From an uncultured Clostridia bacterium (GTDB lineage Bacteria > Bacillota > Clostridia > Christensenellales > Pumilibacteraceae), in assembly GCA_947175195.1 (NCBI GenBank), contig CAMWLQ010000010.1:1-48523 (forward strand): DNA of 48,523 bases, written 5' to 3'. A program made the position numbers and the translations under genes. The notes under the pieces were generated by a model. The model made no database searches. It was given only the letters and a program-made list of their open reading frames with translations, and had not been told where the DNA came from. This document shows positions 1 to 48,523 of the stretch, piece after piece. Each line of letters begins with the position of its first letter. Position 1 is the stretch's first letter.

Positions 1-2995
1 TGTCTTTAAGGTACACCAAATAATACGGATGCAAGCGGTTTTGCTTGTTTATATTTACACCATTGTTGCGATTGCGAAGTACGAATATAATACCCGACTC
101 AACACCCCTACTTTCATCTGCAGCTACGACAGCGTGCAACCCTGTTATTACACCTTTTGGCTCACCATTGGTTTTTATAAAGGTGTGTAAGTCCATTACA
201 AAATCGTTCAAGCCCAAATCAGTGATCGAAATATTTCCGTCAACATCTTCAAGGTCTTGCAATGTGCCTTCTTGCAATTTTTTGAGCTGTTCCTTGCGGT
301 AATCCATTTCTTCGTTTTCTTCGGAAATGATATTGTCGTCCGCAGTCGCTGTTTGATTGACTATCGTCATACGCGCCGACACTCGCCTGTTCAAGTTGAT
401 ATACTCGTCGAGCGAAATGTCAGGCCAGAAGTTTACAAGTTGGATTTTGCCGTTCTTACTGCCTATACGGTCTATACGCCCAAACCGCTGAACAATACGC
501 ACGGGATTCCAATGAATGTCGTAGTTTATGCAAATATCGCAGTCCTGCATGTTTTGTCCTTCGGATATGCAATCAGTGCCGATAAGCACATCTATATCCG
601 GCGTACTAGGTTCATTTTTCAATGTTATGTCGCGTTGTTTAGATAGCGGCGAAAATAACGTCAACAGCCTATCCGAGTCCGTTCTGCCACCAACGTTCGT
701 TGCATTGTTATTCCCGCCGCCTATACGAGCTGAATATAATCCGTACTCGCTTTTCATATATGGCGCAAGATTGTCGTACAAATAGTTGGCAGTATCGGTA
801 AATGCCGAGAATATGAGTATCTTTTTGTTGCCTTCATTTATAGGGTTAGCTATCTTTTCGGCTATGAGCTTTTTCAATTCACAAAGCTTACTATCCGATT
901 CGGGTGTAACAAGCCGCATAGCGTTATATATGTCGTTCAAAATTTCGATATCATGCACGATATTGCGTTGCCACGTTATCACATCCAAATCGGCAAGCTC
1001 GATGTTTATAACTCCACCCGATATTTCATACATCGAATAAAGCTCGTCCTCGTCGGGATCTTCGACCGCAAGTCCCGTCATTTTACGCTGGATACACGCC
1101 GACTTATCCCCATTCAAATATCTCTGTATTATTGCGTTTGTTTCTTCGTTGAGCTTAATAATTTTTTCGATAGTCAAACGGAAAGCATATACACTGCTTT
1201 CCAATCTCTTTAACAAGCTCGTCGTCATTAGCTTTTTCAATCCGCTCTCACGGTTTCTTTGCCGCGTCAACCCTTGCCCCAAGCTGTTGGCATTCTTATC
1301 CTCGCTCGATAAATCTATTTGGTATTTAGCCTCATACTTATCTGTCTTAGACGGTTGCAAGCGAGAAAGCGGCGCATAAACGTCCATCGTCATCGACAAC
1401 AGCTTGTCGTATATTTCTTTATACGGCATTACAGCGGCATTATCAGTAAGCCGCGGATAAATCGACTTCACTGGCAAACGCGACGGGAACGTGCCAATAT
1501 CGTTAGTATCATAGTATTTTTGAATATGCTTGCGGCTACGCGCTATCGTTACGCTGTCAAGAATAACAGAAAAATCAATATCAAGTCTATCAAGCAAATC
1601 TTTAGCGTGACGGCTCTCGGTAGGCAGTTTGCTCCACGCATTAAACACTTTTTGTGCGTTTATGAATACCGACTGTATATCCTTATCAGTATTTATTGTG
1701 GCATTCATCTCATCGTAATCGCCGCCATAAGCCAAAAGCAATTGATTTTTTAAATCGTTGTAGCGGTTGTTTACCGGCGTCGCAGACAGCATTAAAACCT
1801 TTGTTTTTACACCATCTTGCATTACGCGCTTCATCAAAAAGTCATAACGCGTATCTTTGTTTCTATAAACCGCACGATTGTTTCGAAAGTTATGGCTTTC
1901 GTCGATTACCACCAAATCGTAGTTGCCCCAGTTTAACGTAGTTAAATCAATGCTTCCACTTTTACCCGAAGTTCTACCAATATCGGTGTGGAATAATAAA
2001 TCGAAACGAATACGATCCCTATAAAAAATATTGGTCGTGCTGTTATTTTGATACTGCCGCCAATTTTGCTCCAAACGTTTGGGACAAAGCACAAGGATGG
2101 ATTTATTGCGGAGAGAATAATACTGCATAACGGCAAGAGCCGTAAATGTTTTACCTAAGCCTACGCTATCGGCAAGAATACAGCCGTTATACCTTTCGAG
2201 CTTGTTAATTACACCAACGGCACCATCTTTTTGAAAGTTGTACAGCTTATTCCATATAAGACTGTTCTTAAATCCAGTCGCCTCGTTCGGCATAAAATCT
2301 TCGTCGAGATCATGCAAAAAGTCTTTGAAAATATTATAGAGAATTATAAAGTAAATGAATTCAGGCGAATTCTCTTTGTAACAACTCGATATGTAATCCA
2401 CCACAGCATCAGTTATATCTTCTAGCTTAGTACCACTCTCCCACAGCCTATCGAACTCGCTTATAAAGAACTTACTTTGCTCGGCAATATCACTTTTCAT
2501 TATGCCTACAAGATTACTATCGTTTTTCTCGTAGCCTAAATCCGACGTCGTAAATCCGTTTACAGGCGTGTAATGCGTGTATGTGTCGCCGTTGTCAATG
2601 CTTATCATGCTTTGCGTTGTAACGGGCGTTTTAAGCGTTTTGATTTTAACTTTGTTTTTTATCCAATCGGCACACTCACGGGCAATCGCGCGCTGTGTCA
2701 TTTGGTTTTTAAGTCTGATTTCAAATTCCGTTCCGCACAATCCGGACTCAGAAAGCTTAGGTATATAAAACTCGCGCTTTTCTTTGCGAAGTGAATCACT
2801 TACTTGTTCGTCTATAAACGTTGGTGTAGTAAATAAGAATTTCAACTCATCTATTTTTTCAAGCTCAGATTTGAGTGCAGCGTAAGCGTAAATCGAAAAG
2901 CACGACGCCGCTATACGCAAGCGACTGCCTCCCTTTATCTCCTTCCGCAAGTCATCTCCCAAGAGCTTACTAGTGTTGTTAATTATATCAATCAC
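1..2995 (-). CDS. PLD-like/SNF2-family helicase, C-terminus beyond window
   Basis: The frame is open from a GTG at 2995 to the window edge, about 998 codons, so the C-terminus is missing. GTG is chosen because AGAGGA lies 6-8 bases upstream; the nearby ATG is in another frame and soon stops. The first ~170 residues look like a PLD-like domain (RIAASCFSIYAYAAL, then FLFTTPTF), but where an HKD motif is expected I read QSMISID and NGFTTSDLG, so it seems catalytically degenerate. The helicase core follows: Walker A DSVGLGKT near residue 273, Walker B VIDESH near 362, SATPVNN near 402, ILIFSAFTDT near 727 and QRFGRIDRIGS near 838. From family knowledge, PLD-SNF2 helicases of this kind sit beside methyltransferases in restriction-like loci; no methyltransferase is visible here, though one could lie past the edge. 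It is 47 bases downstream of a XRE regulator. DNA translocation is well supported; a defence role is inference. Confidence 0.9.
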   Translation of the reverse strand, partial: MIDIINNTSKLLGDDLRKEIKGGSRLRIAASCFSIYAYAALKSELEKIDELKFLFTTPTFIDEQVSDSLRKEKREFYIPKLSESGLCGTEFEIRLKNQMTQRAIARECADWIKNKVKIKTLKTPVTTQSMISIDNGDTYTHYTPVNGFTTSDLGYEKNDSNLVGIMKSDIAEQSKFFISEFDRLWESGTKLEDITDAVVDYISSCYKENSPEFIYFIILYNIFKDFLHDLDEDFMPNEATGFKNSLIWNKLYNFQKDGAVGVINKLERYNGCILADSVGLGKTFTALAVMQYYSLRNKSILVLCPKRLEQNWRQYQNNSTTNIFYRDRIRFDLLFHTDIGRTSGKSGSIDLTTLNWGNYDLVVIDESHNFRNNRAVYRNKDTRYDFLMKRVMQDGVKTKVLMLSATPVNNRYNDLKNQLLLAYGGDYDEMNATINTDKDIQSVFINAQKVFNAWSKLPTESRHAKDLLDRLDIDFSVILDSVTIARSRKHIQKYYDTNDIGTFPSRLPVKSIYPRLTDNAAVMPYKEIYDKLLSMTMDVYAPLSRLQPSKTDKYEAKYQIDLSSEDKNANSLGQGLTRQRNRESGLKKLMTTSLLKRLESSVYAFRLTIEKIIKLNEETNAIIQRYLNGDKSACIQRKMTGLAVEDPDEDELYSMYEISGGVINIELADLDVITWQRNIVHDIEILNDIYNAMRLVTPESDSKLCELKKLIAEKIANPINEGNKKILIFSAFTDTANYLYDNLAPYMKSEYGLYSARIGGGNNNATNVGGRTDSDRLLTLFSPLSKQRDITLKNEPSTPDIDVLIGTDCISEGQNMQDCDICINYDIHWNPVRIVQRFGRIDRIGSKNGKIQLVNFWPDISLDEYINLNRRVSARMTIVNQTATADDNIISEENEEMDYRKEQLKKLQEGTLQDLEDVDGNISITDLGLNDFVMDLHTFIKTNGEPKGVITGLHAVVAADESRGVESGIIFVLRNRNNGVNINKQNRLHPYYLVYLKD

Positions 2996-3042
2996 TTTTT
3001 ATTCCTCTGTCCATGTATTTCTCGAATATGGTCAATAGTATA

Positions 3043-3255
3043 TCAATTATCCGAATCTGCTGTTAAATCGACAATATCGTCAAATTTACAATCTAACACC
3101 TTGCAGATGCGGAGCATAACGTCCATAGACACATTTTCATTTTTTCCCAGTCTGGCAAGCGTAGTCGTAGACATGTCAGTAGCAAGACGCAATTCCGTCT
3201 TTGTCATGCCCTTATCAATAAGTAATTTCCATAGTTTATTGTAGCTTACTGCCAT
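3043..3255 (-). CDS. small XRE/Cro-type helix-turn-helix regulator
   Basis: This 70-residue protein is almost entirely one helix-turn-helix domain: MTKTELRLATDMSTTTLARL forms the HTH and the end (VMLRICKVLDCKFDDIVDL) matches the last helices of the small XRE/YozG-like regulators. There is no effector domain, so it probably binds DNA as a dimer and represses. An AGGGG element precedes the ATG. It lies between the SF1 helicase (119 bases upstream) and the PLD-SNF2 helicase (47 bases downstream), all on the same strand, a common position for the regulator of a restriction or defence cassette. Its operator is not identified; candidates are the dyads upstream of the island at 10104-10119 and 10157-10172, or the 119-base gap just upstream. 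Family assignment is firm; its target is inference. Confidence 0.88.
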   Translation of the reverse strand: MAVSYNKLWKLLIDKGMTKTELRLATDMSTTTLARLGKNENVSMDVMLRICKVLDCKFDDIVDLTADSDN

Positions 3256-3374
3256 TGCTATAACCCCTAATATTTGTTATTTCATAGTATATCATATCCA
3301 TTGCTTAAAAGCAATAGATTATTTACATTTCTAAATATCATATTCATAATGACAAATACTTAGCTTAAATTTTA

Positions 3375-6080
3375 CTAATTATGTTTTAGCTTAAATTTTC
3401 TATTTAATATTGCTGCATCTTCTCTATTGAACATAAAATGCATGCCTTCAAGTATCTTCTTTTCGGTTTCAGCCGACCAATATATCTTTAATTTATTTTT
3501 TGCTCTGGTAATCGCCGTGTAGAAAATATTATGAGAGATAAGCTCGCCCACCTCATCGGTAATAACAATTTTAACTGAATCGTATTCCAATCCTTGCGCC
3601 TTATGAATAGAAACAGCGTGTGCGATTTTAAATGGTATAATATCGCCAATTCCTCTATCATCATCATCTTTATTGACAAATTTCCCGACATAAAAGCTTA
3701 TGACGGATTTATTGTCATGAATAGGCGTTTCAAGACTGAGTGAATAGCCATCAACATCTAAACTATTAAGAGCCTTATCTACTTCTATAGTGAACTTTAT
3801 TTGTTTTTCCTCTTCCTGAATACCAACTATTGTTCCTTTGAGGTTATTATATAACAGTTCTCCAAAACGATCTGTTTCAATAAAAATTATTGGGTCGCCC
3901 ACTCTATACCGTTCAAAATTATACTCAACAACTTTCCCATTGAGTCCTTCTTGTAAAAAATGATTTATGTTATTTATGCCATATAATCCATCATAATTAA
4001 GGCATAATACAATTTCATCTTCACATTCCTGCTTTTCAAAAATAGTTTCAGATAACGGAGAACAATAATGATGGCTTTCAAGAAGAGCTTGCATATTCCC
4101 ATCTAGCTTTCTAACGGACTCCCAAAGTTTTTTAAGGTGTGTATCAGTGCTACGATGAACATATGTTAATTCGCATATTGCGGATTTTGGCACAAACTCT
4201 TTAGCAATTGAGAACCAATTGCCAAATTTTATAGACTCAATTTGATAAATATCGCCTACTAAAATCAGTAATTTAAAAGTAACATTATCCAAAATTTTTG
4301 CCATATCAGCATTACTAATCGTACTACATTCATCTATGATAAGAATATCGCAGTCTTGACGTTCATTGTTAATACATTTTTTCACAGTTTTAAACTGATT
4401 GGCATCTCCCTTAACAATTCTTTTCAAATTATCAACAGCGGTATGCGTATTTGCCAAGTATAAACGTCTTTTACTAGCAAAAAAAGCTGAAATATGTTTT
4501 ATCATTGTCGATTTTCCAGTACCGGCAGAGCCATAAATCAAAGCAACTTTTGAGCTTTCAAACATATTCTCCAGCAATTGTTTCTTTTCAGGAGAATCAA
4601 TGCTATACCCACTTTCACTAAGCCATGATTGAACGGAAGCGCGATATCCTACAATGCCTTCTTTTGTCAAATCTATTATTTCATGCACAATTTTTACTGT
4701 ATTTGACTCATACCCTTTGATAAATGCAAATCCGTTTTCTAAGAAAATACAACTTTCGGGGCGGTGCTTATAATAAACGTTTTCATTATATATATCAATA
4801 TGCTTTGGAATATCTTTGAATTTTTCTAATTCAACAATCGGAGTATAAAGCTTAGCATTAATCTCTGTATTGTTTTTTAAATAACGACCTAAAAACTCGT
4901 GCACGCGGTTAGTTGCGTCAATACAATTCAACAAATCGTATAATCGAGTTGAATGTTTAAATAAGTCATTTGCAAACGGCATTACATCGAATGGAATGCA
5001 GCCATACTTTAAATACAATCCGGACAATCTATTATTTTGAAAAATACTATACTGATCTCTCAACACAGAGTTGTTTAACCGATAAAGCAAATATGTTAGA
5101 ACATTACTTCCTGGTTGATCTTTAAACTCTCGACACTTTTGTAATCCAATAAATACAGGAGTGGATTTCGCGCCATTACAAATACGACTCTGAATATCAT
5201 AAAATTTTTCATCACGCATATAAAGAAACTCTGTTAAATTCATACCTGTATCAGTAAGATAAGACATTAGACTGCGATATTCGAGATTCGATGTAGATAC
5301 ATTTGTAATATATCCAAAAAGCCTATTAAAATTATCAAATTCACAGGGACGCACCGAAACGAAAAATGCAACAATCACGGTGATTTCCATTGAGTGGTTT
5401 ATAACTTCAATTTTCGATTTTCTAAACTCCAAATGTACAGCGTAATAGTCAGGTATATTCAACTTGCTGAAAGCAATAATACGATCTGTTTTTTGAGCAA
5501 AACTATAAACGCTAGAGAGCGTCAGTTCATAATAAGTTTCACCTTTATATCTAAAAGGTTTCTTCTTATATATGTAAAAACGATCAGTAGGACTTCTTGT
5601 TATTTTATGTGTCTGAATTCGTTCTAAAACTTCGGCTATTTTTCTATGATATTCTGCAAGTGCTTGCTCATTCTCCAGCTCCAATTCGTCCAAGTTATGC
5701 AACACATCCAAGTCGAACTCTTTTTTAACGAATGATCTGCATGTATACATTAATTCCAGGTATTGCCACATCATACGTGATGATGCCTCTGGATCCATTG
5801 TAGAATGAGACGCAGTTACTTGAAGTGAATTATGAAAACGCCTTAAAAACGTAAGACTGTCGCGTGATTTAATATAGCGCAAAGCCTTTTGTTTTTCTTC
5901 ATAAGTTACTTCCGTTTGGCAAGTTAAGCTATAAATCTTTAGTGCAATAGCTTCAACAAAATTTCGAAGTTGGGAAATGACATTTTGGGATAAGAGTTTT
6001 ATTCCTAAGGCCTCTTTCTTCGCAATATTATCGCATATTACTTGATTAACGCTTAATATTTCCCTATCAAACTCATTCAT
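3375..6080 (-). CDS. SF1 (RecD/UvrD-like) helicase with large novel N-terminal region
   Basis: The protein has about 901 residues. The ATG at 6080 is preferred because GGAGAG sits 7 bases upstream; an in-frame ATG at 6095 overlaps that element. The C-terminal ~400 residues are an SF1B helicase: Walker A GSAGTGKST near residue 515, Walker B LIIDECS near 583, motif III LVGDIYQI near 610, then SIHKAQGLEYD near 828 and YTAITRAKNKL near 860. These resemble RecD2/UvrD_C_2 proteins. The first ~500 residues match no family I recognise and show no obvious nuclease motif. It lies 66 bases downstream of the KAP-like ATPase on the same strand, so the two are probably co-transcribed. The base composition is clearly A+T richer than the housekeeping genes to the right, suggesting transfer. 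ATPase/helicase activity is well supported; a role in phage or plasmid defence is inference from context. Confidence 0.9.
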   Translation of the reverse strand: MNEFDREILSVNQVICDNIAKKEALGIKLLSQNVISQLRNFVEAIALKIYSLTCQTEVTYEEKQKALRYIKSRDSLTFLRRFHNSLQVTASHSTMDPEASSRMMWQYLELMYTCRSFVKKEFDLDVLHNLDELELENEQALAEYHRKIAEVLERIQTHKITRSPTDRFYIYKKKPFRYKGETYYELTLSSVYSFAQKTDRIIAFSKLNIPDYYAVHLEFRKSKIEVINHSMEITVIVAFFVSVRPCEFDNFNRLFGYITNVSTSNLEYRSLMSYLTDTGMNLTEFLYMRDEKFYDIQSRICNGAKSTPVFIGLQKCREFKDQPGSNVLTYLLYRLNNSVLRDQYSIFQNNRLSGLYLKYGCIPFDVMPFANDLFKHSTRLYDLLNCIDATNRVHEFLGRYLKNNTEINAKLYTPIVELEKFKDIPKHIDIYNENVYYKHRPESCIFLENGFAFIKGYESNTVKIVHEIIDLTKEGIVGYRASVQSWLSESGYSIDSPEKKQLLENMFESSKVALIYGSAGTGKSTMIKHISAFFASKRRLYLANTHTAVDNLKRIVKGDANQFKTVKKCINNERQDCDILIIDECSTISNADMAKILDNVTFKLLILVGDIYQIESIKFGNWFSIAKEFVPKSAICELTYVHRSTDTHLKKLWESVRKLDGNMQALLESHHYCSPLSETIFEKQECEDEIVLCLNYDGLYGINNINHFLQEGLNGKVVEYNFERYRVGDPIIFIETDRFGELLYNNLKGTIVGIQEEEKQIKFTIEVDKALNSLDVDGYSLSLETPIHDNKSVISFYVGKFVNKDDDDRGIGDIIPFKIAHAVSIHKAQGLEYDSVKIVITDEVGELISHNIFYTAITRAKNKLKIYWSAETEKKILEGMHFMFNREDAAILNRKFKLKHN

Positions 6081-6146
6081 TTGTATTCTCTCCATAAATT
6101 AATCATTAAATGTGTTGTATTGAACAACATCATAGGACACTGATGA

Positions 6147-9100
6147 CTACGCACTCCTATAATATATTTTTTCTTTTCTCTGGTTGCAATCACAGATTCC
6201 ATTTTCTTTCATAAAGTGTGCAATCAATCTATTGCACCCATTATTTTCAACCGTCATTCTTTCGCCTTCTTTTATGAGTTTAGAGTAATCTTCTCCTATC
6301 GAGCTAAAGTACTCTCTATATTTCGCCAAATTGTTTATTTTGTTTTGCTTTATAGCAAGTGCCAACAACTGTAATTTTAATGTTGATTCTAGATTGACGT
6401 CAATAAACTTGTATAGCATATCCTCACCAATAGCACAGCTGTTAACAACAATAAACTCTGCTATCTTCAATTCGATTCCAGTTATGTCAACATCACTACC
6501 ATACAATTCTAAAAATTCTTTTTTGAATCTCAAACTTAATAACTGCTCATCTATTATATTCTCACATGTCGTGTTCTTAAATTGCCTTACTCCAAAAAAA
6601 TCTTTCATCTGTCCTAAAATATTATCTTGATAACAAGCCAAATACGGCAAAATGCTTGGAGGATTTGTAAGAAATTGCATATCCCCAATATTAAATTCAA
6701 ATAGACCAGCCAAAATAAACTGCTTAATATTCTTACATTTACCGTATATGCCGTTCATCTTAAATCTACAATCAATACATTTTGCCAAATTGCCAAATAT
6801 AGCTTCATCAAATGACAACTCAATAAGTGTGTTAAATAACTCTGTTTGAAGCACACTGTCAATTGAAGAATATGATCCATCGATATTCCCTAAATTCAGC
6901 GATATGAATTCAGCTAATGCCCCTTCCACGCCTACTGTTTTGTATGCCGTAGCAACATTGTCCCATCGCGCTTCTATTTTATTCCCATTAAGAATCGCTG
7001 AATATAGTTGAGTGTCAATCGAATCAAAGTCTTTCAGTTTAAATTCGGTATGCTCAATAATATTTACTTTATTTTCCACACTGATTTGCTCATTGGATAA
7101 TAATTCTCGAATAATATACTCATCCTCATTTGATAACGGTAATTTAAGATATATCTGTTCAATATAGTTATTTATATCGTTCTCAATACGGCTTACAAGA
7201 CAATCTTTACCACTATTTCGAATAAATGAATAATTCTTACTTGAAAACTCAACAGCATCATCGTCTTTAACATCTAATACGATTTGTAAGTTCGGAATAT
7301 TCATCTGGTAATAATTGCCACGCACAATATAATCAAACAATTTATCCCTACCGTTACTTAAATCTATTACCTCAAATTTAAGATCGACATCGTTAATTAG
7401 TGCAGGAATGAAAAAATGTTCGGGCCAGCTAAATAACGATGAATAATTCGAATGCATTTCTATATACCGCTTTAGTTGGTCGGACTTTAAAACTTCATAT
7501 TTACTATAATTGATTAAAGCACTAATAAAAATATCTTTATCATTATCGCAAATATTCGCTTCAAATAAATTCTCTACTAACTGACCAGCGTATATCGCAA
7601 TATTATCGGCAAAAATGGACTTTTCACTATCATTAGTTAATGCTAAAAATTCCTTTACCGCATTAACAACATTCTTTTTACCGGATGCTAATAAACGCAT
7701 TATTGCATCAAACTTATGTGTCTTTATCTCCTCTTTAACGTCAAGTTCTTTTACTAAGTTTAATGAATTTAATACATCTTTAATTAGGATTGCCGATTGC
7801 GAAAAATCTTCTTCATTTAAACTTTTAATTACACTTGTAATATCATCGAGTCTATATGAGTAAGACTGTAAATAACCTCTCTTCACATTACGAATAAATT
7901 CCATGTCTTTAACAGTTATTTCAGAACAATAATTAGAAATGTATTCTAAATAGTCTTCCCCAATATATCTTTTATTTATAAGCATTCTTATAAAAGCAAA
8001 TTGCAATAATAAAACTTTTTCTTCACACGTTCGTGACAATGAATCCTCTGTTGCTCTTTCCTCTTCGCCCACTATTTCCTCCACATATTTATCTAAAATA
8101 TCCCTAACGTTTTCGTCTGAAAAATATATATCTATTCCCATCCTATCAATAAGATTAGAGAAAGTATCATTTTCTTCACTTTCAATTGTTTGTTTAATAA
8201 AATTGATTTTATAATCTATATCAACAATACGCTTTGCACCTTTTCCTTTTATTATCTGCTCTCGTTCATAGTATGTTTCACCACTAGGTAACTTTTGTAC
8301 AGCAACAGAATAGCCAGAATGCATGGGATGATCTAAAGTATTGACACCTTTAAAGCTCTCTAAATTATCAATTAAAACATTAGAATGTCCATAAATGGTG
8401 GGATACTTGCAATGCTGTCCTTTAAAAAGCAGTTTCAGTTCTGCAAAATTATTCAGAGCTTCTTTTTTTATTCTATCTTTCTCCGCCTCTAACTCTTTAA
8501 TATCATCTTTTTTTGTCTGAACAAACTGCGCAACTAATCTGTTCTTATCAATGCATAAAGGAATCAATCCTTCATTATGTTGAAGTCTTGCATAATCATA
8601 TGGATATAAGTTTTTATAAAGTGCCAATGCAAAAAGGTTCTCATGCCTTTTATTCAAACGTTTCTCTGTATTTTCAGAGAGTTTATGTGTCATCATAATA
8701 TAGTCATTAAAAGCATTTTTCAACACTCTCATGTCATCTACATAATAAGAAATATCTTTAATAAACTGTTCAGATAATCGCAATGACACATCTTTCTTTG
8801 TCAATTTATCATTTATAGAGCGTATCTGATCAGCCGTCGTTATAGGATTTATGATTGGTATAACCGGAAGAATAAACTCAAAAAATTTTGCACGCTGATT
8901 TTCATCCTTAAACATTGTATCCTTCACAGCATAAACGAACGTCACTTTCTCTGCTTTTCTCGGACTATTATTTATTATTGTATTTAATTCTCTTAGCTTA
9001 ACAAATATCTTTAAACTTTCAAATCTATCCAAATCCTCGAATATTATCAAATCTACATTTATACACTCAAAGAAGTACAACACTTCATCAATAAATTTAT

Positions 9101-9758
9101 TAATTAAGGATACATCGCCTTGCGGTTTACCGTCTTTATCTAAACTGACTTCAAGATCTTTGTATTTTATCTTTCGCAACTTACCTGTATATAACAAGCT
9201 GATAATAAGAAATACAACCGAAATAGTCGTTAAAGCAGTTAAAATTGAACTAGTGTATTTCCAATACCCAAAAAAGCTATTTCCACTAGTTTCAAATATT
9301 AAAGCAACGGCTGCAAATATTAAAACCACAGACCAAAATGAATACCATAAGAGCGTCCTAATACGTGTCTTATTAGTCCTGTTCAATGTCGAATTGGGTA
9401 ACTTATGTTTCTTTTGATTGTATAGCAACTGTTGCAATATACTTCTTTCTATTGCATTTTCTTTATATTCGCTCTGCGATTGTTCTCCGTCCTGATTAAA
9501 ATCTGCCAATGAAATCTGAACATATTTTGGCTTTCTGATTCCAGACTTTCTATATCGTTTAATGTACGTAGTGATAGCACTGCTTTTTCCCGCACCGTAT
9601 GGCGCTACAACAGCAATGTTATTTACTCCCTTCTTTCTAATTTGAGCATCTAAAACCTGTGCCTCTACACCATAGTCATCACTTTCAACCGGCGCGTTGT
9701 CTAATAACATATCACAATCAATATGTTTTTCACTCACAACCTTATCTTTTGATTTCAT
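6147..9758 (-). CDS. giant KAP/YobI-like membrane-anchored P-loop ATPase
   Basis: The protein has 1203 residues, starting at an ATG preceded by AAGGAG. Walker A is APYGAGKSS (residues 52-60). Two hydrophobic segments (about 137-155 and 168-190) lie between Walker A and Walker B, and Walker B is LIIFEDLDRF (about 237-246), followed by VTFVYAVKD near 272-280. A P-loop domain interrupted by a transmembrane hairpin is the hallmark of KAP NTPases, and the FEDLDRF motif and ~1200-residue size suggest the YobI-like branch. The remaining ~850 residues are mostly helical, without catalytic motifs I recognise, and could be a sensor or scaffold. From family knowledge KAP ATPases are membrane-associated and recur in bacterial conflict systems (for example QatA). 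It is the first gene of the likely operon with the SF1 helicase. Domain assignment is strong; biological role is inferred. Confidence 0.88.
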   Translation of the reverse strand: MKSKDKVVSEKHIDCDMLLDNAPVESDDYGVEAQVLDAQIRKKGVNNIAVVAPYGAGKSSAITTYIKRYRKSGIRKPKYVQISLADFNQDGEQSQSEYKENAIERSILQQLLYNQKKHKLPNSTLNRTNKTRIRTLLWYSFWSVVLIFAAVALIFETSGNSFFGYWKYTSSILTALTTISVVFLIISLLYTGKLRKIKYKDLEVSLDKDGKPQGDVSLINKFIDEVLYFFECINVDLIIFEDLDRFESLKIFVKLRELNTIINNSPRKAEKVTFVYAVKDTMFKDENQRAKFFEFILPVIPIINPITTADQIRSINDKLTKKDVSLRLSEQFIKDISYYVDDMRVLKNAFNDYIMMTHKLSENTEKRLNKRHENLFALALYKNLYPYDYARLQHNEGLIPLCIDKNRLVAQFVQTKKDDIKELEAEKDRIKKEALNNFAELKLLFKGQHCKYPTIYGHSNVLIDNLESFKGVNTLDHPMHSGYSVAVQKLPSGETYYEREQIIKGKGAKRIVDIDYKINFIKQTIESEENDTFSNLIDRMGIDIYFSDENVRDILDKYVEEIVGEEERATEDSLSRTCEEKVLLLQFAFIRMLINKRYIGEDYLEYISNYCSEITVKDMEFIRNVKRGYLQSYSYRLDDITSVIKSLNEEDFSQSAILIKDVLNSLNLVKELDVKEEIKTHKFDAIMRLLASGKKNVVNAVKEFLALTNDSEKSIFADNIAIYAGQLVENLFEANICDNDKDIFISALINYSKYEVLKSDQLKRYIEMHSNYSSLFSWPEHFFIPALINDVDLKFEVIDLSNGRDKLFDYIVRGNYYQMNIPNLQIVLDVKDDDAVEFSSKNYSFIRNSGKDCLVSRIENDINNYIEQIYLKLPLSNEDEYIIRELLSNEQISVENKVNIIEHTEFKLKDFDSIDTQLYSAILNGNKIEARWDNVATAYKTVGVEGALAEFISLNLGNIDGSYSSIDSVLQTELFNTLIELSFDEAIFGNLAKCIDCRFKMNGIYGKCKNIKQFILAGLFEFNIGDMQFLTNPPSILPYLACYQDNILGQMKDFFGVRQFKNTTCENIIDEQLLSLRFKKEFLELYGSDVDITGIELKIAEFIVVNSCAIGEDMLYKFIDVNLESTLKLQLLALAIKQNKINNLAKYREYFSSIGEDYSKLIKEGERMTVENNGCNRLIAHFMKENGICDCNQRKEKIYYRSA

Positions 9759-10011
9759 CTAAAATATCTCCTTATACCTTATATTAATTATACATATTAA
9801 ATCAGTTATTTTTTTCCAATGGCAACACTATTGTATAGCTTTTTTATAACTAACACTATAATAACTTTTAAAAAATTATACCAAAAAATGATATATTTTG
9901 CAATAGAAACTATATCTTGTTAACTATTATAGCAATCATTCAACAGTCCGTTTTTGATATAATCATATAATGTTTTTTCGTGTAATTACGGATAAATAGT
10001 CCGTCATTCAA

Positions 10012-10050
10012 AAATCCCTCCCAAAGAGGTTTTTCCATTGGGAGGGATTT
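10012..10050. repeat. 13-bp perfect inverted repeat, possible terminator or mobile-repeat remnant
   Basis: AAATCCCTCCCAA (10012-10024) pairs perfectly with TTGGGAGGGATTT (10038-10050) around a 13-base loop. A T-run at 10061-10066 lies some distance after it, so it could act as a plus-strand terminator, but no gene on that strand ends nearby. It may instead be a short palindromic repeat element at the island edge. Confidence 0.75.
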
Positions 10051-10103
10051 GGGAGTGAGGTTTTTTGAAAATCGTCAAAATATACTTTATATTGTTGTTT
10101 GGG

Positions 10104-10119
10104 AGTATTCACGAATACT
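10104..10119. promoter_or_regulatory. 7-bp dyad AGTATTC-AC-GAATACT, possible operator
   Basis: A perfect dyad with 7-bp arms and a 2-base centre, flanked on both sides by the direct repeat TATATTGTT. Its size and symmetry fit a dimeric repressor site, for instance for the small XRE protein of the island. The link is inference from symmetry and position. Confidence 0.45.
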
Positions 10120-10156
10120 ATATATTGTTTTACTAAATAATAACTACTTCCTCTGA

Positions 10157-10172
10157 CTCCGTCGTGACGGAG
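10157..10172. repeat. 7-bp dyad CTCCGTC-GT-GACGGAG
   Basis: The arms at 10157-10163 and 10166-10172 are perfectly complementary. The surrounding sequence is A+T rich, so this GC-rich dyad stands out. It may be an operator or the core of a small dispersed repeat; nothing here decides between them. Confidence 0.5.
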
Positions 10173-10286
10173 ATTTAGATGTTACAATATACCGTCAATA
10201 ATAAAAACGCGATTTGAGAGTGGTTTGGGATTGCTTTTGGCCTGTAAAAATTGCAATAAAGTTGTAAATTATGCCGAGAAATGTCG

Positions 10287-10315
10287 TTGAAACCGGTTAA
10301 AATCTTTGCTACCAT
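10287..10315 (+). promoter_or_regulatory. candidate sigma-A promoter of the 10349 gene
   Basis: TTGAAA (10287-10292) is followed after 17 bases by TACCAT (10310-10315). The match is moderate and rests on sequence alone. Confidence 0.35.
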
Positions 10316-10348
10316 ATAGTTAAGTTTTAATTATATCGGGGTGCGGTT

Positions 10349-11275
10349 ATGGCAAGGGCGCGCAAAAGGAATGATTACAAATATTTATTTAACATTCTAT
10401 TCGCAATAGAATTTTTCGGCATGGCTGTATCCATGATAATTCTATTAGCAATAGAATCGCCGGATTCATCCGACAATACTTATTTTACCGTATTCTTTAC
10501 GCTATTCTTTACCGCAATCTTCATAACGGCATACGTTCAAGAACTGATTACACACCGCAAGCTAACCGATATAATTTACTATTCGTTTATATTTTTAGGC
10601 AGCCTGATATTCTTTTTGCTGTTTTATTTTTTAAGCAACGTCTTCACTTTTACGCTCGTCATATATTCCGCGGCGATGATGTGCTGGACATTTTTCAGAT
10701 GCGTAATATACTTGCGCACAACACGTGACTTTTCGTCAATCGACGGCGACGTCGATGATAAAAAGCCCGCTCTCGTTACTATGGTTTTGCTGATTTTAGT
10801 GATGACAAAAATGCTTAACGTGAATTTTGCAAGCCAAATATTTATGGCATGGTCGTTCATCCCCGCGGCAATCATAAGTGCTGTTATCTTATTAGTCGTT
10901 TACGCTTTATTACGCAAAACATTACCGCCCGAAATAAAAGCCAAGCGAGTATCTACTTGGAATTGTATATTAATTGCAATCATCATATTTTTTGCATCGT
11001 TCTTTTACTGTTTCACAACGGTCGGCATTGCTAACTGCGTGTTCGACAACAAAGGTCCCACCCCTATTGAATGCACGGTACTCGAGAAAAAAGTTTTTTC
11101 GGGTCGCTCAAAGTCCTACGAAATAAAGATAAACATAAACAATAAAACGGAATGGATCAAAGTATCGTCGCACGAATATTATTACGAAATTGCCAAAGGT
11201 GATACAATAACCGTTAATTATTATTCGGGCGCGCTCGGCATCGAATACTATTTGTACGAGGAACAAAACTCATAA
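10349..11275 (+). CDS. polytopic membrane protein of unknown function
   Basis: The 308-residue protein starts at an ATG preceded by GGGGTG with good spacing. It has about six or seven hydrophobic segments (roughly 13-37, 45-68, 75-97, 98-118, 140-160, 165-188 and 203-228), followed by a ~75-residue soluble C-terminal part that looks like a small beta-rich domain (SYEIKININNKTEWIKV, then KGDTITVNYYSG), somewhat like DUF3592-type extracytoplasmic domains. I do not recognise a specific family and see no catalytic motif. It runs toward the ABC permease gene on the opposite strand with only five bases between the two stops and no terminator in between. It is the only plus-strand gene in the left third of the window and is not obviously part of the helicase/ATPase cassette. 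Confidence 0.75.
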   Translation: MARARKRNDYKYLFNILFAIEFFGMAVSMIILLAIESPDSSDNTYFTVFFTLFFTAIFITAYVQELITHRKLTDIIYYSFIFLGSLIFFLLFYFLSNVFTFTLVIYSAAMMCWTFFRCVIYLRTTRDFSSIDGDVDDKKPALVTMVLLILVMTKMLNVNFASQIFMAWSFIPAAIISAVILLVVYALLRKTLPPEIKAKRVSTWNCILIAIIIFFASFFYCFTTVGIANCVFDNKGPTPIECTVLEKKVFSGRSKSYEIKININNKTEWIKVSSHEYYYEIAKGDTITVNYYSGALGIEYYLYEEQNS

Positions 11276-11280
11276 ATGAT

Positions 11281-13623
11281 TTACTCTCCTACCAAGAGCG
11301 AGCGCGGCGCAATCTTTTTTATTCGCAGCGACAGCAAGCACGCCAAGCCGAATGACAATACAATCAATCCGATACCCGTTGAGGCAATAAAGCCAATCGG
11401 CAAAGAGAACGTACACTTTACTATGCCTATACTGCCCAAAAACAAACTCATAAGCGGGTTTATTATAAGGCAGCACACGACGAGTCCTACCACCGTAGAA
11501 AGTATTATCGACGGCATAAACGACAACGCGGTTTGGAGTATCAGTTGTCTTGTGGTAAAGCCGAGCGACTTTAAAATACCGTAATCGCGCATTTTGTTAT
11601 TGAGCATTGTGCGCACCAAAAGAAATAATACAAACGCAATTATGATTGCCGAAAGCACCAAAACCGCAATAACAATAATCGTCATAAGCGAAACGTAAAC
11701 AGCGCTTGCACTTTCCACAGTAGTTTGAATATTTATAACAGTATTGACGTATCCATCGAACAAATCTTTCTTTTCGGCATTAAATGCGTCAATGTCAGTC
11801 CCCTTGGAAAGATTGATATAATAATTCGTGTATGATAGCGTTCCAAGCCGTTGGTAGCCCTGCCTTGTCATAAGACAGTCACGCCCCAAAAAGTTAGATA
11901 TTTGAGTAAAGCCGCTTATAAGGTATTTTTCGGTATTTCCGTTTGCCGTAATTTCGATTTCGTTGCCGATTTCAAATCCTTTTTGCTTTGCGTATTTTGC
12001 TCCGATTGCAATCTCGTTGTCGTATTTGGGGTATCGCCCTTTATAAACAACTGTTTGGTTGTTTACTACGGAAAAATCGTCGCAAAGCGTTGCCATCAGT
12101 TCCGCGCCGCCGACATGCGTAACATTTATCGTATGATAAAGATATATCTTTTCTACGCGACCGTCGGCGTTCATATTTTGCAAAAATTCGCTCTCCTTCT
12201 CAATATCAACACTTATACAGCTTTCAGCAGTTTCTCCTACGATAAGGTTTATAAACGGCGTCATATCCATAATGACATTCTTTGTCATCAATCCGGAGAA
12301 CACAAGCACAAGCGACAACACAAGCATAGTGATACATACGGTTATATTGTGTTTTACGCCGGATAGCGTGGTCTTGAGCGCCAAAGCAAGGTTTAGCGGC
12401 GCTTTAGTCTTTTCGAGCGGAACGTGATTGCGCTTGAAATTGTGCGTTGTTATGCCCGAACGCAACGCTACGATCGGCTCGATTTTTTTGATCCTGCGCG
12501 AAGAAAGCCACACGGCAAGCGCGACCGCGCCGCATAGAATTAAAAGCGTAATCAGCAGCGGCAGCGGCAAAAAACGCATTGAGTACGGAATACCGGTTTG
12601 ACTGATCATCATTGAATTTATCGCAGGAAAAACGCAATAAGACAGTCCTACGCCTATGACAGCCGCAAGTAACGTCACACCCAAAAACTGTATCAGCAAC
12701 GAACAAATCAGTTGCCTGCTCGTATACCCCACCGCTTTAAGAGCGCCAAGGTTTTTGATATTAACTTGAATATAGTTGATTATATTGGACGCTATTACCA
12801 CAAGCGCGATAAGCAACACGAAAAACGCCATGGCGCTCATTATACCCGAACAGATCATTTGAGCAATGTAACGCGACTGTGTAACAATATCGTAGCAGTT
12901 GCTTACCATATTAAGATTGGGAAACTGCCGAGACACCTTTGATTTAATCTCAGCCTCGAAATTAAGGTTTATCGATTTATCTTTGATACGCACCGAGCAA
13001 AGGGTAGATTTAACGGCATAGCCCGATTGTTCAAGCTCGGCATACTTATCTTCGGTAAAAATAATCTCCGCTAATCCGCAGTTGTGCGAGCCCAACATAG
13101 TACTGTTTAAAAATCCGCAAACGGTATAGTTTAATTTATTACTGCCGATAGAAACCTCGACCGTTTTGCCCACGGAGACATCACCCGATTTGTAAAGCAT
13201 AGGCAGGTATATGCCGCTTGTATAAGCGCTGTCCTCCACTATTTCCGACCTTCCGACCTTGCATGACAACGCAGTTTGCTTAGGTAAATACACGCACCAT
13301 GTATTAAATTCTTCACCGTTGTACTGAATGAGCGTAGTCATGTGCAAACAGCTAACCAAGCTGTACTGCGAAATGCGTTTGTCACCCGCAAACGTTTTAT
13401 CGAGAAATTCACCTACCGCACCGTCGCGGTCGTCTATGGTGAGAGTAAAATGCCCGTCATTAAATTTATCATGATATCTATCGAAGTTTGCTTTATAGTC
13501 CATAGACAGCATAAGCCAAAGATTGAGCATTAACGCCGCAATAAGAATAAGCACAACAATAGCGGCGGTTTGCCCCTTAGCTTTGCGCATATTGGAGTGA
13601 GCAATAAGAAAGAGCTTTCTCAC
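11281..13623 (-). CDS. FtsX/MacB-type ABC transporter permease
   Basis: The 780-residue permease starts at the GTG at 13623, one base after the ATPase stop codon; the frame stays open further upstream, but that stretch overlaps the ATPase gene. The layout is that of two-domain FtsX-type permeases: an N-terminal membrane segment (about 17-38), a large extracytoplasmic domain, a three-helix FtsX block near 250-370, a further anchor near 425-445, a second extracytoplasmic domain and a C-terminal FtsX block near 650-770. Both FtsX blocks contain the typical LGALKAVGYTSRQLI / YGILKSLGFTTRQLI motif. The family moves or senses lipoproteins, peptides or antibiotics at the outer face of the membrane. 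Coupling with the ATPase and the upstream two-component system suggests an antimicrobial-peptide or envelope-stress module; the substrate is unknown. Confidence 0.9.
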   Translation of the reverse strand: MRKLFLIAHSNMRKAKGQTAAIVVLILIAALMLNLWLMLSMDYKANFDRYHDKFNDGHFTLTIDDRDGAVGEFLDKTFAGDKRISQYSLVSCLHMTTLIQYNGEEFNTWCVYLPKQTALSCKVGRSEIVEDSAYTSGIYLPMLYKSGDVSVGKTVEVSIGSNKLNYTVCGFLNSTMLGSHNCGLAEIIFTEDKYAELEQSGYAVKSTLCSVRIKDKSINLNFEAEIKSKVSRQFPNLNMVSNCYDIVTQSRYIAQMICSGIMSAMAFFVLLIALVVIASNIINYIQVNIKNLGALKAVGYTSRQLICSLLIQFLGVTLLAAVIGVGLSYCVFPAINSMMISQTGIPYSMRFLPLPLLITLLILCGAVALAVWLSSRRIKKIEPIVALRSGITTHNFKRNHVPLEKTKAPLNLALALKTTLSGVKHNITVCITMLVLSLVLVFSGLMTKNVIMDMTPFINLIVGETAESCISVDIEKESEFLQNMNADGRVEKIYLYHTINVTHVGGAELMATLCDDFSVVNNQTVVYKGRYPKYDNEIAIGAKYAKQKGFEIGNEIEITANGNTEKYLISGFTQISNFLGRDCLMTRQGYQRLGTLSYTNYYINLSKGTDIDAFNAEKKDLFDGYVNTVINIQTTVESASAVYVSLMTIIVIAVLVLSAIIIAFVLFLLVRTMLNNKMRDYGILKSLGFTTRQLILQTALSFMPSIILSTVVGLVVCCLIINPLMSLFLGSIGIVKCTFSLPIGFIASTGIGLIVLSFGLACLLSLRIKKIAPRSLLVGE

Positions 13624-13624
13624 C

Positions 13625-14392
13625 TTACCACCCCATTTCCGTAAGAAAATCGGACAGCTTTTCGTGCCGCGATTCGTCACCATGCACGTACTTGCCCAAA
13701 TCGCACTCGCCCAAGATAACGCCGTCCTTTAGGTACAAAATACGGTTGCCACGCCGCGCACTGCGCATATCGTGCGTTACCATTACAACACTTTGCCCTT
13801 GCTCGTTAAACTTGGTCAGTGTGTCAAGTACGTCCAGTCCTGTTTGAGAGTTGAGCGCGCCAGTGGGCTCGTCGGCAAACAGTATTTCGGGATTGTTTAT
13901 GAGCGCGCGCACTATACCCACGCGCTGCGCCTCTCCGCCCGAAATTTGAGCGGGAAACTTGTTTTGCGTTTCTTCCGATATATCCACTGCCGCAAACAGT
14001 TCTTTGGCGCGTGATACGACAGCCTTTTTGTCCTTTTTGTCCTTGTTGACGAGCAGCCCCGCCGACAAAACGTTATCCATAACGCTCATGCCGTCAATCA
14101 AATATATTTGCTGAAAAACAAACCCGCAATGGTCGCGACGGAACACAGCAAGTCCGTCCTGCGACAAATCGGATATTACGGCATCGCCAAACGTGATAGA
14201 GCCGATACTTGGCGTATCCATACCCGAAAGTGCGTACAGCAGCGTGGACTTGCCCGCGCCGCTCGCGCCCATGATGACGGTAAAATCGCCGCGGTAAAGC
14301 TGTAAATCGATGTTCTTTAATACATGCTGTTGCAGTCCGCCGTTGGAAAACGTTTTGCATAGCTTGTCGGTTTTTAATAACACTTCGCTCAT
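13625..14392 (-). CDS. MacB/LolD-type ABC transporter ATPase
   Basis: The 255-residue protein has all ABC motifs: Walker A GASGAGKST (42-50), Q-loop glutamine 94, signature SGGEAQ (151-156), Walker B plus catalytic glutamate LFADEPTGAL (171-180) and an H-loop in MVTHD. The DEPTGAL-N form is typical of the LolD/MacB/BceA class that partners FtsX-type permeases. The ATG has AAGGAG upstream. The permease start follows the stop after one base, so the two are translationally coupled. The promoter lies in the 72-base gap behind the histidine kinase and carries direct repeats shared with the response-regulator promoter. Confidence 0.94.
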   Translation of the reverse strand: MSEVLLKTDKLCKTFSNGGLQQHVLKNIDLQLYRGDFTVIMGASGAGKSTLLYALSGMDTPSIGSITFGDAVISDLSQDGLAVFRRDHCGFVFQQIYLIDGMSVMDNVLSAGLLVNKDKKDKKAVVSRAKELFAAVDISEETQNKFPAQISGGEAQRVGIVRALINNPEILFADEPTGALNSQTGLDVLDTLTKFNEQGQSVVMVTHDMRSARRGNRILYLKDGVILGECDLGKYVHGDESRHEKLSDFLTEMGW

Positions 14393-14410
14393 AACTACTC
14401 CTTTTACAGC

Positions 14411-14457
14411 TCTATTTTAGCTTGTTCCATTCTTAACTGTCTTTAACTAATTCTTAA
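14411..14457 (-). promoter_or_regulatory. direct-repeat promoter of the ABC genes, likely response-regulator box
   Basis: On the minus strand TTAAGAAT, TTAAAGA and TTAAGAAT occur at 14450-14457, 14440-14446 and 14429-14436, that is every 10-11 bases on one face of the helix. A TAAAAT -10 lies downstream with a poor -35 (AGACAG) 17 bases before it, as expected for an activated promoter. The same motif occurs upstream of the response regulator. Confidence 0.6.
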
Positions 14458-14464
14458 ATATCTA

Positions 14465-15724
14465 TTAATTTTGATTAAGCGGAATCGTGACTGTAACTCT
14501 TAAACCGCGCTCACCGTTTGCTATATCTAGCGCGCCGCCCATTTCGCGCATAAAGTAATCGGAAATATACAGCCCGAGTCCGGCGCCCTCGATACTTTGC
14601 GCATTGTTGCCGCGCTTGAACTTTTCTTTAAGCGTGAGCAATTCCTCACCACTAACGCCACCGCCCTCGTCCTCGATTATAACATCTATATAGTCGTCAC
14701 GCCGCCCGACCGCAATAGCAATATCGGTGTTTGCATACTTGTACGAATTGGCAAAAATGTTGTCAAACACCTGCTGCAGCCGCAAACTGTCCGCGTATAC
14801 CAAACATTCCGGCATGTCCGGAATATCGGCACGGTGAAGATAATCGGCGTTTTCCAGCAATTCCTTCACTCGCCTGCTGTCTATGCTCGTCGGCGTTACG
14901 GTAAGCTGTTCCAACTCCTCGAGCGTTGCCGTAAACAAGTTGGTAACAAGAGTATTGATTTGGTCGGACTTGTTTATTATTTGCGTGTAATTGGACTTGT
15001 CTTTGGTGGATTTTGCAAGCGTCAATCCCACCTCCGAAACGGCTTTTATACTGGCTATCGGCGTCTTGATGTCGTGCGACAGCTTTGCCACAAGCTCCTT
15101 TTTGCTTTGCTGTGCCGCCGCCTCCGCAAGCCGCGCTTTTTTCAATTCACTACGCATAATATCAAAGCTTTCGGTGAACGCGCCGAAAAGATTGCCCCTG
15201 TCCATTTCCAACGGAATATCCAAGTTTCCGCACGCAACACGCTCGGCAAAGCCTTTGAGCTTGCGAAACGGCTTTATAACCCGCGCCTGCAAATAAACAA
15301 CATAACACACGAACACACAGCATTGCACGGCTATTGCAACCGCCAAAACAGCTATAACAGTTCGCTTTTGCGACATAAGCGTGCGCGCGCCGTCGTTGTA
15401 TATTATAACTTTGCCGACGACCGATTCGCCGTTCGTTATATCGAGCACGGTATCGCGGTGAGCGATCGCCTGATTTATAGTTTCGGACAATCCCGATTTG
15501 GTTTTGTAAAGCAGCTTGCCATCGTTATTAATTACGGTATAGTCGAGCGACGCCGTATTTTTGTGCGCGTCCAGTTCGTCAAAGTCAGCCGACACCGATT
15601 GCACAATCTCGTTGACCGCAACTACGTCCTGCGAAGAATCGGGCGCAACCACCGCAAACACAATAAGCGCAATGATCTCGGCAACGAACACGGCAATAAA
15701 AGACAGTAATATACCTTTTTTCAT
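14465..15724 (-). CDS. sensor histidine kinase with HAMP domain
   Basis: The 419-residue kinase has a transmembrane segment (about 5-27), a ~95-residue extracytoplasmic sensor, a second segment (about 122-146), a HAMP linker (147-195), the phospho-acceptor box KLSHDIKTPIASI with His217, and an ATPase domain with N-box FDNIFANSYKYA, G1 box DEGGGVSGEEL and G2 box GAGLGLYI. It would phosphorylate the response regulator encoded just upstream; its ATG overlaps the regulator stop by four bases. The adjacent ABC transporter suggests it senses the transported compound or envelope damage, as in VanS/Bce-like modules, but here the kinase has a true extracytoplasmic domain, unlike BceS. The signal is unknown. 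Confidence 0.94.
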   Translation of the reverse strand: MKKGILLSFIAVFVAEIIALIVFAVVAPDSSQDVVAVNEIVQSVSADFDELDAHKNTASLDYTVINNDGKLLYKTKSGLSETINQAIAHRDTVLDITNGESVVGKVIIYNDGARTLMSQKRTVIAVLAVAIAVQCCVFVCYVVYLQARVIKPFRKLKGFAERVACGNLDIPLEMDRGNLFGAFTESFDIMRSELKKARLAEAAAQQSKKELVAKLSHDIKTPIASIKAVSEVGLTLAKSTKDKSNYTQIINKSDQINTLVTNLFTATLEELEQLTVTPTSIDSRRVKELLENADYLHRADIPDMPECLVYADSLRLQQVFDNIFANSYKYANTDIAIAVGRRDDYIDVIIEDEGGGVSGEELLTLKEKFKRGNNAQSIEGAGLGLYISDYFMREMGGALDIANGERGLRVTVTIPLNQN

Positions 15725-16401
15725 TTGCCGTCACTCCCTATGAATTTGTACCCGTCGCCCCAAACGGTGACGATATACTTGGGCAATGTAGGATTAACCT
15801 CTATCACCTCGCGTAACCTGCGTATATGCACGTTTAGCGTACCGTCGCCCGTAAACTTATCCTCCCAAACGTTTTGGAAAAGCTCTTGCTTGGACACCAC
15901 CTTACCACGCCGCTCTATTAGGTAAGCAAGCAATTTAAATTCGAGCGCGGTAAGTCGTACGGCATTGCCGCCGACAAGCACCTGTTTAGACTCGAAATTG
16001 ACGGTCAAGTATCCGTCCGAATATTCGACTATTCCGTTACCGTAACGCTTTAACACAGCCTTAACCTTTGCAAGCAGTACACCCAGCGAGTATGGCTTTT
16101 GCACGTAATCGTCGCCGCCGATACTGAGCGCGACAATCTTGTCGTCATCACTTCCGCGCGCGGAGATGAACAAAATGGGAACGTCCGTTGTTTGCCGTAG
16201 CCACTTACACAGCTCAAATCCGTTTCCGTCACCCAAGCTGATGTCGAGTAAAATAAGCTCGGCGGTGTTGTTTGCAAAAAACGCGCGCGTTCCCTCCGCG
16301 CTATACACCGCTATCGCAGTTACACCGAATAGATTAAAGTATTGAGCGGTACTGTCGGCTAGCATTTGTTCGTCGTCCACTATAAGGCAATTATATTTCA
16401 T
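15721..16401 (-). CDS. OmpR-family response regulator
   Basis: The 226-residue regulator has a receiver domain with the acidic pair D9/D10, phospho-acceptor D53 (LILLDISLGDG), switch S80 and K102 (YVQKPY). A winged-helix DNA-binding domain follows (about 130-224), including LTALEFKLLAYLIERRGKVVS and the RRLREVIEV recognition region. It is paired with the overlapping histidine kinase. OmpR-type regulators bind pairs of direct repeats on one face of DNA; TTAAGGAAT/TTAAAGAAT repeats sit right at its own -35 and near-identical ones precede the ABC genes, so positive autoregulation and control of the transporter are likely. Confidence 0.95.
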   Translation of the reverse strand: MKYNCLIVDDEQMLADSTAQYFNLFGVTAIAVYSAEGTRAFFANNTAELILLDISLGDGNGFELCKWLRQTTDVPILFISARGSDDDKIVALSIGGDDYVQKPYSLGVLLAKVKAVLKRYGNGIVEYSDGYLTVNFESKQVLVGGNAVRLTALEFKLLAYLIERRGKVVSKQELFQNVWEDKFTGDGTLNVHIRRLREVIEVNPTLPKYIVTVWGDGYKFIGSDGK

Positions 16402-16417
16402 GATACACCTCGTCCCT

Positions 16418-16460
16418 ATTATATCATAATCCGATATTCAATTCTTTAATAATTCCTTAA
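16418..16460 (-). promoter_or_regulatory. autoregulated promoter of the response-regulator operon
   Basis: TATAAT (minus strand, 16418-16423) has a poor -35 (AAGAAT) 17 bases upstream. Overlapping that -35 are direct repeats TTAAGGAAT (16452-16460) and TTAAAGAAT (16441-16449) with an 11-base period, a layout typical of activation by an OmpR-type regulator. Confidence 0.6.
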
Positions 16461-16480
16461 ATTTAAAATATTTGCGCAAC

Positions 16481-16503
16481 AAAAAACCCCGCGATGCGGG
16501 GTT
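16481..16503 (-). terminator. rho-independent terminator after the metallophosphatase gene
   Basis: The stem AACCCCGC/GCGGGGTT (16485-16503) has a three-base loop and, read on the minus strand, is followed by a T-run (16481-16486). It ends the rdgB-metallophosphatase transcript and insulates the two-component promoter. Confidence 0.85.
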
Positions 16504-16518
16504 GCCTGTTACGAATTA

Positions 16519-17010
16519 TTAAATAAAGCATTGCTTGCTGACGAATTGCTTGCCGTCGCCTGCTACAAGCGCATAAGAGCCGTTGCATAGCGCGCCGGGG
16601 TTGATAAAGTGTACGCCGCCCTGCAAAAAGTCCATATACCTATGCGTATGACCGAAAAACACAAGCTTGCAATCCTTCATTATTGCCATGCCGAGCACCT
16701 TTCCTACGCCCTGGCGGACGCCGAATTTGTGTCCGTGCGTGACGAGTGCTTTGGTCTTGCCGAACGCGACGCTTGCAAGGTCGGTTATTTGCACGTTCAG
16801 TCCTATATCGTTGTTGCCCTTGACGCATACGATAGGCACCGTTATGCGCCCGCGCAGCCACAGTACGTCCGATACGCCGTCGCCGCAAAACACCAAATAG
16901 TCAGCCGAATTGATTATTGGCAAAAGCTGCTCAAGCCGCGCCATGTCGTGGTGCGTGTCCGAAATAACCACCAGTTTATAGAGAATTTTATCGGGCTCCA
17001 TATTGTACAT
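16519..17010 (-). CDS. YfcE/MJ0936-type metallophosphoesterase
   Basis: The 163-residue protein has the calcineurin-like motifs in order: SDTH near 18, FCGDG near 42, GNND near 65, THGHKF near 91 and GHTH near 120. These coordinate a dinuclear metal centre; the family hydrolyses phosphodiesters in vitro and its physiological substrate is usually unknown. Length is typical. GGAG precedes the ATG by about ten bases. It lies 24 bases downstream of rdgB on the same strand, a frequent pair in Clostridia, and ends at a strong terminator. Confidence 0.92.
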   Translation of the reverse strand: MYNMEPDKILYKLVVISDTHHDMARLEQLLPIINSADYLVFCGDGVSDVLWLRGRITVPIVCVKGNNDIGLNVQITDLASVAFGKTKALVTHGHKFGVRQGVGKVLGMAIMKDCKLVFFGHTHRYMDFLQGGVHFINPGALCNGSYALVAGDGKQFVSKQCFI

Positions 17011-17034
17011 AGCAAATTTCTCCTAACCCCTCGA

Positions 17035-17604
17035 TTACCACAACAAAAGACTGTCCATAAACGCACGCAAGGCATGCGCTCTATGGCTTACCGTATTCTT
17101 TTCTTCCTCGCTTGCCCTGCCGAACGTCTTATGTAGATCGTCACTGAAAAACACCGGATCGTAACCGAATCCGCCGTCACCCTCTTTCGATTCGGTAATG
17201 CGTCCGTACGCCTTGCCCGTGGCGGATATTATATCCTTGCCGTCATAGTACACAATGCAGCACTCGAAGTGCGCGGCGCGGTTTTGTACGCCGCGTAATT
17301 CGTCAAGCAGCTTGTTTATATTATCCTCGTCGCTGCCGCCGCTGTAACGCGCCGAAAATACGCCCGGAGCGCCGCCGAGCGCATCTACGCACAGCCCGCT
17401 GTCATCCGCCATGGACGGCTTGCCGCAAAGCTCGAAAAGCGCTTTCGCTTTGATAAGCGCGTTATCGTAAAACGTATTGCCTGTTTCCTCTACATCCAGC
17501 TTGATATTCAAATCCTTAGGCGTAATCACGCTATAATCTTTTAGCATAGCGCGAAATTCAGCCAACTTACCTGCGTTATTGCTTGCCAAAACAATTTCTT
17601 TCAT
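17035..17604 (-). CDS. rdgB: RdgB/HAM1 XTP/dITP diphosphatase
   Basis: The 189-residue protein begins with SNNAGKLAEF (8-17), the substrate-binding signature of the Ham1 family, and contains MADDSGLCVDALGGAPGV (about 66-83) and the GFGYDPVF motif near 140, all diagnostic. It hydrolyses XTP, ITP and dITP to monophosphates and so keeps deaminated purines out of DNA and RNA. SHRAHAL near the C-terminus completes the active site. It is the first gene of a two-gene unit with the metallophosphatase. Confidence 0.96.
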   Translation of the reverse strand: MKEIVLASNNAGKLAEFRAMLKDYSVITPKDLNIKLDVEETGNTFYDNALIKAKALFELCGKPSMADDSGLCVDALGGAPGVFSARYSGGSDEDNINKLLDELRGVQNRAAHFECCIVYYDGKDIISATGKAYGRITESKEGDGGFGYDPVFFSDDLHKTFGRASEEEKNTVSHRAHALRAFMDSLLLW

Positions 17605-17694
17605 AGCCTAATTTTACACCCATTTATATGAAATATCAAGGATTTTAATGGTTAAAATCAACATAATATGAAAATTTTCGGACCGCACAAATAC

Positions 17695-17723
17695 TTGCAA
17701 AATATACCGTTATATGCTATAAT
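17695..17723 (+). promoter_or_regulatory. consensus sigma-A promoter of tRNA-Leu
   Basis: TTGCAA (17695-17700) and TATAAT (17718-17723) are separated by exactly 17 bases and lie 21 bases upstream of the tRNA. Confidence 0.85.
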
Positions 17724-17744
17724 CGTATTGTAATATCGGCATAC

Positions 17745-17827
17745 GCGAGCGTGGCGAAATTGGCAGACGCGCCGGACTTAGGATCCGGTGGGCAACCATG
17801 CAGGTTCAAGTCCTGTCGCTCGCACCA
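17745..17827 (+). tRNA. tRNA-Leu (anticodon UAG)
   Basis: The acceptor stem GCGAGCG (17745-17751) pairs with CGCTCGC, followed by discriminator A and an encoded CCA ending at 17827. The anticodon stem CCGGA/TCCGG encloses the loop CTTAGGA, giving anticodon UAG, which reads CUA and other CUN leucine codons. The long variable arm (GTGGGCAACCATGC) and the T-loop GTTCAAGTC fit a class II leucine tRNA. It has its own promoter and terminator. I see no attachment-site duplication or integrase next to it. Confidence 0.97.
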
Positions 17828-17859
17828 AACGGGCTGTTGCGTTAGCAATAGTCCGTTTT
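17827..17859 (+). terminator. terminator after tRNA-Leu
   Basis: AAACGG...CTGTTGC pairs with GCAATAG...CCGTTT around the loop GTTA, followed by a short T-run. It immediately follows the CCA end. Confidence 0.7.
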
Positions 17860-17879
17860 GCATAGACAGGATAAGAATT

Positions 17880-18578
17880 CTAATTATTAATTATCTCTTT
17901 ATTTTCGCTATTTTGTTTCTTTTCCAAAAGATACCTGAACGTGCACAAAACGGTTGCGATAATAAGTCCTGCAAAATACGATGTATAATGCGCCAAATTA
18001 TGCATTGCGTCATACGGATACCAACTGAAACTCACCTTTTGCGTACCGCCGTTAAAGCACGCGGCAAAGTATATAAGTCCGAGCATTACCCCGCCGTAAA
18101 TTATATTCAACTTATTGCGTTTAGTTTTGGGGATTACGCAAAATAAGTAGTCGACCAATATATATGCGTATATGGCGTAGTTGACGCCCGAGAAACCGCG
18201 AAACCACAAAGAGCCGTGGTTTGCCGATACCGCACTGTTTCCAAACAATGAAAACGCCAATATAAGCAAAAGGAAATAAATCGATCCAATTTTGCGTTCG
18301 AGATATATCCCGCAAATAAAAAAGCAAAGCATATTCAAAAGCACATGCTGCCAATTTGCATGAAAAAACGACGATAAGAATACGCGCAGCAAGCCCTTAA
18401 AATACAAACAATCATGCCAATGATTATTAAAATCAATATCAATTCCCAAATCGCCCTGTGTGGAATGAATGATTATACACAACAAAACAAAAAATACGGT
18501 AGTAGCAAAAACCCAATTATGCTGCCACCACTTTAAATCTTTTCTATTGTTGTTGATAATCATTGTAAACTTATTCAT
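17880..18578 (-). CDS. rhomboid-family intramembrane serine protease
   Basis: The protein has 232 residues when started at the ATG at 18578, which has AGGAC about eight bases upstream; an ATG at 18584 is too close to that element. It has about six membrane segments. Rhomboid hallmarks are visible: SSFFHANWQHVLLNML (loop and second helix), the catalytic serine in GFSG, and the partner histidine in NLAHYTSYFAGL. Both catalytic residues are present, so activity is expected. Rhomboids cleave substrates inside the membrane; the substrate here is unknown. The gene stands alone between tRNA-Leu and the mntP pair. Confidence 0.85.
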   Translation of the reverse strand: MNKFTMIINNNRKDLKWWQHNWVFATTVFFVLLCIIIHSTQGDLGIDIDFNNHWHDCLYFKGLLRVFLSSFFHANWQHVLLNMLCFFICGIYLERKIGSIYFLLLILAFSLFGNSAVSANHGSLWFRGFSGVNYAIYAYILVDYLFCVIPKTKRNKLNIIYGGVMLGLIYFAACFNGGTQKVSFSWYPYDAMHNLAHYTSYFAGLIIATVLCTFRYLLEKKQNSENKEIINN

Positions 18579-18665
18579 AAGCATAGTCCTATCACAACGA
18601 TTATATCACAGCCGATATAATTTTTCAAGTGATACGGTATGCCTATAAACAGTATTATTCCTTTA

Positions 18666-19232
18666 TCAAAACGCGCCGAAAATGACTTCCGCGGCTAAGC
18701 CGATAAAGACAAGCCCGCCGAGCAGTGCCGAGTATTTGCCGAACTTTGTTCCGCACTTTTTGCCGACCCAAAAGCCGACTATGTAAAACGGCAGTATCAC
18801 CGCGCAAATGATTGCCGCCGTCAGCAGCTCAAACCATACCGAGTAATCGGACATTGTCAATCCCGCCGCAAACGCGTCAAACGACGCCACTATACTTTGC
18901 ACCACAAACTCGTGGCTTGTGCGTGCGGGCTTTTCGATTTTTCCGCGCGCGCAGCGAATACCTTCCACTATCATCTTTATGCCGAGCGACAAAAGCACTG
19001 CCGCCGCTATCCATGTAAGCCAGCCTTCGATTTTTTGTATGCCTTGCGCCACCGTCTTTATAAGCAAATATCCGAGCATAAGCGCAACGGCATGGCAAAC
19101 CGCAAACAGCGTAGCAATAGATAATGCCTTTTTTACGCCGAAATTCGCGTTGTGCAGCCCGTTTGCCATTGCCACGACAAAAGACTCGAACGCAAGTCCT
19201 ATCGCCAGTAGAAAGCCGTTTAACAGCGCCAT
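18666..19232 (-). CDS. mntP: MntP-like manganese efflux protein, paralogue 2
   Basis: The 188-residue membrane protein has six hydrophobic helices and the internal repeat of the MntP family: LAIGLAFESFVVAMANGL near the start and SIVASFDAFAAGLTM in the second half. MntP exports Mn(II), using conserved aspartates in these repeats. Here the first-repeat aspartate is a glutamate (AFES) while the second repeat keeps SFDAF. It lies 14 bases downstream of a divergent paralogue on the same strand. The two may form a heteromer or differ in metal preference; YtaF-like proteins are an alternative label. I looked for the manganese riboswitch that often precedes mntP and saw none. Confidence 0.8.
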   Translation of the reverse strand: MALLNGFLLAIGLAFESFVVAMANGLHNANFGVKKALSIATLFAVCHAVALMLGYLLIKTVAQGIQKIEGWLTWIAAAVLLSLGIKMIVEGIRCARGKIEKPARTSHEFVVQSIVASFDAFAAGLTMSDYSVWFELLTAAIICAVILPFYIVGFWVGKKCGTKFGKYSALLGGLVFIGLAAEVIFGAF

Positions 19233-19246
19233 ATCGCCCGCCGACC

Positions 19247-19822
19247 CTATATATACGTGGAAACAATGATTTCCACCGCGATTGCGATAAACGCCAAACC
19301 GCCGATTACGCTTGCGGCTCTACCCAGTTTGACCCCGAAACGTTTGCCCAAAAAATGCCCCGATAGGTACACGGTGAACGTGACTGCGGCGATGATTGCC
19401 GAACACACTATTGCGGCCGCAGCGCCGTATTCCTCAACCGTAAACCCCACGGTGAGCGCGTCCACGGACGCCGCAGCGCTTTGCAATATCACCGCCGCTA
19501 CGCCCTGTTTTACATTGATTGTTTCGCTCTCCTTGCGTGCCGCCGACATGAACATTTTTACGCTCATATACAAAAATACGACAGCCGCCGCCCATGAAAA
19601 AATCAGTCGAATACGGCTATACTGCTCGTACGCCGCATGCGCCACAGCCCAGCCCGATATTACGGCGGCGAACTGGAACACGGCAAGCAACGTCGCCGCA
19701 GCGCAACCGCGCCGTCCGCCTATGCGGTTTACGCCGTTGCTTAGCGCGATTATAAACGCGTCAACGGCAAGCCCTACGCCCAGCATTAAGCTATTCAAAT
19801 AAAATAATCCGTTTACGCGCAT
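19247..19822 (-). CDS. MntP-like manganese efflux protein, paralogue 1
   Basis: The protein has 191 residues from the ATG at 19822. The frame stays open to 19873, but that start lies against the terminator hairpin of the gene upstream, so it is rejected. Six membrane segments and two MntP-type repeats are visible: LGVGLAVDAFIIALSNGV and QSAAASVDALTVGFTV, each with the conserved aspartate. This copy therefore keeps the canonical acidic residues better than its downstream neighbour, with which it forms a tandem pair separated by 14 bases. The metal specificity cannot be read from sequence. Confidence 0.8.
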   Translation of the reverse strand: MRVNGLFYLNSLMLGVGLAVDAFIIALSNGVNRIGGRRGCAAATLLAVFQFAAVISGWAVAHAAYEQYSRIRLIFSWAAAVVFLYMSVKMFMSAARKESETINVKQGVAAVILQSAAASVDALTVGFTVEEYGAAAAIVCSAIIAAVTFTVYLSGHFLGKRFGVKLGRAASVIGGLAFIAIAVEIIVSTYI

Positions 19823-19870
19823 ATACACCCACTGTCGGTATATGCGGTCGACAAGTTCTACGTTCAAGCA

Positions 19871-19903
19871 CAAAAAAACTGCGGAGCATAAGTTCCGCAG
19901 TTT
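19871..19903 (-). terminator. rho-independent terminator of the ABC exporter operon
   Basis: AAACTGCGGA (19876-19885) pairs with TCCGCAGTTT (19894-19903) around an eight-base loop; on the minus strand a T-run follows. It lies just past the stop at 19916. Confidence 0.88.
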
Positions 19904-19915
19904 AATGGCATTATT

Positions 19916-21892
19916 CTATTCCAACTCAAATGCGCCTGTGTACAACCTGTAGTACTGTCCCTTTTGCTCGATGAGCTTTTCATGACTGCCGCGCTCGATT
20001 ATCCTGCCGTGGTCGAGCACGATTATAACGTCCGAATTTTTGACTGTGGACAGCCTGTGCGCTATTACAAACACCGTCCTACCCTGCATAAGCGCGTCCA
20101 TACCGCGCGACACAATCGCCTCCGTGCGCGTGTCAATCGACGAGGTTGCCTCGTCCAAAATCATTACTGGCGGGTCGGCAACCGCAGCGCGCGCAATCGA
20201 CACTAACTGGCGTTGCCCCTGCGACAGGTTGGCGCCGTTGCTTGTGAGCATTGTATTGTAGCCGTCGGGCAGTCGCCTGATAAAGTCGTCCGCGCCCGCA
20301 AGCTTTGCCGCCGCAATACAGTCGTCGTCGGTGGCGTCCAGCTTGCCGTAGCGGATATTATCCATAACCGTACCCGTAAACAAGTTGGTGTCCTGCAAAA
20401 CTATGCCCAAACTCCTGCGCAGATCAGCCTTTTTAATCTTGTTGATGTTTATTCCGTCATACCTGATCTTGCCGTCGGCAATATCGTAAAAGCGGTTTAT
20501 CAGGTTGGTAATAGTCGTTTTGCCCGCGCCCGTAGCGCCGACAAACGCGACCTTTTGTCCGGGTTTTGCAAAGATGGAAACGTCCTGCAATACGGGCTTG
20601 CCCGGCTCGTACTCAAAGTCCACCTCGTCAAGCACCACGTCGCCGCACAGCTTGGTGTACGTTATCGTGCCGTCGCCATGCGGATGTTTCCACGCCCAAA
20701 CGTCGGTACGCTCCTCGCACTCGGTGATAACGCCGTCCACCTCGCGCGCATTGACAAGCGTGACGTAGCCGTCGTCCACCTCTGGCTTTTGGTCGATAAG
20801 GTCGAATACGCGCTTTGCGCCGGCAACGCCCATTACGACGGAGTTGATTTGGTTGGATACCTGATTGATGTTGTTGCAAAACTGCCGCGTCATTTGCAAA
20901 AACGCAACTACAAGCGCGATATTGAACACGGTAAGCACCGAGCCCGCCAGCGTACCGATCGACACGTTAGACACAGCGCCCAAAATAAACGCGCCGCCTA
21001 TAAGTGCGACAATCACATACAGAACGTGACCGATATTGCCGAGTATAGGCATGAGCATATTGGCGTAACGGTTGGCACGGTTGGACTGGTCGTACAAGTA
21101 CTCGTTTACCTTATCGAAATCGGCTTTTGCGGCGGACTCGTGGCAAAACACCTTGACCACCTTTTGACCGTTCATCATTTCCTCGATAAAGCCCTCGGTC
21201 TTACCCATTGCGCGTTGCTGCCCTACAAAGTACTTGCCCGCATCGCCGCCGACAATCTTGGTTACGATAACGATAAACACCACGCCGCCAAGCACAATCA
21301 GCGTAAGCCACAGGCTGTACCACAGCATGATAAAGAACAGCGTAAGCACCATAATAGACGACGTAAGCAGCTGCGGTAGCGACTGCGAAATCATTTGCCT
21401 GAGCGCGTCTATATCGTTGGTGTAGTAGCTCATTATATCGCCGTTGCTGTTGGCGTCAAAGTACTTGATAGGCAAATTTTGCATGCCGTTAAACATTTGC
21501 CCACGCATCTTTTTGAGAAAGCCCTGCGTGATAATAGCCATCATTTGTTTGTCGATAGCGCCCATTACCAGCGACACGACGTACAGTCCGATAAGTATGA
21601 GCATATCGGTAATAATCTCTTTGCCGTACACCGCCCACAAATCCAAATCAGGCGTAATCTTAAGTGCCTCGAGCGCGTTGCCCGCAACGGTGAACACGCG
21701 TTCCATAAATATGGACGGAATAGAGCTTATAACCGCGTTTACGACTATAAAAATGAGCGTAAACGTCATCATCTTGGGATAGCACTTAAACAGCGCTTTA
21801 ATCGTGCGCCCGATTATGCCCTTTTCCATTTTCCGCTTGGGCGGTCTGCCGTTAGCCGACGGCTTGTTTGACATAGGTGACTTGTTACTCAT
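19916..21892 (-). CDS. heterodimeric ABC exporter, subunit with intact catalytic glutamate
   Basis: The 658-residue protein starts at the ATG at 21892, with GGAGGTG seven bases upstream; it overlaps the stop of the partner gene (ATGAGTAA). An N-terminal six-helix exporter domain is followed by a nucleotide-binding domain: Walker A GATGAGKTT, Walker B MILDEATSS with catalytic glutamate, and an H-loop in VIAHRLSTV. Its signature is LSQGQ rather than LSGGQ. About 50 extra residues sit before the ATPase domain (around 380-430). With the partner this gives one normal and one degenerate ATP site, as in TM287/288, LmrCD and BmrCD. The likely role is export of drugs, lipids or peptides; the substrate is unknown. 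Confidence 0.94.
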   Translation of the reverse strand: MSNKSPMSNKPSANGRPPKRKMEKGIIGRTIKALFKCYPKMMTFTLIFIVVNAVISSIPSIFMERVFTVAGNALEALKITPDLDLWAVYGKEIITDMLILIGLYVVSLVMGAIDKQMMAIITQGFLKKMRGQMFNGMQNLPIKYFDANSNGDIMSYYTNDIDALRQMISQSLPQLLTSSIMVLTLFFIMLWYSLWLTLIVLGGVVFIVIVTKIVGGDAGKYFVGQQRAMGKTEGFIEEMMNGQKVVKVFCHESAAKADFDKVNEYLYDQSNRANRYANMLMPILGNIGHVLYVIVALIGGAFILGAVSNVSIGTLAGSVLTVFNIALVVAFLQMTRQFCNNINQVSNQINSVVMGVAGAKRVFDLIDQKPEVDDGYVTLVNAREVDGVITECEERTDVWAWKHPHGDGTITYTKLCGDVVLDEVDFEYEPGKPVLQDVSIFAKPGQKVAFVGATGAGKTTITNLINRFYDIADGKIRYDGININKIKKADLRRSLGIVLQDTNLFTGTVMDNIRYGKLDATDDDCIAAAKLAGADDFIRRLPDGYNTMLTSNGANLSQGQRQLVSIARAAVADPPVMILDEATSSIDTRTEAIVSRGMDALMQGRTVFVIAHRLSTVKNSDVIIVLDHGRIIERGSHEKLIEQKGQYYRLYTGAFELE

Positions 21893-23660
21893 TGTCGCCA
21901 CCTCCGACCATTGCATCATCGTTTGATTTTTTGTTTTGCGTGGTGTACACCTCGGTATAAATAGGGTTGGTACCGAGCAGCTCTTTGTGCGTGCCTATGG
22001 CGTTTATCTTGCCGCCGTCCATGATGACGATTCTGTCGGCGTCCTCCACCGATGACGTGCGTTGCGCTATTATGATTTTGGTCGTTTGCGGAATGTACTC
22101 CCTAAACGCCTTGCGGATTAGCGCGTCGGTATGAGTATCCACCGCGCTGGTGGAATCGTCAAGAATCAGTACCTTGGGCTTTTTGAGCAACGCGCGCGCT
22201 ATGCACAGCCGCTGCTTTTGTCCGCCCGAAACGTTGGCGCCGCCCTGCTCGATAAACGTGTCGTAGCCGTTGGGGAAACCTTGAATAAACTCGTCCGCCT
22301 GCGCCAGCTTGCACGCCTCAATCAATTCCTCGTCCGTAGCATTGGGATCGCCCCAGCGCAAATTCTCCTTGATAGTACCGGAGAAAAGCTCGTTCTTTTG
22401 CAGCACAACCGCGACGGAATTGCGCAATGCCGTAAGGTCGTATTCCTTAACGTTGCGCCCGCCGACGCTTACAGCGCCCTCCGTGGCGTCGTACAGCCGC
22501 GAAATAAGGTTTACAAGCGTTGTCTTGCTCGAGCCCGTTCCGCCTATTATGCCTATGGTTTCGCCCGATTTAATGTGCAAATCGACGTCAGCCAAGGCGT
22601 AGCGCTCCGCAGCAGCCGAGTACTTAAAGCTGACATCCGAAAAGTCTATATCGCCGTTTTCCACTTCGGTCACTGCGTTTTCGGGACTTGTAATGGTACT
22701 CTCCTCGCCCAGTATCTCGCAAATACGCCGCGCACTTTCTATTGACATAACTATCATTGCAAACACCATGGAAAACATCATAAGCGACATAAGTATTTGC
22801 ATGCCGTAAACAACAAGCTGCGACACCTCGCCCACGCTTGTGGCGCCGTTTGATTTCAGTATAAAATACGAGCCCAAAAACAGTACGGCGGAAAGCACAC
22901 CGTAAAAGAAGAACTGCATAATCGGATGATTCCAAGCGAGTATGCGCTCCGCTTTGGTAAAGTCCATTTGAACGTCGGTAGCCGCGTTGTCGAACTTTTG
23001 TTTTTCGTAATCCTCGCGCACGTAAGACTTGACCACGCGCATGCCGCGAATGTTTTCCTGTATAGATTCGTTAAGATTGTCGTATTTTTTGAACACGCGG
23101 TGGAACAGCGGCATCGCCTTTTTCATTATGAAAAACAGCAAAAACGCAAGCGGCGGGATTACCGCTACGAATATCCAGCCGAGGCTACCACCCATTACAA
23201 ACGTCATAACCAGCGAGAATATCATCATAAGCGGACTTCTTACCGCCGTGCGTATTATCATCATATACGCGAACTGCACGTTGGTAACGTCGGTAGTCAT
23301 ACGCGTAACCAGCGACGGCGTGGAAAACTTGTCGATATTCTCGAACGAAAAGTCCTGTACCTTGTAGTACAAATCCTTGCGCAGGTTTTTTGCAAACCCC
23401 GCCGACGCCTTTGCGCAAAACGCGCCCGCAAGCGCACCGCACCCCAAGGACACGAATGCCATTGCAACAAGTATGCCGCCGTACATCCAAATCTCGCTCA
23501 TCTTTATCACGTTGCCCGCAGTAACGTCTATGGCATTAACCAGCTTGGAAATCACAAACGGAATCAAGCACTCCAAAACGACCTCGAGCGCGACAAAAAC
23601 GGGCGACAGTATTGACGCCAATTTGTATTCTCTGACGCTTTTTATAAGAACTTTAATCAC
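21885..23660 (-). CDS. heterodimeric ABC exporter, subunit with degenerate ATP site
   Basis: The 591-residue protein starts with GTG at 23660. It has a six-helix exporter domain followed by an ATPase domain with Walker A GGTGSSKTT, signature VSGGQKQR and Walker B LILDDSTSAVD. The usual catalytic glutamate is an aspartate and the H-loop histidine is a glutamine (IIIAQRTSSV). These changes are what the non-catalytic half of heterodimeric exporters shows, while the canonical LSGGQ-type signature completes the active site of the partner. The two genes overlap by eight bases. A consensus promoter lies at 23700-23728. Confidence 0.94.
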   Translation of the reverse strand: MIKVLIKSVREYKLASILSPVFVALEVVLECLIPFVISKLVNAIDVTAGNVIKMSEIWMYGGILVAMAFVSLGCGALAGAFCAKASAGFAKNLRKDLYYKVQDFSFENIDKFSTPSLVTRMTTDVTNVQFAYMMIIRTAVRSPLMMIFSLVMTFVMGGSLGWIFVAVIPPLAFLLFFIMKKAMPLFHRVFKKYDNLNESIQENIRGMRVVKSYVREDYEKQKFDNAATDVQMDFTKAERILAWNHPIMQFFFYGVLSAVLFLGSYFILKSNGATSVGEVSQLVVYGMQILMSLMMFSMVFAMIVMSIESARRICEILGEESTITSPENAVTEVENGDIDFSDVSFKYSAAAERYALADVDLHIKSGETIGIIGGTGSSKTTLVNLISRLYDATEGAVSVGGRNVKEYDLTALRNSVAVVLQKNELFSGTIKENLRWGDPNATDEELIEACKLAQADEFIQGFPNGYDTFIEQGGANVSGGQKQRLCIARALLKKPKVLILDDSTSAVDTHTDALIRKAFREYIPQTTKIIIAQRTSSVEDADRIVIMDGGKINAIGTHKELLGTNPIYTEVYTTQNKKSNDDAMVGGGDNE

Positions 23661-23699
23661 TATTGTCTACTCTTATCCTTTTGCTATCTTATCACGTAA

Positions 23700-23728
23700 A
23701 TTTTACCACCAGTATTTTTTTTTGTCAA
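23700..23728 (-). promoter_or_regulatory. consensus sigma-A promoter of the ABC exporter operon
   Basis: On the minus strand TTGACA (23723-23728) and TAAAAT (23700-23705) are 17 bases apart, with an A-tract in the spacer. The start codon is about 40 bases downstream. Confidence 0.8.
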
Positions 23729-23769
23729 TGAAATAATGTGTCGGAATAGAAACAATTTGTGAAAAACTA

Positions 23770-23798
23770 TTGACTTATACGCACACATATGTTAGTAT
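23770..23798 (+). promoter_or_regulatory. promoter of first tandem membrane-protein gene
   Basis: TTGACT (23770-23775) and TAGTAT (23793-23798) with a 17-base spacer containing CATATG. The same elements at identical spacing precede the second paralogue 875 bases downstream, supporting function. Confidence 0.65.
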
Positions 23799-23828
23799 AT
23801 AAAATACATATTACTTATGAGGTGTTTT

Positions 23829-24551
23829 ATGGAAAACAAAAACTTAAAAACAGCCGTATACTTGCTGACAGGCATGATCGGTTTCGGAATCGGACTCATA
23901 CTCGTTTCACTGTTTATGAGCTTTATGGACATAAACGTCAACTCGGCTTTAACCGGCATGGTTGGCGCGTCAAGCGCATCGTTGGAATTGTTCGACGGCG
24001 ACTGGAGCATGCTTGACGTCTCCCCTGTTTTTGTGATTTTATCTTACTTGGTATTACTCGCAGGCTTGGTGATAATGGCGGTTGACGCGTCAGTCAAACA
24101 AAAAGTCAAAAAGAAAGTAAAAGGGCTTAATTTTGCCGGTCTTGCTTTATCCGTTGTAGGATTTGTTCTTTTGATTGTATCCATAATCGTAACCAAGAGC
24201 CAAGTAGAAGACTCTATGGATAAAATTATGATTGCTACGGTCAAAATGACCGATGAAGGCGCAAGCTTGACCGATCAACAAATACTGGCGGCTATCCGAA
24301 TGGTAATGAGCTATAGCTTGGGTATCGGCTCCATTATGGCGATTATCGGCGGCATAATTGCGCTTATCGGCTGCGTACTTATCGTAATCCCCGCGCTCGA
24401 CCCGATTAAGCTTGCGGAACAGCCCGCTGCAAATACCGCAGCTCCCGCTGCCGCAGCACCTACGCCTGCAGCTACCGACTACGCCCCTACCGCTCCCGCG
24501 GCAGAGCAGCCCACGGAAACAAACGACAACAATACCGACACGATTGCATAG
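23829..24551 (+). CDS. four-helix membrane protein with Ala/Pro-rich tail, paralogue 1
   Basis: The 240-residue protein starts at the ATG at 23829, with GAGGTG five to six bases upstream; an in-frame ATG at 23817 overlaps that element and is rejected. Four hydrophobic segments (about 8-33, 62-82, 98-118 and 155-180) are followed by a low-complexity Ala/Pro/Thr tail of ~50 residues ending TETNDNNTDTIA. I recognise no family and no catalytic motif. The neighbouring gene is a clear paralogue, and promoter, leader length and terminator are also duplicated, so both are separate transcription units. It may be a small scaffold or sensor of the cell envelope, but nothing in the sequence shows this. 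Confidence 0.8.
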   Translation: MENKNLKTAVYLLTGMIGFGIGLILVSLFMSFMDINVNSALTGMVGASSASLELFDGDWSMLDVSPVFVILSYLVLLAGLVIMAVDASVKQKVKKKVKGLNFAGLALSVVGFVLLIVSIIVTKSQVEDSMDKIMIATVKMTDEGASLTDQQILAAIRMVMSYSLGIGSIMAIIGGIIALIGCVLIVIPALDPIKLAEQPAANTAAPAAAAPTPAATDYAPTAPAAEQPTETNDNNTDTIA

Positions 24552-24567
24552 CAACGTCAAACAACAC

Positions 24568-24600
24568 AAAACGGAGTACACAATTATGTACTCCGTTTTT
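24568..24600 (+). terminator. terminator of first paralogue
   Basis: AAAACGGAGTACA (24568-24580) pairs with TGTACTCCGTTTT (24587-24599) and runs into T's. The stem core matches that of the second terminator at 25476. Confidence 0.88.
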
Positions 24601-24644
24601 GCTTGCCAAATAAATAGCGACACAATACATTTTATGAAAATATC

Positions 24645-24673
24645 TTGACTTATATGTGCCCATATGATAGTAT
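24645..24673 (+). promoter_or_regulatory. promoter of second tandem membrane-protein gene
   Basis: TTGACT (24645-24650), 17 bases, TAGTAT (24668-24673). It is a near copy of the promoter 875 bases upstream, including CATATG in the spacer. Confidence 0.65.
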
Positions 24674-24703
24674 ATAAAATAACAACCAGCAGTGAGGTGT
24701 TGC

Positions 24704-25456
24704 ATGGAAAACAAAAACCTGAATGCCGCCGTATACGTATTTACGTGTATAGTCATCTTAGGGCTATGGCTTATAACAATCGGTATGTTTGCAAGTTTTG
24801 TGGACATGAGTATCCCCAATCAAATTCCGACCGCAAACGGTATAACAAGCGATTCGTTAGCCCTGTTCGATTCGTCTTGGAAAATGCTTGACGGTGCGTC
24901 CCCTTTATTTGCTATATTATCATATGTCGTGTTAATTATCGGATTGGCAATAGTGGCGATTGACTCAACCATAAGACAAAAACTCAAAAAGAACGTAAAG
25001 GGACTTAAATACGCAGGCTTTACATTTGCAGTTGTCGGTTTTGTTCTCCTCATAGTATCGATGGTTCTCACAAAAAACGACGTGCAATACGCCATGAACA
25101 ATGCGCTTTTGGATATAATGAAACAGACCGGTCAAACCGGCGGATTGTCGGATGAAACGATAAAGCTTACCCTTAGGATTATGCTCCGTTATGATTTGGG
25201 TATGGGATCCATTATGGCAATACTCGGCGGCGTGATTGCGCTTATCGGCAGCATACTGCTTTTAATCCCTGTATTCGACCCGATAAAGTCCGCAACTAAA
25301 TCCGTTGCAAATACTGCCGCGCCCGCAAACACAGGTTACACCCTTCCCGACCTCACGGCGACCAACGGAACTACGGGCGGCGGACTTGCATCGGTAAAGC
25401 CCTTTGATCCCCAATACGCAAATGACAACGCAAACAACAGCGACACAAACGCATAA
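24704..25456 (+). CDS. four-helix membrane protein with disordered tail, paralogue 2
   Basis: The 250-residue protein starts at the ATG at 24704 with GAGGTG just upstream. It aligns with the preceding gene along the membrane part: both start MENKNL, share VKGL in the loop, VVGFVLLIVS in the third helix, GIGSIMAI/GMGSIMAI and DPIK after the last helix. The tails have diverged: this one ends in a Gly/Asn/Thr-rich stretch (TNGTTGGGLASVKPFDPQ). Function is unknown. Keeping two divergent copies with separate but matching promoters suggests they are used together or under different conditions. Confidence 0.8.
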   Translation: MENKNLNAAVYVFTCIVILGLWLITIGMFASFVDMSIPNQIPTANGITSDSLALFDSSWKMLDGASPLFAILSYVVLIIGLAIVAIDSTIRQKLKKNVKGLKYAGFTFAVVGFVLLIVSMVLTKNDVQYAMNNALLDIMKQTGQTGGLSDETIKLTLRIMLRYDLGMGSIMAILGGVIALIGSILLLIPVFDPIKSATKSVANTAAPANTGYTLPDLTATNGTTGGGLASVKPFDPQYANDNANNSDTNA

Positions 25457-25475
25457 CGAGCATTAATAAAAATAC

Positions 25476-25508
25476 AAACGGAGTACTCATAACAAGTACT
25501 CCGTTTTT
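25476..25508. terminator. terminator of second paralogue, possibly also of spoIVA
   Basis: AAACGGAGTACT (25476-25487) pairs with AGTACTCCGTTT (25495-25506), followed by T's on the plus strand. On the minus strand the hairpin is also followed by T-rich sequence, so it may serve the convergent spoIVA as well. Confidence 0.82.
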
Positions 25509-25548
25509 GTTTGCGATATTTCGCGCCGACGGCGTGAACACTATATTA

Positions 25549-27024
25549 TTACAGCAGTATGCAAATTATGCCGCCCCTGCCCTCGTTGATAATGCGCGAC
25601 AAGGTTTTGCGCATTTTCTTTTGCGTTTCCGCAGGCATTGCGGAAAGCTTGTTGTGTAAGTTTTCGTTGACAAGACAGTCAAGCGATTTGCCGAACATAT
25701 TGGTTTGCCAAATACCCTTGGGATTTTGCTCGAACTCGCTTAACAAATAGTGGACCAAGTCCTCGCTTTGCTGTTCGGTGCCGACGACGGGACAAACCTC
25801 CGTTTCTATATCCACGCGCATTATGTGAAGGCTGGGCGCCGAGGCTTTAAGCTTTACGCCGAACCTTGAGCCCTGCTTGAATATTTGCGGCTCGTCAAGC
25901 GACATTTCGTCAATGGTGGGCGTAACAACGCCGTAGCCCGTTTCCGCAACCTCGTTGAGCGCTCTACTCAGCTTGTCGAACTGGCGCTTGGCTTTTACCA
26001 AATCGCCGAGCATTGCCATAAGGTCGAACTCGTCTTTTATTTCCAGCCCGCATTCTTCCTGCAACGCGCGGTAGAACAGCCCGTCTTTTTCCTTAACAGC
26101 GTACACCGCCCTGCCCTTGTCAAGCTCCACGCTTTTAAGCTCGATCGAATCGAAGAACTCGCTGTCCAGCTCCGTTTCGCCTGCCGTGCAATCGCGCATT
26201 TTTGCTTTACCCTCGGCAACTGCGACCGAGCGTGTAAGCAGCTCGCCCACTATCGGGTTTGTACCGTCAAGCGCTCTTATCCAGTTTGCCGACTGTATAT
26301 ATACGTCGCGCAACGGAAATTCGTACAATACCGTTTCAAACAGCTTTACAACGTCCGCCTTGCTAAGCGTGCTTACGTTGAGCGGAATAACGGCGTTGCC
26401 GTACTTTTCCGAAAGCGCCTTGGCAAGCTTTTTGGTTTCCTGCGAATTCGGCACGGACGAGTTGAGCACAATCACGAACGGCTTGCCTAAATTTTTAAGT
26501 TCGTTTACGGTGCGCTCCTCCGCCGCCACGTATGCGTCACGCGGCAGCTCGGTCTTGATAGACCCGTCGCTTGTCATGACAACGCCAATGGTGGAATGAT
26601 CGGCAATAACCTTTTTTGTGCCGATTTCCGCGGCGCGCTCAAACGGCATTGGCGAATCGCTCCACGGCGTCTTGACCATGCGCTCTTCCTTGCCGTCCTT
26701 ATGCCCGGTTGCACCCTCCACCATGTAACCTACGCAGTCCACAAGCCGCACCGAAATCTTGGCTGTGTCGCTCAAAGTTACGGTAACCGCCTCCGCCGGC
26801 ACAAACTTGGGCTGTGTTGTCATAACCGCTTTACCCTCGGCGCTTTGCGGCAGCTCGTCGCGCATACGCTCCAGCTCGTACCCGCTTGCCGACGGCAAAA
26901 CAAAGGTGTTCATAAAGTTGGTTATGAACGTTGATTTACCCGACCGCACCGGGCCTACGACGCCGATATAAATATCTCCGCCGGTGCGCTCCTTGATATC
27001 GTTATAAACGTCGTACTCTTCCAT
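25549..27024 (-). CDS. spoIVA: SpoIVA, spore coat morphogenetic ATPase
   Basis: The 491-residue protein has the length and features of SpoIVA: Walker A GPVRSGKST (24-32) in an N-terminal TRAFAC-like ATPase domain, DCVGYMVEGATGH near 95-107, and the conserved C-terminal end GGIICILL. In sporulating Firmicutes SpoIVA hydrolyses ATP to polymerise on the forespore surface as the base of the coat. The SD GGAGGT is six bases from the ATG. A candidate sigma-E promoter (27056-27084) matches its mother-cell role. In many Clostridia gpsA lies between plsY and spoIVA; here that interval holds a structured non-coding element instead. Confidence 0.97.
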   Translation of the reverse strand: MEEYDVYNDIKERTGGDIYIGVVGPVRSGKSTFITNFMNTFVLPSASGYELERMRDELPQSAEGKAVMTTQPKFVPAEAVTVTLSDTAKISVRLVDCVGYMVEGATGHKDGKEERMVKTPWSDSPMPFERAAEIGTKKVIADHSTIGVVMTSDGSIKTELPRDAYVAAEERTVNELKNLGKPFVIVLNSSVPNSQETKKLAKALSEKYGNAVIPLNVSTLSKADVVKLFETVLYEFPLRDVYIQSANWIRALDGTNPIVGELLTRSVAVAEGKAKMRDCTAGETELDSEFFDSIELKSVELDKGRAVYAVKEKDGLFYRALQEECGLEIKDEFDLMAMLGDLVKAKRQFDKLSRALNEVAETGYGVVTPTIDEMSLDEPQIFKQGSRFGVKLKASAPSLHIMRVDIETEVCPVVGTEQQSEDLVHYLLSEFEQNPKGIWQTNMFGKSLDCLVNENLHNKLSAMPAETQKKMRKTLSRIINEGRGGIICILL

Positions 27025-27055
27025 ATTACCTCCATGGGCGTGATTACTAATCTTA

Positions 27056-27084
27056 CATATATGTTGCGATCGTACATATTATGC
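27056..27084 (-). promoter_or_regulatory. candidate sigma-E promoter of spoIVA
   Basis: On the minus strand GCATAAT (27078-27084) is followed after 14 bases by CATATATG (27056-27063). Compared with the sigma-E consensus from Bacillus (KMATATT, 13-15 bases, CATACANT) this has one mismatch in the -35 and two in the -10. The -10 is itself a palindrome. Confidence 0.5.
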
Positions 27085-27093
27085 CGCCGCAAT

Positions 27094-27234
27094 AAAATTA
27101 GTGTTATACCCCAGAGCTGTTTGCTCATCTCCGGCTCGCGTGCTACGCACGCTGTTGCGCTGCAAGCAGCGCAGTATCACACTAAATTTGTCGTCGTCGC
27201 ATTTTTGCTCCCGCAAGCGGGCAAAAATACTCCT
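27094..27234. repeat. structured intergenic element with three nested hairpins
   Basis: Outer arms AAAATTAGTGTTATAC (27094-27109) and GTATCACACTAAATTT (27174-27189) pair at 14 of 16 positions. Inside are GCGTG-CTA-CGCAC and a perfect hairpin TGCGCTGC-AA-GCAGCGCA (27156-27173). A further hairpin, ATTTTTG...CCCGC-AA-GCGGG-CAAAAAT, ends at 27234. No open frame of interest lies within. It looks like a dispersed palindromic repeat (MITE-like) or a structured RNA, and it fills the 314-base gap between plsY and spoIVA together with the spoIVA promoter and the plsY terminator. Confidence 0.65.
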
Positions 27235-27295
27235 TGAATCGATTACGGTTTAATGTATGCAAAGATTTTTCTTAAAAGAACAATTTTTTTGTACA

Positions 27296-27325
27296 CGAAA
27301 AAACGCCGTGTTTTTGCACGGCGTT
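27296..27325 (-). terminator. terminator after plsY
   Basis: AACGCCGTG (27302-27310) pairs with CACGGCGTT (27317-27325); the minus strand then runs into T's. It lies 14 bases past the plsY stop. Confidence 0.88.
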
Positions 27326-27338
27326 GCTTTATAGCTTT

Positions 27339-28055
27339 CTATTCCGATATTATATAGTCCTCATATACGAACGAACGGTCAGGCTGCGGCTTTATCTTTT
27401 TAGGCTTGAACAATACCACTCGTCCCTCGTTGCCGCCAAACAGCTTGTACACGTTTTTGTGGTGAGCGTACAGGCTGAGCAGGTATATTGCAAACAGTAT
27501 TACCGACGCGTACACGCCTATCGGGTTTTGAGCCGCCCTAAGCCCTTCTACCGCAAGCGGTGCGCTTATTATTATAAACGACGTGAGCGAGCCTACCTTG
27601 GTAATTATCAAGAACGCCACGCCGAACGCGAATGTCGCAAGCGTGTACATCGGCTGCAACGTCAGGCACACGCCTATTATGGTCGCTGCGCCCTTGCCGC
27701 CGTGAAATTTCATAAGCACGGGATAGATATGCCCGAGTACTGCGGAAATGCCGGCAACGTACATTCCAAGCCTGTCCGAGCCCAGCCGCAAAAACTGCCC
27801 GTTGCCCATAAACAGCCAGCCGAGCAGGCACGGCACTACGCCCTTTAACACGTCCAGTATAAGCGTAAGCACGCCGAGAGCCTTGCCGTATGTACGTAGC
27901 ATGTTCATTGTGCCGGGGTTGCCGCTGCCGCATTGCCGAATGTCCTTGCCCTTTAGCCTGCTTATGAGTATAGCGTTATTTATATTTCCCACAAAGTACG
28001 AGCCGACGGCAACAAGCGCGCCCGCAAGTATTTGCATAGGTGTAGAAATCGTCAT
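27339..28055 (-). CDS. plsY: PlsY acyl-phosphate:glycerol-3-phosphate acyltransferase
   Basis: The 238-residue membrane protein has the PlsY motifs [18 protein letters not shown], the motif [14 protein letters not shown] near 43-56, LDVLKG near 67-72 and [13 protein letters not shown] near 112-124. It transfers acyl groups from acyl-phosphate to glycerol-3-phosphate in the first step of phospholipid synthesis. The ~20-30 residue C-terminal extension after the last helix is basic. Its ATG overlaps the der stop (28052-28055), so it is translationally coupled to der, and a terminator follows it. Confidence 0.96.
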
Positions 28056-29362
28056 TTTTCCTCCCTACCGATAAACTTTAAGGTTATCGGTGTGCCGGTA
28101 AAGTCGAATGCTCTACGCAGTGCGTTTTCCAAATACCGCTCGTACGAAAAGTGTATGAGCTTGGCGTCGTTCACCTTGAACACGAACAGCGGCGGGCATA
28201 CGCTCGGCTGCGATACGTACAGTATTTTGGCTTTTCTGCCCTTTCTTGCCGTCGGCTCGGTCATTGCAACCGCCTGACCTATAAGCTCGTTTAACAGCCC
28301 CGTGGAAATCCTGCGCGACGCGTTTTGCCAAACGTATTCCGCAGTTTGCAAAATCTTTTCCACACGCTGACCGGTGAGTGCCGACACCGACACGCTTGTA
28401 AAGTAGCTCATAAACGCGAGGTGTTCCTTAAGCTCGTCCGTCTTTTCCTTTAACGTATAGGTGGACTTTTCCACCGCGTCCCATTTGTTTAATACTACAA
28501 CCGACGGCTTGCCCGATTCATGCACAAGCCCCGCTATCTTTTCGTCCTGCTCGGCTATCGGCTGCGACGCATCCACTACGATAAGCACAACGTCCGCACG
28601 CTTGACCGCGGCTATGGCGCGCATAACCGAATACCGCTCAATAGACTTGTCCTCTATATCGCGCTTGCGGCGCATACCCGCCGTGTCGATAAGTATATAA
28701 TCCTTGCCGCCGACCGTTATTGGCGTATCGATTGCGTCGCGCGTAGTGCCCGCTATATTGGAAACAATAGTGCGCTCATAACCAAGCAGCCTGTTGACCA
28801 AGCTGGACTTGCCGACGTTGGGCTTGCCTACCACCGCCACCTTGAGCGGCGCGTTTTCGCCGTCCTCTTCCGTGCGCTCAAACTCCTTGCACACCTCGTC
28901 CAAAAGGTCGCCCACGCCCGAGCCGTGTTCGGCGGAAATGAGTATGGGCTCGCCCAGCCCCAGTCCGTAAAAATCGTATACGTTGTCGCGGTTTGCCGAG
29001 TCCGCTTTGTTTACCGCAAGCACGACCGGCTTTTTGCTCTTACGCAGCACCTCGGCTATATCTCCGTCGCCCGCAAGCATGCCCTGCTTTATGTCTGTGA
29101 CAAAAACGACAACGGACGCTATCTCCACCGCGTCCATTGCCTGACGCTTGACCGAGCGCGAAATATCGTCGTCGCTCTCGTCGATACCACCGGTATCGAT
29201 AAGCGTAAATTCCTTACCGCACCACTCGCAGTCGGCGTAAATTCGGTCACGCGTAACCCCCGGCATGTCGTCTACTATTGCGACGCGCCGTCCGCTTATT
29301 CGGTTTATAAGTGTGGATTTGCCGACGTTGGGACGTCCGACTATTGCTACGATAGGTTTCAT
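28052..29362 (-). CDS. der: Der (EngA), double-GTPase ribosome assembly factor
   Basis: The 436-residue protein has two GTPase domains in tandem: GRPNVGKST (9-17) with DTGG and NKAD, and a second set GKPNVGKSS near 180 with DTAGMRRK and NKWD, then a C-terminal KH-like domain ending KFIGREEK. Der is needed for 50S subunit maturation. The length is typical. It heads the der-plsY unit and the ATG is directly supported by domain alignment. Confidence 0.98.
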
Positions 29363-29430
29363 AATACTATCAGTAGTTTAACACACTTATAATAAAAAGT
29401 AAAATATATTTAGCCGATTGTTATAAAATC

Positions 29431-30099
29431 CTACTTGTCAAAGTACTTTTTGTATTCGTCGGGATCGAACTCCTCGGCGATTTCGGCGTCAGCTTTGGCT
29501 TTTTGTCCCGCGCGGTGATTCATTGTGCGCTTGATTGCCGCAACGCTCTCGAATATAACCACAGCGGTTACTGCGGCGAGAATAATCGCATTGAACGCGG
29601 CGGGCGACCCGAACCGCAACGGCGTTTTGTACACGTACATGCCCACCGCCGACGACACCACGTCCCCTATCGGCATGCCTAAGAATATTCCGCACAGCGC
29701 GGCGATTTTGGTTTTGCCTACAAGATAGTCCACCGCGCCGCACAAAAACCCTATTATAATCACGCACACCGTTGACGACGTTATCGGCGCGATAAGCAGC
29801 CATACGGAAATGAACAGTGCGGCGGTGACGGATGTTACAACGAGCGCCCTGCGCACCTCCCGCATCCTGAACGCCAGTGCAAAAAACACCGCGGCAAACA
29901 ACAGCGGCGCAAAAAAGCCCGCCACGTTAAACTGCACCGTGCCCACGGTGAACGTGGGAATAAACGCGCAGCCTATAAGCACGGCTATCATTACAAACGC
30001 CAGCCAGTACGCCACGCCGAAACTTTTGAAAACGCGCTCGGCAATGCCGAAAAACAGCAACACGGCAACCAAGCCCAATAATACAAGACCTATAATCAT
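29431..30099 (-). CDS. DUF1614-like integral membrane protein
   Basis: The 222-residue protein starts at the ATG at 30099; an upstream in-frame GTG at 30159 lies within the terminator hairpin of the next gene and is rejected. About seven hydrophobic helices are seen, followed by a polar tail ending DPDEYKKYFDK. The beginning LLGLVAVLLFFGIAERVFKS and the glycine-rich stretch GVAYWLAF to FNVAGFFAPLL resemble the DUF1614 family, whose function is unknown. It lies 68 bases upstream of der on the same strand, so it may be transcribed with the der group. The family name is from memory. Confidence 0.72.
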   Translation of the reverse strand: MIIGLVLLGLVAVLLFFGIAERVFKSFGVAYWLAFVMIAVLIGCAFIPTFTVGTVQFNVAGFFAPLLFAAVFFALAFRMREVRRALVVTSVTAALFISVWLLIAPITSSTVCVIIIGFLCGAVDYLVGKTKIAALCGIFLGMPIGDVVSSAVGMYVYKTPLRFGSPAAFNAIILAAVTAVVIFESVAAIKRTMNHRAGQKAKADAEIAEEFDPDEYKKYFDK

Positions 30100-30149
30100 A
30101 TGCTCGATTATTGACTTAATCGGCGTGATATATACGGGTTGCTCTATAA

Positions 30150-30178
30150 CAAAAAGCACGGCGTTTACCGTGCTTTTT
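30150..30178 (-). terminator. terminator between the anchored protein and DUF1614-like genes
   Basis: AAAAAGCACGG (30151-30161) pairs perfectly with CCGTGCTTTTT (30168-30178). On the minus strand T's close the hairpin. It ends the transcript of the two genes upstream. Confidence 0.88.
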
Positions 30179-30192
30179 CAGTATTTGTTATA

Positions 30193-31191
30193 TTATGCTT
30201 TGCCGTACCAGCTGTCGTAGCGGCTGTTACCGTCGCTATCCTTGCCGTCAAGGTAATTCAAAAAGTCGAAGTTAGCCCATTTGGAGCTTTTCAGGTTGTA
30301 CACCTTTACGCTTTCTATTTTGATATTGGGCGTAGGCGGTTTCCACAAATAGGTGTCGCTCAAATGCGAGTTGAGCGTAGCGGTGAGGCGAATGGACTGA
30401 ATGTTCTTTATTGTTTTAGTGTTGAGCGCGTGTCCGACCATTGCGCACGAAATGGTGTTTATGTTGTTGGGCACCGTTTCGGCAAAATCGCCGTAATAGA
30501 ACTGGAACTCGGTGGAGGTGTCGGTCCTAAACGTGAGCGCACCCAGCTGCTTTACAAGGCTATCGTCAGTGTCATCCGTGCGTATGTGCAGCCTGTACCC
30601 GAACTTTTCCGTCACCTTGCTGAACTTATTGTTAGGCAACGCTGAAAACTTTTTGCAATAATCGGCGTCGTCGCTACGGTGATTGGAGCGGCTATAATCC
30701 GACGTATTGTTGGAAAGCGGCTGGTCGACGTATCCGCCAAACCTTAACCACCCGCCCTGTGCATCGTAGAACACGGTGTTATCGAAATACTTATTTGTCG
30801 CCAAAAATATAAAGTTGGTTGCAGCCGTATCGTACTCGTCCTCGTCAATCACGTATTCAAGCTCCATGCCGTTTGACAGCTTAAACTTGGCAATAACGTC
30901 GTCATAGCCGCGGTAAGGATTTACGGCATACATAATTACCGGCGCAATCAATGCCGCGATAATAAGCAATATAGCTACGGCGACTACGCAACTGATAATA
31001 ATCGTCGATTGCTTAGACCGCTTTTGCGACTGCGCCATTTGAGCCTCCGCGCTAAGTGCGGGCGCGGCGCTCTTTTGTTCCGCCTTGGGCTTGGCAACAT
31101 ATGCCTTGCCGTCGGATTTTTTGTTTTGTTCCGCCATGCGCTTTTGCTTGCGCTCTTTTGCGGTTAATGAATAATTGCGTTTTTCTTTCAA
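30193..31191 (-). CDS. membrane-anchored cyclophilin-like protein
   Basis: The 332-residue protein has a basic, low-complexity N-terminal ~60 residues, one transmembrane segment (about 62-85, TIIISCVVAVAILLIIAALI) and an extracytoplasmic domain. That domain shows a cyclophilin-type pattern: KFKLSNGMELEYVI, TAATNFIFLATNKYFDNTVF (compare the family's NF..L...G.YDG..FHR) and GGWLRFGGYVDQ (compare GFMIQGGD). The catalytic arginine/histidine signature is missing, so it may be a binding domain rather than an active prolyl isomerase. It ends with a short region after NTISCAMVGHA. It lies 15 bases downstream of the DUF975-like gene and ends at a strong terminator. The fold assignment is a moderate-confidence inference. 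Confidence 0.68.
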   Translation of the reverse strand: MKEKRNYSLTAKERKQKRMAEQNKKSDGKAYVAKPKAEQKSAAPALSAEAQMAQSQKRSKQSTIIISCVVAVAILLIIAALIAPVIMYAVNPYRGYDDVIAKFKLSNGMELEYVIDEDEYDTAATNFIFLATNKYFDNTVFYDAQGGWLRFGGYVDQPLSNNTSDYSRSNHRSDDADYCKKFSALPNNKFSKVTEKFGYRLHIRTDDTDDSLVKQLGALTFRTDTSTEFQFYYGDFAETVPNNINTISCAMVGHALNTKTIKNIQSIRLTATLNSHLSDTYLWKPPTPNIKIESVKVYNLKSSKWANFDFLNYLDGKDSDGNSRYDSWYGKA

Positions 31192-31206
31192 GATGACCTT
31201 GACCTA

Positions 31207-32913
31207 CTATTTCTTTGGATTTTGATTTTTTAAGCGTTCCTCGCGTTCGCGTCGTATACGCTCGGCACGTTCTATCGATTGCGGAGATGAGGGGTGACGG
31301 TTTGCCAAGCGATCGGCGGCGGCGCGGCGGTCACGTTCTATACGCTCCTCCGCTGCCCTGCGCCTGTCCGCAGCAGCCTGTCTTGCATTATCGGTATTAT
31401 TTGCCGTTTGCTCGGTTTTTAACGGCTCTTGTTCAATCGACGGCTCTTCCTGCTCGACCGCGTCGAAATTGCGTAAAAACTCGTCAAACTCGCTTTCGCT
31501 CATTATCGGCTCCGCGCCGTCCGCTTGTCCGTCCGTTTCAAACGTGTCAAATGTATCAAACGTGTCGCCTTGAGCAAAATCATCCGCCATAGGCTCGACT
31601 ATAGGCTCCATAATCGGCTCGATTACGGGATCGTCGGTCGACTGGATAATCGGCTCTATGATCGGCTCGGGCTGAACTGCGTCTTCATCTATCGGGCTTA
31701 CGCCGAAATCGTCTTCAAAGTCGTCCTCGCCGCCGTTGCCGCTTACGTCAAAGTAGTTGACTGCGGGTCCCTGCCTCTCGGAGTTTGAATACATATGCTC
31801 CAATTCCTTGCGACGTAAAACGTCGGAATCGGTAAGCTCCTGCGTTGTGAGCACGCGCTCCGTTTCCACAAGCCCCGTGCCTTCTATATTGCGCGAATGC
31901 GTGTCTTGCTTTGCCGCCTCTTTTGCAAGGCGTTTTTCCTCGCGCGTAAGCTTGGTCTTGCCCTGCTTTTCGGCTTTCTTGCTGCCGGGTGCTGCAAGCG
32001 GGATTTCGGGAACGGCATCCACGCCGTTACCGCCTCGGTCTTGCGCAGCATTGATGTCCGTACCGCCAAAGTCTTGTATGGCGGCGTTCATATCCATAAC
32101 GTCCTCGTCAGCCAAAGCGTCTATGGGCGCAGGACCGACGGGCTGCTGCATTGCGGGCTGCGAATACGCTTGACCGCCCTGCTGCTGGCGTGTTTGTCCT
32201 TGCTGCTGCGCCGCAGTCACGGGCATAGACGCCAACGTTTGCGCCGACACGGTATACACGCCTTTGTCGCCCTGCAGGTTGCGTTTATAGAACACCGTCT
32301 TTACCAAATTGATATACGGCGATATGAATATAAAGCCAAGCCCGAGCGTGGCAATGCCCAAAATGTACCAGCCGATAAGCGATGCGCAAAGCGAAAAGTA
32401 CATGCCAGTCTTGCCGCTCATTACCTTGCTCGACGCGGTAAGCGCGGCGGACGGTTTCATCTTGGGATTTGCAATCAACAAATACGCCGCCATCGACGTG
32501 CGCATCAAATATATCACTCCGGGAACTATAAGACACAGCAACAGCAAAAACGCTATGAGCGTGCGTTTTAGGCTCATAAGCAAAACCTTGGTTATATTGC
32601 TGCGCGCTATGGTTTCGCCCAGCCGTCTTACGTTGTACGGCTGGCATCTATACGACACCAAATAAAAATCGGTCATGGCAAAATTAATCATGCCCGCGCC
32701 GACAATAGCTATAATGAGCAGTATCGAGCCGTAACAAATCATTACGATAGCGGCAATATCACTCACCGCCGCGCCAAGACTTACGCACGACATAACCACC
32801 AACGCAATCAGCGTGATGAAAATTGTGAACTGCACTGTATACACAATTATCGCTTGGTGCATATTAAGTGCGAGCTTTTTTCTTGCCTCGCCTTTTATGT
32901 CTTTGCCTATCAT
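31207..32913 (-). CDS. DUF975-like membrane protein with long disordered tail
   Basis: The first ~220 of 568 residues form a DUF975-type integral membrane domain with about six helices; typical motifs are LCLIVPGVIYLMRTSMAAYL, SAALTASSKVMSGKTGMYF, GWYILGIATLGLGFIFISPY and FYKRNL. The remaining ~350 residues are low complexity: a Gln-rich stretch (TAAQQQGQTRQQQGGQA), a Lys-rich stretch, acidic repeats of the form EPIIEPIIQ / EPIMEPIVEPM, and a strongly charged helical end (RRAAEERIERDRRAAADRL). The tail is predicted cytosolic. DUF975 proteins have no known function. It is followed closely by the cyclophilin-like gene. Confidence 0.78.
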   Translation of the reverse strand: MIGKDIKGEARKKLALNMHQAIIVYTVQFTIFITLIALVVMSCVSLGAAVSDIAAIVMICYGSILLIIAIVGAGMINFAMTDFYLVSYRCQPYNVRRLGETIARSNITKVLLMSLKRTLIAFLLLLCLIVPGVIYLMRTSMAAYLLIANPKMKPSAALTASSKVMSGKTGMYFSLCASLIGWYILGIATLGLGFIFISPYINLVKTVFYKRNLQGDKGVYTVSAQTLASMPVTAAQQQGQTRQQQGGQAYSQPAMQQPVGPAPIDALADEDVMDMNAAIQDFGGTDINAAQDRGGNGVDAVPEIPLAAPGSKKAEKQGKTKLTREEKRLAKEAAKQDTHSRNIEGTGLVETERVLTTQELTDSDVLRRKELEHMYSNSERQGPAVNYFDVSGNGGEDDFEDDFGVSPIDEDAVQPEPIIEPIIQSTDDPVIEPIMEPIVEPMADDFAQGDTFDTFDTFETDGQADGAEPIMSESEFDEFLRNFDAVEQEEPSIEQEPLKTEQTANNTDNARQAAADRRRAAEERIERDRRAAADRLANRHPSSPQSIERAERIRREREERLKNQNPKK

Positions 32914-32991
32914 AATTTACAGTTTACAGTATTTGTCTTGATTTGTCAATAATTTTACTGGCGTGTATTTACTTTTATAGTTTGTTTTACG

Positions 32992-33100
32992 CTACACCCA
33001 ATTAATTGCGGTATCGTTAGAAATTGCTTTACGCCACTTAATTTGGTCATTCCGAGCAACGCGAGGAATCTCAACCATATTTTAATTTAGCATTCTACAT
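32992..33100. repeat. dispersed intergenic repeat, copy A
   Basis: ACACCCAATTAATT..TATCGTTA..TTACGCCACT (about 32994-33039) and ATTCCGAGCAACGCGAGGAATCTCAACC (given here in part; 33050-33077) match a second, more decayed copy at 44738-44860. The 189-base gap between 32914 and 33102 holds nothing else I can identify. Confidence 0.6.
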
Positions 33101-33102
33101 TT

Positions 33103-33954
33103 TTAATTATTAATTAAAAAACTCAAATCGAATCCACTGTCGGCGGTAAACGTTTTTCCGTTTAAATACGCCAAACCGCCTTTAAGCCCCGAAAACGTCA
33201 GCTCCACAGCGGCGAGCATTTGCGTATCGGGCGCGCCGTCTATCCTTACGCCGCCCCTTACTCCGTACTTGTGTTCGCCTATTATGGGACAGCCTATAAA
33301 CTGCAAGTGCGCGCGTATTTGGTGAGTCCTGCCCGTGTGCGGGTATACGCGCAGCACCGCAGCATCGCCTATCCGCTGCTTAACGCTGTACTCGGTTATC
33401 ATTGTTTTATAGCCCGCCTTAGGCTTGTCCGTCACCAATGCAAGATTGCGGTCGTTTAGCAGCTTGGTGTATGCCATCAGCGTTGCACTGTCATCTTTGG
33501 GCGCGGGCAGCACAACCGCCTCGTACACCTTTTTTACCCGCCTGTCGCGGAACGCATCCGACAGCTCCTTCAACGCCTTGTCCGTTTTGGCAAACACAAT
33601 CAGTCCGGTAGTGTTTGTGTCCAGTCTGTGCACGGCAAAAAGCGGCGCGTCGTATAGCTGCGGCAGCGCGTCGTATGCCGTGCGTTTAGGCTTGTCGAAA
33701 ACAACTATATTGTCGTCGTCGTATACAGTTGTTATATTTACGGCGTGTTTATTAAGCTCGTCGGGCACGAAAATATTGACCGTGTCGCCGCAAGCCAACA
33801 CCGCATTGGATTTTGATTTTACGCCGTTTACGCGCACCTCGCCGCTTTTGATAAGCAAGTCCGCACGCGCCGTCGACAGCGCGGGAACGTTGTTTGCCAA
33901 AAACGATGAAAGCCGTTCGCTTTTGTTTACTTTAAACTCGTATTTTTTTCCCAT
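33103..33954 (-). CDS. RluA-family 23S rRNA/tRNA pseudouridine synthase
   Basis: The 283-residue protein has an S4-like RNA-binding domain (about 10-60, LSTARADLLIKSGEVRVNG), followed by the catalytic domain with FAVHRLDTNTTGLIVFAK near residues 103-120; the aspartate in HRLD is the catalytic one. YPHTGRTHQIRAHL near 219-232 and GCPIIGEHKYG complete the fold. RluA-type enzymes isomerise specific uridines in rRNA or tRNA; which position cannot be told. It lies 18 bases after feoB on the same strand. Confidence 0.95.
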   Translation of the reverse strand: MGKKYEFKVNKSERLSSFLANNVPALSTARADLLIKSGEVRVNGVKSKSNAVLACGDTVNIFVPDELNKHAVNITTVYDDDNIVVFDKPKRTAYDALPQLYDAPLFAVHRLDTNTTGLIVFAKTDKALKELSDAFRDRRVKKVYEAVVLPAPKDDSATLMAYTKLLNDRNLALVTDKPKAGYKTMITEYSVKQRIGDAAVLRVYPHTGRTHQIRAHLQFIGCPIIGEHKYGVRGGVRIDGAPDTQMLAAVELTFSGLKGGLAYLNGKTFTADSGFDLSFLINN

Positions 33955-33972
33955 TCGTTTTCTCCGAAAATA

Positions 33973-35964
33973 TTACGCCTGCTTATGCTTTGCTCGTCTT
34001 GTGTAAATAATGCGCGCCGCTATTAATATCACCACAGCCGCCAAAGCGCACGCCCACACGATAAAGAACACCTGTCTATTCGCCGCGTACCCCACCGCCG
34101 ATTGGTAGTATACGAGCGAACAGGCATATGCGGCAACCGTATGCACGCACACGGACAGCAATGCGCTTTTTGCGCCGTTCTCCTTGGCGATTGCCGACAG
34201 CGTGGCAACGCACGGCACGTACAAGCAAGAGAATATCATAAACGACCCTGCCGCCGCCCGCGTCCCGAATACGGCGCTCATGCCGCCGAGCGAGCTTATA
34301 ACCGACACCGCCGCCTCCTTTGCCGCAACGCCCGACAGCAGCGCCGCAGTCGCGCGCCACGACCCGAAACCGAGCGGAGCGAATATCGGCGCTATAATGC
34401 CGCACAGCGTGCTCATAATGCTGTTTTCCACGCCGCCCGTAAATCCGTCCGACACCGAAAAGTTGCACAGCACCCACATGATAACGCTTATAAACAGCAC
34501 CACCGACCCGACGCGCGAAATAAAGGAAAGCACGTTGTGCCACACCACGCCGAGTACGCGTTTTATGCTCGGCACACGGTACGGCGGCATTTCCATTATC
34601 AGCTCGTCATCTACGCTTTCATTGCGTGACAGTGCTTGCATAATTTTCAGCACAGCAAGTGCCGCAACAAAGCCCAAAACGTACATTGCCGCCACCGCAA
34701 AGCCCGAAAGCGAAAAGTACGCCGAAACTGCGGTGAACACCGCAAGCCGCGCACTGCACGGACAAAACGGAGTGGCAAACGCCGCCCTGCGGCGCGGACC
34801 TTCGCCCGATATTCCGCGCGTGGTAAGCACCGCGGTTGCCGAACAACCAAGCCCCAGTACTACCGAGAACGCCGCCCTACCGTTAAGCCCGAACTTTTTA
34901 AAAAAGTCGTCGGTAAGGAACGCTACGCGGCTCATATACCCGCTGTCCTGCAACAGCGCCGTGAGCAAGAATATAAGCACCACCTGCGGCAAGAACGCGA
35001 GAACCGCGCCCACGCCGCCCACGATACCGTCGGCGAACAGCGAGCTCACCCACGGCGGCATGTCCGCCTGCAAAACCGCGCTTTGCGCGCGCTCGATCAG
35101 TCCCGCCAAAAGATTCGATATAGGCTTGCCAAGCTCGAACGTTATAAAAAACACCGCCGACATTACAAGCAAAAACAACGGCAGTGCAAGCTTGCCAAGC
35201 ACCACTTTATCTATTTTTAATGTGCTTTGCGGTACGCCTGCGCTTTGCGCTGCGCCCGACAGTATTCGGTCTATATACCCGTACCGCAGCCGAGCGGGCA
35301 AGTCGGCATCACACCCGCCGCAAACGGAGCAGCCTGCGGTATTATGCCCGACCGACTGCGCTATATACTCGTCGCGCTCCATAATCTTGAGCGCCGCAAA
35401 TTCCTTTGTAACACCCGACATTGCGCCGCTCATATGCAACCCGCCGCAAAGCCTTTTCACTTCGGGGCGATAAGCATAGTCGGGCATTTTGGGTTTTATG
35501 TGCAACGCCTTGTCCGCAGCGCTCAGTATTGCCGCCTTGGGATTTTTATCCTTGACGGACGTGCCGACAACGGGCACGCCCAAACGCTCGGACAACAAAG
35601 ATAGGTCTATCTTGCCGCGCGCCTCGTCCATCATATTGACGGCAAGCACGACGCTTTTGTTGAGCTCGGCAAGCTGCATAAACATATACAAATTGCGCCT
35701 AAGATTGTTCGCCTCCGCCACGTACACTATGACGTCGTAGTCGCCGAACAAAATGCTATCCCGAGTTATTCCCTCCTCCGCCGTGCGTGCGGAAAGCGAA
35801 TACGCGCCCGGGAGGTCGGATATGTACGCGTCGCGCGAAAGCCTTTTGGTGCGCACGTCCACAGTAACGCCGTGCCAATTACCCACAGGCTCGTCCGACC
35901 GCGTCAGCCTGTTGAACAGTGTGGTCTTGCCTACGTTGGGATTGCCGCATAACGCAATTTTCAT
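33973..35964 (-). CDS. feoB: FeoB ferrous iron transporter
   Basis: The 663-residue protein has an N-terminal G domain: GNPNVGKTT (7-15), WHGVTVDV for the G2 region, DLPG near 52-55 and NMMDE near 110. A Cys-rich linker (GCSVCGGC near 203-210) precedes the membrane part with about ten helices and two GATE-type regions, including GLGCSATAVLTTR and PFCPCSARLAVF. It imports Fe(II). It is somewhat shorter than many FeoB proteins but no domain is missing. It directly follows feoA, with one base between. Confidence 0.97.
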   Translation of the reverse strand: MKIALCGNPNVGKTTLFNRLTRSDEPVGNWHGVTVDVRTKRLSRDAYISDLPGAYSLSARTAEEGITRDSILFGDYDVIVYVAEANNLRRNLYMFMQLAELNKSVVLAVNMMDEARGKIDLSLLSERLGVPVVGTSVKDKNPKAAILSAADKALHIKPKMPDYAYRPEVKRLCGGLHMSGAMSGVTKEFAALKIMERDEYIAQSVGHNTAGCSVCGGCDADLPARLRYGYIDRILSGAAQSAGVPQSTLKIDKVVLGKLALPLFLLVMSAVFFITFELGKPISNLLAGLIERAQSAVLQADMPPWVSSLFADGIVGGVGAVLAFLPQVVLIFLLTALLQDSGYMSRVAFLTDDFFKKFGLNGRAAFSVVLGLGCSATAVLTTRGISGEGPRRRAAFATPFCPCSARLAVFTAVSAYFSLSGFAVAAMYVLGFVAALAVLKIMQALSRNESVDDELIMEMPPYRVPSIKRVLGVVWHNVLSFISRVGSVVLFISVIMWVLCNFSVSDGFTGGVENSIMSTLCGIIAPIFAPLGFGSWRATAALLSGVAAKEAAVSVISSLGGMSAVFGTRAAAGSFMIFSCLYVPCVATLSAIAKENGAKSALLSVCVHTVAAYACSLVYYQSAVGYAANRQVFFIVWACALAAVVILIAARIIYTRRAKHKQA

Positions 35965-35965
35965 A

Positions 35966-36181
35966 TCACCTTTCGAGTATCTTTATATTTGCGGCAACGT
36001 CGGACCGAATGACGCAAGACGCCGACCCGAAATCAACAAGCACGGAATGTTTGTTCCTTGCCCGAACATGGTAGCGCGCATTAAGCAAACCCAAATCGAC
36101 AAGCCGCCTGCGCGTTTGATCGCCGCCGTTGATTTCAGTTACCTTGCCAATACTACCCGTCGAGCAATCAAAAAGCGTCAT
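35966..36181 (-). CDS. feoA: FeoA, ferrous iron transport accessory protein
   Basis: The 71-residue SH3-like protein shows the FeoA pattern GSIGKVTEINGGDQTRRRLVDLGLL and a C-terminal VAANIKI. FeoA binds FeoB and supports iron uptake. It lies 29 bases downstream of nrdR on the same strand; the gap carries a 12-base tandem duplication that contains the GGGAG element. No Fur box is evident, so iron control may act further upstream or not at all at this site. Confidence 0.94.
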   Translation of the reverse strand: MTLFDCSTGSIGKVTEINGGDQTRRRLVDLGLLNARYHVRARNKHSVLVDFGSASCVIRSDVAANIKILER

Positions 36182-36188
36182 ACTTTCT

Positions 36189-36212
36189 ACCGAACTCCCT
36201 GCCGAACTCCCT
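36189..36212. repeat. 12-base tandem duplication at the nrdR-feoA junction
   Basis: CCGAACTCCCT occurs at 36190-36200 and 36202-36212. On the minus strand each copy provides GGGAGTTCGG, so the feoA leader holds two potential ribosome-binding elements and one copy overlaps the nrdR stop codon. Confidence 0.8.
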
Positions 36213-36657
36213 ACTTGAATGCGTTGATAAATTCGATAAACGAGGTCACGTCGCGGAAATCGCGGTACACCGACGCAAAACGCACGTATGCGATTTGATC
36301 GAGCTCCTTAAGCCCTTCCATGACCAGCTCGCCTATCTTTTTGGACGAAATCTCCTGTTCGAGCGAGTTGTAAACCTGCTTTTCTACCGACGCGACCAAC
36401 GCCTCTATATCGCGTATGGCAACGGGGCGCTTTTCGCAAGCCTTGATTACGCCGCTTTTAATCTTGTGCGCATCGAATTGTTGACGCGTTCCGTCCTGCT
36501 TGACTACAAGCACGGGCGTGGATTCTATCACCTCGTACGTGGTAAACCGCTTGCCGCACTGCAAACATTCGCGGCGACGGCGTATGCTGTTGCCCTCGTC
36601 GGTGGAGCGCGAATCTACGACCTTGCTTTCCGCATTACCGCAATAGATACACTTCAT
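36211..36657 (-). CDS. nrdR: NrdR transcriptional repressor of ribonucleotide reductase genes
   Basis: The 148-residue protein starts at the ATG at 36657, with GAGAGG upstream; the open frame extends to 36921 but that part overlaps the promoter. A zinc ribbon with C3, C6, C31 and C34 is followed by an ATP-cone (about 49-139), starting VLVVKQDGTRQQFDAHKI. NrdR senses the ATP/dATP balance and represses nrd genes. The first codons MKCIYCGNAESKVVDSR are nearly invariant in the family. It is the first gene of a possible nrdR-feoA-feoB-rluA unit. Confidence 0.98.
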   Translation of the reverse strand: MKCIYCGNAESKVVDSRSTDEGNSIRRRRECLQCGKRFTTYEVIESTPVLVVKQDGTRQQFDAHKIKSGVIKACEKRPVAIRDIEALVASVEKQVYNSLEQEISSKKIGELVMEGLKELDQIAYVRFASVYRDFRDVTSFIEFINAFK

Positions 36658-36729
36658 AATACGTTTTTCCTCTCGTAAGTATGTCATACAAACAACATTG
36701 CGCAGATAACGCAATAAGTTCGTTTGTGT

Positions 36730-36758
36730 ATTATAACATATTGCTACGCGTTTGTCCA
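36730..36758 (-). promoter_or_regulatory. sigma-A promoter of nrdR
   Basis: On the minus strand TGGACA (36753-36758) and TATAAT (36730-36735) are 17 bases apart; the nrdR start is about 73 bases downstream. Confidence 0.72.
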
Positions 36759-36776
36759 CCAATAAACATACAAAAT

Positions 36777-37178
36777 TTATTCGGCGGTTGCCGCACCCCA
36801 GCGCTCGGCACAGTCGAACAGCATGCACTTTTCGCATTGACCGTCGCAGCCCTTGCCGTTTCCCCCCTTCTTTTTGGGTGGCGGAGGAGGTAAAAATTCC
36901 GGCTTGGGCGCGGGAACGCATGTAGGCGCTCCGCCCGACAAATCATGGATTTCGACGAGAATAACGTCCTCGCCGATTTTTTGGATGCACTGCCACGGCA
37001 CAAACAAATCCTGCGATTTACCGAACACGCCGCGCTTGCCGTACGGCAAGATTATGCCCTTGATCTTTCCGCTGTCCACGGCAAAAATCAGGTCGATTAT
37101 ATGCCCCATTCTTCGCCCGTCACTGCCGTTTATCACCTCGCGGCGTTTCAGTTCGCAATAAGTCATTTCGTTTTCCAT
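36777..37178 (-). CDS. YlmC/YmxH-family PRC-barrel sporulation protein
   Basis: The 133-residue protein has a PRC-barrel core (about 5-78): LKRREVINGSDGRRMGHIID and KGIILPYGKRGVFG are characteristic of the YlmC/YmxH proteins that commonly neighbour sigG. The C-terminal ~50 residues are unusual: a proline run (PPPPPKKK), then CDGQCEKCMLFDC with four cysteines spaced like a metal-binding site. The family is linked to sporulation but without a defined function. It is divergent from sigG, which fits the conserved association. The extra Cys-rich tail is worth noting. Confidence 0.82.
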   Translation of the reverse strand: MENEMTYCELKRREVINGSDGRRMGHIIDLIFAVDSGKIKGIILPYGKRGVFGKSQDLFVPWQCIQKIGEDVILVEIHDLSGGAPTCVPAPKPEFLPPPPPKKKGGNGKGCDGQCEKCMLFDCAERWGAATAE

Positions 37179-37284
37179 AGCACTTGTATATGCGGTGAGC
37201 GCGCATTTTGCTATTGTTTTTTGTGTTTGGATTGTATTTTCGACTGCGCGCGACAGCTTTCGCGCAAAACAAAGCCGACTTTGC

Positions 37285-37315
37285 GCATACCCATACGCCT
37301 ATTTAGCCAAACTTA
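37285..37315 (+). promoter_or_regulatory. candidate sigma-F/sigma-G promoter of sigG
   Basis: GCATA (37285-37289) fits the GYWTA -35 and, 16 bases on, GCCAAACTTA (37306-37315) fits the -10 of sigma-F promoters at most positions. The start codon is about 45 bases downstream. Judged from the Bacillus consensus only. Confidence 0.35.
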
Positions 37316-37359
37316 CAATATGCCGACGAAACGGCAAAACGCAAAAGAGGTATTTACTC

Positions 37360-38127
37360 ATGAAAACACGCGTGGATATTTGCGGACTGGATACGTCCAC
37401 CCTGCCCAAGCTCAAGCACGAAGAAATGATGGAGCTTATAGTAAAGGCGCAAAACGGCGACGAGGCAGCGCGCGACTTATTTATTATGGCAAACCTTAGG
37501 CTTGTCCTTTCGGTCACTCAGCGGTTTGCGCAAAAAAAGCAAAGCGTGGACGATATTTTTCAAGTCGGTTGTATTGGGCTCATTAAAGCCATGGAAAACT
37601 TTAACGTGTCGTACAACCTGCGCTTTTCCACCTACGCAGTGCCTATGATAATAGGCGAAATTCGCAGGTTCATGCGCGACTGCTCTCCACTCCGCGTTTC
37701 GCGGTCGGTGCGCGATACGGCATACCACGCGTTACAAGCACGCCAGCAAATAGAACACGACACAGGCGACACGGCTACGCTCGACGACATTGCCGCCGCG
37801 CTCAACATTCCCGTTTCCGACGTTGTGTACGCACTGGACGGCATTTCCGATCCCGTATCGCTGTTTGAGCCGGTATACCACGACGGCGACGACACCGTAC
37901 TCGTAATGGATCAGCTTGCGGACAGCACGGACGAAAATCGCCTAAGCAAAATAGATATAGACGACGCGATCGAGCATTTGAGCGAACGCGAGCGCAAAAT
38001 ACTGATGATGCGCTTTTACGACGGCAAAACGCAAATGGAAGTGAGCAAGGAAATAGGCATCTCCCAAGCGCAGGTTTCACGCCTTGAAAAAACCGCTATA
38101 GCCGCCATTCACAACAAGGTTATGTAA
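37360..38127 (+). CDS. sigG: sporulation sigma factor SigG
   Basis: The 255-residue protein starts at the ATG at 37360 with AGAGG upstream. The N-terminal KTRVDICGLDTSTLPKL is the diagnostic sigma-G leader region bound by its anti-sigma factors. Region 2 (LRLVLSVTQRF, DDIFQVGCIGLIKAMENF, LRFSTYAVPMIIGEIRRFMRD) and region 4 (LSERERKILMMRFYDGKTQMEVSKEIGISQAQVSRLEK) are complete. Sigma-G directs late forespore transcription. In Bacillus sigG directly follows sigE on the same strand; here it faces sigE with about 1.4 kb of accessory genes in between. A strong terminator follows. Confidence 0.96.
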   Translation: MKTRVDICGLDTSTLPKLKHEEMMELIVKAQNGDEAARDLFIMANLRLVLSVTQRFAQKKQSVDDIFQVGCIGLIKAMENFNVSYNLRFSTYAVPMIIGEIRRFMRDCSPLRVSRSVRDTAYHALQARQQIEHDTGDTATLDDIAAALNIPVSDVVYALDGISDPVSLFEPVYHDGDDTVLVMDQLADSTDENRLSKIDIDDAIEHLSERERKILMMRFYDGKTQMEVSKEIGISQAQVSRLEKTAIAAIHNKVM

Positions 38128-38135
38128 CGCACGCC

Positions 38136-38166
38136 AAAAGCCGCCAATCATGGCGGCTTTTAATTT
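38136..38166 (+). terminator. terminator after sigG
   Basis: AAAAGCCGCCA (38136-38146) pairs with TGGCGGCTTTT (38151-38161), then AATTTT. It lies nine bases past the stop. Confidence 0.85.
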
Positions 38167-38190
38167 TGTCGTAATGTCACCTAACGTCAT

Positions 38191-38799
38191 TCAAGGCGCA
38201 GCATGCTCAACAATCACATTTTTTTCAAGGTTACACAAGAAACTGCTCAACCCTCCGCACAAAGCCAAGGCTATTCCCGCAAGTGTAATAATCAACGCAA
38301 CAGCACTTAGCTTATACGAAGGATAATTATTGTTTTTTGCGCGCACAAACGCTACAATTGACATTACAAGCGCGGGAATTAAGACGGTTATAGCCGATTC
38401 ATATGCTACAATCGCTCCGACAAAACCGTCACTTACAAGAATCCTGATAACCGTTTCGCCTGTCAATTTGTCCACAACCGAAACTCTTACCAAAGCGCAT
38501 AATACAGTAACAGTCGACACTATGCCGCCAAGCAAAAGTATTACGCCAAACACAAGCGCGGCAATGGTTAATCTCCTATTTGCTTTAGTTCCTTTTTGAA
38601 AACGCGCGGATTGCCTTTGCGCTTTTTGCAATAAGTATTCGGCGTGCGGGCTATATTCATTATCGTAATTATCCGCGACTAAGTCAGTTATATGCACCAA
38701 CAACGGCGTACCATTGACTTTCCTCTTTTCATGCTCTACGCCGCAAAACGGACAACTGTTTTTTCCTGCGCTAATTTTACCACAAACCTTACAAAGCAT
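38191..38799 (-). CDS. zinc-ribbon membrane protein of unknown function
   Basis: The 202-residue protein starts with a two-CxxC zinc ribbon (CKVCGK at 3-8 and CPFCG at 16-20), continues with a polar ~60-residue linker, and has four hydrophobic segments (about 78-105, 125-147, 163-186 and a short one near the end). I recognise no known family beyond the generic zinc-ribbon plus membrane architecture common in Clostridia. It is on the opposite strand to sigG and convergent with it. Confidence 0.68.
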   Translation of the reverse strand: MLCKVCGKISAGKNSCPFCGVEHEKRKVNGTPLLVHITDLVADNYDNEYSPHAEYLLQKAQRQSARFQKGTKANRRLTIAALVFGVILLLGGIVSTVTVLCALVRVSVVDKLTGETVIRILVSDGFVGAIVAYESAITVLIPALVMSIVAFVRAKNNNYPSYKLSAVALIITLAGIALALCGGLSSFLCNLEKNVIVEHAAP

Positions 38800-38836
38800 G
38801 CTTATCTCCTTACCTCAAACGCGCACCGATTGAAAA

Positions 38837-39160
38837 TCAGCTTTCTTTGACAAATACCATAGTATAAATCATGACGTTTTTTCCGTTACGAGTGTCATCA
38901 AGATTAGGGAACAGCCAACGCCCAAAAAGCGGTATCCACCCGAACAAAAGCTCACAAATCGTCTTTTTGCGAACAATCGTTTGCGGCAAGAATTTCACAC
39001 TATGCAATATCCAACCGCTTTTGGCTTGCTCCTCGATTACCAACCCGACTGGAGCAATAGATTCACTGGCTGTATCCATAGATAATTCGCCGTAGTATTC
39101 GTTTTTCTTTACACCCTTGAACGGTACGCTGGGTATAGCCAAAGTCTTGTATTTCAGCAT
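38837..39160 (-). CDS. small protein with DUF4177-like core, repressor-controlled
   Basis: The 107-residue protein starts at the ATG at 39160, which has AAGGAG seven bases upstream; an in-frame start at 39184 overlaps this element. The region IEEQAKSGWILHSVKFLP resembles the DUF4177-type motif, and a hydrophobic stretch ELLFGWIPLFGRWLF follows. Function unknown. The gene has a textbook sigma-A promoter, whose spacer is filled by a palindrome repeated next to the divergent XRE gene, so it is very likely repressed by that regulator. Confidence 0.68.
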   Translation of the reverse strand: MLKYKTLAIPSVPFKGVKKNEYYGELSMDTASESIAPVGLVIEEQAKSGWILHSVKFLPQTIVRKKTICELLFGWIPLFGRWLFPNLDDTRNGKNVMIYTMVFVKES

Positions 39161-39199
39161 TTTATTCTCCTTATTGTTTTTCATTTATAGGACATACTT

Positions 39200-39228
39200 A
39201 TTATAGGCTAGATTTCTAGCTGTGTCAA
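39200..39228 (-). promoter_or_regulatory. consensus sigma-A promoter with operator in the spacer
   Basis: TTGACA (39223-39228) and TATAAT (39200-39205) on the minus strand match the consensus perfectly with 17 bases between. The 17-base spacer contains the 14-base palindrome GCTAGATTTCTAGC. Confidence 0.85.
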
Positions 39229-39250
39229 GCATTTAAGCTAGATTTCTAGT
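39207..39250. promoter_or_regulatory. twin operator GCTAGATTTCTAG, 30 bases apart
   Basis: GCTAGATTTCTAGC (39207-39220) and GCTAGATTTCTAGT (39237-39250) are inverted repeats with arms CTAGA/TCTAG, spaced by 30 bases, close to three helical turns. The first fills the promoter spacer of the minus-strand gene; the second lies just upstream of a TATATT -10 (39250-39255) for the plus-strand XRE gene. This fits a XRE repressor acting on both genes including its own. Confidence 0.75.
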
Positions 39251-39279
39251 ATATTAGAAAAAACCTTTTGAGGTACAAT

Positions 39280-39513
39280 ATGGAAATATTTTCAAAACGA
39301 CTAAACGAGCTTATACAGGATTATAAGATAACGCGGTATAAGCTTGCCAAGGAATTGAACGTAAATAAACAAACCGTCGCATTTTGGTGCGACGGCGTGA
39401 ATGAGCCTAAGATATCTTATCTTAAAGCGATAGCGTTGTTTTTCGGGGTGTCTTGCGATTATCTTGTAGGTATGGAAAACGCCGACGGCTCGACTGCCTA
39501 CAACTCTAAATAA
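39280..39513 (+). CDS. XRE-family repressor, likely autoregulated
   Basis: The 77-residue protein starts at the ATG at 39280, with GAGG seven bases upstream; the frame opens at a TTG at 39268 that overlaps it. The HTH is RYKLAKELNVNKQTVAFWCDG, followed by the helix pair ISYLKAIALFFGVSCDYLVG characteristic of phage-type XRE repressors. It has no effector domain. Two identical palindromic operators lie in the divergent gap to the small gene on the other strand. Confidence 0.88.
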   Translation: MEIFSKRLNELIQDYKITRYKLAKELNVNKQTVAFWCDGVNEPKISYLKAIALFFGVSCDYLVGMENADGSTAYNSK

Positions 39514-39541
39514 ACATTCCACTCTACGTTATAAGGCATAA

Positions 39542-40252
39542 TTATATTTGCAAGGCTTTGCTGATGTCCTTTTTTAGCCTGTAAATTATCTTTTTTTCCA
39601 AGCGCGAAATATACGATTGCGATATGCCCAAAAGGTCGGCAACCTCCTTTTGGGTCTTTTCGCTTTTGCCGCCCAAGCCGAAACGCATTTGCATAATTAC
39701 GCGTTCGCGGCTGTTAAGCCGTTCCAGCGCCTCGTTGAGCAGCCGACATTCCGCCTCGTTTTCCAGCTCTTTACCCACCGCATCGGGATCGGTGCCCAGT
39801 ATGTCCGCCATGACAAGCTCGTTGCCGTCGGCGTCCACGTTCAACGGCTCGTCCAACGACACCTCGGCGCGCAGTCGCACCACGCGGCGCAGGTGCATGA
39901 GTATCTCGTTTTCTATGCAACGCGAGGCATACGTGGCAAGCTTGATATTCTTGTCCGAATCAAAGGAGTTTACCGCCTTGATAAGCCCCACCGTGCCTAT
40001 GGAAATCAAATCCTCCACGTCCACGCCCGTATTGTCAAACTTGCGCGCTATGTACACGACAAGCCGCAAATTATGCTCTATTAAAAGCGCCTTAACCGTA
40101 GGATCGGTTTTAAGCCGAGCAATGGCGTCCGCCTCCTCTTGCGGCTCAAGCGGATGAGGTAAGCCGTCGCCGGAGGTGATGTATTCGAGGTCGCAATCGT
40201 CTTTGCTTTTTAGCGCGCGCTTTATAGCCGCAAGAATAGAATTGAGTATCAT
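39542..40252 (-). CDS. sigE: sporulation sigma factor SigE (pro-sigma-E)
   Basis: The 236-residue protein has region 2 ([36 protein letters not shown]; split here for reading: [11 protein letters not shown], then [14 protein letters not shown]) and region 4 ([14 protein letters not shown] and [17 protein letters not shown]). A short amphipathic N-terminal pro-sequence of about 20 residues ([20 protein letters not shown]), somewhat shorter than that of Bacillus, holds the factor inactive at the membrane until SpoIIGA cleaves it. It starts one base after the spoIIGA stop, so translation is coupled. Confidence 0.96.
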
Positions 40253-40253
40253 A

Positions 40254-41081
40254 CTACCTCCCTATCTCGGTCATAGCCGCGGGACAAAGCAGCATTTCGT
40301 GCATGTCCGAAAACCGCTTACCCTGTCCGCCGACAAGTCCTACCATTGCATTTATTTTATGCCACTGCCTGTCCGAATAGACCGTTATCTCCGACGGTTG
40401 CACCAAGTAAATTACCGTTTCGCCCGCAGGGGTTTTGGCGGTCATTGTGCGCAGCTTGGGCAGCGATTTGGCAAACTTGACAGCCGCCGCCGTGTCCAGC
40501 TTGTCCGTAAACCTATCTATATCGGTAATCACCACGGGCAAGCCCGAACGTGCGTCGAATACGCAGTTGCCGGTATCCAAAAACGCCGCAAATTTCATTT
40601 TGGTATCGAACACCGAAACCTCCGTTCCGTACTCGTACGGCGCCCTTACGCGCGGTACACGCATACGCTTAATACAATACCGTATGCCGCCGTACACGAT
40701 CACGCCGCAAATCAGCACCAAGCATATTGGATAGCGCGCAACAAATTCGCTGACGTTTTTGCCGCCGCACAAGCAAAGCTCTACGGCATAGCACGCGCCG
40801 CCGAACGCAAACGTACAGCCCAAAAACACCACAGCAGCCACTATCGGTCGCGGCGACTTAAAATACATAATAAAGCTGAGCACAACCCACAGTCCGAGCT
40901 TGACCGCAATAGAAACAGCCACCCCGTCAATAAACGGATAAAAAACCGCGACCGTCGTCCCGACGACAGCAGCGACGATAAGCCGCCAAACATGTACCCT
41001 ACTATGGCACAGCTTTGCCGCGGCGGATCCCGCAAGATACGTGAGCAAAAGATTATCGGCAATAACAAACTCGATGTACAT
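40254..41081 (-). CDS. spoIIGA: SpoIIGA, sigma-E processing aspartic protease
   Basis: The 275-residue protein starts at the ATG at 41081; the frame is open to 41198 but residues [16 protein letters not shown] are where the family begins. Five membrane helices in the N-terminal half are followed by a C-terminal protease domain with FLDTGN, whose aspartate is catalytic in the half-aspartic protease dimer, and ALVGLVGG-like sequence (NAMVGLVGG) near the end. In the mother cell it cleaves pro-sigma-E upon signalling from the forespore (SpoIIR). It directly precedes sigE. Confidence 0.94.
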
Positions 41082-41214
41082 ACGTGCGCTCAACCTCGAT
41101 ACGCACATTGTAGCAAATACTTTTTGCGTTGTCTTGACCATTATGTCGAAACGCTTTACGCTTTTTAACAGTTTAGAGGCTATTTTGTCATATGCCATTT
41201 TTCGCTTTTTGACA

Positions 41215-41244
41215 CAAAAAAAGACTACCGCAGTTGCGATAGTC
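41215..41244 (-). terminator. terminator after ftsZ
   Basis: GACTATCGC and GCGGTAGTC (41223-41231/41236-41244) form a nine-pair stem with one G-U, followed on the minus strand by a T-run. It separates ftsZ from spoIIGA. Confidence 0.82.
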
Positions 41245-41259
41245 CCTTATCTAAGTAAA

Positions 41260-42489
41260 TTATCGACGTTTTTTAAGCTTATCAAGCCACGACTGTTCGC
41301 TGTCGTCGTCCAAGCTGACGTAGCCGTCGTCAACGGGCGGTTGCGGTTGCCTGTACTGCTGCGCGAACAGCGGCGGAACGTTGCCCTGAGGCGCTTGCGG
41401 CGCTGCGGGACGGGGTTGTTGCATAGGCTGCTGCATTACGGGCGGTTGCGGTGCCATAGGCTGTTGCATCGCCGGTCTGGGTTGCTGCATGGGCTGCGGT
41501 TGCGGTTGCGGTGCCGCCGCGCCATGGTTAAAGCCCGTCGCGATAATAGTAACTTGCAGCTGGTCTTTAAGCTCTGGCACAATCGCGTGACCGAAGACTA
41601 TATTAGCCTCTTTGGCACAAATATCGCGCACAAGCTCGACCGCCTGCGATACCTCGTTCATCTTGACTTCCCTGCCCTCGACTTGAACAATCGCGCGGGT
41701 CGCGCCCTCGATGGACGTGTCGAGCACGGTGTTGTTTACGGCACGCTTGACTGCCTCCACCGCACGGTTGGTGCCGCTGGCTCTGCCGATTGCCATAATT
41801 GCGTCGCCGCCGTCCTCGAGTATTGTATTAATATCGGCAAAGTCGACGTTGATTTTGCCGGGGTTGACGATTATATCGGTCAATGCCTGAACGCCTTGGC
41901 GCAAAATGTCGTCGGCGTACTTGAACGCCTCTTGCGTTGTCAAGTCCTTGGCGACCGATGCGAGCCGCTCGTTGGGCACAATGATTATGGAATCGACCCA
42001 CTTGCGCAGCTCGGCAATGCCCGCCTGCGCGTTGCGCATACGCACCTCGCCCTCGAACTTGAACGGCGTGGTTACAAACGCTACGACCAGCTTGTCAAGG
42101 TTGTGCGCAATCTCCGCAATAACGGGAGCCGCGCCCGTACCGGTGCCGCCGCCCATACCCGCGGTAATGAACACCAAGTCAATGTCCTTGATGAGCTTGG
42201 TAAGCGTTTCGCGACATTCCTCGGCGGCAAGCCTGCCCTTTTCGGGATTGGCGCCCGCGCCGTAGCCCTTGGTTATATTGGACCCGATTTGCACCCTACG
42301 CGTCGCCTTGGATATGCGGAGCGCCTGCTTATCGGTATTTATCGCCATGAAAACGTTGACTTTTACCTGCGCCTCGATCATATTATCAACAGCGTTGCTG
42401 CCACCGCCGCCAACGCCGACTATCATTACCTTTACAGGCGAATTGGAATCGTCGTCCTGAAAATTCGTCCCGTACTGCGAGTCTACCAT
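41260..42489 (-). CDS. ftsZ: FtsZ, tubulin-like division GTPase
   Basis: The 409-residue protein has the GTP-binding GGGGSNAV (27-34), the tubulin signature GGGTGTG (113-119) and the T7 region with NVDFADI near 215. A Pro/Gln-rich linker (about 320-385: MQQPRPAMQQPMAPQPP) precedes a C-terminal peptide SWLDKLKKRR that should bind FtsA. The tail is longer and more Gln-rich than in Bacillus. AAGGAG precedes the ATG. It follows ftsA by five bases and is ended by a terminator. Confidence 0.98.
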   Translation of the reverse strand: MVDSQYGTNFQDDDSNSPVKVMIVGVGGGGSNAVDNMIEAQVKVNVFMAINTDKQALRISKATRRVQIGSNITKGYGAGANPEKGRLAAEECRETLTKLIKDIDLVFITAGMGGGTGTGAAPVIAEIAHNLDKLVVAFVTTPFKFEGEVRMRNAQAGIAELRKWVDSIIIVPNERLASVAKDLTTQEAFKYADDILRQGVQALTDIIVNPGKINVDFADINTILEDGGDAIMAIGRASGTNRAVEAVKRAVNNTVLDTSIEGATRAIVQVEGREVKMNEVSQAVELVRDICAKEANIVFGHAIVPELKDQLQVTIIATGFNHGAAAPQPQPQPMQQPRPAMQQPMAPQPPVMQQPMQQPRPAAPQAPQGNVPPLFAQQYRQPQPPVDDGYVSLDDDSEQSWLDKLKKRR

Positions 42490-42494
42490 ATCTA

Positions 42495-43706
42495 TTACTC
42501 CTTTTGTTTACGTTTGGAAAACCAACGTTTAAATCTGTTTATCATTCCGCCGTCCGTCGGATTGCTGACCAATACCATGTTAAGTATGCCGAGCGCGGAC
42601 GACAACGGTGCGCTGTCCAGCATGGGCTGCATGGGCTTTACCGCCTCCGCCTCATGCGCAAGACATTCGGACAAATACTCGATAGCGCCGCGCATGGGAA
42701 TAATCCCGCCGCCGGTCACCGACAACGGTGTGTATTCCGGATAATCGTAATTGCATTTTTTCAACGCTTTTTGGATATATCGCGCAAGCTGTTCTATCTC
42801 AAGCCGCACCACAAGATTGGTTTCGGCAACGTCAAAGCGTTTTATCTCGCCAGCTATCTCCAATTCGTACTCGGTTTGTACTACGGGCGGCTCTTCCTCA
42901 TCGGACGGCGGTACAAAATCGGGCTCAAGCGACAGTATTACCTTGCGCTTTAACTGCTCGGCTTGCTTGAACGGAATATCGAACTTGTCCGCAAGCGCGT
43001 CGGTAATGCGCCTGCCACCCCAAGAAAAGTATTTTTGCACGCAAATGCCGTCGCCCCTGCCTATGGTGAGCGCCGTGCCGAGCGCGCCGACGTCCGCGAG
43101 CATGACGCATTTGTCACGGCGGAAATCGTCAAACAGCAAAATTAACTCCGCAAGCGACGCGGAAAGGAATTCGACATCCTCAATCCCAGCAAGCCCCGCC
43201 GCGGCGGTAATATCCTCTATAAAGTCGTTGCGCGCAAGTATGTACGAAATGCTGCCACTCAGCTTGGTGGACGTCATACCCACAGGCTCAATCAGCTTGT
43301 GCGAGTTGTCCAGCGTGTAGTATATGGGCTGCATATTGATGACTATTCTATTAGGGTCATCAAACGTATTACCGTTGTCCAAAAGCGTTTGCACATCCCT
43401 ATCGGTCACTCGGCGCTTTTTGTTGAGCGAAATGCTTGCATCCACGACATGGCACTGCGAAAACTCGTTGGGCACGCCTACATACAGCTTTTCTATTTTT
43501 TGGCGCGCGCGAGTTTCGGCACTCGCAATAGCTTGTCCTACACAGTGCGAAAGCCGTTCCCCGTCCAACCATTGACCGCACGCAAAACCGCCGTACTCAC
43601 AAACCCCGACTCCGTCAAGGTTTATCGTATCGTTTATGCCGCGGCTACCGATTAACACGGTAATCTTGCTCGTGCCTAAATCCAAAATTGCAACGCTTTG
43701 TTTCAA
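42495..43706 (-). CDS. ftsA: FtsA, actin-like membrane tether for FtsZ
   Basis: The 403-residue protein starts probably at the TTG at 43706 (AGGGG seven bases upstream); an ATG at 43733 without a clear ribosome-binding element is the alternative. The actin-type phosphate loop ILDLGTSKITVLIG is near the start, an SHS2/1C domain follows, then LADVGALGTALTIG (phosphate 2) and LSVTGGGIIPMRG (adenosine loop). The C-terminal amphipathic helix NRFKRWFSKRKQKE inserts in the membrane. It sits in the conserved order ftsQ-ftsA-ftsZ. Confidence 0.95.
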   Translation of the reverse strand: MKQSVAILDLGTSKITVLIGSRGINDTINLDGVGVCEYGGFACGQWLDGERLSHCVGQAIASAETRARQKIEKLYVGVPNEFSQCHVVDASISLNKKRRVTDRDVQTLLDNGNTFDDPNRIVINMQPIYYTLDNSHKLIEPVGMTSTKLSGSISYILARNDFIEDITAAAGLAGIEDVEFLSASLAELILLFDDFRRDKCVMLADVGALGTALTIGRGDGICVQKYFSWGGRRITDALADKFDIPFKQAEQLKRKVILSLEPDFVPPSDEEEPPVVQTEYELEIAGEIKRFDVAETNLVVRLEIEQLARYIQKALKKCNYDYPEYTPLSVTGGGIIPMRGAIEYLSECLAHEAEAVKPMQPMLDSAPLSSALGILNMVLVSNPTDGGMINRFKRWFSKRKQKE

Positions 43707-43790
43707 GACATTACCCCTAATACTATCTATCATTGAAAATTATACACTACGCAAGTGCTGTTGTCAAGTGTACGGCTAAAAATAGTTAAA

Positions 43791-44657
43791 TTATGCGCTT
43801 TGCTCCGCGCCGTCGTAATGCCTGTCGTAATAACCCTCATCGGTATAAACCTTGCCCTCGTCCTGAGATAGATAAGGCTTAAGATATACACAGCGAACGG
43901 GGTCCTCCGCGAGCTGGCTCAAATTGGGATAAACCTTGATCAGTCCGCGTGTTTGGACAATATCGGTAAGCTGAGGATCCATTTTGGCGTAAACAGCAAA
44001 GCCGCGTTCCAGCAGCTCGGTAAATTCCACGCCGTTGTCGTGGATTTCTATTGAACAACCCGCATTGGTACGGATATATACGTAACCGTTGCGACGAAAA
44101 TCGATAAAGTTTATAAACTGGTTGATTTGAAAATCAATCATTCCCTTAGAGCGCAAAAACTTGATTATGGTATCTATATACTGCCTTTCCTTGCCGTCGC
44201 TGCCCTGAAAATAATTGCCTATCTTGGTAGAGGTAGCCGACGACAGCTTGACGGTAAAATATCCCGACGCTTGGGTGTCCGAAACTTCGCCTATCTTGCC
44301 CGACGAATAGCACTGGTAATACTTATCGCCGTTTTGGTACTGGAACGATTTTTCGTAAATAACGTAGTTTATTGTCACTCTGTCGGGAAAACCGCGCTTG
44401 ATGTTGATGACCTCAACGTCGGCATACGCCTTTTCCACCTTTTTCTTAATGCCCGCCTCGTCCACAAAAAACATAGAACTGTTTTGCTTGATCCCGGCTG
44501 CGGCTATCACCTTTTTGTCGTACTCCTCTATTTGAGGATTGTCGTAATAACTGTATGCGTCAACGTGCCGAACAAGAAAAGTGGCGCCGCAAACGATAAC
44601 CAGTATCACCAGCACCAACACCACTATTAATAATGTAATCAGTTTCTTGTTACGCAT
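43791..44657 (-). CDS. FtsQ/DivIB-type division protein with POTRA domain
   Basis: The 288-residue protein starts at the ATG at 44657; a TTG at 44675 is the only in-frame alternative. One N-terminal membrane segment (about 6-29, LITLLIVVLVLVILVIVCGATFL; shown split: LITLLIVVLVL, ILVIVCGATFL) is followed by a POTRA-like region with IKKKVEKAYADVEVINIKRGFPDRVTINY, the pattern DVEV.I.R.FPD.V.I of FtsQ/DivIB. It is upstream of ftsA, the expected location. It would link the FtsBL subcomplex to the division site. It lies about 209 bases downstream of murA, separated by a decayed repeat. Confidence 0.88.
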   Translation of the reverse strand: MRNKKLITLLIVVLVLVILVIVCGATFLVRHVDAYSYYDNPQIEEYDKKVIAAAGIKQNSSMFFVDEAGIKKKVEKAYADVEVINIKRGFPDRVTINYVIYEKSFQYQNGDKYYQCYSSGKIGEVSDTQASGYFTVKLSSATSTKIGNYFQGSDGKERQYIDTIIKFLRSKGMIDFQINQFINFIDFRRNGYVYIRTNAGCSIEIHDNGVEFTELLERGFAVYAKMDPQLTDIVQTRGLIKVYPNLSQLAEDPVRCVYLKPYLSQDEGKVYTDEGYYDRHYDGAEQSA

Positions 44658-44737
44658 ACATAGTAAGTATAACAAACTACATTACAAAAATCAAGTATTT
44701 TTATTGTCGTGTGTTGACTATGTTGTCCATTTCACAT

Positions 44738-44866
44738 TACACCCGATTAATTTCCTATCGTTATATAGTGCTCTACGCCACTATTGCCATATTTACTAAA
44801 TAATATTTTGTCCTACGTAGCAGCCGCAGGCTAATCCGAACGCAGTTATGAATCTCAACCTTATTC
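44738..44866. repeat. dispersed intergenic repeat, copy B (decayed)
   Basis: TACACCCGATTAATT, CTATCGTTA and CTCTACGCCACT (44738-44783) and AATCCGAACG..GAATCTCAACC (about 44832-44859) align with copy A at 32992-33077. This copy has an extra ~40 bases with a Ser/Arg-like GC-rich stretch (TACGTAGCAGCCGCAGG). Nothing else is recognised in the gap. Confidence 0.55.
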
Positions 44867-46117
44867 CTAATTCCTAACTATATTTCCACCGAGCGCGGCA
44901 AATGATTGCTCTATGCTTTCGTAGCCGCGGTCGATATGCTCGGTGCCGTATATTTCCGTTTTGCCTTCAGCTGACAGCGCCGCAATAACAAGCGCCGCAC
45001 CGCCACGAAGATCGCACGCCTTGACTGCAGCGCCGTGCAGTCGCTTTACTCCCGCCACCACTGCTATCCTATCTTTGACCGTTATATTCGCGCCCATCTT
45101 GACAAGCTCGGTGGTGTAGCCAAACCGATTTTCAAACAGGTTTTCCACTATTACCGAGCTGCCCGTTGCACGCGAAAGCATCGCGCAAAACTGCGGCTGC
45201 ATATCGGTCGGGAAAGCTGGATATACGTTTGTTTCCAGCTTATGTATCGCCTTAGGTCTGCCGTCCGCACAAATGCGCACACACCCGTTACGCACGGTCA
45301 GCTTGGCGCCCGTCTTTTTGAGTCGCTCGGTTATGCCGAACAAATGCTCTGGAACAACGTCCTTGACCGTAGCGCACCCGCCCGTCGCCGCAACCGCCGC
45401 AAGAAACGTGCCCGCGCAAATCCTATCCGGCATAGGCTTGTATGTACAGCCGTGCAGTTTTTTGACTCCGCGCACACGGATTATTGATCCGCCCGCGCCC
45501 GATACATTGCCGCCCATTGCGTTTATAAAGTTTGCAAGATCGACAATCTCCGGCTCGCGCGCGGCGTTGACTATTACCGTTTCTCCGTCCAACAACGCGC
45601 CCGCCATCATAAGATTTTCGGTCGCGCCAACCGACGCAAAGTCGAGGTTTATCACGCCGCTTTTCATATCGCCGCCGTCGCAGCATATGACGCCGTTATC
45701 GTCCTCTATTTTTACCGAAAGACCTTTCAGTCCCGAAATATGTAAGTCTATGGGACGCAAACCTATCTCGCAGCCCCCGGGATGGCTTATGTATGCCTTT
45801 CTACACCGCGAAAGTATCGAGCCCAGTATAAATATTGACGAACGCAGTTTACCCGTTAAATCGGCGTTTATGACGTTTAGCGACACGTCATGACAACAAA
45901 CGTGAAGATTGTCGCCGTCAAACTCCGCACTGCAGCCCAAATGCCGCATGATATTAATCATTGCGTCAATGTCCTTTAAGTGCGGACACTTTTCTATTAT
46001 GATCGGCTCTTCGGTTAAAATACATGCCGCAATTATGGGGAGCGCCGCGTTCTTTGCCGTTTGAACGGAAATCTCACCGCCGAGCGGCACACCGCCTTGT
46101 ACTATAAGTTTTTGCAT
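44867..46117 (-). CDS. murA: MurA, UDP-GlcNAc enolpyruvyl transferase
   Basis: The 416-residue protein starts at the ATG at 46117 with AAGGTGG upstream; the frame is open to 46216, but that N-terminal stretch is not part of the family. K22 (KNAALPI), the active-site Cys116 in PGGCEIGLRPIDLH and the C-terminal RGGAALVIAAL are present. It catalyses the first committed step of peptidoglycan precursor synthesis; the cysteine means fosfomycin sensitivity is expected. It is placed upstream of ftsQ. Confidence 0.97.
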   Translation of the reverse strand: MQKLIVQGGVPLGGEISVQTAKNAALPIIAACILTEEPIIIEKCPHLKDIDAMINIMRHLGCSAEFDGDNLHVCCHDVSLNVINADLTGKLRSSIFILGSILSRCRKAYISHPGGCEIGLRPIDLHISGLKGLSVKIEDDNGVICCDGGDMKSGVINLDFASVGATENLMMAGALLDGETVIVNAAREPEIVDLANFINAMGGNVSGAGGSIIRVRGVKKLHGCTYKPMPDRICAGTFLAAVAATGGCATVKDVVPEHLFGITERLKKTGAKLTVRNGCVRICADGRPKAIHKLETNVYPAFPTDMQPQFCAMLSRATGSSVIVENLFENRFGYTTELVKMGANITVKDRIAVVAGVKRLHGAAVKACDLRGGAALVIAALSAEGKTEIYGTEHIDRGYESIEQSFAALGGNIVRN

Positions 46118-46202
46118 ACACCACCTTCTATCTTTTTCATTATATGTGTACGCAAGCGTTGGCGTGCCGTAAAGATTATCCGTATTATTTATTCGGCACA
46201 AC

Positions 46203-46236
46203 AAAAAACCGTGCAATCAAATTTACGATTGCACGG
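46203..46236 (-). terminator. terminator after the first GNAT gene
   Basis: CCGTGCAATC (46209-46218) pairs perfectly with GATTGCACGG (46227-46236) and the minus strand then has a T-run. Confidence 0.9.
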
Positions 46237-46263
46237 AATAAATGAAAATTAAATTAACAGCAT

Positions 46264-46698
46264 TTATTCGACTGTGAAACCCGTCCATTCGATATGGTTA
46301 TATTCCATTACATCTATTGAACGCGTCATGCCGATTTTTTCGTAGAACGGAATTGCGCCGCTGTTTGCACAAGTATACATTGCGATATTTTTCTCGCCAC
46401 CTGCTAACTCGTGTATCTTTATCACCAATGCTTTGCCGACGCCTTGTCCGACACACTCGCGCACAACGCCCAAGTCCGTAATAAACAGCCAATATGCAAA
46501 ATCGGTAATACCAAAGCAAACACCAATTATCTCGCCGCTTTCATTTCTTGCCACTAAGCTAATGGAAGCCTTGTTCACCAAAGTTTTTATGCGCTCTTGA
46601 AATCTTTCTTTGGGATACTGCGAACCTAAATCCGACTTTTTTAAAAACTCAATATATTCATCAGCCGTCAAGCGTTCTTGATTTATCGTATACTCCAT
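46264..46698 (-). CDS. GNAT-family N-acetyltransferase
   Basis: The 144-residue protein starts at the ATG at 46698, with GAGGG six bases upstream; starts at 46710 and 46749 lie before or on that element. The GNAT core motif is ECVGQGVGKALVIKIHEL (acetyl-CoA pyrophosphate loop Q/R-x-x-G-x-G/A), preceded by VARNESGEIIGVCFG and followed by YTCANSGAIPFYEKIGM. The substrate is unknown. It partly overlaps or abuts a second GNAT gene upstream on the same strand (46722 stop), with 23 bases between. Confidence 0.86.
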   Translation of the reverse strand: MEYTINQERLTADEYIEFLKKSDLGSQYPKERFQERIKTLVNKASISLVARNESGEIIGVCFGITDFAYWLFITDLGVVRECVGQGVGKALVIKIHELAGGEKNIAMYTCANSGAIPFYEKIGMTRSIDVMEYNHIEWTGFTVE

Positions 46699-46721
46699 TT
46701 GTTCCCTCATACAATTTATGT

Positions 46722-47264
46722 TTATTTTGTTATAGCCCACAGGTAGCAATCGATTAAAGTATCATTTTTGAACATACTGAATTTTTTATGTATGCCCTCG
46801 CATTGCATGCCTATCTTTTCCATTACCCTGCCGCTTTTTTTGTTTGCGATGTTGTGAGTAGCCTGTATGCGCTCATAGCCGACGGCGAACAAATACTTTA
46901 ACACGCTCCTTGCTGCCTCCGGCATAATGCCCCTTCCCCAATACTCATCGCCGATAACCCAACCAAGTTCGGCACAGCGTTTTCGCTCATCCTTGACGCA
47001 AACGTCTATACAGCCTATTACTTGATTGGTTTCTTTCCACACTATCGCCCAGCAGTAAGTATTTATAAAATCGTAATTAGGCAAAACAACGTCCGTAAGA
47101 TAGCTTTTTGTGTCCTCTACTGTTTTATGTGCATCCCAAGACAAAAACTCGGTCACCTTTTCTTTGCCGCAATAATTATCAAACATATTTTGCGCGTCCG
47201 AAAGCTCGAACCGTCTTAAAATCAGTCTTTCGGTTTCTATCGTTTGCGTGCCTTTATGTTCCAT
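46722..47264 (-). CDS. RimJ/RimL-type GNAT acetyltransferase
   Basis: The 180-residue protein opens with TERLILRRFELSDAQNMFDNY, the standard start of the RimJ/RimL branch, and has LGWVIGDEYWGRGIMPEAARSVLKYLF with the acetyl-CoA loop, then NKKSGRVMEKIGMQCEG. Members acetylate ribosomal proteins or small molecules; the target is not deducible. It is a separate gene of typical length, followed by the smaller GNAT. Confidence 0.92.
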   Translation of the reverse strand: MEHKGTQTIETERLILRRFELSDAQNMFDNYCGKEKVTEFLSWDAHKTVEDTKSYLTDVVLPNYDFINTYCWAIVWKETNQVIGCIDVCVKDERKRCAELGWVIGDEYWGRGIMPEAARSVLKYLFAVGYERIQATHNIANKKSGRVMEKIGMQCEGIHKKFSMFKNDTLIDCYLWAITK

Positions 47265-47339
47265 AATATCTCCTATTGCTCTCGTTAATATAGCTGATTA
47301 TATCACTAAATATAAAATTTTTCAAGCATATAAACACAG

Positions 47340-47909
47340 TCAAACGCAGTATTTGTATCCATCCCATATATCAAAAAGCTTTAACATTCTCGTACCCTTA
47401 TAGCACGTAAGCTCGACAGTTTCAAATAAACATTTGTCTATTATGTGTTGACGTATTTTCTTGTAATTAAATAAAGACTCCGGTAACACGTACAAATATT
47501 TTTTATGGTTCGTACCTACAAATATAATAGCTATAATAAAAGAATCGTATCTCAAAGAATTGTAAGCAATAAAGCGCACGTCTTTACATTCGATTTTGAC
47601 AGTTTCCTCACCTTCCGACCGAATACGCTTGAGAGTGCGAAGTATAGCAAAATTCCTTATCGACTTAAAAGCACACACAACAATAACTATTGATACAAAT
47701 GGCACTTCTACAAACAAAACTTCGTTGGAAAAATTCGTCCACTCTTGCGTGTATGCAATAACCATAGACATTATCAATAGACCAATGCCGAAGGCAAGCT
47801 TTTCAAGATAAAATAGTGCCATGCTTTTTATCTCATTCTTTTGCGTTGTAAGGATATACATGGATTTTGCTATATCCGCATATTGTATTTTGGATTTTGT
47901 TAGTAGCAT
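47340..47909 (-). CDS. small two-helix membrane protein of unknown function
   Basis: The 189-residue protein has two hydrophobic segments (about 33-52, LEKLAFGIGLLIMSMVIAY, and 67-83, VEVPFVSIVIVVCAF) and a ~100-residue cytosolic tail containing RIRSEGEETVKIECKDVRF and KKYLYVLPESLFNYKKIR. I recognise no family. It resembles PH-like/YcxB-type membrane proteins only in layout. It is isolated between the GNAT pair and the terminator of the next gene. Confidence 0.6.
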   Translation of the reverse strand: MLLTKSKIQYADIAKSMYILTTQKNEIKSMALFYLEKLAFGIGLLIMSMVIAYTQEWTNFSNEVLFVEVPFVSIVIVVCAFKSIRNFAILRTLKRIRSEGEETVKIECKDVRFIAYNSLRYDSFIIAIIFVGTNHKKYLYVLPESLFNYKKIRQHIIDKCLFETVELTCYKGTRMLKLFDIWDGYKYCV

Positions 47910-48037
47910 GATTTCTCCCCATTACTAACAACTAATCATATCAATAATATAATATCCTACTCCACAAATAACCGACAATGCAAAACCCATATAGTTATTG
48001 CAACTTTGCTGCAGTTTTTACAAGTTTACGGCATAGC

Positions 48038-48069
48038 AAAAGACCGCGATAATTCTATCGCGGTCTTTT
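48038..48069 (-). terminator. terminator after the gene at the right edge
   Basis: AAAAGACCGCGATA (48038-48051) pairs with TATCGCGGTCTTTT (48056-48069) around ATTC; T's follow on the minus strand. Confidence 0.88.
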
Positions 48070-48085
48070 GATTTACGGTTGATTA

Positions 48086-48523
48086 TTAGTCGTCCTTATT
48101 GCCGTTGAGCCTTGCGCGGAGCTTGTTAAGCACAAGCTGGTTGGCAAGTCTACGGACTTTATCGGACACCTCGGTTTCAGCTATGGTGGTGAATTCCTGC
48201 GGCAGTATGTCGCGCAAAATTTCGTCCACTCTATCCTCACTTACGCCGCCGTCACCAAGCTGCTCCACAAGCTGTTCCATTATCAGCTTGTTGGCGACCT
48301 GCTTGGCAAGTCTATCGGCTACGTCCAATGTGTCGGCTGTTAAGGTGGGATTGAGCGACATTTCGCTATCGCCGCCCAGCAAGCTAGCCTGATGCTCTAT
48401 CAATGCCTCAAAGTCGTTGTGTTCGGGTGCGGGCGTATTGATAACTATTTCGTCCGTTTCGGTATCGGCTTGCTTTTGTGCTGCGGGTTTCCTGCCGCGC
48501 TTTTTGCCCGTTCCCGTGCTTGC
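48086..48523 (-). CDS. C-terminal part of an acidic protein, N-terminus beyond window
   Basis: The frame is open to the right edge, so this is the C-terminal ~145 residues of a longer protein. The visible start is basic (GTGKKRGRKPAAQKQ, containing the AT-hook-like KRGRKP), followed by an acidic linker and two similar helical segments: VADRLAKQVANKLIMEQLVEQL and VRRLANQLVLNKLRARLNGN, each next to VDEILRDILPQE. This pattern suggests a DNA-associated or scaffold protein, but I recognise no family. Confidence 0.7.
   Translation of the reverse strand, partial: ASTGTGKKRGRKPAAQKQADTETDEIVINTPAPEHNDFEALIEHQASLLGGDSEMSLNPTLTADTLDVADRLAKQVANKLIMEQLVEQLGDGGVSEDRVDEILRDILPQEFTTIAETEVSDKVRRLANQLVLNKLRARLNGNKDD

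Follow-up and report, generated by a model that had tools for sequence, protein, structure and literature searches.

Some of the defence systems Qat, Gabija, Zorya, Druantia and BREX carry a KAP ATPase or an SF1/SF2 helicase. In Qat, the KAP ATPase QatA is accompanied by QueC-like and TatD-like genes. Tmn is a single-gene anti-phage system encoding a transmembrane KAP NTPase, and PMC11846954 places it in the KAP family with two transmembrane domains. The PDCs of PADLOC are described in PMC12988326 as found through embedding inside other defence systems. Among them, PDC-S53 is a single-gene phage defence candidate of PADLOC 2.0; it is not named in the literature searched and its PADLOC entry is itself that of a candidate. 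RecD2 is an SF1B helicase with 5'-3' polarity. Literature searches combining YobI with helicase and defence returned plant papers only, and a search for the YobI ATPase of Bacillus subtilis and phage found no paper. The locus described here, which had appeared as a plausible new two-gene system, now appears to be a stack of two catalogued genes, a YobI/Tmn-type ATPase and a PDC-S53 helicase, which removes a likely false lead.

The window, i.e., the whole stretch of 48,523 bases analysed, is an entire contig. The two genes are placed near its end (Table 1) and the island is, consequently, cut short beyond the helicase. This end of the window is a defence-type setting, a stacked defence island. 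The GC content is 0.29-0.34 over 3-10 kb and 0.40-0.58 in the other 1-kb bins, save two (0.367 at 10-11 kb and 0.344 at 47-48 kb). An ORF check confirmed the coordinates and lengths of both genes. The helicase probably starts at the internal ATG listed in Table 1, 15 bases inside the listed start, as judged from the GGAGAG motif that precedes this codon and from the relatives, which align from about there. The ATPase and helicase genes are co-directional, approximately 66 bases lie between them and no terminator was called between them on their strand, so that in this locus the two could be expressed, and could act, together; they probably share a transcript. The promoter-like site upstream of the ATPase gene is to be read against the 51 such consensus sites found in the region, where 41.6 are expected by chance. 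Besides the helicase, the direct neighbour of the ATPase is a membrane protein matching no family. The truncated SNF2 protein also gives weaker, generic PADLOC matches to the BrxH and ZorD helicases.

Table 1. Features at the contig end, in window positions.
Feature	Coordinates	Strand	Basis
YobI/Tmn-type KAP P-loop NTPase, 1203 aa, with a TM hairpin in the NTPase domain and a long C-terminal region	6147..9758	-	Pfam, PADLOC, hydropathy and motifs
PDC-S53 helicase, 906 aa: N-terminal region (~1-330) without known family, then RecD2-like SF1B helicase (332-904)	3375..6095, likely true start 6080	-	PADLOC, structure model
Small Cro/C1-type (XRE) regulator, 70 aa	3043..3255	-	Pfam HTH_26, 66.5 bits
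HKD+SNF2 helicase gene, cut by contig end	2..2995	-	PADLOC C3a139 'HKD+Snf2', 360 bits; Pfam SNF2-rel_dom and Helicase_C
Promoter-like site (extended -10), upstream of the ATPase gene	9875..9903	-	Consensus match only, 10/12 positions

The ATPase matches the Pfam family YobI-ATPase (PF20693) with 317.5 bits over residues 34-399, well over the cut-off of 27. It contains a Walker A motif (GAGKSS, K58) and an acidic FEDLDR strand, between which hydropathy places two hydrophobic segments (~133-163 and ~168-194). The protein is similar in length to Tmn and shares with it the KAP/YobI P-loop domain and the two TM segments, forming a hairpin, inside the NTPase domain. Tmn is its sole PADLOC match up to an E-value of 1, with 225.6 bits in two stretches (the best over residues 33-441), compared with 737 bits over 13-1275 for a full-length Tmn protein and 256-295 bits for four other YobI-type proteins. 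In blastp the similarity to Tmn extends to residue 935, about 900 residues in all, and the C-terminal part of the window's protein is divergent. With regard to Qat, the ATPase matches Tmn alone in a scan that covered nine window proteins, only some of the window's genes, from a cut island.

Ten aligned YobI-type relatives share the overall layout of the ATPase with 20-26% identity. No close relative was found; the nearest one seen, at locus L141, is 32% identical. Bacillus subtilis is the sole control genome, of 14, with a YobI-ATPase match. The search of viral sequences with the window ATPase alone retrieved no relative, and that with the ATPase alignment retrieved 19 loci, which were compared with the seed proteins only. 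Plasmid records matching the ATPase numbered 634, and two of them (H1 and H16) were inspected. An all-against-all comparison of the neighbours at ten ATPase loci gave recombinase-type genes as the clear recurrent neighbours. By analogy with Tmn, this membrane NTPase may sense infection and then halt the growth of the phage, acting from the inner membrane.

The helicase matches PDC-S53 with 1123 bits (residues 6-904 against positions 1-897 of the 900 in the profile), far above all its other PADLOC matches. The match is full-length and no difference was seen in anything compared. In a confident structure model, residues 332-904 superpose on RecD2, with which the core shares the SF1B fold; the Walker A lysine of the helicase is K528. 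On the other hand, the superposition offers no counterpart to residues 1-330, and the NCBIfam RecD2 equivalog profile (TIGR01448) gives 113.7 bits against a cut-off of 500; the helicase was therefore rejected as a RecD2 equivalog. It was also rejected as the GajB of Gabija, with partial matches of 23.1 bits at most and a neighbour that matches Tmn and not GajA. The helicase is most likely a RecD2-like 5'-3' motor that would load on single-stranded or broken phage DNA and then travel along it, its conserved N-terminal part possibly acting as a sensor or effector.

The original prediction is borne out in part by these results: two large, A+T-rich adjoining genes, one encoding a KAP/YobI-like membrane ATPase with a hairpin in its P-loop domain and the other a RecD-like SF1 helicase, lie in an island with an XRE regulator and another helicase. 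The PADLOC matches of the two proteins also agree with its view that the pair is neither Qat nor Gabija. It had also held that the first 500 or so residues of the helicase resemble nothing known. This stands for approximately the first 330 and fails for the rest, which is RecD2-like. The remaining N-terminal third holds invariant polar residues and has no match among the Pfam families or solved sequences searched. Its invariant positions are H97, R107, Y112, Y174, K177, E190, K202, R205, Y218, R249, C251 and E252. Its profile returned two solved sequences at chance level (E 0.22 and 1.9). The idea of a HEPN (DUF4145-like) domain reached a probability of 1.5% in a profile-profile comparison with 17 of 18 DUF4145 stretches (L167 was left out for stops), which is far from significant although the highest of six comparisons, the five controls giving 0.2-1.0%. 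Likewise, DUF4145 is absent among the first 25 of the 33 Pfam families listed for 37 N-terminal sequences. The structural-comparison list was filled by the helicase core, so the N-terminal fold was barely probed.

The preferred reading, which is considered likely, is that the window end carries two separate single-gene defence modules, neighbours by chance and probably on one transcript. The original prediction had proposed a new system formed by the pair. The corresponding alternative is a dedicated two-gene system of a narrow lineage, in which the membrane NTPase would anchor, or be triggered by, a helicase feeding on incoming phage DNA. The shared strand, short spacing and probable common transcript agree with it, as does one further genome, L079, where the pair recurs within 1 kb and in the same order. 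The distance of the window ATPase from its best relative leaves some probability to a narrow lineage. However, a YobI-type ATPase is nearby in only one of the 80 helicase loci from other genomes (many are cut by contig ends, with an upstream gene of at least 150 aa visible in 73), and the helicase is present at none of 28 other ATPase loci, which are not independent since several viral ones are near-copies. In addition, the helicases of the window and L079 do not form a sister pair in the tree, the two ATPases are only about 25% identical, and the nearest helicase relatives on the tree come from loci lacking the ATPase. The pair was rejected as a new two-gene system on the adjacency counts, and a dedicated system seems unlikely. 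The claim of novelty falls as well, each gene being catalogued singly, and the proposal that both proteins sense or trap DNA at the membrane is left with their adjacency and probable common transcript. A point against separate modules is that, at the level of whole genomes, a YobI-ATPase is found in 8 of the 80 helicase-bearing genomes at E 1e-10, seven of which pass 1e-20, and is rarer (4/397 at 1e-20) in a sample of the phylum that leaves out the window's genome, although the two sets differ in make-up. At L112, the annotated 'helicase' near a plasmid Tmn protein (465 aa, 2.7 kb from the Tmn gene, opposite strand) scores 23.9 bits and is not PDC-S53.

The associations of the helicase with other genes bear on two further alternatives to separate modules. 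Type I restriction genes (hsd) occur in 21 of the 80 helicase loci, directly beside the helicase in 12. A passenger role, in which the helicase would improve whichever restriction or abortive system lies ahead of it and here would serve the downstream HKD+SNF2 and XRE genes instead of the ATPase, is improbable. In many genomes, including those of the L015, L040 and L055 type, its gene lies within a type I R-M operon, and in the window the HKD+SNF2 gene is downstream of it in the same orientation; yet a 119-base gap separates it from the XRE and SNF2 genes, the SNF2 gene is cut by the contig end, and in 84 loci scanned (the 80 plus two repeats and two additional genomes) SNF2 was seen near the helicase only at L076 and L084, as weak, partial matches. 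For the window's own genome, no N6_Mtase is shown. A housekeeping or mobile-element maintenance helicase of RecD2 type, with no defence role, is very improbable. The core is RecD2-like and copies also reside on plasmids and phages, but the distribution is patchy (of 398 genomes of the phylum, counting the window's own, five have the gene, in two cases broken or fragmentary), the neighbours are rich in restriction and abortive-infection families, the gene sits beside or inside hsd genes and the RecD2 score is far under the cut-off.

PDC-S53 is widespread, yet uncharacterised in the literature searched, and its recurrent settings point to pairs worth testing. In 16 of 27 viral contigs the helicase has an upstream partner, as in the phi1605 type; the C-terminal domain of this partner is constant and its N-terminal part is of one or the other of two kinds. 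When sought across the loci collected by that stage and the window, this C-terminal domain was seen in the phage family and at L086/L138, plus two matches that were marginal, and thus does not explain the window's pair. The type I restriction operons and phage cassettes fit a general helper in DNA processing whose partners change. A bolder and rather doubtful proposal sees in PDC-S53 a 'plug-in' DNA motor serving bacterial immunity in general: a single conserved helicase, equipped with a 330-residue N-terminal module that carries an invariant polar site, would be repeatedly joined to different partners; the partner would provide recognition or killing and the helicase delivery to foreign DNA. 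The partners named for it are type I restriction enzymes, TIR-like or SIR2-domain proteins, the Tmn-like ATPase of the window, and phage-borne proteins in which a constant docking domain is combined with at least two kinds of N-terminal part.

Both large genes of the original prediction are open frames lying exactly where it had placed them, on the minus strand. Nowhere else is the window so rich in A+T: the GC content is 0.29-0.34 here, and the remaining 1-kb bins range from 0.40 to 0.58, with two exceptions at 0.34 and 0.37. The XRE regulator and the second helicase attributed to the island are also present, beyond the pair, the latter being cut because the window is the entire contig. The first helicase probably starts at 6080, judging from an ATG preceded by GGAGAG, which would leave a gap of about 66 bases to the ATPase gene. 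No terminator-like site was called in this same-strand gap.

Genes of the island and the adjoining gene in the window
Feature	Coordinates	Strand	Remark
Small XRE gene, then HKD+SNF2 helicase gene	2-3255	same as the pair	PADLOC C3a139 (HKD+SNF2 helicase)
Helicase, 906 aa	3375-6095	-	open frame
ATPase, 1203 aa	6147-9758	-	open frame
Membrane protein, 308 aa	10349-11275	opposite	adjoins island; no family above cut-off

The ATPase is a divergent member of a known family. It matches Pfam YobI-ATPase (317.5 bits, residues 34-399) and the Tmn profile of PADLOC, a catalogue of defence-system profiles (225.6 bits, best stretch 33-441). The membrane hairpin noticed inside its P-loop domain is plainly seen as a hydrophobic hairpin between Walker A and the acidic FEDLDR strand. 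Alignment with ten relatives indicates that the NTPase motifs are kept, at an identity of just 20-26%, and a plasmid protein scoring 737 bits as Tmn is 23% identical to the window ATPase over 1012 columns. In the literature Tmn is presented as a KAP-type NTPase that carries two transmembrane domains and blocks several phages, through a mechanism still unexplored (PMC11846954).

The helicase is a good member of the PDC-S53 candidate family, whose profile it matches over the whole length (1123 bits). The phage defence candidates (PDC) are putative candidates obtained by 'guilt by embedding' and, according to excerpts of the source, most of those in its core set still await experimental validation (PMC12988326). 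In two genomes of the phylum sample, G377 (loci L005/L007) and G136 (L006), the helicase gene is broken or fragmentary. Embedded defences are reportedly the subject of a preprint by Payne et al. (2024), cited in PMC12255303.

The proposal that the two genes form a new system is not borne out by their relatives. Among the best 80 of the 107 helicase relatives confirmed in the collection scan, tblastn with the window ATPase found an ATPase relative in a single locus, L079, where it lies 721 bases upstream of the helicase. When the whole genomes bearing these 80 helicases were searched for the YobI-ATPase family, eight had a match, in one case a weak one. In six of the seven besides L079 it lies on a contig differing in length or coordinates from that of the helicase, and in the seventh (L045) the whole helicase contig lacks the ATPase. 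Flanks of up to 7-10 kb, less where a contig ends, contain no helicase in nine ATPase loci (genomes and a plasmid) or in 19 viral ATPase contigs, several of which are near-copies of one prophage, judged from gene layout. In the phylum sample each family occurs in 5/398 genomes, the window's own included (cut-offs E 1e-60 for the helicase and 1e-20 for the ATPase); they co-occur in two of these, the window's genome and G245, lying on different contigs in the latter. In a FastTree tree of 105 helicases, with weak deep branches and several long rows unsure, the window helicase has as its nearest rows L008 (60%) and L069 (55%), in whose loci no ATPase relative was found, and L079 is far from it.

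The window most likely contains two separate modules. Joint action of ATPase and helicase in this island is possible, since they probably share a transcript; support among relatives is little, coming from L079 alone. The pair was observed correctly and its setting is an ordinary defence island; the claim of novelty is not upheld. The Tmn-like membrane NTPase would act once infection is sensed, and the RecD2-like motor may process or mark foreign DNA, with the helicase N-terminal part as a putative sensor or effector; family knowledge suggests the direction of movement, the substrate and the outcome. The interest shifts from the pair to the PDC-S53 N-terminal part and its changing partners. In L079, L103 and L110, two related proteins in tandem precede the YobI-type ATPase; the L079 tandem clusters with the upstream gene of L068, which its start and the Pfam tally mark as a resolvase-type recombinase.

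Type I restriction genes (hsdR, hsdM and hsdS; R, M and S) were labelled in 21/80 helicase loci (best 80 of 107), by BLAST seeds from the loci alone and not by a locus-by-locus family search. In L019 these genes, and in L066 the hsd set, are on the opposite strand. In 12 of the 21 the direct neighbour of the helicase carries an hsd label and has the same orientation, a count that ignores a 60-codon frame in L073 and includes a 123-codon HsdS piece in L042. With other genes sometimes between, the orders include R-M-S-helicase (L015, L055), M-S-helicase-R (L040, L047), R-helicase-M-S (L031) and M-S-R-helicase (L034). In these six, L018, L063, L087 and others, the helicase gene is embedded within a type I operon or forms its end. 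Pfam assigns an HsdS domain to nine of the 42 proteins encoded close upstream; a 43rd, which is a broken piece of the helicase of L027 itself, was excluded. In 40 of these genomes (114.7 Mb) N6_Mtase has 67 matches, hence 0.41 expected in the 0.70 Mb of their loci, against an HsdM label (BLAST) in 9 of the same 40 loci; as a rough control, hsd genes occur in 1/29 ATPase loci. Part of this excess is expected because defence genes cluster in general. DarTG2, a different system, sits embedded between hsdS and hsdR in an excerpted report (PMC12255303), and defence genes are therefore known to embed in type I operons. In L105 one gene of a type I restriction cluster is followed, 144 bases downstream, by a YobI-type ATPase.

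On the helicase tree the restriction-modification label was given to 21 rows. Eighteen come from the 21 loci above, of which L019, L066 and the short L087 are left out; the other three are L020, assigned by eye, and the viral L114 and L119. Two further viral loci with hsd hits, L115 and L131, are unlabelled. The label needs 17 changes, at least 15 of them forced by starred branches, against a mean of 19.5 for shuffled labels (31/500 shuffles as low). Consequently, the label is hardly clustered, and the link has been gained or lost repeatedly. At 95.7% completeness, the genome of the window shows no match to N6_Mtase, so the organism is probably without a type I system.

The helicase was found on 28 viral contigs, of which one is too short and 27 can be read in the helicase region. 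In 16 of the 27, one kind of gene lies 6-56 bases upstream of the helicase, and the same partner occurs in phages phi1605 and TPDSL_ph1 and locus L086. This cassette, the partner followed by the PDC-S53 helicase, was observed among L113-L139 (the 16/27) and in L086, L096 and L097, several of them near-copies (L130 of phi1605, L138 of L086). The partner proteins have a common C-terminal domain of about 130 residues, absent from the window. Their N-terminal parts fall into at least two kinds: L120 and L127 have one, the remaining proteins another. The latter comprises two divergent forms, matching each other with 56.6% probability (E 1e-4) and the L120/L127 kind with 0.4%; both forms match positions 1-140 of the PADLOC LmuA model (one representative each). 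The phage-partner label (17 rows; split L132 and L134 excluded) needs 2 changes on the helicase tree, the opposite of the restriction-modification pattern.

Other Pfam domains in the 42 close upstream neighbours include SIR2 (two), AAA_13 (two), McrBC (one) and GmrSD (one). The upstream protein of L024 is TIR-like, with 84.9 bits to PADLOC spbK and Pfam TIR_2 just below cut-off. The helicases of L020, L024 and L028 (an Oscillospiraceae, a Clostridia and a Bacteroides genome) are close relatives and share a 179-aa gene downstream; their upstream genes differ, being HsdS-like by eye in L020 and L028 and TIR-like in L024.
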